Source: Prochloron sp. SulCav_FS08_3_32_3330
GTDB taxonomy: Bacteria; Cyanobacteriota; Cyanobacteriia; Cyanobacteriales; DYNF01
DNA: 64,000 nt
Reading direction: 5' to 3'
NCBI GenBank assembly: GCA_020721205.1
Contig: DYNF01000004.1
Location: 1 to 64,000, forward strand
The notes below the pieces were generated by a model. That model saw nothing but the letters and a program-made list of their open reading frames with translations, was not told the DNA's origin and ran no database searches. The translations under genes were made by a program, and so were the position numbers. This document shows, piece after piece, positions 1 to 64,000 of the stretch (position 1 is the stretch's first letter; every line of letters begins with the position of its first letter).

Positions 1-466
1 TTCCTTGTAATTTAACTTGATTAGGTGGATAATTAAAGCTTTTAAATCTCTGTTTAGTTTTAAATTTAGGATAACCTTTACCTTCAAAGAAATTTTTAAA
101 AGCAGTATCTAGTTTCCTTAAATTTTGTTGTAAAACTGTCGAATGAATTGACTTATACCAAGGGCGATTTTTCTTTAAAATAGGTAATTCCGATGATTGA
201 ATTTCATAAGCATTTCGTTTTTTATTACCCTTAAAAGGTTCACCTAAACTTGAATTTTTAGATATTGAACAAGTTAAAGGACAACATTCTGCTTTAGTTT
301 TTAAATCGCTGTAATTACCTAATTTCGGCTGTTTTGCCTGTTCATAACAGGTGATTCGATCTCTTAAACAAAAATTATAATGACACCGCAACATATCAAG
401 CCAATTGACCATTTTGGCTTTTTGAGAGTTATTTGGTTTTAGCTTAAATTTGTGTGCGATTATCAT
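1..466 (-). mobile_element. tnpB: IS200/IS605-family TnpB (OrfB) transposase/RNA-guided nuclease, N-terminal part only (runs off window start)
   Basis: Minus-strand open frame from ATG at 466 to the window edge: MIIAHKFKLKPNNSQKAKMVNWLDMLRCHYNFCLRDRI...WYKSIHSTVLQQNLRKLDTAFKNFFEGKGYPKFKTKQRFKSFNYPPNQVKLQG, typical TnpB N-terminus. Absent from ORF track because there is no stop inside the window. Confidence 0.88.
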
Positions 467-667
467 TGTTTTTTTGTTAAGCTAGAATTATCAATTAGTA
501 TAGCACATTCTCTCAAAAACTCTATTTAGTGGATGCCCTATCGGGCGTTTCTTGCTAGTTCGCTTACATCCCCCGTTAATTTCCGTGAGTTCTTTTTTTT
601 GTTGTGAAATTTAACGGGGGTATTTCGCTCACATTTTAAGATAAATCAAATTTTCTTGTGATCAGAT

Positions 668-796
668 CTAATCTTGATCTTTAGGCTTAGTCAAAATTAC
701 GCGCCAAAGTATAAATAATAACATAAATAAATAACCTGAGACTGTTAACCAATCTTGCCAACTCCCGGATAGATTTAAAATCGGATGGTGATTCAT
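668..796 (-). CDS. Small (42 aa) predicted single-pass membrane protein
   Basis: Hand-translated: MNHHPILNLSGSWQDWLTVSGYLFMLLFILWRVILTKPKDQD*; hydrophobic segment; co-directional with the downstream 828-1211 gene. Below the ORF-track length cutoff. Confidence 0.45.
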   Translation of the reverse strand: MNHHPILNLSGSWQDWLTVSGYLFMLLFILWRVILTKPKDQD

Positions 797-827
797 TTTT
801 GATAACATTAATTAATTAATAATAGGA

Positions 828-1211
828 TTAATTAGTACGAGATAAGGTGATAAAATTACCAAATATTCCGACAGTATGAAATTTTTGATTAAGTAATTTT
901 GTCGAATAAATAGTAAATAATAAATAATTCTGTTTTTGAGTGGCATTAGAAATATAATTTTCTAGATCTGGTCTAATACTTGATCCTGCCCAGTCTAATC
1001 CTGTTTGACAAGCACTTTCGATTAATCCGCCGATCGCTTTTTGCCATTCAGGAGTTTGATCATTAGAAGTGTTACACATTGCTTCTTTTGCTTCTTTCAC
1101 AAAACGATTAGAGGCATAATCTACATAATCTGTTTGATTGGGATTTGTGAATAACATTACCCCTGATATAATTCCGATAGGGATTAGGGAGATTATTTTT
1201 TTATCTTTCAT
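828..1211 (-). CDS. DUF4359-like small exported/membrane-anchored protein
   Basis: N-terminal hydrophobic segment; TNPNQTDYVDYASNRFVKEAKEAMC...ESACQTGLDWAGSSIRPDLENYI resembles cyanobacterial DUF4359 proteins. Confidence 0.6.
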   Translation of the reverse strand: MKDKKIISLIPIGIISGVMLFTNPNQTDYVDYASNRFVKEAKEAMCNTSNDQTPEWQKAIGGLIESACQTGLDWAGSSIRPDLENYISNATQKQNYLLFTIYSTKLLNQKFHTVGIFGNFITLSRTN

Positions 1212-1305
1212 TGAATTTATTTTGTTTAATGTTTAATATTTTATCTAAATAAAAATATCTATCAATTTTAATTTTAAAATTTTGAATTGTCAATTGTGAT
1301 TTTTT

Positions 1306-1899
1306 ATGAGTTTTCCTAAATTTATTTTAGCTTCTGCTTCCCCCGCTCGTCGTCAATTATTAGAAAGTGCCGGAATTAAGCCTATTACTGTTCATAGTAA
1401 CTTTGATGAGTCTCAAATTCAAGTGAATGATCCTCTTGAATTAGTCCAAATTTTAGCTCAGAAAAAAGCGGAAACGGTTTTACCTTTATTTACGGATAGT
1501 TTAATCTTAGGCTGTGATTCAGTTTTAGCCCTCAACGGACAAATTTATGGCAAACCCGAAAATCCGGCGGCGGCGATGGCAAGATGGCAAGAAATGAGGG
1601 GTCATGAGGGCTTTTTATATACGGGTCATGCTTTAATAGATCAATCCCAAAATCGGCAAATTGTCCGTTGTGGGATTACTAAGGTTTATTTTGCTCAGAT
1701 CAGCGATCGCATGATCACAGAATATGTGAAAAGTGGTGAGCCTTTGGCTTGTGCGGGATGTTTTGCCATTGATGGAAAAGGCGGTTTATTTGTGGAAAAA
1801 TTAGAAGGATGTCATAGCAATGTGATCGGCTTAAGTTTGCCCTTATTACGGCAAATGTTAACGGATTTAAACTATGATGTGACAGACTTTTGGCGTTAA
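1306..1899 (+). CDS. maf: Maf-family nucleoside triphosphate pyrophosphatase
   Basis: [60 protein letters not shown] motifs. Confidence 0.93.
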
Positions 1900-2004
1900 G
1901 TAGTTTGGCATAATTAAACGTATATTTTATATTTATTATGTTATAGTAAGGCATTTTAGTTTAAATTTAAAACATTAACAAAAAATAAAATAGGAAAAAA
2001 TCGA

Positions 2005-2361
2005 ATGACAGCCAGTGAAAAATTTAAAGAAAAAATCAAACAAGGAAATCTGAAAGAGGCACTCATTTCTGTAATGAGTGAAGCAGTGGAGTTAAAAATT
2101 ACCACTTGGGTATCTACGGAAGATGAAAATTCCTCATCAAAGCCTAATCCGGGTCATTATATCCGCACTCGGATGAACATTTTAGATGGGGATATTGAAA
2201 ATGAAATAGGCGCTCAATTTATTAACAAAAAGTCCTATAGTGAACTTCAACAGTTTCATCTTGAACAGGTAAAGCAAGGACATCAAATAGTACACACTAA
2301 TCTTGAAAATATCCATAAAATGTTTGCACTGTTATCTGATAGTCTGTCTCAGTTATCCTAA
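2005..2361 (+). CDS. Unknown-function protein, paralogous to the N-terminal domain of the next ORF (ELKITTWV motif)
   Basis: Shares GNLKEA..., AVELKITTWV, PGHYIRTRMNILDGDIENEIGAQF with the N-terminus of 2505-5390. Confidence 0.7.
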   Translation: MTASEKFKEKIKQGNLKEALISVMSEAVELKITTWVSTEDENSSSKPNPGHYIRTRMNILDGDIENEIGAQFINKKSYSELQQFHLEQVKQGHQIVHTNLENIHKMFALLSDSLSQLS

Positions 2362-2504
2362 TCAGTGATAAGATCGGGCTATCGAAAAAAAATTGATCAA
2401 ATTTTTATTCTGTTTTTATTTTTTATTTTAGAATTACACTTACATAATTAAGGCGATTGAAACGGATAACGCTCAATCTATAAACTAGGGAGAACAACAA
2501 AATT

Positions 2505-5390
2505 ATGGTGTCAAACAAAGAACAAGAATTTAAGGAAGCTCTCAACAGTGGCAATCTTGCTGAGGCATTCTTATTGGCGATGAATAGTGCTGTGGAATTA
2601 AAAATTACCACTTGGGTAGAATCATCTCAAAGTGAGTTAAAAGAGGATTCAAAAGACACCAAACCTCATCAAGAGAAAGAAACTCCCGGACATAGCCTCA
2701 AAAGTAGGATTAATTTAATTCAAGGGGAAATTGAAAATAAAATCGGTGATCAATTCCTAACTAACTCAGAACTATCTCAAATATTACCTTTTCATTTCCA
2801 TCAAGTTTCTTTAAGTAGTCATAATTTTCGGAATAATTTACAAAGTTTACAAAAACTTTTTGGGTTATTAGCGGCGTTAAATCAACAGGATAACTCTCAA
2901 CAATTACTAGAACTTTTAAATTTAGAAAATCAATTTATTTCTGAAACTCCTTCAGAAATTCCCCTTCCACCTTTAGAGTTAGGAATAAAAACAAAAACTC
3001 CTCCGGTGGATGTGATTCCTGTGCCTGTGATTCCTAAGTCTCCGGTAGAAACAAAAGTTACTCAAGTTCCCCTTGAAATTGAACCAAAAGAGGAAAGATT
3101 AGAGGAATTTAAGTCAGAAATTAAAGCAGAAATTAAAGAACAAATTAAAGCAGAAATTAAAGAACAAATTAAGGCAGAAATTAAAGAAGAACCGGAATTA
3201 GAATTAGTTACTCCTGCCCCAGAAATGCCTGTTTCTGATTTAGATGAAGAAGATTGGGAAGAATCTAATTTTGTTCCTTCGGCTATATCTTTTGAAGAAG
3301 AAACTGTTAAGATTAGCAGTGAAATTGAGGAAAAAAATGATTATTCTCTTGATATTTTAAGTCTGGATGATTTAGAAGAATCTCCTGAAGAAGATTGGGG
3401 TGATGTGGCACTTTCTCATGATAATTTAGACTTAGATTTAGAAATAGAAGAAACAGGTTTAAATGAGGAGGATATTCCTGCTTTAAAATTAGAAGCTTCT
3501 GCTGAAGAATTAGCTGATTTTGATATTCCTGTAATTGAATTAGAGGAAGTTCCCGAGGAGGAGGATTGGGGTGATGTGGAACGTCCTCATGATATTTTAG
3601 AATTAGATTTAGAAGGAGAAGAAACTAATGTAGAAATAGGTTTAAGAAAGGCTGAACTTCCTCCTTTAAAATTAGAGTCAGAAACGGAGATTGAACAACT
3701 TGATTTAGGAGAAATTTCTGAGGAGGAAGATTGGGGTGATTTGGATATTCCGTTAGAAACTCCTCTTGATAATTTAGAGTTAGAAGAAGGTGCTGAAATA
3801 ACTTTTGATCATGATCTTTCTAGCACATTCGATTTAGAAAAAGAGGAAGAAACTCCTTTCATTGCTTTAGAGGAAACTCCGACATTTGAAGCGGAAAATT
3901 GGGATGAAACGGATCAAGTTTTAGGTTTAGAATCGGAAGATTTAGAGTTAGAAGAAACGCCTCAATTAGAGGAAGAAAATTGGGATGAAACGGATCAAGT
4001 TTTAGGTTTAGAATCAGAAAATAATTTTGATTTAGATGATTTAGATAATCTTCCTAGTTTAGATTTAGAGTTAGAAGAAACGCCTCAATTAGAGGAAGAA
4101 AATTGGGAAGAAACTGATCATAATTTAGGTTTAGAATCAGAACATAATTTTGATTTAGGTGATTTAGATAATCTTCCTAGTTTAGATTTTGAATCAGAAG
4201 AAACGCCTCAATTAGAGGAAGAAAATTGGGAAGAAACTGATCATAATTTAGGTTTAGAATCAGAAAATGATTTTGATTTAGGTTTAGAATCAGAAGATTT
4301 AGATAATCTTCCTAGTTTAGATTTAGAGTTAGAAGAAACGCCTCAATTAGAGGAAGAAAATTGGGAAGAAACTGATAATGTTTTAGGTTTAGAATCGGAA
4401 AATAATTTTGATTTAGATGATTTAGATAATCTTCCTAGTTTAGATTTAGAGTTAGAAGAAACGCCTCAATTAGAGGAAGAAAATTGGGAAGAAACTGATC
4501 ATAATTTAGGTTTAGAATCGGAAAATAATTTTGATTTAGGTGATTTAGATAATCTTCCTAGTTTAGATTTTGAATCAGAAGAAACGCCTCAATTAGAGGA
4601 AGAAAATTGGGAAGAAACTGATCATAATTTAGGTTTAGAATCGGAAAATAATTTTGATTTAGATGATTTAGATAATCTTCCTAGTTTAGATTTAGAGTTA
4701 GAAGAAACGCCTCAATTAGAGGAAGAAAATTGGGAAGAAACTGATAATGTTTTAGGTTTAGAATCGGAAAATAATTTTGATTTAGATGATTTAGATAATC
4801 TTCCTAGTTTAGATTTAGAGTTAGAAGAAACGCCTCAATTAGAGGAAGAAAATTGGGAAGAAACTGATAATGTTTTAGGTTTAGAATCGGAAAATAATTT
4901 TGATTTAGGTTTAGATGATTTAGATAATCTTCCTAATTTAGATTTAGAATCAGAACATAATTTAGAAGATTTTACAGGCTGGACTGAGGAAGAAGAAAGT
5001 ACATCTATTCCTAATTTTGATTCTCTCAATTTAGATGATAATGAAGATTGGATTGAAGAAGGTGACGAAAATCCTTTTGCAGAAATTTCTTCAGAGGGGG
5101 ATCTTACGGATTTAAACTTAAATGAAAATGACAGTTTACAGAGTAATCCTTTTGAAGAAACTTCCTTAGATGAAAATGATATTAATTCTTTAGATGATTT
5201 AGGAAATTTTGAACATTTTGACTTAGGAGAAAATGAGGAGGAATCACTTTTTGATGATATAATATCTGAAACAGAAGATAAGAATATTTCTACTTTATCC
5301 TCTGATGATTTATCTCTATTAGATGATGATTTATTTAATAGTTTAACTACTGTTAAACCTCGTCCATCTAATCCAAAAAAGTCTAATTAA
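2505..5390 (+). CDS. 961-aa highly acidic repeat protein with N-terminal ELKITTWV domain
   Basis: Full ORF; N-terminal domain homologous to 2005-2361; long Asp/Glu-rich tandem repeats ETPQLEEENWEETDHNLGLESENNFDLDDLDNLPSLD. Confidence 0.85.
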   Translation: MVSNKEQEFKEALNSGNLAEAFLLAMNSAVELKITTWVESSQSELKEDSKDTKPHQEKETPGHSLKSRINLIQGEIENKIGDQFLTNSELSQILPFHFHQVSLSSHNFRNNLQSLQKLFGLLAALNQQDNSQQLLELLNLENQFISETPSEIPLPPLELGIKTKTPPVDVIPVPVIPKSPVETKVTQVPLEIEPKEERLEEFKSEIKAEIKEQIKAEIKEQIKAEIKEEPELELVTPAPEMPVSDLDEEDWEESNFVPSAISFEEETVKISSEIEEKNDYSLDILSLDDLEESPEEDWGDVALSHDNLDLDLEIEETGLNEEDIPALKLEASAEELADFDIPVIELEEVPEEEDWGDVERPHDILELDLEGEETNVEIGLRKAELPPLKLESETEIEQLDLGEISEEEDWGDLDIPLETPLDNLELEEGAEITFDHDLSSTFDLEKEEETPFIALEETPTFEAENWDETDQVLGLESEDLELEETPQLEEENWDETDQVLGLESENNFDLDDLDNLPSLDLELEETPQLEEENWEETDHNLGLESEHNFDLGDLDNLPSLDFESEETPQLEEENWEETDHNLGLESENDFDLGLESEDLDNLPSLDLELEETPQLEEENWEETDNVLGLESENNFDLDDLDNLPSLDLELEETPQLEEENWEETDHNLGLESENNFDLGDLDNLPSLDFESEETPQLEEENWEETDHNLGLESENNFDLDDLDNLPSLDLELEETPQLEEENWEETDNVLGLESENNFDLDDLDNLPSLDLELEETPQLEEENWEETDNVLGLESENNFDLGLDDLDNLPNLDLESEHNLEDFTGWTEEEESTSIPNFDSLNLDDNEDWIEEGDENPFAEISSEGDLTDLNLNENDSLQSNPFEETSLDENDINSLDDLGNFEHFDLGENEEESLFDDIISETEDKNISTLSSDDLSLLDDDLFNSLTTVKPRPSNPKKSN
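3957..4960 (+). repeat. Eight tandem 123-bp (41-aa) coding repeats, one unit expanded to 135 bp
   Basis: acgcctcaattagaggaagaaaattggga at 3957, 4080, 4203, 4338, 4461, 4584, 4707 and 4830. Confidence 0.95.
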
Positions 5391-5403
5391 TACAGTTAAG
5401 ATG

Positions 5404-5428
5404 TAACACAAGCATCTTGCTTGTGTTA
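5404..5428. terminator. Perfect 10-bp stem hairpin between 2505-5390 and 5482-6261 (terminator or processing site)
   Basis: taacacaagc-atctt-gcttgtgtta; no strong T-run. Confidence 0.55.
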
Positions 5429-5481
5429 TGTCTTAATTTAAGCTAAAATTAATGATTAATTATTAGGGAGAATCATCATCT

Positions 5482-6261
5482 GTGAAGAAAAATCAAAGTG
5501 AATTACAAAGAAAAAACTCTTTAGAAACAAGATTAAATAGTTTTATTCAATCTTTAGGAGAAGTGTTTGTGGAGATTACCGCCTTAGAAGTAAATACAAT
5601 GGTGGTAGAAGAAATTACGGGGGATAAATTTATTCCTTGGGAAGTTTATCGAGACCTTTTTCCTATTTCTCAAGAATATTTAGAAAAACAGCCGATTTCT
5701 CCTACTTTATATCATCGTTATTTAGATTTAAGAAAACAATTAGAATTACAATATCTTCTCTTATTAACTAATCCTAATTCTGAACTTTTTGATGAACAAA
5801 ATACGATAGATGGAGTTTATAATAATTCGATTTTAACTAATAATAATTTAGAATTAAATAGCGATAATACATATTTACCAAATCCGATTGATTCTAAAAG
5901 TAATCGGGAACAAATGAAGGTTCAAAAATTGTTAAATTGTAGTTCTTTTTTGCGAATATTAAGAAAGATTGCGGAAATAAAATCAACTTTAGAACTTCGC
6001 AATCGTTTTTTATTAACTCAATCTAATAATTCATCGGATCTTTATCTTAATACAATTTATGCTCAAACTGTGGTTCAATTAGATGGAGATGTGGTTAATC
6101 GTTTTAATCAGGAAGTTTTAGTCCATCCTAATCGAGATTTATTAATTAAATTACATCAAGAAAATGTGAATGCTGGACAACAACAATGGAAAGGTTTGTT
6201 AAGTTTTATGATTGAAATTATCCAAGGATTATTAATCAAGGGAAAGGATTTAATTAAATAA
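5482..6261 (+). CDS. Hypothetical protein (GTG start)
   Basis: ORF, co-directional with the repeat protein, preceded by agggagaatc RBS-like sequence. Confidence 0.65.
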   Translation: MKKNQSELQRKNSLETRLNSFIQSLGEVFVEITALEVNTMVVEEITGDKFIPWEVYRDLFPISQEYLEKQPISPTLYHRYLDLRKQLELQYLLLLTNPNSELFDEQNTIDGVYNNSILTNNNLELNSDNTYLPNPIDSKSNREQMKVQKLLNCSSFLRILRKIAEIKSTLELRNRFLLTQSNNSSDLYLNTIYAQTVVQLDGDVVNRFNQEVLVHPNRDLLIKLHQENVNAGQQQWKGLLSFMIEIIQGLLIKGKDLIK

Positions 6262-6302
6262 ATAATTAATTATTATTTATTTATAGGCAAGATGCCTGTA
6301 CC

Positions 6303-6415
6303 ACAAATAACTAATAACCAATAACCAATAACCAATAACCAATAACTAATAACTAATAACTAATAACTAATAACAAATAACAAATAACAAATAACCAATA
6401 ACTAATAACCAATGA
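6303..6415. repeat. Heptamer short tandem repeat array (AATAACC/AATAACT/AATAACA)
   Basis: Direct reading: continuous 7-bp period. Confidence 0.95.
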
Positions 6416-7128
6416 CTAAACCTCTTTTATTAGATTCTTGTTTTGAAATTATTGAAGATAAAATTGATCCGAAAACTTCAATTATTCAGGGAATTTCTTT
6501 TCATCTCAATCAAAAAACTTTAATCCAAATTTTAACAGCAAAACAGCAAAATATTTCTTTAAAAATCTCAGCTTCTATTTTAAATCAAATTAGATATTAT
6601 TGTTTAATTGATCAAGATCAATTATTTAATCTTCAATCTAATCTGAATTTTATTACTTATTTTGACTCAATTAATAATCAGAAACCTTTACTCAAAACTA
6701 CCCTAGGTTTAGAAGGAAATATTGTTAATCAAATTTGCGATCGCTGTTTAGAAAATGGGGATTTATTATTAAATATTACCCTTGCCCATTATTGGTTAAT
6801 TGAACAAATTTTAAAGGAAATAAAATTTCAATTTAAACCAGCTAAAGTTAAAAAATGGTTTAATATTATAGCGTGGATTATTGCCGTAATTATTGTTATA
6901 ATAAGTGTTATATTTAACCTTCCACATTTTCAAAATAATGTCTTATTATGGATCGCTCCTATCGTTGTTTGTTTTCTCTTACAATGGGGGATTCAAAAAA
7001 TATTATGGTTAAATATTCATTTAATTCGTCGTTGGCTATTAAAACAGACACTTTATGGACTTTTTTCCCGTCAACAAAAACAACAAAACCAAACTTTAAA
7101 TATATTAAGTGATTTAGGGTTATCATAA
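6412..7128 (+). CDS. Hypothetical membrane protein
   Basis: ORF; C-terminal half has two hydrophobic segments (WFNIIAWIIAVIIVIISVIFNL, VLLWIAPIVVCFLLQWGI). Confidence 0.65.
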   Translation: MTKPLLLDSCFEIIEDKIDPKTSIIQGISFHLNQKTLIQILTAKQQNISLKISASILNQIRYYCLIDQDQLFNLQSNLNFITYFDSINNQKPLLKTTLGLEGNIVNQICDRCLENGDLLLNITLAHYWLIEQILKEIKFQFKPAKVKKWFNIIAWIIAVIIVIISVIFNLPHFQNNVLLWIAPIVVCFLLQWGIQKILWLNIHLIRRWLLKQTLYGLFSRQQKQQNQTLNILSDLGLS

Positions 7129-7278
7129 ATGTAGATTGGCTTGTAAAGTTTCAACCATCGGCGGATCAATATTGATTAGTGGGTTTTGATAACGGGATTT
7201 AGTATAAATAATAGTTAATCTGTCTTTTTTATAGTAAGATTAAAGTAAACAAAATTATTTTGATGAAGTAGGTTATCT

Positions 7279-7503
7279 ATGATTAAAAATATTAATTTAT
7301 CCCAAGATATTCACACTAGATTATTTGCTATTTCTCGACAAGTTGGACGTAAAGAAGATGACTTAATCGAAGAAGCAATTATTACTTATTTAGAAGATTT
7401 TGAAGATATTAAAGATGCTCAAGAGCGTTTATTTAACCCTCCTGATCGTTATTTGACTTTAGAAGAAGTGGAAGAAGAACTTGGTTTGGCAAATAATTTG
7501 TGA
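7279..7503 (+). CDS. CopG/RHH-type antitoxin
   Basis: SQDIHTRLFAISRQVGRKEDDLIEEAIITYLEDFEDIKDAQERLF... typical RHH antitoxin. Confidence 0.8.
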   Translation: MIKNINLSQDIHTRLFAISRQVGRKEDDLIEEAIITYLEDFEDIKDAQERLFNPPDRYLTLEEVEEELGLANNL

Positions 7504-7570
7504 GTTACTAGATAACAAGATGATTATTTTAGTAATTAAAATTGGTCATCGCAAGTCCGTTTATGATTAA
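7502..7570 (+). pseudogene. C-terminal remnant of a RelE/ParE-family toxin
   Basis: Frame reads ELLDNKMIILVIKIGHRKSVYD*, the canonical RelE C-terminus (..VIKIGHRxxVYD); no upstream toxin body. Confidence 0.75.
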
Positions 7571-7602
7571 ATGTTTCAAAAATTATCAAAATAAAAAACA
7601 AA

Positions 7603-8967
7603 ATGACATTAAAACAAGGCGATTTAATCGAAATAGAAATTACTGGTTTAAGTAATAATGGTGACGGGATCGGACGTTATGAGGGACAAGTAATCTTTGT
7701 CCCTGATACCGTTACAGGGGATCTTATCTTGACTCGTGTGGCACAAATTAAAGCTAAATACGCTCAGGGTAGCCTCGAGGAAATTCTTACCCATTCTCCC
7801 TACCGTATTCGTCCAAAATGTATTGTGGCAGACAAATGTGGCGGTTGTCAATGGCTACATATTCAAGACGAATATCAACATCAAGCTAAACAAGAGCAAG
7901 TGATTGAAACTTTAAGACGTATAGGAGGCTTTTCTGATGCTACTATAGCTCCTATTTTAAGCTCAGAATCATCTTTGGGCTATCGCAATAAAGTTACTTA
8001 TCCTTTTGGCATCTCGAAAATGGGTAATCTTCAAGCTGGATATTATCGCAAAAATACTCATCAATTAATAAATTTAAACCAATGTCCTGTCCAAGATCAA
8101 CATTTTAATCATATTTTAAAAGCAATAAAAGCTGATATTTCTAAACAAGAATGGACAATTTATAATGAAAAAACTGGTGAAGGGAGTTTAAGACATCTTT
8201 CTTTAAGAATTGGTAAACGGACAGAAGAAATGTTATTAACATTGATTAGTAATGATCGTAACTTAAAAGGGATCCAAAAACAGGCTCAACAATGGTTAGA
8301 TCGTTATCATAATTTAGTGGGAGTTTGTATTAATTATAATACTAAACCTAATAATATTATATTTGGGGAAGAAACTTTCTGTATTAAAGGTCAAGATTAT
8401 CTGGAAGAAACCTTCGCAGGGTTAAGATTTCAACTTAAAGCTGATACTTTCTTTCAAGTTAATACGGAAGTAGCAGAAGCTTTATTAAATGTAATTATTG
8501 AGCGTTTAAACTTAACAGGGGAAGAAGTTTTATTAGATGCTTATTCCGGCATTGGGACTTTTACTTTACCCCTTGCTAAAAAGGTAAAAAAAGCGATGGG
8601 AATTGAATCTTATTCCCCTTCTATTGTCATGGCTAATATTAACGCAAAACTTAATAATATTGATAATATTACTTTTGAAATAGGCAAAGTTGAAACTATT
8701 TTACCTCAATTAGATTTTACTCCTGATATTGTCTTATTAGATCCTCCCCGAAAAGGTTGCGATCGCCAAGTAATCGAAACTCTACTTAAACTTAAACCGT
8801 CTCGTATCGTTTATATTAGCTGTAATCCAGCCACTTTAGCCCGGGATCTTCAATTACTTTGCGAAACCCAAGAATATCAATTAACCTATATTCAACCTGC
8901 GGATATGTTTCCTCAAACTCCTCATGTGGAAACTGTTGCTTTCCTCGAATTTTCAAAACCTAGTTAA
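7603..8967 (+). CDS. rlmD: 23S rRNA (uracil-5-)-methyltransferase, RumA/RlmD family
   Basis: TRAM-like N-terminus, CGGCQWLHIQDEYQ, DAYSGIGTFTLPLAKK, LLDPPRKGCDRQVIETL, YISCNPATLARD. Confidence 0.93.
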   Translation: MTLKQGDLIEIEITGLSNNGDGIGRYEGQVIFVPDTVTGDLILTRVAQIKAKYAQGSLEEILTHSPYRIRPKCIVADKCGGCQWLHIQDEYQHQAKQEQVIETLRRIGGFSDATIAPILSSESSLGYRNKVTYPFGISKMGNLQAGYYRKNTHQLINLNQCPVQDQHFNHILKAIKADISKQEWTIYNEKTGEGSLRHLSLRIGKRTEEMLLTLISNDRNLKGIQKQAQQWLDRYHNLVGVCINYNTKPNNIIFGEETFCIKGQDYLEETFAGLRFQLKADTFFQVNTEVAEALLNVIIERLNLTGEEVLLDAYSGIGTFTLPLAKKVKKAMGIESYSPSIVMANINAKLNNIDNITFEIGKVETILPQLDFTPDIVLLDPPRKGCDRQVIETLLKLKPSRIVYISCNPATLARDLQLLCETQEYQLTYIQPADMFPQTPHVETVAFLEFSKPS

Positions 8968-9356
8968 ACAATTAAAATGTTGTTTAACTAGGTTTGGATT
9001 TTTGTTAATCTAAACCCCAAGAGGGAAGGGGTAAAAGCGTCACTATAAGGGAGGATAGGGATTTATTAAAAAAGTGTTAAGAGACCCTTGCCGAAATAGG
9101 AAAAAATAGATTATAATGGAATTGTTGATCAAGATCACAATGATAGCTGTCGGCTATCAGCTATTAGAGATCAGCTTTAGTAAACTACTTCAATATTGAT
9201 AGTTTGCATCAAAAATTATCAATATTTAAGTAGGGAAATTGCTGTCAAAAAAATCTTGATTTTCAAAAGCACAAAACATTTTAATTTTTCCTTTGATTTA
9301 AGGAATTTTCTTATGTTCCATCTTCAAAATTTCAGAAAAAAATAGAGGTATAGCCT

Positions 9357-9803
9357 GTGATTGCACTTTCCCTCACTCCGACTCGCAAACACTGGAGTTC
9401 CATGAGTTTTGCTTCTACTCTGTATCTCTGTCCAATTCTTGATTTGTTATTGGCTCATGTACCTTCTCAGTATGAACTACAATTAAGACTAGGACTGCAA
9501 GAAGCCCTAGTAAATGCCGCTAAACATGGAAATCAACTTGATCCGAGTAAACAAGTCATGGTTCAATTTTCCGTTACAGATAACTTATATTCTTGGGTTA
9601 TTACGGATCAGGGCTTAGGATTTAAACAGCAAAATTGCCAGTGTCGTAATTTTCAACATACGGATCTACCCCCGGAAGAATCAGAAAATGGTAGGGGATT
9701 ATGTATTCTTGATCAAATATTTGACCAAGTTCACTGGAATAAAGACGGAACAAGTGTTAAACTATCTATATCTATCAATTCTTTTAGGCGTTATTTTAAA
9801 TAA
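9357..9803 (+). CDS. Anti-sigma regulatory factor / HATPase_c_2 (RsbW-like)
   Basis: LQEALVNAAKHGN (N-box), VITDQGLGF, ENGRGLCILDQIFD (G-box). Confidence 0.88.
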   Translation: MIALSLTPTRKHWSSMSFASTLYLCPILDLLLAHVPSQYELQLRLGLQEALVNAAKHGNQLDPSKQVMVQFSVTDNLYSWVITDQGLGFKQQNCQCRNFQHTDLPPEESENGRGLCILDQIFDQVHWNKDGTSVKLSISINSFRRYFK

Positions 9804-9840
9804 ATGGTGCGTTATTATCTAACACACCATTTTAACTTTT

Positions 9841-9895
9841 ACTCAATTTTTACTCAATTTTTACTCAATTTTTACTCAATTTTTACTCAATTTTT
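9841..9895. repeat. Five perfect copies of an 11-bp repeat (ACTCAATTTTT) between convergent genes
   Basis: Direct reading; last copy followed by tgagt giving an ACTCA...TGAGT stem. Confidence 0.95.
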
Positions 9896-9899
9896 TGAG

Positions 9900-10433
9900 T
9901 TAGAATTTGTAGCCCACTCCAGCTTGTAAACTTACGGCGGAGGCTGGGCTATTTTCGTAGGAATCTATACCCCATTTTGCATCACCATAAATCATTACAT
10001 TTGAGCCTACTTGGGCTTCTGATCCCAAGGTTAAAACTAAAGAATCGTTATTTCCTAAAGGTGTGGGATTGCCATTATCTTCGATAAAGGAATATCCTAC
10101 TCCAACATAACCATTAACTCGATTAGCGAGGGGAATATCATAAGAAATTGTGGGAATTAAAGCGGCATTTGTATCAGTAAATAAGATAGCTCCTCTAACA
10201 GAAACTGGAGTATTTTCGATAGCATAACGGGCTTGAATATTACCGCCTAAAGTAGCCGCATCTCCATCTTGTCCTCCATTAGTAATACCTGCTGAAAGTC
10301 CAGCCCCGACATAATTTCCATCTGTTCCACGAGTAGAAGTTTCTTGAGCTATAGTGGGTTTAGCCATAAGAGAAACTATTGTTAAGGTAACAAGAATAGT
10401 TAAATTTCTGAATAAGTTTTTCATAATAATCAA
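9900..10433 (-). CDS. Exported small outer-membrane beta-barrel-like protein
   Basis: Signal peptide ...VSLMAKPTIAQE, alternating beta pattern, terminal aromatic F (AGVGYKF). Confidence 0.6.
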   Translation of the reverse strand: MIIMKNLFRNLTILVTLTIVSLMAKPTIAQETSTRGTDGNYVGAGLSAGITNGGQDGDAATLGGNIQARYAIENTPVSVRGAILFTDTNAALIPTISYDIPLANRVNGYVGVGYSFIEDNGNPTPLGNNDSLVLTLGSEAQVGSNVMIYGDAKWGIDSYENSPASAVSLQAGVGYKF

Positions 10434-10634
10434 CCTTATTTATTGTAAATATAATTTTTGTGTTCTTGGTTTATTAGTCGTTATTGATTGCCCAAAAGTT
10501 CCCAACAAAAATAAATATTTTTCCTCTATTTTTTCTTAATTAAGGTTAATAAATTAACACTTCTTTTTTAGTTTAATGTGTATAGTGGACTGTTTCTTTA
10601 TTGTCATCTTTATGACAATTTGTAAGGTGGTCAA

Positions 10635-10830
10635 GCGTTTTCATTCTTTTTTTTTCAACGGGTTAAAACCCGTTGCTACATAAGGAAAACCCGTCTTTAC
10701 GGGTTTTAGGATTAAATATTAACTAATATTTAAAAATTCAACCGTGGAACAGGCATCCTGCCTGTGTATGCCTGTTTTGTTTAGGTAGCAACAGGTTGAA
10801 ACCTGTTGCTTTTTGGAGAATGAAAACACC
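10635..10830. mobile_element. Palindromic MITE-like element family 1, copy A (degraded ends)
   Basis: GCGTTTTCATTCT ... AGAATGAAAACACC; internal CAACGGGTTaaAACCCGTTG, AAACCCGTctttACGGGTTT, GCAACAGGTTgaAACCTGTTGC hairpins. Confidence 0.8.
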
Positions 10831-10831
10831 C

Positions 10832-10907
10832 TAGGTGGGCAAGGGCAAGGGCAAGAAAAAGCTTGTAATTTTTACAAAAAAATAATGACAGCCCTTGCCC
10901 ACCCTAC
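10832..10907. repeat. Inverted repeat TAGGTGGGCAAGGGC ... GCCCTTGCCCACCCTA
   Basis: Direct reading. Confidence 0.85.
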
Positions 10908-11008
10908 ATTTTTAATTTTTAATTTTTGTTAATTAATCGTTTACAATTCTCTCTTAAAACTATATACTCATAATTAGAACATTTATCCTAATAACTTAAG
11001 GTCTAATT

Positions 11009-13465
11009 ATGGAAAATCATCCTCATTGTGAGAATTTATCTCAGTCTGTTAATACGTTACTCGAATTATTAAAACAAGAGCCTACCCTGCGATCGCAACA
11101 AGAAACCACTAATATAGAGGCTTCTTTAAATAAAGCAATTTCTCCTCTGTTTGAATTGGTATTTGCTGGAGCTTTTAGTGCCGGAAAATCTATGTTAATT
11201 AATGCTCTTTTAGAGCGTGAATTACTTTATAGTGCAGAAGGACACGCTACGGGAACGGAATGTTATATCCGATATTCCGAACCTACTGAGGAAAGAGTAG
11301 TATTAACTTTTCTCAGTGAAGTAGAAATCAGAGAACAAGCTTTATTATTATGTCAAAAATTAGGCTTAAATCCTCCTTCAAATATTAATCAACCTGAAAT
11401 AATGAGTCTTTTACAAGAGGGTTGTGAGAAAATCATTTTACAGGAAGGGGGTGAAAGTAAATCAGAAAGGGCGAAACAAGCTAACGCTCTGAAATTACTG
11501 CTACAAGGCTATATTAACAATCGAGAGCGTATTCACACGATTCACAATAGCACCTATTCCATGGAGCAGTTTAATTTTTCTAATCTTTCTGAGGCGGCTT
11601 CCTACGCCCGACGAGGTAGTAATAGTGCGGTGTTAAAACGGTTAGAATACTACTGTTATCATCCTTTGTTAGAGGATGGTAATGTGTTGGTGGATATGCC
11701 CGGGATTGATGCTCCTGTGAAAAAAGACGCTCGGTTAACCTACGAAAAAATTGAGCATACTGATACTTCGGCGGTTATTTGTGTATTAAAACCTGCTTCT
11801 GAGGGTGATATGACTACAGAGGAAACTGAGCTTTTAGAAAAAATGCGTTCAAATCCGAGTATTCGAGATCGGGTTTTTTATGTTTTCAATCGCATTGATC
11901 AAACTTGGTATAATGGGCAGTTACGACAACGGTTAGAGAATTTAATTCAAACTCAGTTTCGTAATAATCCTCATATTTATAAAACCAGTGGTTTATTAGG
12001 GTTTTATGGTAGTCAAATTAAAAAGACTCACGGGGGCGATCGCTATGGTTTAAATAGCATTTTTGCGGAAAGTGTTAAAAGTTTAGGGGGTGAAGAAGAA
12101 ACCCCTCAATTTGTTAGTGAATTTAACAATTATTGCGCTAATTCTGGCAAATTGACCCGTACAAATTTCAAAGTTTCTGTTAACAGTTATGAAACTCCTA
12201 ATGAGAATTATGTGCGCATTTTAAGTGAGTGGGGAACACCGCTTATAAATCAGTTAATTACTGATAGTGGAATTGAGGAATTTCGGGAAGGAATGACTCG
12301 TTATTTGAAGGAAGAAAAACGTCCTCAACTTTTTGCAACTTTAGCGGATGATTTACAACCGTTAACGATTACTTTACGGAAATATTATATCACGAAATGG
12401 CAAGAATTAGATAGTCAACCTCGAGAAATTGAGGCGATGAAATCTCAGGAATTAATACGCTTAAATCAGGAATTACAAGAGGTAGGTAGTGAATTTCGTA
12501 GTTATATTTCTGAACAGGTTAATTTAGTTGTTGTTAATGAAGATTTAGCTTTTGAAGAAGACTTTAAAAACTTAAAAACAAGGTTAATAAATCGTCTTGA
12601 TCAACTGCTTAAAACCTTCTCGGTTGCTAATGCTTATAGTCGGGCTACAATCAATCATCCTCGTAATGCTACTGCCCCATTAATTGCGGTATTAGTGGAG
12701 GCTTTATATTACCTTTCTAATGAGTTAGAGGATATCTTAGTCGAAGACTGTCAAAACTTAGCTAAAAATTTCTGTCAACGGTTATCAGATCGGGTAAAGA
12801 AAGAGGATTTTTATCGTAAATTGTACCGTTTATTAGGGAATGATGGGGGCATTGAAAAACAAGTTCAATTAATCCAAGAAAAGTTAATTCATGCTTTAGA
12901 AAGTGAGGCAAGAACTGAATGCGATCGCTATGTGCGAGAAAGCCCTAGTTTTTATAATGAGGATACCTTTTCGATCTATCAATTTCGTCAGACTGTGTTA
13001 CAAACATCTCAGGGTTATGATTGTGAAACTATGATAGAGGCTGAACCTGCTATCCGTCAACTTTTGAAGTTAGATTTTGAGCCGAAAATATTGGCAACTG
13101 TACGCCGTAATTTTCGTCAAACGATTAACCAAACTTTGAAGACTCAACTGTTACCAATGGCGGATAAACAAGCGGACGCAATTTTGCAACAATATAATGA
13201 AGCAAGGGCGTTTATGGAGAAAACTTTGGAGAAGGAAGCACAGGAAAAAATTGCGCGTAATCAAGAATTTTTAAGCCATATTAATGGGAAAATTGAGGAT
13301 TATAATAAATCAGTGAATGATATTAATAATTGTCTTCAATCTTACCAATTATATGAGGCACAATTACCTTTGATTTCTCGATCTGATTTATCTAGTTCTG
13401 CCATCAATACTGATGTAATGGATGCGGAGATTGAGGGAGAAAATGAGGAAGTTTTAGAAGTATAA
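11009..13465 (+). CDS. Dynamin-family (dynamin-like) large GTPase
   Basis: P-loop GAFSAGKSMLINALL, switch VLVDMPGIDAP, NRID motif, coiled-coil C-terminus. Confidence 0.88.
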   Translation: MENHPHCENLSQSVNTLLELLKQEPTLRSQQETTNIEASLNKAISPLFELVFAGAFSAGKSMLINALLERELLYSAEGHATGTECYIRYSEPTEERVVLTFLSEVEIREQALLLCQKLGLNPPSNINQPEIMSLLQEGCEKIILQEGGESKSERAKQANALKLLLQGYINNRERIHTIHNSTYSMEQFNFSNLSEAASYARRGSNSAVLKRLEYYCYHPLLEDGNVLVDMPGIDAPVKKDARLTYEKIEHTDTSAVICVLKPASEGDMTTEETELLEKMRSNPSIRDRVFYVFNRIDQTWYNGQLRQRLENLIQTQFRNNPHIYKTSGLLGFYGSQIKKTHGGDRYGLNSIFAESVKSLGGEEETPQFVSEFNNYCANSGKLTRTNFKVSVNSYETPNENYVRILSEWGTPLINQLITDSGIEEFREGMTRYLKEEKRPQLFATLADDLQPLTITLRKYYITKWQELDSQPREIEAMKSQELIRLNQELQEVGSEFRSYISEQVNLVVVNEDLAFEEDFKNLKTRLINRLDQLLKTFSVANAYSRATINHPRNATAPLIAVLVEALYYLSNELEDILVEDCQNLAKNFCQRLSDRVKKEDFYRKLYRLLGNDGGIEKQVQLIQEKLIHALESEARTECDRYVRESPSFYNEDTFSIYQFRQTVLQTSQGYDCETMIEAEPAIRQLLKLDFEPKILATVRRNFRQTINQTLKTQLLPMADKQADAILQQYNEARAFMEKTLEKEAQEKIARNQEFLSHINGKIEDYNKSVNDINNCLQSYQLYEAQLPLISRSDLSSSAINTDVMDAEIEGENEEVLEV

Positions 13466-13474
13466 TAGACAGCG

Positions 13475-13507
13475 AAAAGTCGGGGATTTAACAAATGCCC
13501 GACTTTT
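13475..13507. terminator. Hairpin AAAAGTCGGG...CCCGACTTTT downstream of the dynamin gene
   Basis: Perfect 10-bp inverted repeat ending in TTTT. Confidence 0.7.
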
Positions 13508-13632
13508 GGGTAATTTTGAGGTTTTAAAAATGTTCAAATCTCCGACTTTTTTATCTTGATTTTTATTTTAAATTATGATATTATTTATTTTTAATAAATA
13601 ATTTATAAATTGAGAAAGGATAAATTACAATT

Positions 13633-13968
13633 ATGGCTAATAATTATGAGCATCTTGATCATCATGATGTGATCTCTTGTCAAACTGAACAATCTTGTTC
13701 ATTATTAGGAGTAAAATCTACGACATTTAAAGTCAATGAATTGACAAAAAATTTATTAGTAAAAGTTGGAGCTGGTGCTAATACTGAACCTATAAAATGG
13801 CATAGTGAAGGTGTAAATGCTGAAGTTCTAATGGCAAATAAAGGCTGGAGAAAAGGAAAAGTAAGATTATCTATTGAATTTTGTCCAGATGAACCTGAAG
13901 AAAATAAACCTGAAATTAAAGAGCCTGAATCACCTTTAGATGAACTTCGTAAATCATTACAAAATTAA
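13633..13968 (+). CDS. KGK domain protein
   Basis: GWRKGKVRLSIEFCPDEPE...SPLDELRKSLQN, cyanobacterial KGK family signature. Confidence 0.8.
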   Translation: MANNYEHLDHHDVISCQTEQSCSLLGVKSTTFKVNELTKNLLVKVGAGANTEPIKWHSEGVNAEVLMANKGWRKGKVRLSIEFCPDEPEENKPEIKEPESPLDELRKSLQN

Positions 13969-13997
13969 TCTTAGTTTACTTTAGTAAACGATATTTA

Positions 13998-14180
13998 TAA
14001 GCCTTGAAATTCATTTCAAGGCGGGTTATTATTAACAGATTAATTGTTTATAAAAATTAAAATATTTATGCAATAAATCGCTTTGAAATTCATTTCAAGG
14101 CGGGTTATTATTAACAGATTAATTGTTTATAAAAATTAAAATATTTATACAATATACCGCTTTGAAATAAATTTCAAAGC
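13998..14180. repeat. 79-bp tandem duplication, ~2.3 copies, each with a TTGAAAT..ATTTCAA palindrome
   Basis: ttgaaat at 14004, 14083 and 14162; intervening sequence nearly identical. Confidence 0.92.
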
Positions 14181-14262
14181 TAATAATAACCGTTCAATAA
14201 ATTGAACTATTTACTTATATATGTAAACATTTTAAAATATAAAATAAAGGATTTAATAACTA

Positions 14263-14624
14263 TGGCAAATGAATTTAAACCGATTAAAGCAAATGATGAT
14301 GATGTAATTTCTTTTAACGATCATACCTATAAATTTGGTAAATTTGATCAAGCATTACGTCAATCTTTAAATAAAGAAGTTGCTAATCAAATTCTTAGAG
14401 AAATACGAAATCGTCAAATAAAAATTATAAAAGATAATCACACTTTTATCAATGGATCATTATTTACTGAAGGGATAGAATGTGAAATGATATCTACAGA
14501 AAAAAAAGGATGGACAAAAGGAAAATTAAGATTAAAAGTTACCTTAGAATTTTGTTCAGATGAATCAGAAATTAAAGAACCTCCGTCTCCTCTTGATGAG
14601 ATTCGTAAATCATTACAAAATTAA
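14263..14624 (+). CDS. KGK domain protein, second paralogue (ORF track start 14202; internal Met at 14263 more likely)
   Basis: KKGWTKGKLRLKVTLEFCSDES...SPLDEIRKSLQN; start MANEFKPIKAND after a leader ORF segment. Confidence 0.75.
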
Positions 14625-14654
14625 TATTAGTTTACTTTATACCGCTTTGAAATT

Positions 14655-14712
14655 ATTGTTTGTTGTTGTGCCTCAGCACCACAAATATATAGCGCTAAAG
14701 CGCAACAACGAG
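14655..14712. repeat. Bipartite hairpin repeat (TTGTTGTTGYGC...GCGCAACAACGAG family)
   Basis: gtttgttgttgtgcctcagcac...gcgctaaagcgcaacaacgag. Confidence 0.8.
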
Positions 14713-14840
14713 CCTAAATAAAGTTAAAATTAAGGTATAATTTATTTAAAAATAGTCGCTTTAGCAGACGATCGCTGTTAGCAATGAAATTTATTTCATT
14801 GCGGTATCTGTTACCAAAAGATAAATTATTAATAAAAATC

Positions 14841-15083
14841 ATGTCAAAAACTCCAAGAATACCTATTCCAGACTCCGTTAGACAATACGTTTTTCAACGC
14901 AATAACTATCAATGTCAAAGTTGCGCTAAAACCCATAAAGAAACTCAATTAACTATTGATCATATTATTCCTTTAGCGAAGGGAGGAAGCAATGATATTA
15001 GTAATTTACAAACCCTTTGTTTAGAATGTAATCGCAAAAAACTTCATCATCTTGATCCTCGTTTTAAACGATATTATAGTTAA
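14841..15083 (+). CDS. HNH endonuclease family protein
   Basis: MSKTPRIPIPDSVRQYVFQRNNYQCQSCAKTHKETQLTIDHIIPLAKGGSNDISNLQTLCLECNRKKLHH; the 14784 start lies inside a repeat hairpin, so 14841 is preferred. Confidence 0.85.
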   Translation: MSKTPRIPIPDSVRQYVFQRNNYQCQSCAKTHKETQLTIDHIIPLAKGGSNDISNLQTLCLECNRKKLHHLDPRFKRYYS

Positions 15084-15440
15084 ATTTTAAACATTTTAAA
15101 ATTTAGAATAGGGCAAAATTAATCAATAACTCATAACCACTTAATGTTATGAATTAATCATAATGTCAGGAAATAAATATGTAAATTATGGTCTTATATT
15201 GATAAGATTAAAGATCAGACTTTATTGATTAATAGTTAATTTATTTACCAAAAATAATTAAAACAAATTGTTAGCAAAGTTATTTATTTTTTTTGCATTT
15301 TAACCAAAAATAATCGCAAAAAATCTCAATCATCATAACAATTATGGAAAAAAAACTTTATTTTTTGTAATTAATTTAACGGTTTATAAGTCCATCTATC
15401 AATTAAACTCATTAATTCATCAACAAATATAACTTAACTT

Positions 15441-17543
15441 ATGTCCAATACTATTCGTATTCTGATGTGTCCTCCCGATCATTATGACGTGGATTATGTA
15501 ATTAATCCTTGGATGGAGGGTAATATTCACAAATCCTCTAAAGATCGGGCTGTAGAACAATGGCAAAATCTTCACAATGCTATTAAAGATCATGCGATCG
15601 TCGAGTTAGTTGCTCCCGCTAAAGGTTCGCCTGATATGGTTTTTACCGCTAATGCAGGTTTAGTGTTAGGGGATAAAGCCGTAGTAAGTCGCTTTTATCA
15701 TCCTGAGCGTCAAGGGGAAGAACCCTACTTTAAAGCATGGTTTGAAGGTAATGGTTTTACTGTGTACGAATTACCCAAAGATTTACCCTTTGAAGGGGCT
15801 GGAGATGCCCTCTTTGACCGTGAAGGACGTTGGTTATGGGCGGGATATGGTTTTCGCTCAGAATTAGATTCTCACCCCTATTTAGCTGAATGGTTAGATA
15901 CGGAAGTAGTATCTTTACGTTTAATTGATGAGCGTTTTTATCATTTAGATACCTGTTTTTGTCCCTTAAGCGGAGGCTATTTACTTTATTATCCCCCTGC
16001 TTTCGATGCTTATTCTAACCAAATTATTGAAATGCGTGTACCTGAAGAAAAACGCATTATTATTGATGAGCCTGACGCTGTGAATTTTGCTTGTAATTCG
16101 GTAAATATTAACTCCGTTGTGGTCATGAATAAAACCAGTGTAGAACTTAAACAAAGATTAGAAAAAGTAGGTTTTACGGTTGTACAAACTACGTTAAGTG
16201 AGTTTTTGAAAGCTGGTGGGGCGGCAAAATGTTTAACTTTAAGAGTTAATGAGCCAATTCGTGAGGAAGTTCATGCTAATGTATCGGTAGAAAGTCGAGT
16301 TATTCACCTTGAAGGGCATTTACTCGATGCAGGTATTATGAATCAAGCTTTAGATTTAATTGTGGAAATCGGCGGAAGTTTCCGAGTTCTTAACTTTAAT
16401 TTAGGGATTGAGCGTCAAAGTGTTTCTAATGCTGATGTGAGGGTTTCTGCTCCCTCTCATCAAATAATGGAAGATATTATGACCCAATTAATCGAATTGG
16501 GAGCATTAAGTAAAACGGAGGAAATTCTCAACGCTAAAACCGAAACCGTAACTATGGCAGGGGTTTCTCCCGATGATTTTTATGTTACTACCATTTATCC
16601 TACGGAAGTGCGGGTTAATGATCAATGGGTAAAAGTACAAGGACAACGCATGGATGGGGCGATCGTCGTTGATCCCACTACTCTGACTGCTGATTGTAAA
16701 CTTTTAAGAGATTTAAGAGTTGGGGAACAAGTGGTGGTAGATGTGGAAGGAATCCGCACTACTCGCAAGGTGGAATCCCGTGATAAACGGGGAACTCAGG
16801 AATTTAGCTTTATGGGTGCAGGGGTATCTAGTGAGCGCCGAGTAGAGTTAGTTGTAGAGCAGATTGCGTGGGAATTGCGTAAAATTAAAGAGCAAAAAGG
16901 TAAAGTTATTGTAACGGCTGGACCTGTGGTCATTCATACGGGAGGCGGTCAACATTTATCTCATTTAATCCGTGCGGGTTATGTCCATGGTTTATTGGGG
17001 GGAAATGCCATCGCTGTCCATGATATGGAGCAAAATTTAATGGGTACATCCTTGGGTGTGGACATGAAAAAAGGTATTCCTGTGCGGGGCGGTCATCGTC
17101 ACCATCTCAAGGTAATTAATACGATTCGCCGTTTTGGTAGTATTAAGAATGCCGTAGAAGCCGGATATTTAACTAAAGGTGTGATGTATGAATGTGTGAA
17201 ACAAAATATTCCTTTCTCTTTAGCCGGATCAATCCGAGATGATGGACCTTTACCCGATACTCAAATGGACTTGATTAAAGCACAACAGGACTATGCGAGT
17301 ATTTTAGAGGGTACGGACATGATTTTAATGTTGTCTTCGATGCTTCATTCCATCGGCGTGGGTAATATGACTCCGGCGGGGATTAAAATGGTTTGTGTGG
17401 ATATTAACCCGGCGGTGGTCACAAAATTGAGCGATCGAGGCTCAGTAGAATCTGTGGGTGTGGTCACTGATGTCGGCTTATTCCTCAGTTTATTGATTCA
17501 ACAGTTAGATAAGTTAAATAGTGCTGTTTCTTTAACTGTTTAA
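15441..17543 (+). CDS. argZ: Bifunctional arginine dihydrolase / ornithine cyclodeaminase (AgrE/ArgZ type)
   Basis: N-terminal MCPPDHYDVDYVINPWMEGN amidinotransferase fold with GSPDMVFTANAGL, C-terminal LOR/SDH ornithine cyclodeaminase-like domain. Confidence 0.92.
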   Translation: MSNTIRILMCPPDHYDVDYVINPWMEGNIHKSSKDRAVEQWQNLHNAIKDHAIVELVAPAKGSPDMVFTANAGLVLGDKAVVSRFYHPERQGEEPYFKAWFEGNGFTVYELPKDLPFEGAGDALFDREGRWLWAGYGFRSELDSHPYLAEWLDTEVVSLRLIDERFYHLDTCFCPLSGGYLLYYPPAFDAYSNQIIEMRVPEEKRIIIDEPDAVNFACNSVNINSVVVMNKTSVELKQRLEKVGFTVVQTTLSEFLKAGGAAKCLTLRVNEPIREEVHANVSVESRVIHLEGHLLDAGIMNQALDLIVEIGGSFRVLNFNLGIERQSVSNADVRVSAPSHQIMEDIMTQLIELGALSKTEEILNAKTETVTMAGVSPDDFYVTTIYPTEVRVNDQWVKVQGQRMDGAIVVDPTTLTADCKLLRDLRVGEQVVVDVEGIRTTRKVESRDKRGTQEFSFMGAGVSSERRVELVVEQIAWELRKIKEQKGKVIVTAGPVVIHTGGGQHLSHLIRAGYVHGLLGGNAIAVHDMEQNLMGTSLGVDMKKGIPVRGGHRHHLKVINTIRRFGSIKNAVEAGYLTKGVMYECVKQNIPFSLAGSIRDDGPLPDTQMDLIKAQQDYASILEGTDMILMLSSMLHSIGVGNMTPAGIKMVCVDINPAVVTKLSDRGSVESVGVVTDVGLFLSLLIQQLDKLNSAVSLTV

Positions 17544-17560
17544 TCATCTTTTAAATATTA

Positions 17561-17620
17561 AAATTCGGGGATTTTGTCATAATCTAATTAGTCAGATTAT
17601 TAATTAGAGAAAATCTCCGA
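17561..17620. terminator. Hairpin terminator candidate between convergent argZ and livF
   Basis: attcggggattttgtc...gaaaatctccgattttttg. Confidence 0.5.
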
Positions 17621-17683
17621 TTTTTTGATCTTACTGTGGTCTCTAAAATCAAAAGTTAAGGTTTTCAAAAATAAGAGAAATTC

Positions 17684-18391
17684 CTAACCTCCTAAATATA
17701 AAGCGCCTACTTTGGGATCATTTAATAATGATTTTCCTTCCCCTTCAAAGCGATCTTTTCCACTTTCTAAAACATAACCACGATGAGCCATTGCTAAAGC
17801 TTTTTTTGCATTTTGTTCGACTAAAACTATCGCTTTTCCCGCTTGATTAATAGCTTTAATTTGGGCAAAAACTTCATTAACTAAAATGGGAGATAAAGCC
17901 GCCGAAGGCTCATCTAATAATAATAAATCTGGGTCTAACATTAATGCCCTTCCCATTGCTAACATTTGTCTTTCACCCCCTGATAAAGTTCCCGCCGTTT
18001 GTTTTCTTCTAGTAGCTAAAATGGGAAACATGGTATAAATTTTATCTTTTAAAGATTGTAAATTACTATTTAAAATAAATGCTCCCATTTCTAAATTTTC
18101 TTCTACAGATAAAGTAGCAAAAACATTAGAAATTTGTGGCACATAACACATACCTTTTTTAACAATTTTATCTGATTTTAGTTTCGTAATATCTTCATTT
18201 TTAAAAGTAATTGTGCCTTGATTTGGTGTTAATAAACCAAAAATTGCTTTTGCTAAAGTAGATTTTCCAGCCCCATTAGGTCCTATTACTGCAACTAATT
18301 CTCCCGCCGAAATTCTAAAATTAATACCCTGTAAAATATTCAAATCTGGTATATATCCAGCATAAACATTTGTTACTTCTAATAAATTCAT
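17684..18391 (-). CDS. livF: Branched-chain/neutral amino-acid ABC transporter ATP-binding protein (LivF/NatE-like)
   Basis: Walker A GPNGAGKST, signature LSGGERQMLAMGRALM, Walker B LLLLDEPSAAL. Confidence 0.9.
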   Translation of the reverse strand: MNLLEVTNVYAGYIPDLNILQGINFRISAGELVAVIGPNGAGKSTLAKAIFGLLTPNQGTITFKNEDITKLKSDKIVKKGMCYVPQISNVFATLSVEENLEMGAFILNSNLQSLKDKIYTMFPILATRRKQTAGTLSGGERQMLAMGRALMLDPDLLLLDEPSAALSPILVNEVFAQIKAINQAGKAIVLVEQNAKKALAMAHRGYVLESGKDRFEGEGKSLLNDPKVGALYLGG

Positions 18392-18493
18392 TTTAGTTAT
18401 TTGTTATTAGTTACTCGTTATTAGTTATTACTTATTAGTTATTATTAACTGATCACTGTTTACTGGTAACTGTTTACTGGTAACTGGTAACTG

Positions 18494-18721
18494 TTAAGAT
18501 GGTGTGCGTTGTAAAAGCGAATTTTCTTCAGGAATAATCGCACCTTCAACGGGACAAACTTGTAAACAAATGCCACAATCAATACAAGTGGCAAAATCAA
18601 TCCAATACCAGTCCAATCCTTTGCGATTTTTGCCTGTCCCCTCATGAATACAGGCGACAGGACAAGCATCCACACAATCAGCAATCCCCTCACAAACTTC
18701 CGTTACGATAGAATGAGGCAA
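18494..18721 (-). CDS. Bacterial-type 4Fe-4S ferredoxin
   Basis: CEGIADCVDACPVACIH...CIDCGICLQVCPVEGAI. Confidence 0.92.
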   Translation of the reverse strand: MPHSIVTEVCEGIADCVDACPVACIHEGTGKNRKGLDWYWIDFATCIDCGICLQVCPVEGAIIPEENSLLQRTPS

Positions 18722-18781
18722 AATTTTATCTCCTTTTATAAACTTTTATAAACTTTTATAAACTTTATTTTAACAGAAATC

Positions 18782-18853
18782 AGTAGCGATAGATTAAAAC
18801 CGATCGCTACCCAAATAAAACCCGGGTCGACGGGTTTTATGATTAAAAATTAA
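18782..18853. mobile_element. Degraded fragment of MITE-like family 1
   Basis: gcgatagattaaaaccgatcgctacccaaataaaacccgggtcgacgggttttatgattaaaaattaac matches the left half of the 45.7-kb copy. Confidence 0.55.
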
Positions 18854-19495
18854 CTACTTATTAGGTTGGGGAGTCATGCGTAAATAAGGTTTAATTTCCG
18901 TGACCCCTTTAGGAAATCTTTGTTTTGCTTCTGCTGTGGGGATCGTAGGCACAACGACCACATCTTCTCCATCTTGCCAATTTACAGGAGTCGCTACGGA
19001 ATAATTATCAGTTAACTGTAAAGAGCCAATTACCCGTAAAATTTCAGGAAAATTCCGTCCAGTGCTAGGGGGATAAGTAATCGTTAAGCGTAATTTTTTA
19101 TGAGGATCAATGACAAATACACTTCTTACTGTAACTTTAGCATTGGCATTAGGGTGAATCATACCATAAAGATCAGAAACTTTTTTATCCACATCCGCTA
19201 AAATCGGATAATTTACCGTAGTATTCTGAGTCTCATTAACATCACAAATCCAACCTTTGTGATCCTCCACGTTATCAATACTTAAAGCAATAACTTTAAC
19301 ATTACGCTGATCAAATTCCGGTTTAAGTTTGGCAACTTCTCCTAATTCAGTGGTACAAACGGGGGTATAATCAGCAGGGTGGGAAAATAAAACCGCCCAA
19401 CTATCGCCGATCCAATCATGGAAAGAAATTACTCCTTCGGTGGAATCTTGGGTAAAATCAGGAACTGTATCGCCTAATTGTAGAGACATAAACAA
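18854..19495 (-). CDS. 1-Cys-type peroxiredoxin
   Basis: SHPADYTPVCTTELGEVAKL and C-terminal extension GVTEIKPYLRMTPQP. Confidence 0.92.
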   Translation of the reverse strand: MFMSLQLGDTVPDFTQDSTEGVISFHDWIGDSWAVLFSHPADYTPVCTTELGEVAKLKPEFDQRNVKVIALSIDNVEDHKGWICDVNETQNTTVNYPILADVDKKVSDLYGMIHPNANAKVTVRSVFVIDPHKKLRLTITYPPSTGRNFPEILRVIGSLQLTDNYSVATPVNWQDGEDVVVVPTIPTAEAKQRFPKGVTEIKPYLRMTPQPNK

Positions 19496-19632
19496 AAAAT
19501 CCTATAATATTAAAACAACTTTGTACTGTAAATTTTGCCACATAATTGAGAAATTTACTCAAAAACCCCTAAAAATTTTTTATTTATTACATTTCGATAC
19601 AATTAGTTACATTACTTTACTTATTTTAATTT

Positions 19633-20739
19633 ATGTTAAATCGCCGTTCTTTTTTAAAATTAATTCCCAGTTTAACCGTGCCTTTTTTGCTGACAAGTTG
19701 TAGTAAAATATCTCCGAATAATGTCAATATTTTATTTTTAAATGGTTCAATTCCTCCTCAATTAATCGGTAAATTTTATCAAGAATTTCCTTCAGAAATT
19801 AAAGTTAATTTTAAACCTGAAGAAAGTTTAGAATCTATTTTAAAATTATTAAATAATAATTCACAAGTATATAATGGGGATTTATTTACATTAGGAAATT
19901 ATTGGTTAAAAGAAGTAAGAGAAAAAAATTTATTAGAACCTTTTGAAAGTCAAAATATCCCCGATTGGCGTAATTTACCATCTCAATTAAAAAATTTAAT
20001 TCAAGGAGAAAATAAAGAAAATAAAGATAAACAAATTTGGGCTATTCCTTATCGTTGGGGATCCACAGTGATTGCTTATCGGAAAGATTTATTAGAAAAA
20101 GAAAAGATTAATCTTCCTACAGATTGGGAAGATTTATGGAAATCCGAATTTAAACAGAAAATTGGTTTATTAAATCAACCGAGGGAAATTATTGGTTTAA
20201 CTTTAAAGAAATTAGGTTATTCCTATAATACCACAAATTTAAAAGAAATTTCTAAATTAAAAGCTGAATTATTAAAACTTAATCAACAGATTAAATTTTA
20301 TAGTTCTAATGCTTATTTACAACCTTTAATTTTAGGGGATATTTCCTTAGTTGTAGGATGGTCGGAGGATATTGTTCCGATTAAAAAAGCTTACCCTAAT
20401 ATTGAGATAATTATACCAAATTCAGGTACATCTTTATGGACAGAAATGTGGGTAAAACCGAAAAATAATCTATCTTTAAATGATAGAAAAAGAGCCATAA
20501 TTAATCAATGGTTAAATTATTGTTGGAAAGCAGAATCAGCGAGTCAAATAGCCTTATTTTCTTCAGCGACTTCCCCGATAATTTCTATTTTAGAACCCGA
20601 AAAAATCCCGCCTGATATATTTAACAATGCTTTATTAAATATTAATCCTGAAATTTTAAAAAGAAGTGAATTTATAGATAATTTACCTTTAGAAATTGAA
20701 CAAGAATATTTAAAATTATGGCAAGAAATTACAGGATAA
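19633..20739 (+). CDS. ABC-transporter extracellular substrate-binding lipoprotein (PotD-like)
   Basis: Lipobox LLTSCSK; WAIPYRWGSTVIAYRKDLLEK. Confidence 0.82.
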   Translation: MLNRRSFLKLIPSLTVPFLLTSCSKISPNNVNILFLNGSIPPQLIGKFYQEFPSEIKVNFKPEESLESILKLLNNNSQVYNGDLFTLGNYWLKEVREKNLLEPFESQNIPDWRNLPSQLKNLIQGENKENKDKQIWAIPYRWGSTVIAYRKDLLEKEKINLPTDWEDLWKSEFKQKIGLLNQPREIIGLTLKKLGYSYNTTNLKEISKLKAELLKLNQQIKFYSSNAYLQPLILGDISLVVGWSEDIVPIKKAYPNIEIIIPNSGTSLWTEMWVKPKNNLSLNDRKRAIINQWLNYCWKAESASQIALFSSATSPIISILEPEKIPPDIFNNALLNINPEILKRSEFIDNLPLEIEQEYLKLWQEITG

Positions 20740-20746
20740 AATAATA

Positions 20747-20810
20747 TTGTTTGTTGTGGTGCTAAATGCACCACATAACACTTTAGTGCAATAACAAATA
20801 TTAATTAAAT
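20747..20810. repeat. 64-bp hairpin repeat, left flank of RelE-type TA module
   Basis: ttgtttgttgtggtgctaaatgcaccacataacactttagtgcaataacaaatattaattaaat. Confidence 0.9.
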
Positions 20811-20819
20811 TAACCAATT

Positions 20820-21119
20820 TTAATTATCATCCAAAAATAATGATTCTAAATCTCGATAACCATAAACAACACGAGTAACAGTAATTCCTTCATTTTTAGG
20901 ATAATACAATATTATATAATCATCTACTAGAAAACCTTTTAAATTAGGGGTAAGTTTGTTATAATTTTTACCCATATTAGGAAAATTAGCAAATAATTTA
21001 CACTTTTTTCTAATCGCATCAAAAAGATTACTTGCCAGTTGAGGATTTTGTTGAGCAAGATAATCACAAATTTCTTTTAAATCTTTAACAGCTTCATCAG
21101 AAAAAGCATAAGTATTCAT
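20820..21119 (-). CDS. RelE/ParE-family toxin
   Basis: AVKDLKEICDYLAQQNPQLASNLFDAIRKKCKLFANFPNMGKNY...VDDYIILYYP...RVVYGYRDLESLF. Confidence 0.9.
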   Translation of the reverse strand: MNTYAFSDEAVKDLKEICDYLAQQNPQLASNLFDAIRKKCKLFANFPNMGKNYNKLTPNLKGFLVDDYIILYYPKNEGITVTRVVYGYRDLESLFLDDN

Positions 21120-21122
21120 TGT

Positions 21123-21392
21123 TTATTCTACCCCATAATCATGCTTTAATTTATCTTGAAGTGCTTTAAAAACTAATTCTCCATCTGTAATTTTACCTTG
21201 GGCAATTTGTTCTGTACCAATCGCAATTTTTTGACGCAATTCTTCTAATTTTTGCTGATTTTCTGGAGTGATAAAATTTGTTTCTTGTTTTTGTTTAATA
21301 AATTGCACAAATTCAGCAATAATTTTCAGATTATTAGGGGTTATTTGTGATAAATCTTGATTTATTTTTTCCGTTAATTCTAGTTGGTTCAT
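21123..21392 (-). CDS. Cognate antitoxin of the RelE/ParE-family toxin
   Basis: Small ORF 3 bp upstream of the toxin; helical, charged. Confidence 0.75.
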   Translation of the reverse strand: MNQLELTEKINQDLSQITPNNLKIIAEFVQFIKQKQETNFITPENQQKLEELRQKIAIGTEQIAQGKITDGELVFKALQDKLKHDYGVE

Positions 21393-21430
21393 ATTTTCAA
21401 ATATCCTCCTTTTAAAATTTTATATAGTTC

Positions 21431-21494
21431 TTGTTTGTTGTGGTGCTAAATGCACCACTTAACACTAAAGTGCAATAATAAACATTAATTAAAT
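21431..21494. repeat. 64-bp hairpin repeat, right flank of RelE-type TA module (direct repeat of 20747-20810)
   Basis: 59/64 identical by eye to 20747-20810. Confidence 0.9.
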
Positions 21495-21496
21495 AA

Positions 21497-21638
21497 TATA
21501 GCAATCCTAAATGAGTCGTGGGTAAATCAAATAATCTTAAAAAGAGGTTTAAAGTCCTGTCATAAAAGACCAATGACCAATGACTAATGACAAAAGCGAT
21601 CAATCAATTGGTAGCACAATCTATTTAGGATCGCTATA
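21497..21638. mobile_element. MITE-like element family 2 (142 bp), full copy with 16-bp TIRs and heptamer repeat core
   Basis: tatagcaatcctaaat ... atttaggatcgctata; core caatgaccaatgactaatgac. Confidence 0.75.
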
Positions 21639-22571
21639 TTAACCATCTTGATTAATTTGTTTAATTAACTCTTGTAAAATAGTTTCAGCTTGATCATTTT
21701 CCACTTGACAAGTACCCGCATTTTGATGACCACCGCCACCATATTGTAACATTAATTCCCCAATATTTGTATGAGAAGAACGGTTTAAAATAGACTTACC
21801 TACCGCAAAAACTGTATTTTGTTCTCTTAAGCCCCATAACACATGAATGGAAATATTACATTGAGGATAAAGGGCATAAATCATAAAGCGATTTCCCGTA
21901 TAAATTAAGTCTTCTTCCCTTAAATCTAAGACCACTAAATTATCATAAACTTTAGCACATCTTTTAATTTGTTCTTTGAAATTTTCCGCTTGTTCAAAAT
22001 ATAATTCACTTCTTTCTTGTACATCAGAAACTTTTAAAATTTCCTCAATATTATGATTTTTACAATAGTCAATTAATTCCATCATTAACTGATAGTTAGA
22101 AATGCGAAAATCTTTAAATCTTCCTAATCCTGTTCTCGCATCCATTAAAAAGTTTAATAATACCCATTCTTGAGGATTTAAGATTTCTTCTTGATTAAAT
22201 TGTGCTGAATCTGCTTTATCTACAGCGTTCATCATCTCATCAGAAATCGTGGTAAATCTTGATTTTCCACCGTAATAATTATAGACAACTCTGGCGGCGG
22301 AAGGGGCATTGGGGTCTATAATATGATTGTCTTTAATTTCTTTATTTCTAATAGTTTCACTAGCATGATGATCAAATGCCAAATAAACCCCTTCAACATA
22401 AGGTAAATTAGTGGTAATATCTTGATTGTTAATCTCAATTTTCCCATCCTGCATATCTTTAGGATGGACAAATTTAATTTCATCAATTAAGTCTAATTCT
22501 TTGAGTAAAACGCCACAGACTAAGCCATCAAAGTCACTGCGAGTTACTAATCTATATTTTGGATTTGTCAT
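21639..22571 (-). CDS. DHH-family phosphoesterase (exopolyphosphatase-related)
   Basis: VTRSDFDGLVCGVLLKEL, AFDHHASE, GGGGHQNAGTCQV. Confidence 0.88.
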   Translation of the reverse strand: MTNPKYRLVTRSDFDGLVCGVLLKELDLIDEIKFVHPKDMQDGKIEINNQDITTNLPYVEGVYLAFDHHASETIRNKEIKDNHIIDPNAPSAARVVYNYYGGKSRFTTISDEMMNAVDKADSAQFNQEEILNPQEWVLLNFLMDARTGLGRFKDFRISNYQLMMELIDYCKNHNIEEILKVSDVQERSELYFEQAENFKEQIKRCAKVYDNLVVLDLREEDLIYTGNRFMIYALYPQCNISIHVLWGLREQNTVFAVGKSILNRSSHTNIGELMLQYGGGGHQNAGTCQVENDQAETILQELIKQINQDG

Positions 22572-22725
22572 GATTGTTTAATTTGATAATTTGTTTTTAT
22601 AAAGAATATTTTACTATTATGAATAATTTTTGAATTTTGATCAAGGTTTCTCAACTATTCTTAATATATCTTCGTTATTTGTTATTTATTATGTTAAAAA
22701 AATTTTTTGAATTTTGAATTTTGAA

Positions 22726-23886
22726 TTAAAATATATCGGCGGGATCCGCATCACTTAATTTTTTAACAGCAATTGAGCCGGAAATAATACACATAATTAA
22801 AGTTAAAATTAATACAGAAATAGCCCGATATAAAGTCATAGCGATCGGAAGTCCCGTAGATTTAGCCGTAAAAATATAAAGAAAACGAGAGACTAACATT
22901 CCCGGAAAAAAACCAACAAAAGCCAGAATAATTGACTGTTGAAAAACCACAACTAAGAAATATATTTCTTTATATCCCATCGCTTTCATCGTAGCATATT
23001 CGGGTAAATGATCTGCTACATTTGTATATAAAATTTGATAAACAATCACTGTTCCCACAATAAAACCCATGACCGTCCCAAGAGTAAAAACAAAACCGAT
23101 CGCCGTGCGAGTCATCCAATAATTTTGTTCATAAGCCATAAATTCCTTTTTAGAAAAAATATGTACATCTTTCGGTAATTTCTCTTTTAATACTGCTTCA
23201 ATTTGGGCTAAATTAGCATCATCTTCTAACTGTAAAATACCAATATCAATTAACCCTTTTTTTCGATTTTTTACCAGTCTAAAAAAGTTAACATCGCTAG
23301 TAATAAGATTCCCATCTGCCCCAAAAGATGACCCCATCGAAAATAAACCTTTAATCGTAATTTGACGACGACTTAATTCAGTTTTAACTGTTTTTTTCTG
23401 ATTAATATATTCCCCAATCGGTCCAAAATCTTTACGAGATTTTTGATCAAATAGATAAGTATCTTGTAATAATAAAAACTGTTTATTTTTCTCTATTCCG
23501 GAGAAATTAACTAAGTCTTGATTAGGATTATAAGCAAAAACAAAAATAGTTCTGTCAGCCCCAGTATCAGGATTTTTAAATGGTGCTAAAGTGATATAAA
23601 ATGGATTAGCAGATTTTACCCCTTTAACTCCCATTGCTTCATATAATCTCCGTTGAGAAAAGGTTTGAGGTGCTACAATAGAACTGGTTTGGGTACTAAT
23701 TATAAATATATCACCATTTAAAGCGGTATGTAAACGCATTGAACTTTGTAATAAAGCATCCCTAAAACCGATTTGCATAAACATTAATAAATCAGCAAAA
23801 CCAATCCCAGCGATCGCTATTAATAATCGCATTTTTTCGTAAGAAATTTGTAACCAAGCTAAAGGTAATTTCATGTTAAAATTCAA
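22726..23886 (-). CDS. devC: DevC-type ABC exporter permease
   Basis: KLPLAWLQISYEKMRLLIAIAGIGFADLLMFMQIGFRDAL...; FtsX-like C-terminus. Confidence 0.92.
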   Translation of the reverse strand: MNFNMKLPLAWLQISYEKMRLLIAIAGIGFADLLMFMQIGFRDALLQSSMRLHTALNGDIFIISTQTSSIVAPQTFSQRRLYEAMGVKGVKSANPFYITLAPFKNPDTGADRTIFVFAYNPNQDLVNFSGIEKNKQFLLLQDTYLFDQKSRKDFGPIGEYINQKKTVKTELSRRQITIKGLFSMGSSFGADGNLITSDVNFFRLVKNRKKGLIDIGILQLEDDANLAQIEAVLKEKLPKDVHIFSKKEFMAYEQNYWMTRTAIGFVFTLGTVMGFIVGTVIVYQILYTNVADHLPEYATMKAMGYKEIYFLVVVFQQSIILAFVGFFPGMLVSRFLYIFTAKSTGLPIAMTLYRAISVLILTLIMCIISGSIAVKKLSDADPADIF

Positions 23887-24029
23887 AATTCAAAATTCAA
23901 AATTCAAAATCTACTATGAGTTGTAACCACAGTAAGTAATAGTATAATCAAAAGACATTTTCAATAATCAAGCTGGAAGCTTGATATACCTTATACAAAT
24001 ATTAATTTCTGGAGATGTCTAAAGCATAA

Positions 24030-25400
24030 TTATAATAATATCTCTACAATTATTTTAGAATAAGTTAAACTAGAAACTAATTGACTAAATTCAGGATTTA
24101 ATAATATTTTAACCTCCACTACCCTCGCATCCACATCCGCCGCCGGATCCGTATTTAAAACATCTTTTTTGCCAATTTGTTGCCCAATTTCAATTACTTT
24201 TCCCTCTATTTGTTGAGAAAAAGCCCCACTTTCACTGGTGATCAACGCCCTTTGTCCTAACTTCACTTGACTAATTTCACTTTCATAAACCTCGGCGATC
24301 GCTAACATTTGATCCGTTTGTCCTAACTCCACTATACCCGTACTTTGATCCACATTTTCCCCGGGATGAGTATGAATTTTTAAAACTTTACCCGATACAG
24401 AGGCTTTAATATAAGCCAATTCTAAATCTTCCTGAACTTGTTTTAACTCAGCAAGACTCTGATTTACTTCCGCTTGTGCCTTCTGTAAATCCACCGGACG
24501 AATTTCCTTAATTTTCTCTAAAATTGCCTTCGCTTCCAAAATTTGTTTTTCCAAAGTTAACTCAGTTTCCTCTGATTTCGCTTTAGCTTGGATAATTTCT
24601 TGATCAAGAGTGGTCAAAGTCTTTTCATAACTAGCTTGAGCCTCTTTCAATTTTTCCGTTGCCGTCTCTAAAGTTAAACGACGCTGATCTAATTCAGATT
24701 CGGAAATAACCCCATCTTGAGCTAATTTTTGATAACGATCAAACTCAGATTGAGCATTATTTAATTCAGCTTGTAAACGCTCTGTATTAGCTGATTTTTC
24801 CTGTGTTTCTCCTTCTAATTGTGCCTGTAAACGCTCAATTTCTGCTTTATTAGTAATAATTTTACCCATTAACTCAGCTTGTAAACGCTCAATCGTCGCT
24901 TGTTGAGCATTAATTTCTCCGATTTTAGCCCCGGCTTTGATAATTTCTAAATTTGCCTGAGCAACTTTAACTTTTTCCTGCGCTAAATCCACATCAGCTT
25001 TTTGACGAGGATAATTATCTAACAGACCAATCGTTTCATCTTTTTTGACCCATTCCCCTTCCTTCACAAATAATTCCATTAATTTTGAGCCACCCAAATT
25101 GGGAGGAGCGGCGAGTTTAATCACATCTCCTTGAGGCTCAAGTCTCCCTAAAGCACTGACAGATTTGATCATCTCTGCTTGGGAGACTACAGGCTGATCA
25201 TTTTTTTTACTCTGATTAAGTCTAAAAATATAAACGGCGGGGGCGATGATACAGAGTAAAGCAATTAAGCTTAATGGATACAGCCAAGGAGATCGCTCAG
25301 GGATCGTTTTTTCTTTCTTAATCGTGGACAATTCAGACATTGAAGTTTTGCTATCTTCATTCATAAATGAATTAATAGATCTATGGATAATAGTTAACAA
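24030..25400 (-). CDS. devB: DevB-type HlyD-family membrane fusion protein
   Basis: VSALGRLEPQGDVIKLAAPPNLGGSKLMELFVKEGEWVKK; biotinyl-lipoyl-like motifs; coiled coil. Confidence 0.92.
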   Translation of the reverse strand: MLTIIHRSINSFMNEDSKTSMSELSTIKKEKTIPERSPWLYPLSLIALLCIIAPAVYIFRLNQSKKNDQPVVSQAEMIKSVSALGRLEPQGDVIKLAAPPNLGGSKLMELFVKEGEWVKKDETIGLLDNYPRQKADVDLAQEKVKVAQANLEIIKAGAKIGEINAQQATIERLQAELMGKIITNKAEIERLQAQLEGETQEKSANTERLQAELNNAQSEFDRYQKLAQDGVISESELDQRRLTLETATEKLKEAQASYEKTLTTLDQEIIQAKAKSEETELTLEKQILEAKAILEKIKEIRPVDLQKAQAEVNQSLAELKQVQEDLELAYIKASVSGKVLKIHTHPGENVDQSTGIVELGQTDQMLAIAEVYESEISQVKLGQRALITSESGAFSQQIEGKVIEIGQQIGKKDVLNTDPAADVDARVVEVKILLNPEFSQLVSSLTYSKIIVEILL

Positions 25401-26084
25401 GTTATCTTAAATAACGAGGAATATTAAATTTTACTTAAATATTACACCGATTAAAGCTAACTTTTGATAAAATTATAGGCAAAATATCTATTTTTTTTGT
25501 TTAGCTGTCTCAAAATTTTGTCTCACTTCGCAAAGTGTCACAAAAATTAATTTAATTTTGCCCTTTAAAGATTAATCTGGATCCCAACAAAAGCTTAAAA
25601 GAAAAAAATTGACTTTGTTAACTTTTTTTACAATTTTGCTGTAATTGCGATCCTGATCATAGTCAAAGATTAAAAAATTTAGTTATGATAGGAAAAAGAG
25701 ATTTTTTATAAAAGTCTTTTTTGTCAAAGTTTGCTCTCCATCACACAAAAACACCGTGAAAAATAGTATTAGTAGTCTATTTGTATTTATTAATTAAAAA
25801 CTGTCCAATTTTGATTAAATTATTAAGCTAAATTGGCGATTTTTATAAAAAATTAAACACAAATATTACGGCTAAATCAATTTAAAAATAACTCTTAAAA
25901 GAGTAATTTTAAACGAAATATTATTAAATATAAGAATAAATTACTCTAAAAAAGAGTTATTTAGTTTGTTGATTAACAAGAATAAAAAAGAGGCTTAAAT
26001 AAAAATTAAGTCTTTGAATAAATATCTGAAAACAACAAGCTTTTTCCCCCAGCAAAAGACATTAATTATCTCCCGGATCGTTAT

Positions 26085-27401
26085 ATGAATCAGTCCTCTC
26101 CCAAATTCTCCTTTTTTCAGGGTCTTCTCTTTGGCGGTGCGATCGCTGCCTTAACCGCAAGTACATTAATTTCTCCCAGTTTGAGTCCTCGAGTCAATGC
26201 TGAATTAGAAAATAGCCCTAAAGCTTTAGTTGACGAAGTTTGGCAACTGGCAAATAAAGAATTTGTAGATCGAAATTTTAATCAAGTAGAATGGCTCAAG
26301 GTACGTCAAGACTTATTAAGTAAAGACTATGCTTCCTATGACGAGGCATACCGAGAAATTCGTAAAGCTTTAAGGTTATTAGGGGATCCTTATACTCGCT
26401 TTTTAGCACCTCAAGAATTTGAGGTTTTAACCAGTCAAACCTCTGGAGAACTTTCCGGGGTGGGTATTCGGATTGATTTTGATCAGCAAAAGCGTTATTT
26501 AATGGTGGTTGAACCGATTGAAAATTCTCCGGCTTGGGAGGCAGGAATTGAAAAAGGTGATCTAATCCTCAAGATTAATGGGAAAAATACCTCTTTAATG
26601 ACGGTAGAACAAGCTTCCGAGGAAATTCGAGGAGAAGTGGGTACAAATGTGGATTTACAAATATCTCGCCTTAGTGGGGAGGTGATTGATTTCACTTTAA
26701 CCCGTACTCAGATTGAACTTCCCTCGGTAAGTTATACTCTGAAAAGGGAGAATCAACTGAAAATTGGTTATATTAAGTTAGATGAATTTAGCTCCCATGC
26801 CGCCGAACAAATGAAAGATGCGATCGAAGACCTTTCTCTACAAAATCCATCAGCGTTTGTTTTAGATTTAAGGGGTAATCCGGGGGGGTTATTATTTGCC
26901 AGTGTGGATATTGCTCGGATGTGGATGGATAACGGGGAAATTGTCAGTACAGTGGATTCTCAACGGGGAGAACGTAGTTTTAGTGCCAATCGTACTGCTT
27001 TAACGGATCTGCCCTTAGTGGTATTAGTAGACGGCAATTCCGCTAGTGCCAGTGAAATTTTAGCCGGGGCATTAAAGGATAATAAAAGAGCGACCATCGT
27101 AGGCTCACAAACCTACGGAAAAGGCACAGTTCAATCTCTCCATACTTTATCCAATGGATCAGGTTTAGCGGTGACAATTTCTCGTTATTTTCCGCCTAGT
27201 GGCATTAATATTAATCATCATGGGATCACTCCTGATATTGCCCTTAATTTAAGTCAAGATGAGCAGTTAAATTTACAGGTTAATCCTTCTTTGGTTGCTA
27301 CTCAATCGGATCCTCAATATCTACGCGCGATCTCTTTCATTTATAATAGTCACATCGGACAAGCTAGTAATACAAATGTTCCTGTGAGTATTCGTCAGTA
27401 A
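26085..27401 (+). CDS. ctpA: Carboxyl-terminal processing protease (S41/PDZ)
   Basis: PDZ domain, GNSASASEILAGALKDNKRATIVGSQTYGKGTVQS. Confidence 0.93.
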   Translation: MNQSSPKFSFFQGLLFGGAIAALTASTLISPSLSPRVNAELENSPKALVDEVWQLANKEFVDRNFNQVEWLKVRQDLLSKDYASYDEAYREIRKALRLLGDPYTRFLAPQEFEVLTSQTSGELSGVGIRIDFDQQKRYLMVVEPIENSPAWEAGIEKGDLILKINGKNTSLMTVEQASEEIRGEVGTNVDLQISRLSGEVIDFTLTRTQIELPSVSYTLKRENQLKIGYIKLDEFSSHAAEQMKDAIEDLSLQNPSAFVLDLRGNPGGLLFASVDIARMWMDNGEIVSTVDSQRGERSFSANRTALTDLPLVVLVDGNSASASEILAGALKDNKRATIVGSQTYGKGTVQSLHTLSNGSGLAVTISRYFPPSGININHHGITPDIALNLSQDEQLNLQVNPSLVATQSDPQYLRAISFIYNSHIGQASNTNVPVSIRQ

Positions 27402-27403
27402 TT

Positions 27404-27468
27404 GTTCGTTGTTGCACTTTAGTGCGATAGAATTGGTGCTAAAGCACAACAACGAGCCTTTTTTTTTA
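27404..27468 (+). terminator. Rho-independent terminator formed by a dispersed hairpin repeat
   Basis: TTCGTTGTTGCAC...GTGCTAAAGCACAACAACGAG followed by a T-run, just after the ctpA stop. Confidence 0.75.
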
Positions 27469-27589
27469 GCTTACTTTAAGATAAATTCTGATCTAAGAAA
27501 AAATCAAATTAAAGAATCATAATCAGATAAAAGCAATTTTTGTTAATAAATGCTATATTTGAACAAAAGTGTTGACAAAATCTTGAGTT

Positions 27590-28009
27590 ATGGAAAACGT
27601 GAAAAATCTGATTCAGCAACGAATAAAAGAAAAGGGATTAAGGATTACGCCTCAGCGTTATGCTGTCTATGCTAACCTTTTGGCACGTTGTGATCATCCC
27701 ACTGTAGAGCAAATTTTAATTGAAGTCAATCAAGATTTACCGATCGCCTCAAAAGCGAGTGTTTATAGTGCGTTAACGGTTTTGCGAGAAGTGGGTTTAG
27801 TCAGAGAAATTTTATTAGACGAAGGAATAACCCGTTATGATGGAAGGATTGATCCCCATCATCATTTTGTTTGTGTCAATTGTGGCTCAATTTTAGATTT
27901 AGAATGGGATAATTTTAAAGATTTACCTTTGCAAAATTTACCCACAGGGATCAAAGGTACAAGTTATGAAATAACCGTCAAAGGCACTTGTGATCAATGT
28001 GGATCATGA
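27590..28009 (+). CDS. Fur-family transcriptional regulator (PerR-like)
   Basis: GLRITPQRYAVYANLL, DPHHHFVCVNCGSI, CDQCG. Confidence 0.88.
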   Translation: MENVKNLIQQRIKEKGLRITPQRYAVYANLLARCDHPTVEQILIEVNQDLPIASKASVYSALTVLREVGLVREILLDEGITRYDGRIDPHHHFVCVNCGSILDLEWDNFKDLPLQNLPTGIKGTSYEITVKGTCDQCGS

Positions 28010-28013
28010 TTAG

Positions 28014-29006
28014 TTATTTATGATTAAAGTCTGATTTGAGATCATAAATAATTTTAAAATTTGTGCCTTGTTCCGGGAGAGAATAAGTTTTAATAATTCC
28101 GCCAATTTTATTCAATTCCGTGCGAATAATATCCATGCCAAAACCTAAACCAGCAATTAAATCTTTTTGATTTTTAGTGGTTAAACCCGGATGATAAATC
28201 AATTCATAAATAGCTTTATTTGTTAATGTTTCTGCTTCTAAAGAAGTAATTAAACCTTGATTAATTGCCTTTTGTTTAACCTTTTTTAGATTAATTCCTG
28301 CCCCATCATCAGCAAACATAAAAGTAGTTTTATTCGGGCGATTAAGTGCCGTAATTAAAATTTTTCCGATCGGAGATTTCCCTTTTTTTTCCCTTTCTTT
28401 TGGCATTTCAATTCCATGAGCGATCGCATTATTAATTAAAGGAGGGAGTAGTTTGGAAACGAAATGTTTTAAAATAGATTGTTCAATCAAAACATGATTA
28501 TTTTTAACAACAACTTTAGCTTGTTTATGACATTCTTTAGCGATCCTTGTCACAGCAAAATCTAAAGGAAACATTTGTTTAATTTTTTCTAATTCGATCT
28601 TAGGATTAAGTAAATTAAACAAATAATTATTTAAAAAAATAAAAAACTTTTCTGTTTCTTCAATTAATTCATTTTCCCTGACTTGACTTAATTCAAAAGT
28701 AATTTGTAATTCTTCAACGATAAAAATTAAATGATCTAAAATTTCAAACAAAGCAAATTCAATTTCTTGAGTAATCAAAATTTTATTATTTCTTACTTCC
28801 TTAAAAAACACCTGTAAACGCAAAGAAATAGACTCAATAGATTGAATCCCTAACATTTCAGAATTAGCTCTAATCGTCGTTATATCCCTTAAAATTTGAG
28901 GTAAAACCTCAATCTTTTGATGTTTATGAAAATCAATTAAACAAATTTCTATTTTTTGGAGATGCTCTCTTGTATTTTCAATAAAATCCTGAATTTCAAT
29001 ATTCAT
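28014..29006 (-). CDS. CheA-like protein: degenerate Hpt domain plus HATPase_c domain
   Basis: Hpt-like ITTIRANSEMLGIQSIE; N-box LLPPLINNAIAHGIE, FADDGAGI, GLGFGMDIIRTEL. Confidence 0.75.
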   Translation of the reverse strand: MNIEIQDFIENTREHLQKIEICLIDFHKHQKIEVLPQILRDITTIRANSEMLGIQSIESISLRLQVFFKEVRNNKILITQEIEFALFEILDHLIFIVEELQITFELSQVRENELIEETEKFFIFLNNYLFNLLNPKIELEKIKQMFPLDFAVTRIAKECHKQAKVVVKNNHVLIEQSILKHFVSKLLPPLINNAIAHGIEMPKEREKKGKSPIGKILITALNRPNKTTFMFADDGAGINLKKVKQKAINQGLITSLEAETLTNKAIYELIYHPGLTTKNQKDLIAGLGFGMDIIRTELNKIGGIIKTYSLPEQGTNFKIIYDLKSDFNHK

Positions 29007-29108
29007 TTAGATCTTAAATGCTTCTATACAAAACCAATTTTTACTAAATATTTAGAGAAATCCGATTTTTTCTACTAAAATAGAATAGAAAAAAATCGGA
29101 CTTTTTAG

Positions 29109-29220
29109 CTACGAATGCACCTAAATGTTATTTGTCATTTGTCATTTGTCTTTTATGACAAGACTAATCGCCTCTTTTTAAAATTATTTGATTTGCGATG
29201 ACTGATTTAGGATTGCTATA
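29109..29220. mobile_element. MITE-like element family 2, opposite orientation, internally shortened
   Basis: ...gtcatttgtcatttgtcttttatgacaagactaatcgcctctttttaaaattatttgatttgcgatgactgatttaggattgctata. Confidence 0.65.
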
Positions 29221-29615
29221 TTTATTCATACAAGATGAAATCAATTAAGCAAAGTTATGCACTGCGACAGAGTAAATAGTAATTATTTGCGACATTAATA
29301 ACTTGAAAATCTGAATTTCTAAGATTCCAAGTTTACCTAATACAGTCACAACTTTCGGAAATTTAAACGAAACAAACAAAGAGATATTTTTGTAAGTTTT
29401 CAACGGTGTTAACTGTTTTGATTTATATAACTTCTACCACAATTCTAACATTGTATTTTCAAGATTAGTTAAAATATTCAAAAAAAATTAGGTGGGTATT
29501 TTTTAACAGTTTAAAACTTTGAAAATTAGTTTTTCTATCAAAATACCCACCTTACACATCTTTAGAATTGGTTTAGAATTGGAGTGCTGAAGCACAACAA
29601 CGAACAATTTACTGT

Positions 29616-30893
<1,278 letters not shown>

Positions 30894-30957
30894 TTAGGTT
30901 ACAATTTTACATAAGTTAACATTGTTGATTGTAACAGAATTATGGTCATTTCTTCCG

Positions 30958-33261
30958 TTAAGTTGAATTAGGAATCAAAATTCTAATTTTTTCAATAAAT
31001 TCTGTCGGGGAAATAGGCTTAGAAAAAAATTGATTAAAAGGATATTGTGCTAAAGCTTTTTTCGTTAAAATAGAATTAGCGATCGCAATTAAAATAAAAT
31101 GATATTTTTGATTAGATTTAATATATTTTAAATCAAAAGCTAGATCATGAAAATCCGTAATACTTTCATCTATAATAATCACAGAAGGTTCAAGTAATGT
31201 AATACTATCTAAGATAGTTGAACCATCCATTAACCAAATTACTTTATAATTAGCACTGGTTAACAATTCACAAATTAAAGTAGTATTTTCCTCATCATCA
31301 GAAATAATAACAATACTAGGTTGTTGACTAATCGGAAAAGAATTTTCTGCCGTAATGATCGCAGGATTTAATATTTCTTGATCCACTGTATTTCCCGTTA
31401 AAGTTTGAGGGATTCTAACCGTAAACATTGACCCTTTACCTACAGTAGATTCTACCTCAATAATACCTTGATGAAGTTCCACTAATTGTTTAACTAAAGC
31501 TAAACCTAAACCCGTGCCACTATGGGTACGAGTGCGAGTTTGTTCTAGTTGTTGAAACTTCGTAAATAATAAAGGAAGTTGATGATCAGAAATCCCAATA
31601 CCGTTATCTTCAATTTGAAAAATTACATATTGATTTTCTCGCCAAACTCTTAACATGACGATCCCTCCGGCGGGGGTAAATTTAATCCCATTATCTAATA
31701 GATGAAAAAGGATCTGTTGTAAACGATTTTGATCCGCATAAAATTGATCTAAATCAGGACTAACTTGAAAATCAAATTTTAATTGAAGATCATGTTGTTT
31801 TGCCTCATTTTGTAATTGATGAAAAATAAAAGCACACAGATGTTGAAGGGAAAAATATTGTAAATTTAACAAAGTTTTTCCCGCTTCCACTTGGGAAAAA
31901 TCTAAAAGATCATTAATTAAATTCATTAATTTCTGACCGTTATCATGAATTTTTTGTAAATATTCCTGTTGTTTTTCAACGGATAAATGGGCATTATTTT
32001 TATTAGTTGACCAATGGATTAATGTGCCAGATAAGCCGATTACACAGGTTAAAGGCGTTAAAAGTTCATGACTTATTGCTCCTAAAAATTGTTTTTTGGA
32101 TTGATTAGCAACTTCAGCCGCCATTAAAGCATATTTCAAGTCTTGATTATGTTGATTAATCTTTTTCTCCAATTCTTGTTTTTGAATTTCCAATTTTTTA
32201 TAGGATTGAGATTGAGTAATAGCAAGGGATAAATATTCAGCTATTTGAGTTAAATAATTAACTTCTGTTTGTTGCCAAATCCGAGGATTAAAACAATGAT
32301 GAGCAATCAAAAAACCCCATAAATTATGATCAACTAAAATCGGAACAACCATTTTCGCTTTAATCTTTAATTTCTGCATTAATTGTTTTAAACAAGGCGA
32401 GATTAAAGGGTCTTTTTCCCGATCTTCCACTAAATATTTAAAGCCTTCTAAATATTTTTGACGACAGGGATTTAATTGAGAGAAACAAGTTTCATCTTGA
32501 AAGTATAAAATAGAGGGGATTTCTTTATTTCTTAAGACTTCATAAGTAACTAGATCTACTTTTTCTACCACTGTTAACTCATCTAAAGCACAAGTGATCG
32601 GAAAATTAACTTGATAAATTAAAAGACGATCCACATCTAATAAATTTTGAACTTTTTGCAAAGTTTCTTCAATTATAATTAATTCATCTAAATTATTTTC
32701 GATTTGCTGTGCTACCTGTTCTAATATATTTTGTTTACGAATTTGTTGTTGAGTTAAAACGGCTATTTCTGGTTCTAAAAAATTAATTTTATCCTTTAGA
32801 TTCCCCGTAGAAGCTAATTCTAAAAAATTAAATAATTGACAGAAAAATTGACTTTGTAAATTTCTCACTGCTGGAGACGAACTTTCTTGTATTTTGGCAA
32901 TTTTTGCTTTTAATAAACCTTGATTTTCCAAAGACGAAATTAGACGATCTAATAACAATGCGATCGCCTCCGTATTAACTAAAATTGTCACTTGATAAAA
33001 TAAACCTTGATTAATTGCGACCCCCCCAAGCAAAACTTGAAATTCTGAAGTGCATAGGAGTAGAAAGCGATTTTTATTGCCATTGGTATCTACTTTAAAA
33101 TCTTCTTGTAAGATAGCAAGATAAGGTTTTAAGAGAGTTTCATCAAGCAAAACGATATTTTCCTCATCTTGATCCCTAAACTCTTGCCAAAAGTGACAAA
33201 GTTGTTGGAAAATTTGTTGAGACAAAGTGCGACGAATTGTACAACAATGGGAACTGAACAT
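30958..33261 (-). CDS. Hybrid sensor histidine kinase (N-terminal sensor, GAF, HisKA, HATPase, receiver)
   Basis: LWGFLIAHHC GAF signature, FLGAISHELLTPL H-box, DNGIKFTPAGG, SGTGLGLALVKQLV, C-terminal receiver-like domain. Confidence 0.9.
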   Translation of the reverse strand: MFSSHCCTIRRTLSQQIFQQLCHFWQEFRDQDEENIVLLDETLLKPYLAILQEDFKVDTNGNKNRFLLLCTSEFQVLLGGVAINQGLFYQVTILVNTEAIALLLDRLISSLENQGLLKAKIAKIQESSSPAVRNLQSQFFCQLFNFLELASTGNLKDKINFLEPEIAVLTQQQIRKQNILEQVAQQIENNLDELIIIEETLQKVQNLLDVDRLLIYQVNFPITCALDELTVVEKVDLVTYEVLRNKEIPSILYFQDETCFSQLNPCRQKYLEGFKYLVEDREKDPLISPCLKQLMQKLKIKAKMVVPILVDHNLWGFLIAHHCFNPRIWQQTEVNYLTQIAEYLSLAITQSQSYKKLEIQKQELEKKINQHNQDLKYALMAAEVANQSKKQFLGAISHELLTPLTCVIGLSGTLIHWSTNKNNAHLSVEKQQEYLQKIHDNGQKLMNLINDLLDFSQVEAGKTLLNLQYFSLQHLCAFIFHQLQNEAKQHDLQLKFDFQVSPDLDQFYADQNRLQQILFHLLDNGIKFTPAGGIVMLRVWRENQYVIFQIEDNGIGISDHQLPLLFTKFQQLEQTRTRTHSGTGLGLALVKQLVELHQGIIEVESTVGKGSMFTVRIPQTLTGNTVDQEILNPAIITAENSFPISQQPSIVIISDDEENTTLICELLTSANYKVIWLMDGSTILDSITLLEPSVIIIDESITDFHDLAFDLKYIKSNQKYHFILIAIANSILTKKALAQYPFNQFFSKPISPTEFIEKIRILIPNST

Positions 33262-33509
33262 TTTTAAGGTTATCAGTGAACAGTGAACAGTAATTGGTGT
33301 ATACTTAAGAATTAATCTTTCCTAGCCAAGAACACACCAGTGACCTAAAACTAATTCTAATCCTAAGATTACTTGTTTTTTTCTTATTTGTTAGAGAATC
33401 TAATTATTTTTAAAGAAATAGAAAAAAATTATTAAATTTACTCAGTAGTTGTTAATGATCCATTGTCCATTATAAATGATCCATTGTCCATTATGAAAGA
33501 GGAATATTA

Positions 33510-36500
33510 ATGCACAGAATTGCCACAACGCCCGGAGGTTGGACTCCTGAGACAGAAGGAGTTATCTTCGTTGAACAAACTAGCGCCCCCATGATTATTT
33601 TAACGGCGGCGGATACCGATATTCAAACTTTAGCTGTAAGTTTATCTTATTTACCCTCCTCTTTTCCTAATTTAAGAACAGTTAATTTATTACAACTTCA
33701 GCAACAATTAAGTATTGATCATTATGCTGAAAATACTTTGGCTCAGAGTCAAGTAATTATCTTACGCATTTTAGGGGGCTATTCCTATTGGTCTTATGGT
33801 TTAGAAGTTGTTAAAGAAATCGCCGAAGAAAATGATATTTCTTTATTCGTTTTACCCGGAGATGATCAGCCGGATCCCACTCTCATGAGTCATTCTACTC
33901 TTTCTTTAAGTTTAGTTACTCAACTATGGCGTTATTTTGTGGAAGGGGGCGTTAATAATTTTGCTAATGGTTTAAAATTTGTTGCCAATACTTGTTTAAA
34001 TACTAATTATCCTGTCGAAAATCCTCAAATTATTCCTCGTCTTGGTTTCTATCCAATTCAAAATTCAAAATTCAAAATTCAAAATACTTCAAAACAACCA
34101 GAAAATAAAGATCAATCTTCATCATTGATCCTTGATCCTTCATCCTTACCAAAAGTAGGAATCTTATTTTATCGTTCTCATTATTTAGCAGGAAATACTA
34201 AACCGATTGATGCTTTAATTATTGCCTTAGAAAAAAGAAATTTACAAGTTATTCCTATCTATATTTCTTCTTTACAAGAAACAGAATTACATCCAGAACT
34301 TTTGGCTTATTTTCAACCAAAAAATGAACCCCCAATTTCCATTTTACTCAATACCACAAGCTTCTCTTTAGGAAAGTTAGATCAAGAAGATGCTCCTTCC
34401 CTTTGGCAACAATTAAATATTCCCATTTTACAAGTAATATTAGGACGTAGTTCCCTTGAACAATGGGAAAATAGTTTTCAAGGTTTAACTCCTTCTGATG
34501 TAGCAATGAATATCGTCTTACCCGAAGTAGATGGAAAAATTATAACTAGGGCTATTTCTGTTAAGTCAGTCCAAACTAATAACCAAGCATTAGAAACGGA
34601 TATTATTATTTATGAACCTATCTTAGATCGGGTGGATTTTGTGGCGGATCTAACTCAAAATTGGATCACCTTACATACTACTCCTAAATCTGAACGAAAA
34701 ATCGCTTTAATTTTAGCAAATTATCCTAATAAAAATGGCAGGATTGCTAACGGAGTTGGTTTAGATACTCCTGCTAGTTGTATTAATATTTTAAACGCTT
34801 TAAAAAATGAAGGTTATCTCGTTAATAATATTCCTGAAAATGGCGATGAATTAATCCAGTTATTAACTCAAGGAGTGACCAATGATCCAGAAAGTAAACA
34901 TTATCGTACTATATATCAATCTCTCTCCTATTGCGAATTTAAAGATTATTTCTTAACTTTACCTCCAAAAGTACAAGAGGGAATTAATAACCGTTGGTCA
35001 AAAGATCAACCGACAAAAGATATTCCCATTTCAGGCTTAACTTTTGGTCATATTTTTGTGGGCATTCAACCCTCAAGAGGTTATGATTTAGAGCCAAGTT
35101 TTAATTATCATGCCCCCGATCTCGAACCAACTTACGAATATTTAGCTTATTATTATTGGTTAAAAAATAAATTTAATAGTTTAGCCATTATTCACCTCGG
35201 AAAACATGGTAATTTAGAATGGCTACCCGGAAAAAGTTTGGCTTTATCAAAAAACTGTTATCCTGAAATAGCTTTAGGTACTTTACCTCATTTTTATCCC
35301 TTTATTGTTAATGATCCCGGCGAAGGCTCTCAGGCAAAACGACGCTCTCATGCTATTATTATAGATCATCTTACTCCACCCTTAACTAGAGCAGAACTTT
35401 ATGATGATTTACAAAAATTAGAATCTTTAATAGATGAATATTATCAGGCTCAATCTATTGATCCGACTCGACTTAAATTAATTAATCAAAAAATCCTAGA
35501 ATTAGTGAAAAATTCCCATTTAGATCAAGATTTAGGACAGGAAAATTTAGACCAACAATCCTTACCAGAATTTTTAACCCTTGCTGATGGTTATTTATGT
35601 GAATTGAAAGAAGCACAAATTAGAAATGGTCTCCATATTTTTGGGCAATGTCCTCAAGGAGAAAAACTGAGAGATTTAGTCTTAGCGATCGCCCGTCATC
35701 CCACTAAAGATCATATCGGTTTAACCTGTGCGATCGCTAGTGATTTTTGTTTAAATATTAATCCCGTTACTTCTAATCCTACCGATTATTTTCTCTTTCA
35801 TAATAATCCGGGGATGATGTCTTCCGAGCTATTTTATCACCTGAAAAATGCCCAGAAAATAGGGGATGTGATTGAAATTTTAGAAATCCATGCCACCCAA
35901 TTATTAGATAGTTTATTACCCCATCAAGAACTTTCCATTACTAACTATCAATTTCCCCTCACTCAACAGATTTTACAGTGGATTCAACATCAACTTTTAC
36001 CCGCCTTACACAAAACTGATCAAGAAATAACTTATCTCTTAAAAGGCTTAAACTGTCAATATGTTCCCCCCGGTCCCTCTGGCTCTCCCACTCGCAATAG
36101 ACCAGATGTACTACCTACCGGACGTAATTTTTATTCAGTGGATATTCGTGCTATTCCCACAGAAACAGCTTGGGATGTGGGGAGAAAAGCGGCGGAGGCA
36201 GTGATTGAAAAATACACTCAAACCGAAGGAGAATATCCGAAAATTCTTGCTATATCTATCTGGGGTACTTCTACCATGCGCACAGGGGGAGATGATGTCG
36301 CACAAGTGTTAGCTTTACTCGGTGTTAAGCCTGTTTGGGATGGGGCTTCCCGTCGAGTTACAGATTTTGAAATCCTTTCACCGTCGGTGTTAGGGCGACC
36401 GAGGGTGGATGTGACACTGAGGGTATCAGGCTTTTTCAGAGACAGCTTCCCCATTGTATTGCAATTATTGTACCACGCTATTTTAGCGGTGTCAAGCCTA

Positions 36501-37340
36501 AAAGAAGAAAAAGAAATAAATCCTTTAGCGTCGCAAGTTGAGGTAGAACAGGCATTTTGGCAAAATCAAGGGTGTTCTAAAGAACAAGCGAAACTGAGAG
36601 CAACTCACAGAATATTCGGCTCAAAATCGGGGGCTTATGGTGCAGGTTTACAGGGATTAATTGATAGTCAAAACTGGAAAGATGACCAAGATTTAGCCAA
36701 TGCTTATATTAATTGGAGTAGTTATGCTTATATTCCCACAGGAAATACTGGAGAAATGGAAGGAATTTCTGCGAGGGAAGCCTTTAATGAGAGATTAAAA
36801 AATTTACAAATCGTCTTACAAAACCAAGATAATCGAGAGCATGATCTCTTAGATTCTGATAATTACTATCAGTTTCAAGGCGGTTTAACTGCGGCTGTAC
36901 GGTCTATTCAAGGTAAAAATCCTGTCACATATTTTGGAGATAATTCAATTTCAACTCATCCGAAAGTTAAATTATTAAAAGAAGAAATAGCGAAGGTTTA
37001 TCGTAGTCGTGTTATTAATCCAAAATGGATTAAAGGAGTAATGGAACATGGTTATAAAGGGGCTTTTGAAATAGCGGCAACGGTAGACTATTTATTTGCT
37101 TATGATGCTACGGCAAATTGTGTAGAAGATTATATGTATGAAGGGGTAACAAAAGCTTATATTTTAGATGAAAAAGTACAGGCTTTTATTAAGGAGAAAA
37201 ACCCTTGGGCATTAAGAGATATAGCGGAGCGATTATTGGAAGCAAATCAACGAGGTTTATGGCAAAAAGTTGATTCTAAACTATTAGAAAGATTAAGGGA
37301 AATTGTCCATGAGGCGGAGGGTATAATTGAAGAAAAATAG
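33510..37340 (+). CDS. cobN: Cobaltochelatase subunit CobN
   Basis: MHRIATTPGGW..., IHLGKHGNLEWLPGKS, GGDDVAQVLALLGVKPVWD, SSYAYIPTGNTGEME. Confidence 0.95.
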   Translation: MHRIATTPGGWTPETEGVIFVEQTSAPMIILTAADTDIQTLAVSLSYLPSSFPNLRTVNLLQLQQQLSIDHYAENTLAQSQVIILRILGGYSYWSYGLEVVKEIAEENDISLFVLPGDDQPDPTLMSHSTLSLSLVTQLWRYFVEGGVNNFANGLKFVANTCLNTNYPVENPQIIPRLGFYPIQNSKFKIQNTSKQPENKDQSSSLILDPSSLPKVGILFYRSHYLAGNTKPIDALIIALEKRNLQVIPIYISSLQETELHPELLAYFQPKNEPPISILLNTTSFSLGKLDQEDAPSLWQQLNIPILQVILGRSSLEQWENSFQGLTPSDVAMNIVLPEVDGKIITRAISVKSVQTNNQALETDIIIYEPILDRVDFVADLTQNWITLHTTPKSERKIALILANYPNKNGRIANGVGLDTPASCINILNALKNEGYLVNNIPENGDELIQLLTQGVTNDPESKHYRTIYQSLSYCEFKDYFLTLPPKVQEGINNRWSKDQPTKDIPISGLTFGHIFVGIQPSRGYDLEPSFNYHAPDLEPTYEYLAYYYWLKNKFNSLAIIHLGKHGNLEWLPGKSLALSKNCYPEIALGTLPHFYPFIVNDPGEGSQAKRRSHAIIIDHLTPPLTRAELYDDLQKLESLIDEYYQAQSIDPTRLKLINQKILELVKNSHLDQDLGQENLDQQSLPEFLTLADGYLCELKEAQIRNGLHIFGQCPQGEKLRDLVLAIARHPTKDHIGLTCAIASDFCLNINPVTSNPTDYFLFHNNPGMMSSELFYHLKNAQKIGDVIEILEIHATQLLDSLLPHQELSITNYQFPLTQQILQWIQHQLLPALHKTDQEITYLLKGLNCQYVPPGPSGSPTRNRPDVLPTGRNFYSVDIRAIPTETAWDVGRKAAEAVIEKYTQTEGEYPKILAISIWGTSTMRTGGDDVAQVLALLGVKPVWDGASRRVTDFEILSPSVLGRPRVDVTLRVSGFFRDSFPIVLQLLYHAILAVSSLKEEKEINPLASQVEVEQAFWQNQGCSKEQAKLRATHRIFGSKSGAYGAGLQGLIDSQNWKDDQDLANAYINWSSYAYIPTGNTGEMEGISAREAFNERLKNLQIVLQNQDNREHDLLDSDNYYQFQGGLTAAVRSIQGKNPVTYFGDNSISTHPKVKLLKEEIAKVYRSRVINPKWIKGVMEHGYKGAFEIAATVDYLFAYDATANCVEDYMYEGVTKAYILDEKVQAFIKEKNPWALRDIAERLLEANQRGLWQKVDSKLLERLREIVHEAEGIIEEK
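34055..34150 (+). repeat. Intergenic-type heptamer repeats (ATTCAAA; TTGATCC) in frame inside cobN
   Basis: caattcaaaattcaaaattcaaaattcaaaat ... attgatccttgatccttcatcc, encoding PIQNSKFKIQNTSK...SSLILDPSSLPK. Confidence 0.85.
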
Positions 37341-37578
37341 TTTGTTGTTGGTCATTTGTCATTGGTCATTTGTTATTGGTCATTTGTTATTTGTTGTTGG
37401 TCATTAGTCATTAGTCATTTGTCATTTGTCATTGGTCATTTGTTATTTGTTATTTGTTATTTGTCATTTGTTATTTGTCATTTGTCATTGGTCATTGGTC
37501 ATTTGTTATTAGTCATTTGTTATTAGTCATTTGTTATTGGTCATTTGTTATTGGTTATTTGTTATTAGTTATTTGTGA
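37341..37578. repeat. Large heptamer short tandem repeat array (TCATTTG/TCATTGG/TTATTTG/TCATTAG)
   Basis: ~235 bp of continuous 7-bp periodicity. Confidence 0.95.
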
Positions 37579-37640
37579 TACTGGTATCTTGCCTGTAATC
37601 GTTATTATTTATTAATTATCATTGAAAAAGAAAATCAACT

Positions 37641-38495
37641 ATGAGTTACGACAGTATTTTAAAATTTATCATTGATGAATATACCAAGCCCATTTTAAAC
37701 TGGATTTATCAAACTTCTATTGAGGAAGATATAACCATTTTAAAAACAGAATTAAATGTAGAACCTATTAGGGCTGATGGAGTATTTTTTCTGGAAATGG
37801 GACAAAAAATAATTCATTTAGAATTTCAAACAAACCCCCAATCTGATCCACCTATTCCCTTAAGAATGTTAGACTATTGGGTAAGATTATATCGTCTTTA
37901 TGATCAGCAAAAAGAGATTGAACAAATCGTTATTTTTCTAAAGAAAAGTAATTCAGAAATTGTCTTTCAAGATACTTTTCAAACAAAAACTACTTCCCAT
38001 CGTTATCGAGTGATTAGAATATGGGAATGGGATCCTCAACCTTTATTAGAAATTCCTGAATTATTGCCTTTAGCTGTATTAGCAAAAAGTGAAAATCCAG
38101 AAACATTATTAGCGACTGTTGCACAAAAACTAGATACAATAGAAGATAAACATAAGCGTAGCAATATAGCCGCTTGTGTTGAATTATTAGCTGGAATTAA
38201 TTTTAGTGAGGATTTAATTGCTATGTATTTACAAGAAGACATTTTAAAAGATTCTGTCGTTTATCAAAAACTGATGAATAAAGGGATTGAAAAAGGACTT
38301 CAACAAGGACTTCAACAAGGAGAAAGTTTAATGATGATTAGACTTCTTAAAAAGCGTTTTGGTTCATTAAATGAAACTTTAGAAAATCGAATTATCAATT
38401 TATCAGTAGAACAATTAGAATCTTTAGGGGAAAGTTTGTTTGATTTTCAATCTCTTGATGATGTTAAGATCTGGTTAAATCAAAATAAAATATAA
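37641..38495 (+). CDS. Rpn/PD-(D/E)XK-family nuclease-like protein with DUF4351 C-terminus
   Basis: GVFFLEMGQKIIHLEFQTNPQSDPPIPLRMLDYWVRLYR; LLKKRFGSLNETLENRIINLSVEQLESLGESLFDFQSLDDVKIWL. Confidence 0.85.
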   Translation: MSYDSILKFIIDEYTKPILNWIYQTSIEEDITILKTELNVEPIRADGVFFLEMGQKIIHLEFQTNPQSDPPIPLRMLDYWVRLYRLYDQQKEIEQIVIFLKKSNSEIVFQDTFQTKTTSHRYRVIRIWEWDPQPLLEIPELLPLAVLAKSENPETLLATVAQKLDTIEDKHKRSNIAACVELLAGINFSEDLIAMYLQEDILKDSVVYQKLMNKGIEKGLQQGLQQGESLMMIRLLKKRFGSLNETLENRIINLSVEQLESLGESLFDFQSLDDVKIWLNQNKI

Positions 38496-38526
38496 CTTTT
38501 CTCAAATAAAATATAAGTTAAAATCA

Positions 38527-41500
38527 ATGGAAAATCTCGAAAAAATAACAATTGACCTTCACGAATATAACGCCTTAAAACAAGAATTGAAAGCATTAAA
38601 AAGGCAAGTTCAAGAAAAAGAAGGACTACCCTCTGAGCAAGGACAAATTGCTCAACAAAAAACTTTGCTTTCTGTTATTACGAAAATTCGGGAATCTTTA
38701 GATTTAAACACTATTTTTAAATTAACTGCGACGGAAGTTAGACAGTTATTAAATGCCGATCGAGTAGCAATTTTTAAATTTGATCCTAATACTAATTATC
38801 AAGAGGGAGAAATAGTCTCAGAAGATGTAATTTCTCCTTATAAATCAGCCATAAAAATTAAAGTTCATGACTCTTGTTTTGGACTTAATTATGCTTTTAA
38901 ATATCAACAAGGTAGAATTAACTCAATTACGGATATTCATAAGGCAGAATTAAGTGATTGTCATCGAGATATTTTATTAAGATTTCAAGTTAAAGCTAAC
39001 TTAGTTATTCCCTTACTTCAAGATGAATTTTTATGGGGATTATTATGTATTCATCAATGTGCATCTTCTCGTCAATGGCAAAGTCATGAAATTGCTTTTG
39101 TTAAACATATTGCTTTACATCTTTGTGTGGCGATTCAACAGGCAGAAATGTTTAAAAAATCTCAGGCACAAGCTTTAACATTGCAGTTAACTTTAGCGGA
39201 AGTTAAACAACAAAAACAAGCACAAATTTTAGCGATCGAAAGGGAAAAAACTTTAGCAAGAGTGATTGAAAAAATCCGTCAAAGTTTAGACTTACAAGAA
39301 ATATTTAAAACTACGACTAAGGAAGTTAGAGATTTATTAAATGTGGATCGGGTAGTGGTGTTTAAATTTATCCCCGAAACCTTTTATCATGAATGTGAAG
39401 TCGTCGCTGAAAATGTGTTACCTCTTTATGATTCGGCGATGAAAAAAAGAGTTAAAGATGACTGTTTTGGAGATCAATATGCCCCCTATTATCAAGAGGG
39501 AAGAAGTCAAGTTATTTCTAATATTGAAACTGCCCCGATTAGTGACTGTCATCGAGAAATTTTAACTAGATTTCAAGTTAAAGCTAATCTTGCTGTTCCT
39601 ATTTTAAAAGGGAGAGAATTATGGGGCTTATTATCTATTCATAATTGTGCTTGTCCCCGTCAATGGCTGGAAACGGAAATTAATTTTACTAAACATATTG
39701 CTAGTCATTTAGGCGTAGCTTTATTACAAGCTGATCAACTAGAACAATTAAAACAACAATCTAATTATTTAATTTCTGCTGTAGAAAGGGAAAAAGCGAT
39801 TGCTAAAATTATTAATAAAATTCGCAGATCTTTAGATTTAAAAACGATTTTTCAAACGACAACTCAAGAGTTAAAACAATTATTAAAAGTAGATCGGGTT
39901 GCTATTTATCAATTTCAAGAAGATTGGAGTGGAGAATTTATTATTGATTCTGTTAGTAATGCTTATCAATCTTTATTAACTAAACAGGAAAGTAATCCTC
40001 AATTGAAAAAAAATATTAGTAATTGTACTGTGCAAAAATTAGGTAATCCTCAATTTAATGATACTTATTTACAAACCACTAAAGGTGGAGGTTTTACTCC
40101 TGAAAATCTCTACCGAGTTTGTGAGAATATTGATCAAGCTAATTTTACTCCTTGTTATTTAGAAATATTACAATTTTATCAAGTAAAAGCTTATGCGATT
40201 GTTGCTATTTATCATGGTCAAAAATTATGGGGATTATTAGCTACTTATCAAAATTCTAGTCCTCGTCATTGGTTAAATAGTGAAATTAATTTTTTAGTCC
40301 AAACTGGTGCTAATTTAAGTGTAGCTATTCAACAAGCTGAATTATTAAATCAGGCACAAACTCGTTCGGAAAAATTACAAAATACTTTAACTCAACAATT
40401 ACAACAAAGGGCGGAAGAATTAGCGGAAGAAGCCCAAAGAGAAAAAGCTCTTGCTCAAGTGATAGATAAAATTAGAGAAACTTTAGATATTGATACTATT
40501 TTTAATACTGCTTCAAGGGAAGTTCGTCAACTTTTAAATGCCGATCGGGTAGCTGTTTTTGAATTTTTAAATAATAACTATATTGAAGGTAAATTTGTCT
40601 CAGAAAATGTGACTAATAATTATCCTTCTGTTTTCGGTTTAACGGTGATTGATCGTTGTTTTGCTGATCAAAATGTAGATAAATATAAACAGGGAAAAAT
40701 TCAGGCGACTACGGATATTTATAAGGAAGGTTTTAGTGAATGTCATATTGAACTTTTAGCTAAATTTCAAATTAAAGCAAATTTAATTGTTCCCATTATT
40801 AAAAATGGACAATTATGGGGTTTATTATGTATTCATCAATGTTCAAATTCTCGTTTATGGCAAGAAAAAGAAATTGAATTTGTGGGTAAAATTTCGGTTC
40901 AGTTGGGAGTGGCTTTACAACAGGTTTCTTTATTAGCACAAGCTCAAAATAAATCTTTAGAATTACGTTCAACTTTAGCAGATCTTAATGCGATTGTGGA
41001 TAATTTAGCTGATGGGCTTTTAGTTACAGATATTCAAGGAAAAATTACGAGATTTAATCCGGCTTTATTGGCAATGTTTAATTTAAAAGATGTTAATTTA
41101 TTTGGTTGTCAATTAGCTAATTATTTCCCTTTAGAATTAGCTAATTTAGTTGAAAAAGCGGAAAGAAATTCTCAAGAAGTTGTGACAGTTAATGTGGATT
41201 TACCTCAAAATCGAGCGGGTCAAGCTTTGGCTACCAGTATTATTAAAGATGCCCATAGTAATGAGGGAGATCAGTGTTTAGGATCGGTAATTTTAATTAG
41301 AGATGTGACAATGGAAAGGGAAGTTGATCGCATGAAAACTGATTTTTTGGCTACTGTTTCTCATGAGTTACGCACTCCTTTAACTTCAGTTTTAGGTTTT
41401 GCTTCAATTATTGAAGATAAGTTGAAAAATGTTATTTTCCCGGCTTTACCAAAGGAAAATCCGCCAAAAATTGACAAGGCAATTAAACGAGTGGGAGGTA

Positions 41501-42057
41501 ATATTAATATTATTATTTCGGAAGCGGAAAGATTAACTGCTTTAATTAATGATGTGTTAGATATTGCGAAAATGGAAGCGGGGAGAATTGATTGGAATAT
41601 TGCTCAAACTGATCCTCAAGAAATTTTAGAAAGGGCTATTTCTGCTACTGCTTCTTTATTCCATCATTCGGATATTCAACTAAGTAAAAAAATTGCTCCT
41701 AATCTACCTTTAATTATGGTGGATCAAGACCGATTAATTCAAGTGTTTATTAATCTTATTTCTAATGCAATTAAATTTACAGAAATGGGGGAAATTGTTT
41801 GTGAAATTAAGGTAAATAATCAAGAATTAATTATGATTGTTAAAGATACGGGAATTGGGATTGATCCTGAAAATTATGAAACTATTTTTCAGCGCTTTGG
41901 TCAAGTTGGTGATATATTAACAGGTAAACCGAAAGGTACAGGTTTAGGGTTGCCTATTTGTAAACAAATTATTGAGTATCATGGTGGTAAAATTTGGGTT
42001 GAAAGTAAATTAGGTAAAGGTAGCACTTTTTTCTTTACTATACCTCTTTTACAGTGA
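38527..42057 (+). CDS. Multi-GAF (x4)-PAS histidine kinase, candidate cyanobacteriochrome
   Basis: Four GAF repeats, HDSCF/KDDCF/IDRCF and SDCHRDIL/SDCHREIL/SECHIELL motifs; FLATVSHELRTPL H-box; GTGLGLPICKQII. Confidence 0.9.
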   Translation: MENLEKITIDLHEYNALKQELKALKRQVQEKEGLPSEQGQIAQQKTLLSVITKIRESLDLNTIFKLTATEVRQLLNADRVAIFKFDPNTNYQEGEIVSEDVISPYKSAIKIKVHDSCFGLNYAFKYQQGRINSITDIHKAELSDCHRDILLRFQVKANLVIPLLQDEFLWGLLCIHQCASSRQWQSHEIAFVKHIALHLCVAIQQAEMFKKSQAQALTLQLTLAEVKQQKQAQILAIEREKTLARVIEKIRQSLDLQEIFKTTTKEVRDLLNVDRVVVFKFIPETFYHECEVVAENVLPLYDSAMKKRVKDDCFGDQYAPYYQEGRSQVISNIETAPISDCHREILTRFQVKANLAVPILKGRELWGLLSIHNCACPRQWLETEINFTKHIASHLGVALLQADQLEQLKQQSNYLISAVEREKAIAKIINKIRRSLDLKTIFQTTTQELKQLLKVDRVAIYQFQEDWSGEFIIDSVSNAYQSLLTKQESNPQLKKNISNCTVQKLGNPQFNDTYLQTTKGGGFTPENLYRVCENIDQANFTPCYLEILQFYQVKAYAIVAIYHGQKLWGLLATYQNSSPRHWLNSEINFLVQTGANLSVAIQQAELLNQAQTRSEKLQNTLTQQLQQRAEELAEEAQREKALAQVIDKIRETLDIDTIFNTASREVRQLLNADRVAVFEFLNNNYIEGKFVSENVTNNYPSVFGLTVIDRCFADQNVDKYKQGKIQATTDIYKEGFSECHIELLAKFQIKANLIVPIIKNGQLWGLLCIHQCSNSRLWQEKEIEFVGKISVQLGVALQQVSLLAQAQNKSLELRSTLADLNAIVDNLADGLLVTDIQGKITRFNPALLAMFNLKDVNLFGCQLANYFPLELANLVEKAERNSQEVVTVNVDLPQNRAGQALATSIIKDAHSNEGDQCLGSVILIRDVTMEREVDRMKTDFLATVSHELRTPLTSVLGFASIIEDKLKNVIFPALPKENPPKIDKAIKRVGGNINIIISEAERLTALINDVLDIAKMEAGRIDWNIAQTDPQEILERAISATASLFHHSDIQLSKKIAPNLPLIMVDQDRLIQVFINLISNAIKFTEMGEIVCEIKVNNQELIMIVKDTGIGIDPENYETIFQRFGQVGDILTGKPKGTGLGLPICKQIIEYHGGKIWVESKLGKGSTFFFTIPLLQ

Positions 42058-42070
42058 ACAGTTAATATTT

Positions 42071-42165
42071 TTGTCATTTGTCCTTTGTCATTTGTCCTTT
42101 TTAACAAGACTTTAGCTCTGTTTAAAAAATAATTGATTTGCCACAACCTATTTAGGATTGCTATA
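42071..42165. mobile_element. MITE-like element family 2, partial copy
   Basis: gtcatttgtcctttgtcatttgtcctttttaacaagactttagctctgtttaaaaaataattgatttgccacaacctatttaggattgctata. Confidence 0.65.
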
Positions 42166-42269
42166 TACATTATCATCAATAACAAATGACAAATGACAAA
42201 TAACCAAGAACAAATGACAAAGGACAAATGACAAAGGACAAATAACTAATAACAAATAACTAATTATTT

Positions 42270-42653
42270 ATGACTCAAAAAATTTTAATTGTGGATGATG
42301 AACCAAATATCCTGATTTTAATGGAACAAGCATTAGAATATTTAGAGGATGAATATAATGTAGAATTATTGACTACAAATAATGGTGAATCTGCTTTAAA
42401 AATTATTAAGGAAAAAAAACCTAATTTAATTTTTTTAGATGTAATGATTCCTAAAATGAGTGGTTTAGAAGTGTGTAATACGGTTAAAAATATTTATAAA
42501 ATGACCGATGTTTATGTTATTCTTTTAACAGCAAGGGGACAAGAATTTGATAAACAAAGTGGCATTGCGATGGGGGCTGATCTCTATTTAACTAAGCCTT
42601 TTCGCCCTCGTGAAGTGTTAGAAAAATCTAAGGAAATTTTGGGTTTAGAGTAA
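42270..42653 (+). CDS. Single-domain response regulator (CheY-like)
   Basis: ILIVDDEPNI, LIFLDVMIPKMSG, LTKPFRPRE. Confidence 0.93.
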   Translation: MTQKILIVDDEPNILILMEQALEYLEDEYNVELLTTNNGESALKIIKEKKPNLIFLDVMIPKMSGLEVCNTVKNIYKMTDVYVILLTARGQEFDKQSGIAMGADLYLTKPFRPREVLEKSKEILGLE

Positions 42654-42745
42654 TAATTCAAAATTCAAAATTCAAAATTGAAAAATAGCTATGATTTAGA
42701 AATTATATTTAAAGTTTAAAGTTTTTATTGATTAGAGAAGTTTAT

Positions 42746-43957
42746 TTAAGACTGAATTATTTTTGTTTGTTTTAAACTAAAATAAACTACACTTGAGGCG
42801 ATCGCAAAACAAATAAATCCTCCTATACTATTAATTTCTGGAGTAATTTTAGTAAAAATAGTTTTTAAATAATTAGTTAGTAAAATAAATAAACTAATTG
42901 CACCCCCAAAACAGCCAAAATATAAACCCATCCCAAAACCTGTTTTTTCCTCTGGTATTAATGCTAAAATGAAAGGAAATACCCCATTTAAAACTAAACT
43001 AAAGGAAATTAATAGCACAATTATCGCTAAATTGGTGATTAATTTTACCGGAATAAAAACTAAGATTAGTACAAATATACCAGTTAGCAAAGTACCGTAA
43101 AAAATGCCTTTACCATTACCTAATTTTATCGCAATTTTCCCCGTAAATAAAGCAGAAATTCCTAAAAAGATGGAAAATAACATCATTACTAATTTTCCTT
43201 GATCTCCATAATTATTATTAAAAATTGGTGTGAGGGTAGCATAAAAGAATTTTAAGCCTAAACCGACGCTAATTCCTGTTACAATAATGATCGCTAAATT
43301 AACAACAGAAATATTAGGAATAACTTTATTTTTTGCTGTAATTTCTCGATCTTTAATTTCTGGAGGAAAAACTTTTTGGATCGCAAAACCTGAGCCTAAT
43401 AATGCTACTGTGCCTAAGAAAAATGCAAAAGGTGCGCCCAATTTTAAAATAATACCAAATACATCAAATTGTAATGCACCAATAATACTACTAAATAAAG
43501 TTAATAAACTAGCGGCTTGAGCCAAGTATTTATGATTAGCTGTTTTTCTTAATAAAGACATCACAGGAGCGCGAAAAATAGCCATTGCCCCTGCCCATAA
43601 AATAGCCATTATTATTAATAAATAATTAATACTTTTATTCCCAAAAATTACCGTAGCCGGAATTGATAAAAATAAAGTTGCTGAGATCAGAATACCAATC
43701 GTAATTATCGGTAAACGAGTGCCAATTTTTCGCTCTTGTTGATCAGAAAAATTCCCCGCTATTGGCTCTATTATTACTTCTAAAAAATGCTCAATAATTA
43801 ACAATAATTGAGCCATTCCTGCGGCTAAACCTAACTGTTTTAATAAGTCAGGAAGATACATATTATAAACAACCCAAGTTAAGGTAATTGTGCCTTGAAT
43901 CGCTGCGATCGCTATTACTTTGTGCCATAAAATAGGCGGATTTAATTGCTGAGACAT
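42746..43957 (-). CDS. MFS/SLC45-like transporter
   Basis: About 12 hydrophobic segments; early FLEVIIEPIAGNFSDQQERKIGTRLP motif. Confidence 0.8.
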   Translation of the reverse strand: MSQQLNPPILWHKVIAIAAIQGTITLTWVVYNMYLPDLLKQLGLAAGMAQLLLIIEHFLEVIIEPIAGNFSDQQERKIGTRLPIITIGILISATLFLSIPATVIFGNKSINYLLIIMAILWAGAMAIFRAPVMSLLRKTANHKYLAQAASLLTLFSSIIGALQFDVFGIILKLGAPFAFFLGTVALLGSGFAIQKVFPPEIKDREITAKNKVIPNISVVNLAIIIVTGISVGLGLKFFYATLTPIFNNNYGDQGKLVMMLFSIFLGISALFTGKIAIKLGNGKGIFYGTLLTGIFVLILVFIPVKLITNLAIIVLLISFSLVLNGVFPFILALIPEEKTGFGMGLYFGCFGGAISLFILLTNYLKTIFTKITPEINSIGGFICFAIASSVVYFSLKQTKIIQS

Positions 43958-43999
43958 TATTATTTGGATTTAATCGTTAATCTAAAATTAAAATTAATA

Positions 44000-44608
44000 T
44001 TAATATTCAATTCCCGCTTGACCCTTAATCCCTTGTTCTTTAAAAGGATGTTTAATTAAAGTCATTTCTGTTACTAAATCAGCTTTTTCGATTAATTCTT
44101 TAGGAGCGCCCCTTCCTGTTAAAATAACATGAGAATCCTCCGGTTTTTCTGCTAATCCTGCTAACACATTTTCGATAGATAAATAACCCAATTTTAAAGC
44201 GACATTAATTTCATCTAATAATATTAATTTATAATCAGGATTACGGATAAATTCTAAAGCTTTTAACCATGCTTCTTCTGCTTTTTGAATATCCCTTTCT
44301 TTATCTTGAGTTTCCCATGTAAAACCTTCCCCCATGGCATAAAATTCTATTTGATTTTCCCATTGACTTAAAACCGCTTTTTCTGCTGGTTGCCAAGCCC
44401 CTTTTATAAATTGAATGATTGCCACTTTATAACCATGTCCTAACGAGCGAATAACCATACCTAAAGCGGCGGTAGTTTTCCCTTTTCCGTTACCCGTATT
44501 AACAATAATTAAGCCTTTTTCACTCTTTGCTTCAGCTATTCGGGCATCTTGAATTTCTTTACGCCGTTGCATTTTTTGTTTATACTGTTCAGAATTAAGA
44601 TTAGTCAT
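44000..44608 (-). CDS. cobO: Cob(I)yrinic acid a,c-diamide adenosyltransferase
   Basis: IIVNTGNGKGKTTAALGMVIRSLGHG, LILLDEINVALKLGYL, VILTGRGAPKELIEKADLVTEM. Confidence 0.94.
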   Translation of the reverse strand: MTNLNSEQYKQKMQRRKEIQDARIAEAKSEKGLIIVNTGNGKGKTTAALGMVIRSLGHGYKVAIIQFIKGAWQPAEKAVLSQWENQIEFYAMGEGFTWETQDKERDIQKAEEAWLKALEFIRNPDYKLILLDEINVALKLGYLSIENVLAGLAEKPEDSHVILTGRGAPKELIEKADLVTEMTLIKHPFKEQGIKGQAGIEY

Positions 44609-44693
44609 AATTACCTAAAATTTGGGGAATAAGTTTTGTTTATTTTATCATTTATTTAAGAATTTAGAACAAATCTTTAAAAATACGATAAAA

Positions 44694-44780
44694 TATAGCA
44701 ATCCTAAATTAGTCGTGGACTAATTAATTGATCGTTTTTGTCATTTGTCATTTGTCGTTTGTCATTTTTAACAATAATTT
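44694..44780. mobile_element. MITE-like element family 2, copy lacking a clear second TIR
   Basis: tatagcaatcctaaattagtcgtggactaattaattgatcgtttttgtcatttgtcatttgtcg matches the reverse complement of the right half of 21497-21638. Confidence 0.6.
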
Positions 44781-44847
44781 AACCCTTTTTTCTTAAAATC
44801 TGTTAATCTTAAAACTGTAATTAATTTGATTAAAAAAATAGACTGTT

Positions 44848-45585
44848 ATGACTACTACGGAAAAATTATACGAAGGGAAAGCCAAAATTATTTATCCCAC
44901 CGATAATCCTAATATTTTATTAAGTTATTTTAAGGATGATGCCACAGCTTTTAATGCTTTGAAAAAAGGTCAAATTAAAGGAAAAGGTGTGGTTAATTGT
45001 GCTGTATCTTCTGCCCTATTTCAATGGTTAGAATCTAAAGGTATTTTAACTCATTTTATTGATCAAATTAGTGATAATGAAATGCGAGTTTATGGTGTTA
45101 AAATTATTCCTTTAGAAGTGGTAATCAGAAATATTGCCGCCGGAAGTTTATGTAAACAAACGGGGATTGATCAAGGTAAAATTTTACCTTTTCCTTTAGT
45201 GGAATTTTATTTAAAAGATGATGCTTTAGGAGATCCCTTGTTAACTAAAGATCGCATTTTAATGTTAGAAATAGTTACAGAAGATCAATTACAAATATTA
45301 AAAGAAACGGCTTTAAAAATTAATCAATATTTGATAGAATTTTTCAATCTTTGTCAAATTACTTTAGTAGATTTTAAACTAGAATTTGGTTTAGATCAGG
45401 AAGGTAAATTAAGATTAGCGGATGAAATAAGCCCTGATACTTGTCGTTTATGGGATCAAACTGAAACTGATCCCACTGGTAAAATAATGGATAAAGACCG
45501 TTTTCGTCAAGATTTAGGGGATGTGGAATCAGCCTATCAAAAAGTACAAGAAAGAGTCTTAAAACAGCTTTCAGTTATTAGTTAA
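44848..45585 (+). CDS. purC: Phosphoribosylaminoimidazole-succinocarboxamide synthase
   Basis: LYEGKAKIIYPTDNPNILLSYFKDDATAFNA...VVIRNIAAGSLCKQTG...DEISPDTCRLWD. Confidence 0.95.
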   Translation: MTTTEKLYEGKAKIIYPTDNPNILLSYFKDDATAFNALKKGQIKGKGVVNCAVSSALFQWLESKGILTHFIDQISDNEMRVYGVKIIPLEVVIRNIAAGSLCKQTGIDQGKILPFPLVEFYLKDDALGDPLLTKDRILMLEIVTEDQLQILKETALKINQYLIEFFNLCQITLVDFKLEFGLDQEGKLRLADEISPDTCRLWDQTETDPTGKIMDKDRFRQDLGDVESAYQKVQERVLKQLSVIS

Positions 45586-45594
45586 AAGTCTTAA

Positions 45595-45996
45595 GTTTGT
45601 TGTTGCGCTTTAGCGCTATAGATTTAATGTAATAAACCACTTTGCCATAAACCGCTTTGCCATAAATTGACAAATCGTGGGGCAAAAGTCTGCTAAAGCA
45701 GGGCGTTTTCATTCTTTTTTTTCAACGGGTTAAAACCCGTTGCTACCCAAACAAAACCACGGGCGACCCGGGTTTCGAGATTAAATATTAACTAATATTA
45801 AAAAATTCAACCTGCGTAGGCAGGTTTTGTTTATGTAGCAAGGGGTTTCAACCCCTTGCCTCCCGAGAATGAAAACGCCCTGCTGCTAAAGCGACTAAGA
45901 AAAATAAAATTAATAATTAAATAAATTTAATTAAGATATAATTTATTCAGAGTCGCTTTAGTGCTAGTGAAATCGGGCTAAAGCCCAACAACAAAC
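45595..45996. mobile_element. Outer MITE-like element with 22-bp TIRs, interrupted by a nested family 1 element
   Basis: GTTTGTTGTTGCGCTTTAGCGC ... GGGCTAAAGCCCAACAACAAAC. Confidence 0.6.
45699..45882. mobile_element. MITE-like family 1, copy B, with 17-bp TIRs and 9-bp TSD CTGCTAAAG
   Basis: CAGGGCGTTTTCATTCT ... AGAATGAAAACGCCCTG; CTGCTAAAG at 45690-45698 and 45883-45891. Confidence 0.88.
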
Positions 45997-46092
45997 TATT
46001 GCCAACAGGATCATCTTAACCTTGACATTGTGTCAAAAAAACACTAAAATAAAAGAATCAGAAATAAATCATCAAAAAAGAGGTGTCAGATC

Positions 46093-46875
46093 ATGTCTCA
46101 ACCGATTAATATTAACAGTCTTTTTCAGTCAGCACAAGAAGAAGGTTTACTCTCTACAACCTCTTTACAAGCTTTAGATGTGAATGATATTGGCGCACAG
46201 ATTCAAGCGGGTTTAGGGATCAGTGTAGATGATGTGCTGTCGTCGGAAGTGGTGCTTGTGAGTATTATGCCCGATGATTCCGGGTCTATTCGGTTTAGTG
46301 GTAACGCTCAAGCGGTGCGAGGCGGTCATAATGCGGTTTTAGATGCTTTAACTCAATCAAAACAGAAAGATAACATTTTAATTCACAATCGTTACTTAAA
46401 TGGTTTTATACTTTATCCCTATTGTCCCATAGATCAGGCGATTCGGATGACTCCCCAAAATTATGACCCTAATGAGGGTACTCCCTTATATGATCAAACT
46501 TTAGTTTTATTAGGCACGGTTTTAGCTAAAACTCAGGAATTTTCTGATAATGGCGTACCAGTGCGATCGGTAACTTTAATTATTACTGATGGTGCGGACG
46601 CTCATTCTGTGAGGGCAGATGGGAAAAGTGTAGCCTCAGTAATCTCTGATATGTTACGCTCAGAAAATCATATTATTGCTGGGATGGGGATTGATGATGG
46701 TTACACCGATTTTCGTCAAGTTTTTAAAGAGATGGGGATCAGAGATGAATGGATTTTAACTCCCGGAAATAGTGAAACAGAGATTCGTAAGGCATTCCAA
46801 ATCTTTTCTCAGTCGGCGGTAAGAGTTTCCCAAGCCGCAGGAAATCTGAATACTTTAGGAGGTTTTGGTAGTTAA
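46093..46875 (+). CDS. von Willebrand factor A-domain protein
   Basis: MIDAS DDSGSI, EGTPLYDQ, LIITDGADAHSV. Confidence 0.8.
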   Translation: MSQPININSLFQSAQEEGLLSTTSLQALDVNDIGAQIQAGLGISVDDVLSSEVVLVSIMPDDSGSIRFSGNAQAVRGGHNAVLDALTQSKQKDNILIHNRYLNGFILYPYCPIDQAIRMTPQNYDPNEGTPLYDQTLVLLGTVLAKTQEFSDNGVPVRSVTLIITDGADAHSVRADGKSVASVISDMLRSENHIIAGMGIDDGYTDFRQVFKEMGIRDEWILTPGNSETEIRKAFQIFSQSAVRVSQAAGNLNTLGGFGS

Positions 46876-46890
46876 AGAGAGTTAGTAAGG

Positions 46891-46990
46891 GCAGGGCGTT
46901 TTCATTCTCAAAAAGAAAAAGGGTTGAAATCCCTTGCTACATAAGCAAAACAGCCATACACAGGTTTAAATTTTTAATGTTAGTTAATAG
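46891..46990. mobile_element. MITE-like family 1, left half only
   Basis: GCAGGGCGTTTTCATTCT, AAGGGTTgaAATCCCTT hairpin, CTACATAAGCAAAAC. Confidence 0.75.
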
Positions 46991-47181
46991 ACATCTTGCG
47001 AAAGTCTAACTAATAATTAATTATAATAGTGTTTTCGTCAATTCTCCTACTTATTACTCATTACTCATTACTTATTACTCGACTTCTGCAAGAAGTCTAA
47101 TATTTTACTTTCGATTAACAGTAAATATCAGGATATTTTATTGTATCTTAAAATGAATAAGCACTTTACTAAATAAAAATC

Positions 47182-49146
47182 ATGATGAAAAATCTTTGGA
47201 ATGACGAAGAAGCAAAGCAATATCAGGGAGACTTGGCTCTGAGAGTCTATACATCTCGCTTATTAGGACGGGATCCCTCTTTGGTATTACATGGAGGAGG
47301 TAATACCTCTGTCAAAATTACCGAAACGAATATTGTGGGGGAAAAAGAAGACATTTTATATGTTAAAGGTAGTGGCTGGGATCTGGCAACTATTGAAGTA
47401 GCTGGTTTTGCTCCTGTCAGGATCGCTCATTTATTAAAATTAGCAAAATTAGAAACATTAACTGATCCGCAAATGGTCAATGAATTAAAAACTCAAATGA
47501 CTATCTCATCAGCCCCTTCCCCCTCCGTTGAGACAATTCTTCATGCAACTTTACCTTATAAATTTGTAGATCATACCCACGCAAATGCGGTAGTTACTAT
47601 TACTAATACCCCTAAAGGTTTAGAGCGAATTAAAGAAATTTATGGGGATCTAGTCGTAATTATTCCTTATGTTATGCCCGGTTTTGATTTAGCTAAAATA
47701 TGTGCGAAAATATTTACAGAAGAAAGTACCGAAAAAACTATCGGTATGGTATTAATGAATCATGGTATTTTTTCTTTTGGAAATAGTGCTAAAGAGTCTT
47801 ATGATCGCATGATTGAATTAGTGGGAATGGCGGAAAATTATTTACAAGAAAATAATGCTATTCCTGAATATACAGAAAGAGAAATGAACGAAAAAAACCT
47901 CGCTCATCGTCTAGCAAATTTACGTTATAAACTATCGAAAACTGCTAATTTTCCTGTAATTTTAGCTACCTATTCTAATCGTAAAACTTTAACTTTTGCT
48001 AACAGAAATGATCTTAATATTATCTCACAACAGGGACCCGCTACACCGGATCATGTTATTCGCACTAAACGTATTCCCATGATCGGTGATGATATTGAGC
48101 GATATGAAAAAGCTTATCAAGACTATTTTCAGGCTTATGCTAACGAAAATCAAGTAATATTAGATCCCATTCCCAGAGTAATCTTAAATTCTGATTTTGG
48201 GATGGCGACAGTGGGAAAAACCGCAAAAGACGCTCAAATAGTGGCTGATGTTTATGATCATACTATTGATATTATTAGTGGTGCAACAAAATTAGAGCGA
48301 TATCAAGCTTTAAGTGCTTCTGATATCTTTAATGTGGAATATTGGGATTTAGAACAGGCAAAATTGAAGAAAACGGGCAAAAATCCGCCATTTATGGGGG
48401 AAATCGCCTTAGTTACGGGGGGGGCTTCTGGTATTGGGAAGGCTTGTGTGGAATCTCTTTTAAAACGGGGATCCGCTGTGATTGGGCTTGATCTCAATCC
48501 TGAGATTGAAAATTTATTTAATCGTGCTGATTTTCTCGGTATTACCTGTGATATTACGGATGAAAATGAGATTAAACAGGCTTTAGAAAAAGGAATCAGG
48601 CGTTTTGGAGGGATAGATATGTTAATCCTTAACGCTGGAATTTTTCCTAAAGGATGTAATATCAAAGATTTAGACTTAGAAACTTGGCGCAAAGTAATGG
48701 CAGTAAATCTCGATGCTAATTTAATTTTAATGAGGGAGATGCACCCCTTCTTAAAAATCGCTCCAAAGGGGGGGAGAGTGGTCATTATTGGCTCGAAAAA
48801 TGTCCCAGCACCGGGCAAAGGTGCGGCGGCTTATTCCGCTTCTAAAGCGGCTTTAAACCAATTAGTAAGAGTAGCGGCTTTAGAATGGGGAGAAGATAAT
48901 ATTCGTCTCAATTCTATCCATCCAAATGGCGTTTTTGATACAGGAATTTGGACGAATGAAGTGTTAGAAAATCGGGCAAAATCTTACGGTTTAACTGTAC
49001 AAGAATATAAGCAAAATAATGTTTTAAAAGTGGAAGTTTCCAGTCAATCTGTGGCAGAATTAGCCACAGAAATGTGTGGAGATTTATTCAGAAATACTAC
49101 TGCCTCACAAATTCCGATAGATGGGGGTAATGAAAGGGTTATTTAG
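47182..49146 (+). CDS. Bifunctional class II aldolase / short-chain dehydrogenase
   Basis: N-terminal VLHGGGNTSVKI aldolase II domain, C-terminal GEIALVTGGASGIGKACVESL and YSASKAALNQLVR SDR. Confidence 0.93.
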   Translation: MMKNLWNDEEAKQYQGDLALRVYTSRLLGRDPSLVLHGGGNTSVKITETNIVGEKEDILYVKGSGWDLATIEVAGFAPVRIAHLLKLAKLETLTDPQMVNELKTQMTISSAPSPSVETILHATLPYKFVDHTHANAVVTITNTPKGLERIKEIYGDLVVIIPYVMPGFDLAKICAKIFTEESTEKTIGMVLMNHGIFSFGNSAKESYDRMIELVGMAENYLQENNAIPEYTEREMNEKNLAHRLANLRYKLSKTANFPVILATYSNRKTLTFANRNDLNIISQQGPATPDHVIRTKRIPMIGDDIERYEKAYQDYFQAYANENQVILDPIPRVILNSDFGMATVGKTAKDAQIVADVYDHTIDIISGATKLERYQALSASDIFNVEYWDLEQAKLKKTGKNPPFMGEIALVTGGASGIGKACVESLLKRGSAVIGLDLNPEIENLFNRADFLGITCDITDENEIKQALEKGIRRFGGIDMLILNAGIFPKGCNIKDLDLETWRKVMAVNLDANLILMREMHPFLKIAPKGGRVVIIGSKNVPAPGKGAAAYSASKAALNQLVRVAALEWGEDNIRLNSIHPNGVFDTGIWTNEVLENRAKSYGLTVQEYKQNNVLKVEVSSQSVAELATEMCGDLFRNTTASQIPIDGGNERVI

Positions 49147-49226
49147 GGTTTACTTTTGATTTTTAACTTGTATTTGTTGGGTTAAATTTTGTTTAACCCA
49201 ACCTACTTATTTTAACTAATAATTAA

Positions 49227-50642
49227 TTAAAATGCCTGATGATGCTCATAAAGTTTATCATTCCCATCAATGGTTATTTGTGCCGTAGCTTTAAGAGGAT
49301 TATGTACAGTTTGATCAAAAGTGGTTTCATAGCCGATCTGAATTGTTGAGCCAAAAACAAGAGCAGTTTCAATCATTTTAGTTAACTCATTAATATCAGT
49401 TAAAATGGTTTCATTACTGTCTAAAATTCCATTGGGATTAAGGTCTAACCAGAATTGATTTTGATAGAAATTAGAATCCATTATAGCCCATTTTTTCCCA
49501 CTTTTTTCTTGATAGGTTAAATTAAGGGAATTAATTAACACATCTACAGGATCGCCACTAGAATTATCAATTTTAAAACTACCTGTAACGGTATTTCCGA
49601 TAGTTATTCCCGTTAATTGATCAATCTGAATACTGCGTTGATTTTTTTGTAAAATATCAATTTGAAAATCATCACTGGCTGTAACTTGATTATTTTCATC
49701 ATCTTTTGCAGTCACAGTGATGGTATTAAGAGGATCCTCCCAAGGATTATAAGAATTATTACCTTGATAATTAACTTGATAATCAAAGGTGAAAGATTCC
49801 CCCGCATTTAAGAGTATATCTCCTGTATGTCCTTGATTATGCCAATCTGTTAAAGCCTCATTAATTAGGTCAACTGTGAGGATTTCATCGGATTGTCGCA
49901 AATTATCACCATTGTGATCAATCCATAATTCATCTTGAAAAGAGCTTAAAGTAACAGGATCAGAGTCTAAACTATTGGGATTACTCAGATTTTGAATCGT
50001 AACAGAATAAGTTACATTTGCTCCTTTATGCTCATAAAAAGATGAAATATTAGCGGTTTTTTCGACTTTAATTTCGGGTAAAAGGTCTATAAAACCTGTA
50101 TTTTCAGGAGTTAATAACAGAGGAATAATTGTTACTTGTCCAATAGTTTGACCTGAATAATTAATAGGCTCTAAAACTACAGCCATTTTTTGACCAATAG
50201 TAGGGATAAAACCCTCACCCAATTGTTGAGCTAAACTCACTAAATAATTACTATCAGAATCATTAGTAAAGTGATCAGACTCATAAAAATCTGATTCTAC
50301 TAAAGTCCAAATTGCCTGTTGAATTTCATCAGAAGAAAAACCATCTCCTTCAATCGAATTTAGACTAAGAAAATCTTGATTAATTAACCAATTTACAAGG
50401 TCTAAATTTTCCGGTCTTTCGATTAGATAATCAGGTAAAGTTTCATAACTAGAATAAGCTTTAGTTAAATAGGTTTGATTGAGATAAATTAAACGATCTA
50501 AATTAATACACCAACCATCATAAGTACCATTTAAAGATGGATTATAACTGATAGTTGTATCAAAATAACTATCTTGTCCAGTCTGATCAGAAGTTACTCT
50601 CAGATAAAGTAATTCATCAATATTTAAAAGTACATTTTCCAT
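49227..50642 (-). CDS. Putative surface-associated protein of unknown function (DUF11-like segments)
   Basis: VEKTANISSFYEHKGANVTYSVTIQNLSNPNSLDSDPV; acidic beta-rich composition; no clear signal peptide. Confidence 0.55.
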   Translation of the reverse strand: MENVLLNIDELLYLRVTSDQTGQDSYFDTTISYNPSLNGTYDGWCINLDRLIYLNQTYLTKAYSSYETLPDYLIERPENLDLVNWLINQDFLSLNSIEGDGFSSDEIQQAIWTLVESDFYESDHFTNDSDSNYLVSLAQQLGEGFIPTIGQKMAVVLEPINYSGQTIGQVTIIPLLLTPENTGFIDLLPEIKVEKTANISSFYEHKGANVTYSVTIQNLSNPNSLDSDPVTLSSFQDELWIDHNGDNLRQSDEILTVDLINEALTDWHNQGHTGDILLNAGESFTFDYQVNYQGNNSYNPWEDPLNTITVTAKDDENNQVTASDDFQIDILQKNQRSIQIDQLTGITIGNTVTGSFKIDNSSGDPVDVLINSLNLTYQEKSGKKWAIMDSNFYQNQFWLDLNPNGILDSNETILTDINELTKMIETALVFGSTIQIGYETTFDQTVHNPLKATAQITIDGNDKLYEHHQAF

Positions 50643-50813
50643 GATTTTATCACCTAAAAATTGAGATTTGCTAAGGTAAAATTTTTGTTATTAAAACTCG
50701 CATTTTTACGAAAAATTAAGCTTTGAGATTGCTTCCTATCGTCGCAATGACATAAGAGCGTAAGTCTTACTTCCGAATAACGAATAACTAATAACAAATA
50801 ACTAATAACTAAT

Positions 50814-51887
50814 TTACATTAATTCAATTTGAGAATCATCTCCGATTAAAAATCTTAAGGCATGGGGATGTTTTGGGGCTAGGGAAATTTTAGCTCTTTG
50901 TCCAATTAAACTATCCACAATTCTTTGATTAATATTAACAATAGTTGACCCTTCTAAAATTACACTGTGGTCTATATCTATGTCTTTTAAAGTAACATTA
51001 TTACCAATGCTAGTATAAGCACCAATAAAACAATCTTCTAAATGACAATTTTCCCCAATAATAATTGGACCTCTTAAAGTACAATTAATTAATTGAGAAT
51101 TTTTACCGATAGAAACTCGTCCAGTAATTTTAGTTTTACCATTAATTTTACCTTGATTTTCTGATAGTAAATAACTATCTAAAATGATACAATTTGCATC
51201 TAATAAATCATCTTTTTTCCCCGTATCTAACCACCAACCAGTTAACTGTTTTGCTTGAACATTTTGCTGTTGAGTAATTAAATATTGAATCGCATCAGTA
51301 ATTTCTAATTCTCCCCTTGGTGATGGTTTAATTCTATCAATAGCTTGGTGAATAATATTAGTAAAGAAATATACCCCCACTAAAGCTAAATTTGAAGGTG
51401 GCTCTTTTGGCTTTTCAATTAATTCTAAAATCTTGCCATTTTCTGCTACTTTTGCCACCCCAAAAGCACTAGGATTAGGTACGGTTTTTAATAAGATTAA
51501 ACTATCAAGATTTTCTGATAGAAATACATCTAAAAATTGCTTTAAACTATCCTCAATTAAGTTATCACCTAAATACATAATAAAAGGTGAATTTCCGAGG
51601 AAATCTTGAGCAATTTTCACAGCATGAGCTAAACCCGCAGGTTGATCTTGTAAAATATAAGTAATCTTAGCCCCAAAAAGGGATCCGTCCCCTGTTTTTG
51701 ATTTAACTTCATCACCCGTTTCTGGACTAATAATGATACCAATATCGGTAATTCCTGCCTTAACAATACTTTCAATTCCGTACCATAAAATGGGTTTATT
51801 AGCAACAGGAACAAGTTGTTTTGCCCCTGTATAAGTTAAAGGTCTTAATCTTGTGCCTTTCCCCCCCGATAAAATTAATGCTTTCAT
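50814..51887 (-). CDS. rfbA: Glucose-1-phosphate thymidylyltransferase (long form with LbH tail)
   Basis: MKALILSGGKGTRLRPLTYTGAKQLVPVANKPIL. Confidence 0.93.
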   Translation of the reverse strand: MKALILSGGKGTRLRPLTYTGAKQLVPVANKPILWYGIESIVKAGITDIGIIISPETGDEVKSKTGDGSLFGAKITYILQDQPAGLAHAVKIAQDFLGNSPFIMYLGDNLIEDSLKQFLDVFLSENLDSLILLKTVPNPSAFGVAKVAENGKILELIEKPKEPPSNLALVGVYFFTNIIHQAIDRIKPSPRGELEITDAIQYLITQQQNVQAKQLTGWWLDTGKKDDLLDANCIILDSYLLSENQGKINGKTKITGRVSIGKNSQLINCTLRGPIIIGENCHLEDCFIGAYTSIGNNVTLKDIDIDHSVILEGSTIVNINQRIVDSLIGQRAKISLAPKHPHALRFLIGDDSQIELM

Positions 51888-52771
51888 AATCTTTCTTTTA
51901 AATATTCTTTTAACATTAATTGTAAACTATCACGCCAATAAGGGGGAACATTTCCTAATAAATGTAATATTTTTTTACATAATAAGACGGAATAAGCTGG
52001 ACGTTTAGCCGGGGTAGGATATTCCTCTGTAGTAATAGGTATTATCTGTTCAATTTTTAAGGGAAAACCCAATTTTTTTGCTTCCTCAAAAATAGTTACA
52101 GCGAAATCATACCAACTACAAACTCCGCTATTTGTATAGTGATAAATTCCACTAATTTCTGGTGTTAATTGGGGAATTAATTGATAAATTGTAGTGGCTA
52201 AATCTTTTGTCCAAGTGGGGCTACCAATTTGATCCATAACTACTTTTAATTGTTCTCGTTCTTGTCCTAATCTTAACATAGTTTTGACAAAATTTCCTGT
52301 GCCATAAACACCATATACCCAAGCAGTTCTTAAGATTAAATAGTTACTACAATTAGTAATAACTGCGGTTTCTCCTGCTAATTTTGTTTGTCCATAAATA
52401 CCTAAAGGATTAGTTTGATCTGTTTCTAAATAGGGAGTATTTTTAGTACCATCAAAGACATAATCAGTCGAAATATGAATTAATTTAGCCCCCATTTTTT
52501 CTGCTGTCTGTGCAAAAATTTGAGGGGCAATACTATTAACTTTATGAGCAATTTCCGGCTCATTTTCAGCTTTATCTACAGCAGTATAAGCACTACAATT
52601 AATAATAAGATTAGGTTGATAATTTTGGATAAAAGGAGCAATTAATTCAGATTGAGTTAAATCTAAATCTGATTGATTAATACCGAGAAAATTAAGATTA
52701 TTAGCTGTTAAAATATTAGCTAATTCGTTACCTAATTGTCCTTGATTACCGATCAGTAAAATTTTGTTCAT
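51884..52771 (-). CDS. rfbD: dTDP-4-dehydrorhamnose reductase
   Basis: ILLIGNQGQLGNELANIL, DYVFDGTKNTPY; 4-bp overlap with rfbA. Confidence 0.93.
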   Translation of the reverse strand: MNKILLIGNQGQLGNELANILTANNLNFLGINQSDLDLTQSELIAPFIQNYQPNLIINCSAYTAVDKAENEPEIAHKVNSIAPQIFAQTAEKMGAKLIHISTDYVFDGTKNTPYLETDQTNPLGIYGQTKLAGETAVITNCSNYLILRTAWVYGVYGTGNFVKTMLRLGQEREQLKVVMDQIGSPTWTKDLATTIYQLIPQLTPEISGIYHYTNSGVCSWYDFAVTIFEEAKKLGFPLKIEQIIPITTEEYPTPAKRPAYSVLLCKKILHLLGNVPPYWRDSLQLMLKEYLKERL

Positions 52772-52831
52772 GATCTTAAGATTTGTCAGAATTTTAAAGT
52801 TTAAATAATTGTCTATAATTATATTATAAAA

Positions 52832-53467
52832 TTACATATTATATTCAAGTTTGCCAATGGTAATTAAACTTTCTAAATCTTCTTGAGCATCCTTCATATA
52901 TTTATTAACAATAGCACGAATTTGATTTAACATTTGTTCATTAGCATTACCAAGCATTCTCGTAATATCCCCAATATCTATACCTCTACTTGCTTTAAGT
53001 TTCATCAAAATAAGATAAGGTAAAGCAATAATAGGAAGCCCTTGTTCATCCATATTAGGATTATTTAAAACTTCAAAAATCCAAGGTTCATCTGACTCTA
53101 AAACATCTAATAATGTACCATCAGTAAGTTGCCAAGTTGTGCCACCAATACTAAGATAACCTATTTTTTTAGCACCGGATTTTTCTAAGTTTTGATAGAT
53201 AGTTTCTTGATCTTCAATATTAATTAAAATATCTAAATCTTCTGTCATTCTTTCCGGCATATATAGACGAGTTGCTATACCACCAACTACCACAAATTTA
53301 TTAAGAGAAATGATATTTTTAATATTAGTCATAATTTTATTTTTTAAAGGACGATTGATCAGTAAGGATAAATTACTACCACTTCCGGGTTTAATTCGTT
53401 TAAGAATAATTTTAATATATTCTTTGCGTCTTAAACTAGCATCATTTAATAAATTAGATTGAATCAT
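52832..53467 (-). CDS. Nucleotidyltransferase-like protein (AbiEii/MNT-like); start may be 53332
   Basis: FVVVGGIATRLYMPERMTEDLDILI (GGxAxxxH/R...D-D NTase pattern). Confidence 0.65.
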   Translation of the reverse strand: MIQSNLLNDASLRRKEYIKIILKRIKPGSGSNLSLLINRPLKNKIMTNIKNIISLNKFVVVGGIATRLYMPERMTEDLDILINIEDQETIYQNLEKSGAKKIGYLSIGGTTWQLTDGTLLDVLESDEPWIFEVLNNPNMDEQGLPIIALPYLILMKLKASRGIDIGDITRMLGNANEQMLNQIRAIVNKYMKDAQEDLESLITIGKLEYNM

Positions 53468-53704
53468 ATTATTTTAATTAATTAATCAATTCTAACTTTA
53501 TCATATTTTTGAGCTTAATTTATTAATTAATCATTAAATTATATTTGTGAAGATCAATTATATTGTGTCATGCCCGTCTCATCATTAAATTAACAACAAA
53601 AAAAACAATTAATATTAATTTAATTTATATATAGGGTTGGGCATGGCATTTGTTGGGTTATTTTTTGGGATCATAAATTAACGATGCCATGCCCCTACAT
53701 TGAT

Positions 53705-53768
53705 CGGGTGGGTAATATATCAGAATTAAAATATTAATGATTAAATATTAAAAAGTTACTCACTTTAC
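53705..53768. repeat. Left ~64-bp direct repeat flanking hicBA
   Basis: cgggtgggtaatatatcagaattaaaatattaatgattaaatattaaaaagttactcactttac. Confidence 0.8.
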
Positions 53769-53888
53769 ACAAAGTGGAAGATTTAACAAATCCCCGACTT
53801 TTGGGTTTACATAAATTAATTAACATTTTAAATTAATTTTTTTTTGATGTTATGCTAGAATTGATGATACAAATTAAGAGGAATAATT

Positions 53889-54140
53889 ATGGTTGTTAAA
53901 AACTTAACTAAAGATCAATTAAAATCATTAAAAAATTACACAATTGTTTTACGTCCTGATGATAATAATACTTATGTTGCATATATTCCGGCGATTTCAG
54001 GATGTCATGCTTGGGGCAAAACTCCAGAAGAAGCTAAGACTGAATTAAACTATGTTTTTGAGATGATTCAAGAAGAATATTTAGAAGCAGGAAAAACTTT
54101 ACCTCAAGATGTAGAATTAACGGTTAATTATGCCAACTAA
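53889..54140 (+). CDS. hicB: HicB-family antitoxin
   Basis: YVAYIPAISGCHAWGKTPEEAKTELNYVFEMIQEEYLEAGKTLP. Confidence 0.92.
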   Translation: MVVKNLTKDQLKSLKNYTIVLRPDDNNTYVAYIPAISGCHAWGKTPEEAKTELNYVFEMIQEEYLEAGKTLPQDVELTVNYAN

Positions 54141-54342
54141 AGCAAAAGAATTACAAAAAGTAGCCAAAAAATTAGGCTTTCAAAAAATGCGACAAAAAGG
54201 AAGTCATAGTCGCTGGATCCATCCTGATGGAAGGTCGACAACTATTCCTATACATGGGAATAGTGAGATTGGGGGATGGTTATTTAAAGAAATACTCAAA
54301 CAGTTAGGAATTAACGAAAAAGAGTTTAATCAATTAAAATAA
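54130..54342 (+). CDS. hicA: HicA-family toxin
   Basis: KLGFQKMRQKGSHSRWIHPDGRSTTIPIHGNSEIGGWLFKEILKQLGI; overlaps hicB by 11 nt. Confidence 0.93.
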   Translation: MPTKAKELQKVAKKLGFQKMRQKGSHSRWIHPDGRSTTIPIHGNSEIGGWLFKEILKQLGINEKEFNQLK

Positions 54343-54372
54343 TTTTATGATTAATTGTTAAGTTTTTAATTT

Positions 54373-54438
54373 GTAGAGTGAGCAAAATATCAGCATAAAA
54401 ATATTAATTATTAAATATTAAAAAGTTGCCCACCTTAC
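54373..54438. repeat. Right ~64-bp direct repeat flanking hicBA
   Basis: gtagagtgagcaaaatatcagcataaaaatattaattattaaatattaaaaagttgcccaccttac. Confidence 0.8.
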
Positions 54439-54451
54439 AGAATTTAATTAA

Positions 54452-54618
54452 AATAGTCGCTTTAGCAGACTTTTGCTATTAGCTTTGAAATTTATTTCAA
54501 AGTGGTATTTATCTTTATCATCTAATTTTTATTAATATAAAATATGATCAATTAATCTTTTAATCCGCAATGAAATAAATTTCATTGCTAACAGCCAAAA
54601 TCTGCTAAAGCGATTATT
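54452..54618. mobile_element. MITE-like element with ~55-bp inverted arms (family 3)
   Basis: AATAGTCGCTTTAGCAGACTTTTGCTATTAGCTTTGAAATTTATTTCAAAGTGG vs reverse complement of ccgcaatgaaataaatttcattgctaacagccaaaatctgctaaagcgatta. Confidence 0.75.
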
Positions 54619-54684
54619 TTTGACAATAATTAATACAATTGAGGCTCAAAAATGATGTTAAGACGTAGTTTAGATGAACATTAT

Positions 54685-55251
54685 TTAGCTAAAAAGATCA
54701 GCGTCTTTTAATAATTTTCCTGCTTGATCTTTTGCTGATAAAATAGGTTCTTCCTTTAAATTCCAATTAATATTAAGATCCGGATCATTCCACCTAATAC
54801 ACCGATCGCCTTGAGGGAAATAATAATCAGTAGTTTTATATAAAAATTCGGTAGTTTCAGATAATACTAAAAAACCATGCGCAAAACCGGGAGGAATCCA
54901 TAATTGTTGTTTATTTTCTGCGTCTAACTCTATAGCGACCCATTGCTTAAAAGTGGGAGAACTTTTGCGAATATCTACCGCAATATCTAACACTTTCCCT
55001 TGGGTAACTCTTACTAATTTTCCTTGAGGATGTTCTATTTGATAATGTAATCCTCTTAAGACATTTTTACAAGATTTTGAATGATTATCTTGCACAAAAG
55101 TTAAGTTAAATCCTGTTTTTTCTTCAAATACTTTTTGATTAAAACTTTCAAAGAAAAAACCCCGATCATCAGCAAAAATTTTCGGTTCAATAATTAAAAC
55201 ATCGGGAATTTTTGTAGGAATAATATTCATAAAAAACAATTCAAAATTCAA
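54685..55251 (-). CDS. rfbC: dTDP-4-dehydrorhamnose 3,5-epimerase
   Basis: DRGFFFESFNQKVFEE...QDNHSKSCKNVLRGLHYQ...PPGFAHGFLVLSE. Confidence 0.94.
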   Translation of the reverse strand: MNFELFFMNIIPTKIPDVLIIEPKIFADDRGFFFESFNQKVFEEKTGFNLTFVQDNHSKSCKNVLRGLHYQIEHPQGKLVRVTQGKVLDIAVDIRKSSPTFKQWVAIELDAENKQQLWIPPGFAHGFLVLSETTEFLYKTTDYYFPQGDRCIRWNDPDLNINWNLKEEPILSAKDQAGKLLKDADLFS

Positions 55252-55370
55252 AATTTAAAATTTAAAATTAATTAGTCAATTGTACTTTGTCTAAATCTAA
55301 ATATTTAACTATTAATTAATAATAGACATCTCCAGTAATGAATTTTTTATTGTCTCAAATCCCTGTAGAG

Positions 55371-55554
55371 CAGGGCGTTTTCATTCTCAGGAGGCAACGG
55401 GTTGAAACCCGTTGCTACATAAACAAAACCTGCCTACGCAGGTTAAATTTTTAAATATTAGTTAATATTTAATCCTAAAACCCGTAAAGACGGGTTTTGT
55501 TTGGGTAGCGACAGGTTTTAACCTGTCGTAAAAAAAAAGAATGAAAACACCCTG
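55371..55554. mobile_element. MITE-like family 1, copy C (inverted), nested in a CTGTAGAGAYGTAA palindrome
   Basis: CAGGGCGTTTTCATTCT ... AGAATGAAAACACCCTG; CCCTGTAGAG at 55361-55370 and 55555-55564. Confidence 0.88.
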
Positions 55555-55706
55555 CCCTGTAGAGATGTAAAATTTTACGTCTCTACAGGAAATAACAAAA
55601 AATCCCCGACTTTTGATCTTACTAAAATAGTAAGACTTCCAAAATATTTTAAAATAAAATTAAAACTATTGGAAGTCTAAAAGAAATAAAATGTAATAAT
55701 ATATAC

Positions 55707-56930
55707 TTACGGTGCTAAAGCATTACCTCTTAAGAGGCTACCAATCGTTTTGGCTGTGATTTTTAACTGAGTAAAAGGATTAGCAGGAACTACGGTTTTA
55801 TACAAATAACTATCAAAAGTTAACTTTTGTACATCAATATCGGAACACATTTCTACAAATGCCTCACGAGTGGCATCACTGCGATAGAATACCCTTTGCA
55901 GAATATCTAAGACTAAATAAGTCGCACCGTATTGCTTATTCCAGCGTTTTAAGAACTGTTGTAAATCCGCTTCAGTGGGGATTTTTTGCCCTTTATTACT
56001 GGTTTCCACAATCGTCTCGGCACACATCCGTGCCGATTTCGCCGCAAAATAAATACCCTCTCCCGAAGACTTGGTAACAGTGCCTAAAGCATCTCCCACC
56101 AACACCACACGACCTCGAATCGGGCGGGGACGGGGATGTTCAGGAATGGGATGAGCTTCCACTTTAATGATTTCTCCCCCTTCTAATCTTTTGGCGGCTC
56201 TTTGACGAATACCCGCTTGAAGGTCTTTAATCATCGCCTTATTAACCTTCATTGTACCCGTTCCCACCGCAACGTGGTCATATTTCGGGAATACCCAAGC
56301 ATAAAAATCCGGTGAAACATCCGTACCAACGTACATTTCCGCTAAATCCTCATAATATGCCATTTTATCTTCAGGCAGACGAATCCGCTCTTGAAAAGCG
56401 ATCGCATAATTATAATCTCCAGCGTCAATCGCTTTGGCAATACGGGAGTTAGCCCCATCCGCACCAATCACAAGGTCAACTTTCAGAGTTTTCATCACTC
56501 CTTTAGCCTCCCCTAAAGAATGGTCAGCATAATGGAGGGTATAAGGCTCAGAATTACTACTCGGAATATCTAATTGAAAAACCGTCCCATTAATCAGATT
56601 AGCTCCGAATTTTGCCGCTCGATCGCGCAGAAAACTATCTAAAACTTCTCTGCGACACATTCCGATATATTCATCGTCTTTAAGAGTTTGACCAATATTT
56701 ACCTCAATATTAGAGGGAGAAATCATTTTCATTTTACGCACACGACGATCAATGATTTCCGGGGGTAGATCAAATTCACTAACCATACAAAGAGGAATCG
56801 CACCACCACAGGGTTTAGCGTTATCGAGTTTACGCTCAAAAATATAAGTTTCGATCCCTGCTTTCGCTAAAGTTTCAGCCGCCGATGAACCCGCCGGTCC
56901 ACCGCCCACCACAGCAACCCGTAGTACCAA
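55707..56930 (-). CDS. chlP: Geranylgeranyl diphosphate/chlorophyll reductase
   Basis: RVAVVGGGPAGSSAAETLAKAGIETYIFERKLDNAKPCGGAIPLCM. Confidence 0.95.
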   Translation of the reverse strand: MVLRVAVVGGGPAGSSAAETLAKAGIETYIFERKLDNAKPCGGAIPLCMVSEFDLPPEIIDRRVRKMKMISPSNIEVNIGQTLKDDEYIGMCRREVLDSFLRDRAAKFGANLINGTVFQLDIPSSNSEPYTLHYADHSLGEAKGVMKTLKVDLVIGADGANSRIAKAIDAGDYNYAIAFQERIRLPEDKMAYYEDLAEMYVGTDVSPDFYAWVFPKYDHVAVGTGTMKVNKAMIKDLQAGIRQRAAKRLEGGEIIKVEAHPIPEHPRPRPIRGRVVLVGDALGTVTKSSGEGIYFAAKSARMCAETIVETSNKGQKIPTEADLQQFLKRWNKQYGATYLVLDILQRVFYRSDATREAFVEMCSDIDVQKLTFDSYLYKTVVPANPFTQLKITAKTIGSLLRGNALAP

Positions 56931-57147
56931 GAGTTTTCTCCTTAAAATTTATTTGTATAATTTATTGTCTAAGGATCCTACCACGAACCTACAGAAAAAA
57001 CCGCTTATTGTTAATTTTTGTCAAGTTTTATTGAAAATTAAATATTTTTTGTAAAAAATAATGTTTATTAATTATTTTTAGAACTTCTAAATCAGATAAT
57101 TGATCCCAATCAATCTTATCCATTTGCTGATTATTTTAAATCTATTT

Positions 57148-59400
57148 TTAAAATAATTTAAGTTGATTATCTCCACTTTTTAAGCACCAACTATTATCTC
57201 CGATTCTTTCTCCAATATCTTCTAATACTGTTAAAATTGTTTGATTTTCTGGTGTTGTACCATTTTTTAATAAGGGTAATAAATGTAATACTATTTCATC
57301 AAAAGATGAGGTTTTACTTTCTCTTTCCCTCCGTCTTAAATAACTGATTAAATAATATTTAATCCTTAATTTTACATCAAGATGAGATTTAAACTGAGCA
57401 TCTTTTTTCAATGTAAAAATTTCTTTTGTTTCATCATAATCAAAATTATCCATTAAAATTGGTGTAAGATCAGAATATTCTTTTTTTAATAAGTCTAAAA
57501 AACCTAATTCTAAACCTTTAATAATTAATTCATCGTTAATTTGTTCTAAAGTTGCCCCATCATTTTTCGCAATAATTCCCTCAATAGTTTCAATCACAAT
57601 TTCTGCTATATCCATGCCTAAATTAGCTTTCATAATCGCTTTAGGAGTGCGTACTTTGCGGAAATTAATAATTAATTGCCCTGATAAAACTGTAAAAGGA
57701 TTTTGTCTTTTTTTAAAGCTAGTTTGTCCATTTTTTTGTGCTACCGCACCGATATATTCAAAACCACAATTTTCGGCAGTATCTATGATTAAATGCCAAA
57801 ATTCTGGATCTTTATGGGCAAAAACAAAGGATAACCAGCGATCAAATTTTAAAACTCGATACATTTCTTTAATACTTTCTGCTATTAACTCGTTATATTC
57901 TTCTTTACTTTTTTGATATTCTCCTCCTTCGATCGCCTCTATTTTATAATCAGCTTCTGTTACTTCTAAATCTAACCAAGCATTCCACATAATAGATAAA
58001 TCTAAATAAGGAATTTTCTTACCATAAGGGGGATCAGTATAAATATAGTCAACACTTTCATTAGCAATAAAACTTAAATCTGTAGCAGAATTTTTAATAA
58101 TTTGAGCATTAGAAATAGTATTTTCATTAATATAATATTCCATTTCTTTTTTAGCTGAAACTACTTTTTTAAAACGCATTTCAAAATAAGTTAAAATATC
58201 AAGTTCGACTGGATTGGGAGCAATTCTATAACGATAATATCTAAAAGCAGAAGCATCTCCTCCTCCTTTGGCACGAACTGAAGAAGAATGATAAGTTAAA
58301 TTTACTTTTGTTAAAAGACTAGAAAACATTAACATTAATGTATCTCTAATATTTTGCTTTTTCTCTTTTTTAATCAGAGATTTTAATAAACCTAATTGAG
58401 CCAATTGTTGATCACTAAATAACTGTTCCACTGTTTCCACATCTGAGCCTTTAGGTAACTTTAAACCTTGAGGATAGGGATATTTTTTCAAAGCTTTTTT
58501 AATCTCATCTTTAGTTTTAGGTTCATCTTTTTCATAACCTATTTTTACCCTTTCAAAAGCTTGATTTAACTGATCAAAATTAACAGGATTAATTAAAGAA
58601 TTAACCAGAAAAATTGCCATCGGGTTAATATCTGTAGTGATCGCCTTTCGATTATTCATTAAAGCCTCGATCGCCGTAACACCACTACCACCAAAAGGAT
58701 CAAGAATTAAATCATCAGGCTGACTATAATTCTTAATATATTCAGCAACCACATTCCAAGCCTGTTTAGTAAAATAACCATGGACTCCAAAATGACGTTT
58801 AGCCGCCTGTTTTTTCACAGGAATTTCTGTTAATAAAGGACGAGTTTTATAGTCAAAAATCCTCCCCTCGCCTGTGGGAGAGGGGGCGGGGGTGAGGGCT
58901 AAATTATAATTAAAACTTTTACCAATTTGAAAACTTTGAGGTGATAAAAATTGACTTAAATTTTCCCAATAATATTCAATTTGATCGAGACTAAAAAATA
59001 AAATAGGTGTATCAGTGCCAGTAGTTTTAAAAAGAGAAAATTCTAAACCATTACAAAGAGCAAAATAATTACTTCTAATTTCTGGATGGGTAGCATAACT
59101 ATAAACTTGTTCAATATTTTCACCCTCTTTAATATTTTGATTAGGGGCTTTAGCATCTAATACCCAAGCATAATTATTTTCTATTTTTAAAACATAATCT
59201 GGTACTAAATTTACCGGGCGTTTTTTACTTCCAATTTTCAAAAAAGGATGGTGTAAAGTTTTACTTCTAATAATATTTGATTGAGTATAACCGAGAGCTT
59301 TTAAAATAGGTAAAATAATCACTTCCCTGACACTATCCTCTTTAAAATCAGGGTTAGTTATGATAGATTGAAAATTAAGATCACTGAAAATATTTTTCAT
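57148..59400 (-). CDS. Fusion of HsdR_N-like nuclease domain and site-specific DNA methyltransferase
   Basis: N-terminal VPDYVLKIENNYAWVLDAKAPNQNIKEGENIEQVYSYATHPEIRSNYFALCNG; DPFGGSGVTAIEAL and YIYTDPPYGKKIPYLDL. Confidence 0.8.
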   Translation of the reverse strand: MKNIFSDLNFQSIITNPDFKEDSVREVIILPILKALGYTQSNIIRSKTLHHPFLKIGSKKRPVNLVPDYVLKIENNYAWVLDAKAPNQNIKEGENIEQVYSYATHPEIRSNYFALCNGLEFSLFKTTGTDTPILFFSLDQIEYYWENLSQFLSPQSFQIGKSFNYNLALTPAPSPTGEGRIFDYKTRPLLTEIPVKKQAAKRHFGVHGYFTKQAWNVVAEYIKNYSQPDDLILDPFGGSGVTAIEALMNNRKAITTDINPMAIFLVNSLINPVNFDQLNQAFERVKIGYEKDEPKTKDEIKKALKKYPYPQGLKLPKGSDVETVEQLFSDQQLAQLGLLKSLIKKEKKQNIRDTLMLMFSSLLTKVNLTYHSSSVRAKGGGDASAFRYYRYRIAPNPVELDILTYFEMRFKKVVSAKKEMEYYINENTISNAQIIKNSATDLSFIANESVDYIYTDPPYGKKIPYLDLSIMWNAWLDLEVTEADYKIEAIEGGEYQKSKEEYNELIAESIKEMYRVLKFDRWLSFVFAHKDPEFWHLIIDTAENCGFEYIGAVAQKNGQTSFKKRQNPFTVLSGQLIINFRKVRTPKAIMKANLGMDIAEIVIETIEGIIAKNDGATLEQINDELIIKGLELGFLDLLKKEYSDLTPILMDNFDYDETKEIFTLKKDAQFKSHLDVKLRIKYYLISYLRRRERESKTSSFDEIVLHLLPLLKNGTTPENQTILTVLEDIGERIGDNSWCLKSGDNQLKLF

Positions 59401-59437
59401 AGTTTTTGATATATAATTATTTGATTTGAGTATTGAT

Positions 59438-59490
59438 ACCGCTTTGAAATAAATTTCAAAGCTAATAAAGAACGTTCAACAAATTGAACT
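59438..59490. repeat. TTTGAAATAAATTTCAAA / GTTCAACAAATTGAAC double-hairpin repeat
   Basis: ataccgctttgaaataaatttcaaagctaataaagaacgttcaacaaattgaac, also near 14156-14210. Confidence 0.8.
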
Positions 59491-59818
59491 TTTTTTGATT
59501 TTATAGTGCTACGCATAATTGTTAGGACGTTATTTATAGTAATGCCATTTGATTTGTAAAAATTGTGGAACGGGCATCTTGCCCGTAACAGGAAACTAGA
59601 AGCCTGTTCCACTGTTCACAACCCAATTAGAATTGCTATATTAAATCCTGTAGAGACGTAATATATTACGTCTCTACAAATGTCCTAACATTAGTTAGTC
59701 GTGCTATAAATCCATTTAAAGTTATGATCAAAGTGTAGCTAATTGAAATAATATTTAATAGAAAAAAGGTGGGCATAACCCACCCTAATTTTAACTAATT
59801 TTAACTTTCTTTTAACCT

Positions 59819-61006
59819 CTACTTGATATATTCTTTTAAGATACTATTACGATTAGGATGACGTAATTTTCTTAAAGCTTTAGCTTCAATTTGACGGATT
59901 CTTTCTCTCGTTACATTAAAAATTTGTCCAATTTCTTCTAAAGTTTTCATCCGTCCATCATCTAAACCGTAACGTAACCGTAACACATCACGCTCACGAG
60001 TGCTGAGAGTATCTAAAACATTTTCTAAATCCTCTCTTAATAAACTCTTAGAAACCTCATCTTCAGGAGTTTCACCATCAGCCTCAATAAAATCTCCTAA
60101 ACGGGAATCTTCCTCTTTCCCGATCGGCGTTTCTAAGGAAATAGGTAATTGAGCAGATTTCGCAATAAATCTTAACTTCTCAATCGTCATTTCCATGTGA
60201 GTCGCAATTTCTTCCTCCGTGGGTTTTCTTCCCTTTTCTTGAGATAAAATTTTCGTCGTCTTCTTAATCCGAGAAATAGTCTCATAAAGATGCACAGGTA
60301 AACGGATTGTGCGAGATTGATCAGCGATCGCCCGGGTAATCGCTTGACGAATCCACCAAGTCGCATAAGTCGAAAATTTATAACCCTTTTCATGATCAAA
60401 TTTTTCCGCCGCCCGAATCAAACCAAGGGATCCCTCCTGAATTAAATCTTGGAAAGATAAACCCCGATTCATATATTTTTTAGCAATAGAAACCACCAGA
60501 CGCAGGTTAGACTGTACCATCTTATCTTTAGCTCGTCGACCATGATACAAACGACGACGGAAAGCCACTAAAGGCATTCCCATTTCATTAGCCCACTCTT
60601 GTTGAGTAGGAAAACGATCTAAACTTTCAATCAGATCCTCTCGCACTCTTTCCAATTCCAAAAGATCAGCAATTTTACGCGCAAGTTCAATTTCTTCTTC
60701 TGCCCGTAAAAGACGAATCCGACCAATTTCCTGTAAATAAATACGGATCGAATCTTCAGTATAGGTTTTCTTTTTACCCGGATCTTTACGACGAGTGGCA
60801 GAAGTTTTACGAGTTTTGCGACCAACAGTTTGGGCTTCCTCTATTTCTTGTGCTAATACTTCACTATCTTCTTCAATTAGAAGGCTGGGATCCCCATCCA
60901 GATCAATGTCTATATCTATGTCTATATCTATGTCTAGATCAATGTCCATATCCACTGGAAATTCAAAACCTGTAGTTTTAGATGGAGTCTTAGTTGCCTG
61001 CGTCAT
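59819..61006 (-). CDS. rpoD: Principal RNA polymerase sigma factor (RpoD/SigA)
   Basis: [107 protein letters not shown]. Confidence 0.96.
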
Positions 61007-61065
61007 GCCGTTTTCCTCTTATTTTTCTAGTTCACAAAAATTCTTGATTGTTGTCTATTTTTTTT

Positions 61066-61101
61066 CATCAGAAAAAACTTAGAAAATAGTCTTTTCTGAT
61101 G
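61066..61101. promoter_or_regulatory. Perfect 10-bp stem-loop upstream of rpoD (possible 5' UTR structure)
   Basis: catcagaaaa ... ttttctgatg, ~60 nt upstream of the start codon. Confidence 0.45.
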
Positions 61102-61935
61102 AGGGGGATTTTTTCTTAAGTCGAAAAATTTAACTTCGTCAACTTTAAGCAAAAATCGGAAAAATTTTAGTCTTTGAGAAAGACATCTTTAATTGTAGCT
61201 GATATTTTTTTTTTGCTAACAACTGTTAACAATATACTGTAAATTTTCCAAGGAAGTTGACTTGATTTTATTTAATCTCAACTCAATTTTAAACCCTCAA
61301 TCATCCTTACAGTTTTGGGGAATCAGCTATCATTGTTTTTATTCCTATTTGAACGATGAAAAATTTACGCTGAATCAAAAATTCAACTTTTTTTTCATCG
61401 TTTAAAAAAGTTTTGCTACACCTATTATAATTAAGGTTTTTGCTTTTGAATAATTAATTTTAGTTCACCTACAGGACAAAAGTATTAAGAATGTTAATGA
61501 TTCAATCAAAAAGATTATAGTTTTGAGCCAGTAATCCTTGTCTTACCTTTGATCCCCCGTTTGGTTTGTCTAAATCTGTAGCTATTCTAATTAATTTCTG
61601 GAAAAATGACAGCCTTTTTAACAAAAATAATTAACTAATTTTGATGATTTTCTGAAATAACATTTAGTGTTAATGTACTAATTAAACTCTGTTAGCTTTA
61701 TATAGTAAGGATTTTGCTTTTTGACTCTCAAAAAAAAATTTTAATAATCATCAAAAAAGATACAAAAATTACAACATTTCTGGGAAAAAATACTCAAAAC
61801 AGTTAAGAATATATACTTATTCACAATGAATAATAACAAAATTGCTTTTTGTGTTACTAATTAGAGAATAATTTGATTACTATAACTATTCCTCTATACC
61901 ATATTTTTTAATCATAAATAAACATCTATACTTCT

Positions 61936-63321
61936 ATGACTACATTTAATTTAAGAGCGGAAATGAATCAACAACGGGGAGAAAATTATCAACTTCACCG
62001 TCAATATCTTAACGCCCAATTGGTAAGAGTTTTAAATACCATCGGTTACGATCGCTTTTATGAAAAGGGAGAAGGGGCTTATTTAATTGATCAAAACGGC
62101 GATCGCTATTTAGATTTTTTATCCGGTTTTGGCGTTTTTGCTTTAGGGCGATCGCATCCGGTAGTTAAACAAGCTTTACAAGACGTTTTAGATAGTGATT
62201 TACCCAGTTTAGTACAAATGGACTGTGCCTTATTACCCGGAATGTTAGGCAAAGCATTATTAAAAAAAGTTCCTCCTCGTATTAACCGTTGTTTTTTCGC
62301 TAATAGTGGCACAGAAGCGGTGGAAGCCACCTTAAAATTTGCCCGTTATGCCACAGGTCGCCCCCGCATTTTATACTGTGATCACTCTTATCATGGCTTA
62401 ACTTATGGTTCTTTATCTATTACGGGAGCATCGGAGTTTAGGGAGGGTTTTGAGCCTCTGTTACCCGCTTGTGAGGTAATCCCTTTTGGGGATCTTGACG
62501 CTTTAGAAAAAGAAGTGAAAAAGAAAAACGTAGCGGGGTTTATTTTTGAGCCGATTCAAGGGAAAGGAGTTAATCTACCTTCTGAGGATTTTTTGATTAA
62601 TGCTCAAGCAATATGTAGAAAATACGGCACTTTAACGATCGCTGATGAAGTACAAACAGGCTTAGGGCGCACGGGTAAATTTTTCGCTTTTGAGCATTGG
62701 AATTTAGAGCCGGATCTGGTGGCGATCGCTAAAGCCTTATCAGGCGGTTATATACCCGTGGGGGCGGTTTTATGTAAAGAAGAAATATTCGCCAAAGTCT
62801 TTCACCGTATGGATCGAGCGTTAGTGCATGGCTCAACTTTTGGCAAAAATCCCATGGCAATGGCGGCGGGTTTAGCAACCCTTCACGTTTTAGAAGAAGA
62901 AAAATTAGTAGAAAATTCAGAGAAAATGGGTCAATTATTAATAAAAGGATTAAAACCTTTAGTAGAAAAATATGAAATATTTGCAGAAGTAAGAGGAAAA
63001 GGCTTAATGATCGGTTTAGAATTTCGCGCCCCTCAATCCTTAAAATTAAAAATAGGTTGGACAATGTTAGAAACAGCACAAAAAGGATTATTTAGTCAAT
63101 TAATAACTGTGCCATTATTTCAACGTCATAAAATCTTAACTCAAGTAGCTGGAAATAACATGAATGTGATTAAAATATTACCACCTTTAATCATAAGTGA
63201 AACTGAAGTCAACTTATTTTTAAAAGGTTTTGAAGATGTATTAGCAGACACTCATCGTTATCCGGGTACATTATGGGATTTTGGTGCTACTTTAACTAAA
63301 CAAGCATTAAAAAGAAATTAA
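61936..63321 (+). CDS. Class III aminotransferase (acetylornithine/diaminobutyrate-type)
   Basis: FFANSGTEAVEATLKFARYATGRPRILYCDHSYHGLT...TIADEVQTGLGRTGKFFAFEHW. Confidence 0.9.
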   Translation: MTTFNLRAEMNQQRGENYQLHRQYLNAQLVRVLNTIGYDRFYEKGEGAYLIDQNGDRYLDFLSGFGVFALGRSHPVVKQALQDVLDSDLPSLVQMDCALLPGMLGKALLKKVPPRINRCFFANSGTEAVEATLKFARYATGRPRILYCDHSYHGLTYGSLSITGASEFREGFEPLLPACEVIPFGDLDALEKEVKKKNVAGFIFEPIQGKGVNLPSEDFLINAQAICRKYGTLTIADEVQTGLGRTGKFFAFEHWNLEPDLVAIAKALSGGYIPVGAVLCKEEIFAKVFHRMDRALVHGSTFGKNPMAMAAGLATLHVLEEEKLVENSEKMGQLLIKGLKPLVEKYEIFAEVRGKGLMIGLEFRAPQSLKLKIGWTMLETAQKGLFSQLITVPLFQRHKILTQVAGNNMNVIKILPPLIISETEVNLFLKGFEDVLADTHRYPGTLWDFGATLTKQALKRN

Positions 63322-63415
63322 TATTGTCATAATTATTAGGGAGAAAAAATGGACAATAAATAATTGACAATTATGAAGAAAACAATTAAAATTTGTAATA
63401 AAAATAGGTGACAAT

Positions 63416-63619
63416 ATGACAACTCAAAACTATCCTTTTGCTCAAGAATTAATTACCGATATAGAAGGTAATATTCGCAAAGTAATTTTAGACTTTAATG
63501 ACTACCAAAACCTAATAGAAATGTTAGAAGATGAAGGGTTATATCAAGCAATGTTACTAACCAAAAATGAAAACCCCTTAAGCTTAGAAAACGCCTTAGA
63601 AGAATTAGAAAAAGAATGA
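63416..63619 (+). CDS. Phd-like antitoxin
   Basis: [35 protein letters not shown]...LEELEKE; 4-bp overlap with downstream toxin. Confidence 0.75.
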
Positions 63620-63885
63620 AAACAGAATATTTACCCACCTTTATTAAAGACTTGAAAAAACTTAAAAGTAATCCTATTTACAGTCAAATTAAAAATCTAG
63701 TTACTAAAGAAATTCCTAACCATGAAAACTTAACAGAAATTAACAACATAAAAAAAATTAAAGGTGATAAAAATGCCTATCGTATTAGAATAGGAGATTA
63801 TCGTATTGGTTTTTTCTTAGAAGAAGATAAAATTATCTTTTCTAGGGTATTACACCGAAAAGAAATTTATCGTTTTTTCCCCTAA
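63616..63885 (+). CDS. RelE/ParE-family toxin
   Basis: [11 protein letters not shown]...[44 protein letters not shown]. Confidence 0.9.
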
Positions 63886-64000
63886 TCGAAAAACAACCTT
63901 TTGTTAGAGAATATCAAAACAAAATAGATTAATTATTACAGGAATAGATTAAAGTAAGATCAAACTATTAAATTACACAAAAATGAAAAAATTTATTCCG

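What the first reader, a model, noticed from the sequence alone, without database searches (positions are those of the whole stretch)
21497..21638. 142-bp MITE-like element that carries the heptamer tandem repeats
The element has TIRs TATAGCAATCCTAAAT / ATTTAGGATCGCTATA (15/16). Left arm: gagtcgtgggtaaatcaaataatcttaaaaagaggtttaaagtcctgtcataaaag; then heptamers caatgac caatgac taatgac; then a right arm. Related copies lie at 29109-29220, 42071-42165 and 44694-44780. In each, the heptamer stretch is at the same internal position with different heptamer variants. This suggests at least some cyanobacterial short tandem repeats spread as cargo of a mobile element and then expand.
Basis: partly seen in the sequence, partly recalled or inferred. 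Interest (0 to 1): 0.65.

Follow-up and report, generated by a model that had tools for sequence, protein, structure and literature searches.

The report
Jumping DNA that carries heptamer repeats
A tiny transposon of a family found across cyanobacteria carries a run of 7-base repeats to new places in the genome, and the run then gains or loses whole repeats after landing; this is one real route, though not the main one in this genome, by which these repeats spread.

Summary
The 142-bp element is real. It is a non-autonomous IS630-type MITE: ends TATAGCAATCCTAAAT, a target TA on both sides, no gene. The genome holds about 24 copies, 12 complete. Every copy has heptamers (GTCATTN or close variants) at the same inner place, 1 to 12 units in complete copies and up to 25 in a truncated one. 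Of the four copies named in the window only the first is complete. Full-length relatives with the same ends encode an IS630-type DDE transposase in Pseudanabaena and Nostoc; none was found in this assembly.

One insertion shared by two Okeania genomes differs by exactly 21 bp, three heptamers, so the count changed after insertion. Related sites without the element support insertion at TA.

Limits: about 90% of GTCATTN arrays in a random 0.8-Mb sample have no arms, and 22 of 60 same-order genomes have such arrays without this MITE. Carriage by MITEs is one route, not the general origin. A one-unit copy suggests growth from a seed. Tandem-repeat-carrying MITEs are known elsewhere.

The parts
21497..21638 (-). 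complete 142-bp IS630-type MITE carrying a heptamer array (array reads GTCATTN on the - strand)
   Evidence: both TIRs and both arms
21497..21512 (+). terminal inverted repeat (flanking TA included as first bases)
21623..21638 (-). terminal inverted repeat, 15/16 to the other; abuts the stop codon of the DHH-type gene at 21639-22571
21564..21591 (-). heptamer array: three GTCATTN units (21571-21591) plus degenerate GTCTTTT (21564-21570)
29110..29220 (+). MITE copy with a deleted left arm: degenerate TIR remnant 29110-29126, array 29127-29147, right arm and TIR to 29220
42073..42165 (+). MITE copy without left arm: array 42073-42100, right arm and TIR to 42165
44694..44791 (+). MITE copy with truncated right arm: TIR 44694-44709, left arm to 44739, array 44740-44767, right-arm remnant
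59614..59640 (-). TIR-like remnant, no array
   Evidence: left-arm profile E=0.004
37344..37574 (+). free-standing array of 33 heptamers without arms (counter-example)
6305..6416 (-). free-standing array of 16 mainly GTTATTN heptamers without arms (counter-example)
42177..42260 (-). separate 12-unit array just outside the 42073-42165 copy, in inverse orientation
50775..50809 (-). free-standing array of 5 GTTATTN heptamers without arms

Best explanation
The element is a non-autonomous derivative (MITE) of an IS630-type insertion sequence. A transposase acting on its terminal inverted repeats inserted copies at TA dinucleotides (ends and TA sites shown, the transposition reaction inferred). Its interior contained a heptamer-like seed (TTTTGTCATTCGTAACAAGAC) that grew by 7-nt slippage into a short GTCATTN array (inferred). 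The array was copied with the element to new sites (shown by shared inner position and subfamily-specific units), and it gains or loses whole heptamers after landing (shown for the sister family in Okeania, inferred here). Loss of an arm at the array edge can leave a half-element. Most arrays in the genome did not demonstrably arise this way.
For: About 24 copies, 12 complete, array always at the same inner place. Same ends on 1.1-kb elements encoding DDE_3/HTH_33 proteins. TA insertion: two elements inside heptamer arrays whose joined flanks restore the 7-bp period with exactly one TA; related unoccupied sequences for an Okeania copy. Within subfamilies A, B and B2 the units are no more alike inside a copy than between copies. 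Seed: one-unit copy C205 ends GTCATTC next to GTAACAA, and the same terminal GTCATTC closes the array in C60, C98, C196 and C154, whereas C at base 7 occurs in 1 of 314 inner units of the sampled arrays. Okeania/Hydrocoleum same-ended MITEs: 2-7 CCTGTTN units, lengths mostly in 7-bp steps. Shared insertion differing by 21 bp inside the array in a 1252-bp, 96.7% alignment.
Against: No IS630-type transposase in the own assembly. No close relative is held, so change after insertion could not be seen in the window's own family. Similarity between MITE interior and IS leader is not significant after correction. The one-unit copy could be a contraction rather than the ancestral state. Subfamily C shows within-copy similarity (p about 0.016), so local homogenisation also occurs.
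Confidence: 0.82

Rival explanations
1. Captured cargo: an ancestral MITE picked up a piece of an already existing chromosomal heptamer array, which it has carried since; there was no seed in the element.
For: The same GTCATTN unit type is common in the genome outside MITEs and in relatives without the MITE.
Against: The one-unit copy C205 and the MITE-specific terminal GTCATTC point to growth from inside. Okeania MITEs with the same ends carry other units.
Confidence: 0.25
2. Hot spot: the centre of a hairpin-forming MITE is a place where 7-nt duplications start and are tolerated; arrays arise there again and again from local sequence, and inheritance matters little.
For: Different heptamers at the centre of same-ended MITEs in different lineages and even at a matching place in Okeania elements. 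Elements fold well below shuffles with the array usually near the apex.
Against: Period-7 runs occur in 5.9% of foreign same-ended elements against 2.7% of adjacent flanks, a weak difference. Units follow subfamily in this genome.
Confidence: 0.25
3. Composite by recombination: arms and arrays were brought together by recombination between arrays at different loci, not by transposition of a unit.
For: Several incomplete copies (C98, C196, C154, C151 at 42 kb, C6, and C28 on the other side) lose an arm at or very near the array edge.
Against: All 12 complete copies have both arms around the array at a fixed place with conserved junctions.
Confidence: 0.05
4. Chance: heptamer arrays are so common that some fall near TIR-like sequences.
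For: Arrays are abundant.
Against: Same inner position and same junctions in about 24 copies; whole-element E-values to 8e-55.
Confidence: 0.01

Closest known systems
IS630-family insertion sequences and their MITEs
   Same: TA at both ends, same terminal repeats as 1.1-kb elements with DDE_3/HTH_33 proteins, short, no gene, many copies
   Different: No transposase found in the same genome; central heptamer array
BrickBuilt, a minisatellite-containing MITE of Porphyromonas gingivalis (PMC4596501), and tandem-repeat-carrying MITEs it cites in Xenopus, Donax and Lepidoptera
   Same: Tandem repeats of variable copy number inside a MITE, dispersed with it
   Different: 23-nt units in BrickBuilt; here 7-nt units, an IS630-type family with identified full-length relatives, and unit changes seen at a shared insertion
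Cyanobacterial short tandemly repeated heptamers (STRR; the name and the TTGGTCA type recalled from memory)
   Same: GTCATTG is the same repeat as TTGGTCA in another phase; arrays occur in many same-order genomes
   Different: Classical STRRs are described as free-standing; a minority here lie inside a MITE
Small dispersed repeats of cyanobacteria (Elhai 2008) and Nezha MITEs (Zhou 2008); neither paper is held, known from memory and reference lists
   Same: Small mobile repeats in cyanobacteria; SDRs are, from memory, linked to heptamer arrays
   Different: SDRs are 21-27 nt and enter arrays; here the array lies inside the mobile element. Ends were not compared with Nezha

Membership tests
IS630-type MITE | terminal inverted repeats shared with a transposase-encoding IS630-type element | tested here: met
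   same ends on L118 (1107 bp, 360 aa) and L192 (1129 bp, 353 aa), DDE_3 2.5e-13 and 4.2e-11
IS630-type MITE | insertion at TA with TA duplication | tested here: met
   joined flanks with one TA restore a heptamer period in C62 and in UBA11153; unoccupied related sites for Okeania L316. Shown for same-ended relatives, not for the window copy itself
IS630-type MITE | short, non-coding, multi-copy | tested here: met
   118-203 bp, about 24 copies
IS630-type MITE | transposase source in the same genome | tested here: not met
   no PF13358 hit and no hit of the L118 protein in the draft; not required of a relic MITE
Tandem-repeat-carrying MITE (BrickBuilt type) | tandem repeat of variable copy number inside the element at a constant place | tested here: met
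   1-12 units in complete own copies; 2-7 units, 7-bp ladder in Okeania
Tandem-repeat-carrying MITE (BrickBuilt type) | copy number varies between strains at the same locus | tested here: met
   met for the Okeania sister family: 137 vs 158 bp at a shared insertion; not testable for the window family, no close relative held
Cyanobacterial STRR heptamers | tandem 7-mers found in many cyanobacteria | tested here: met
   GTCATTN arrays in 22 of 60 same-order genomes; the STRR name is from memory
Nezha MITE | Nezha terminal repeats | not tested
   paper not held

The most novel reading that the evidence does not exclude
IS630-type MITEs act as nurseries of cyanobacterial heptamer arrays: a seed inside the element grows into an array, the element spreads it, and loss of arms at the array edge leaves free-standing arrays, so that a large share of present arrays would be MITE-born. 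Units are kept uniform in six positions and free in the seventh by a process not yet known.
Probability: 0.15. Interest if true: 0.75.

Novelty: new member of a known kind. Interest (0 to 1): 0.5.

Why it matters
Cyanobacterial heptamer repeats have long been used as strain fingerprints without a clear account of how they spread. Here one mobile-element family, in two groups of cyanobacteria with different heptamers, is shown to carry such arrays, and in one group the arrays change by whole heptamers after landing. That makes the question directly testable: compare unit number at shared insertions between strains. It also warns that MITE copy number and array number may be confounded in fingerprints based on these repeats.

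Tried and rejected
MITE interior as a deletion derivative of the IS leader: only 1 of 32 comparisons was notable (C105 against L084, 1 of 300 shuffles), not significant after correction. Hidden arm remnants beside free-standing arrays: profiles of both arms find none beyond the known copies in 0.86 Mb. Same arms in other genomes of the order: beyond the TIR none in 60 at E<=1e-3, and none in 293 at E<=1e-5 apart from the own genome. Plasmid collection: no match. Concerted evolution within each copy: the genome-wide signal is explained by subfamily differences, except in subfamily C. A hot spot in all same-ended MITEs: enrichment too small. My first count of zero heptamers in foreign MITEs looked only for GTCATTN and was misleading; a period-based scan corrected it. 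Literature searches for STRR gave no cyanobacterial source paper.

Full report
Observation. The sequence at 21497-21638 is as described. Read with the array as GTCATTN, the element is: TIR, a left arm of about 30 bp ending in ...GATCGCTTTT, the array, a right arm of about 50 bp beginning (in subfamily A) with ATGACAAGACTTTAA, and the second TIR. In the own genome (G000, 4.73 Mb, 209 contigs; window = C151:1-64000) the end motif has 56 hits at up to 2 mismatches, against 8 for the reversed control. A whole-element query gives a graded series of copies. I collected 24 arm-bearing copies; 12 have both ends (C4, C51 twice, C58, C87, C92, C105, C108, C136, C151 at 21.5 kb, C186, C205). The right arms fit one ancestor with three main types: A (ATGACAAGACTTTAA), B/B2 (RTAACAATAATTTAACC) and C (GTATCAGTATTTAGACC). 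Of the window copies only the first is complete: 29110-29220 keeps a remnant of the left end, 42073-42165 has no left arm, and 44694-44791 lacks the outer right arm.

What kind of element. Among them are same-ended elements of 1107 bp (Pseudanabaena biceps O153, L118) and 1129 bp (Nostoc carneum plasmid, L192) with 360- and 353-codon frames. Pfam gives DDE_3 at 2.5e-13 and 4.2e-11 and HTH_33 at about 1e-12, that is, IS630-type. The own assembly has no DDE_3 hit and no hit of the L118 protein, so the copies here look orphaned, with the caution that the draft breaks at repeats.

TA insertion. Of 109 complete same-ended elements tested, two sit inside heptamer arrays, and joining their flanks with exactly one TA restores the 7-bp period: C62:2319-2457 of this genome (AACAAA|TA|ACAAATAAC) and one in UBA11153 (GTTGA|TA|GTTGATA). 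For an Okeania heptamer MITE (L316), the flanks joined with one TA match related dispersed sequences that have no element at that point. So these MITEs carry heptamers, and some also land in heptamers.

The array as cargo. Every full right-arm match in the sample and window has units beside it. Unit numbers in complete copies: one copy with 1, one with 12, the rest 3-4 (a degenerate last unit not counted); a truncated copy reaches 25 (C28). Units differ between subfamilies (identity within copies 0.894, between 0.831, 0 of 2000 shuffles reach the difference), but inside subfamilies A, B and B2 they are no more alike within a copy than between copies (p about 0.16, 0.62, 0.87; C 0.016). That is what inheritance by transposition predicts. 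The one-unit copy C205 reads TTTTGTCATTCGTAACAAGAC; the same terminal GTCATTC is the last unit in C60, C98, C196 and C154, while C at base 7 occurs once in 314 inner units of sampled arrays. I read it as the seed, with growth on its left; this step is inference.

Generality. A period-based scan of other same-ended MITEs found other heptamers inside them: (CCTGTTC)n in Okeania SIO2F4, O. hirsuta and Nostoc T09, CCCATTG/CCTATTC in Okeania SIO3I5, CTGAGGA and CCTGACT in another Okeania family. Thirty-seven parsed copies carry 2-7 CCTGTTN-like units, and element lengths cluster at 123/124, 130/131, 137-139, 144, 151 and 158. One insertion is shared by SIO2C9 (C263:13985-14121, 137 bp) and O. hirsuta (C703:24759-24916, 158 bp): 1252 bp align at 96.7%, and the element differs by one 21-bp gap, three heptamers, inside the array. 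This shows a change of unit number after insertion; whether gain or loss is not known.

Limits. In an unselected 0.795-Mb sample 36 arrays of three or more units were found; 2 had a TIR nearby (2 of 18 GTC-type, 0 of 18 GTT-type), and profile searches found no hidden arms beside the others. In 22 of 60 same-order genomes GTCATTN arrays occur, up to 639 overlapping matches, while none has these arms. In Okeania most of 18 arrays examined also lacked this family's ends, though several lie in other repeated sequences. Across all same-ended foreign MITEs, period-7 runs occur in 5.9%, against 2.7% of the adjacent outside flanks. So MITE carriage is real but explains a minority of arrays.

Structure. 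Most complete copies fold far below shuffles (for example -42.8 against -22.0 kcal/mol for the window copy), and the array usually lies near the apex. This is ordinary for MITEs and may make the centre tolerant of length change; no more is claimed.

Unexplained. In subfamily A the arms differ 0.165-0.171 per site, unit positions 1-6 only 0.016, and position 7 0.635. Arrays in the sample show the same pattern. Slippage and drift alone do not predict a conserved core with one free base.

Comparison. MITEs that carry tandem repeats are known: BrickBuilt in Porphyromonas gingivalis, whose paper cites cases in Xenopus, Donax and Lepidoptera (PMC4596501). Work cited in PMC4679880 found heptanucleotide repeats the most abundant class of such repeats in most genomes and proposed polymerase slippage. 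Anabaena sp. 90 has 147 MITEs classed as type II because no IS in that genome matched them (PMC3542288), similar to the orphan state here. I have not found the link between STRR-type heptamers and an IS630-type MITE family in cyanobacteria described; the most relevant older papers are not held, so priority is not certain.

Noticed in passing
own genome: window, L215-L234 and sample L235-L294, all GTCATTN arrays: The seventh base of the unit is free (T 163, G 125, A 25, C 1 of 314 inner units) while positions 1, 2 and 6 hardly vary; in MITE subfamily A the six core positions differ ten times less than the arms. No explanation found.
   Followed up: partly
L415, L429, L433; L419, L437; L409, L434 (Okeania): CCTGTTN arrays also lie in at least three other dispersed repeat families, one ending CCTGCGCACAGCGCTATA.
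   Followed up: no
C62:2319-2457 (L005), C127:4398-4537 (L012), C202:40664 (L035) of the own genome: MITEs with the same ends but a different interior, two with the palindrome GAGTGTGAGCGTCTCGCTCACT; C202 has its right end replaced by a CAACTAT heptamer array.
   Followed up: partly
L002 (C28:45405), L271 and rows for C37 and C32: Heptamer arrays in head-to-head inverted pairs that could form long hairpins.
   Followed up: no
window 5410, 6285, 59572; about 20 sites in the 0.86-Mb sample: A dispersed palindrome ACAGGCATCTTGCCTGT, sometimes next to heptamer arrays (2 of 20 within 60 bp, about 0.2 expected).
   Followed up: partly
   Followed up: no
window 3938-4955: A run of eight 123-bp repeats, apparently coding (AGATTTAGAGTTAGAAGAAACG...).
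   Followed up: no
L161, L186 (Competibacteraceae UBA2788); L122, L160 (Oscillochloris bin): The same end motif in bins labelled as non-cyanobacterial; contamination or transfer not examined.
   Followed up: no
L422 (Okeania SIO2F4, G294:C606): A heptamer array and its left flank occur three times within 1 kb, in tandem.
   Followed up: no
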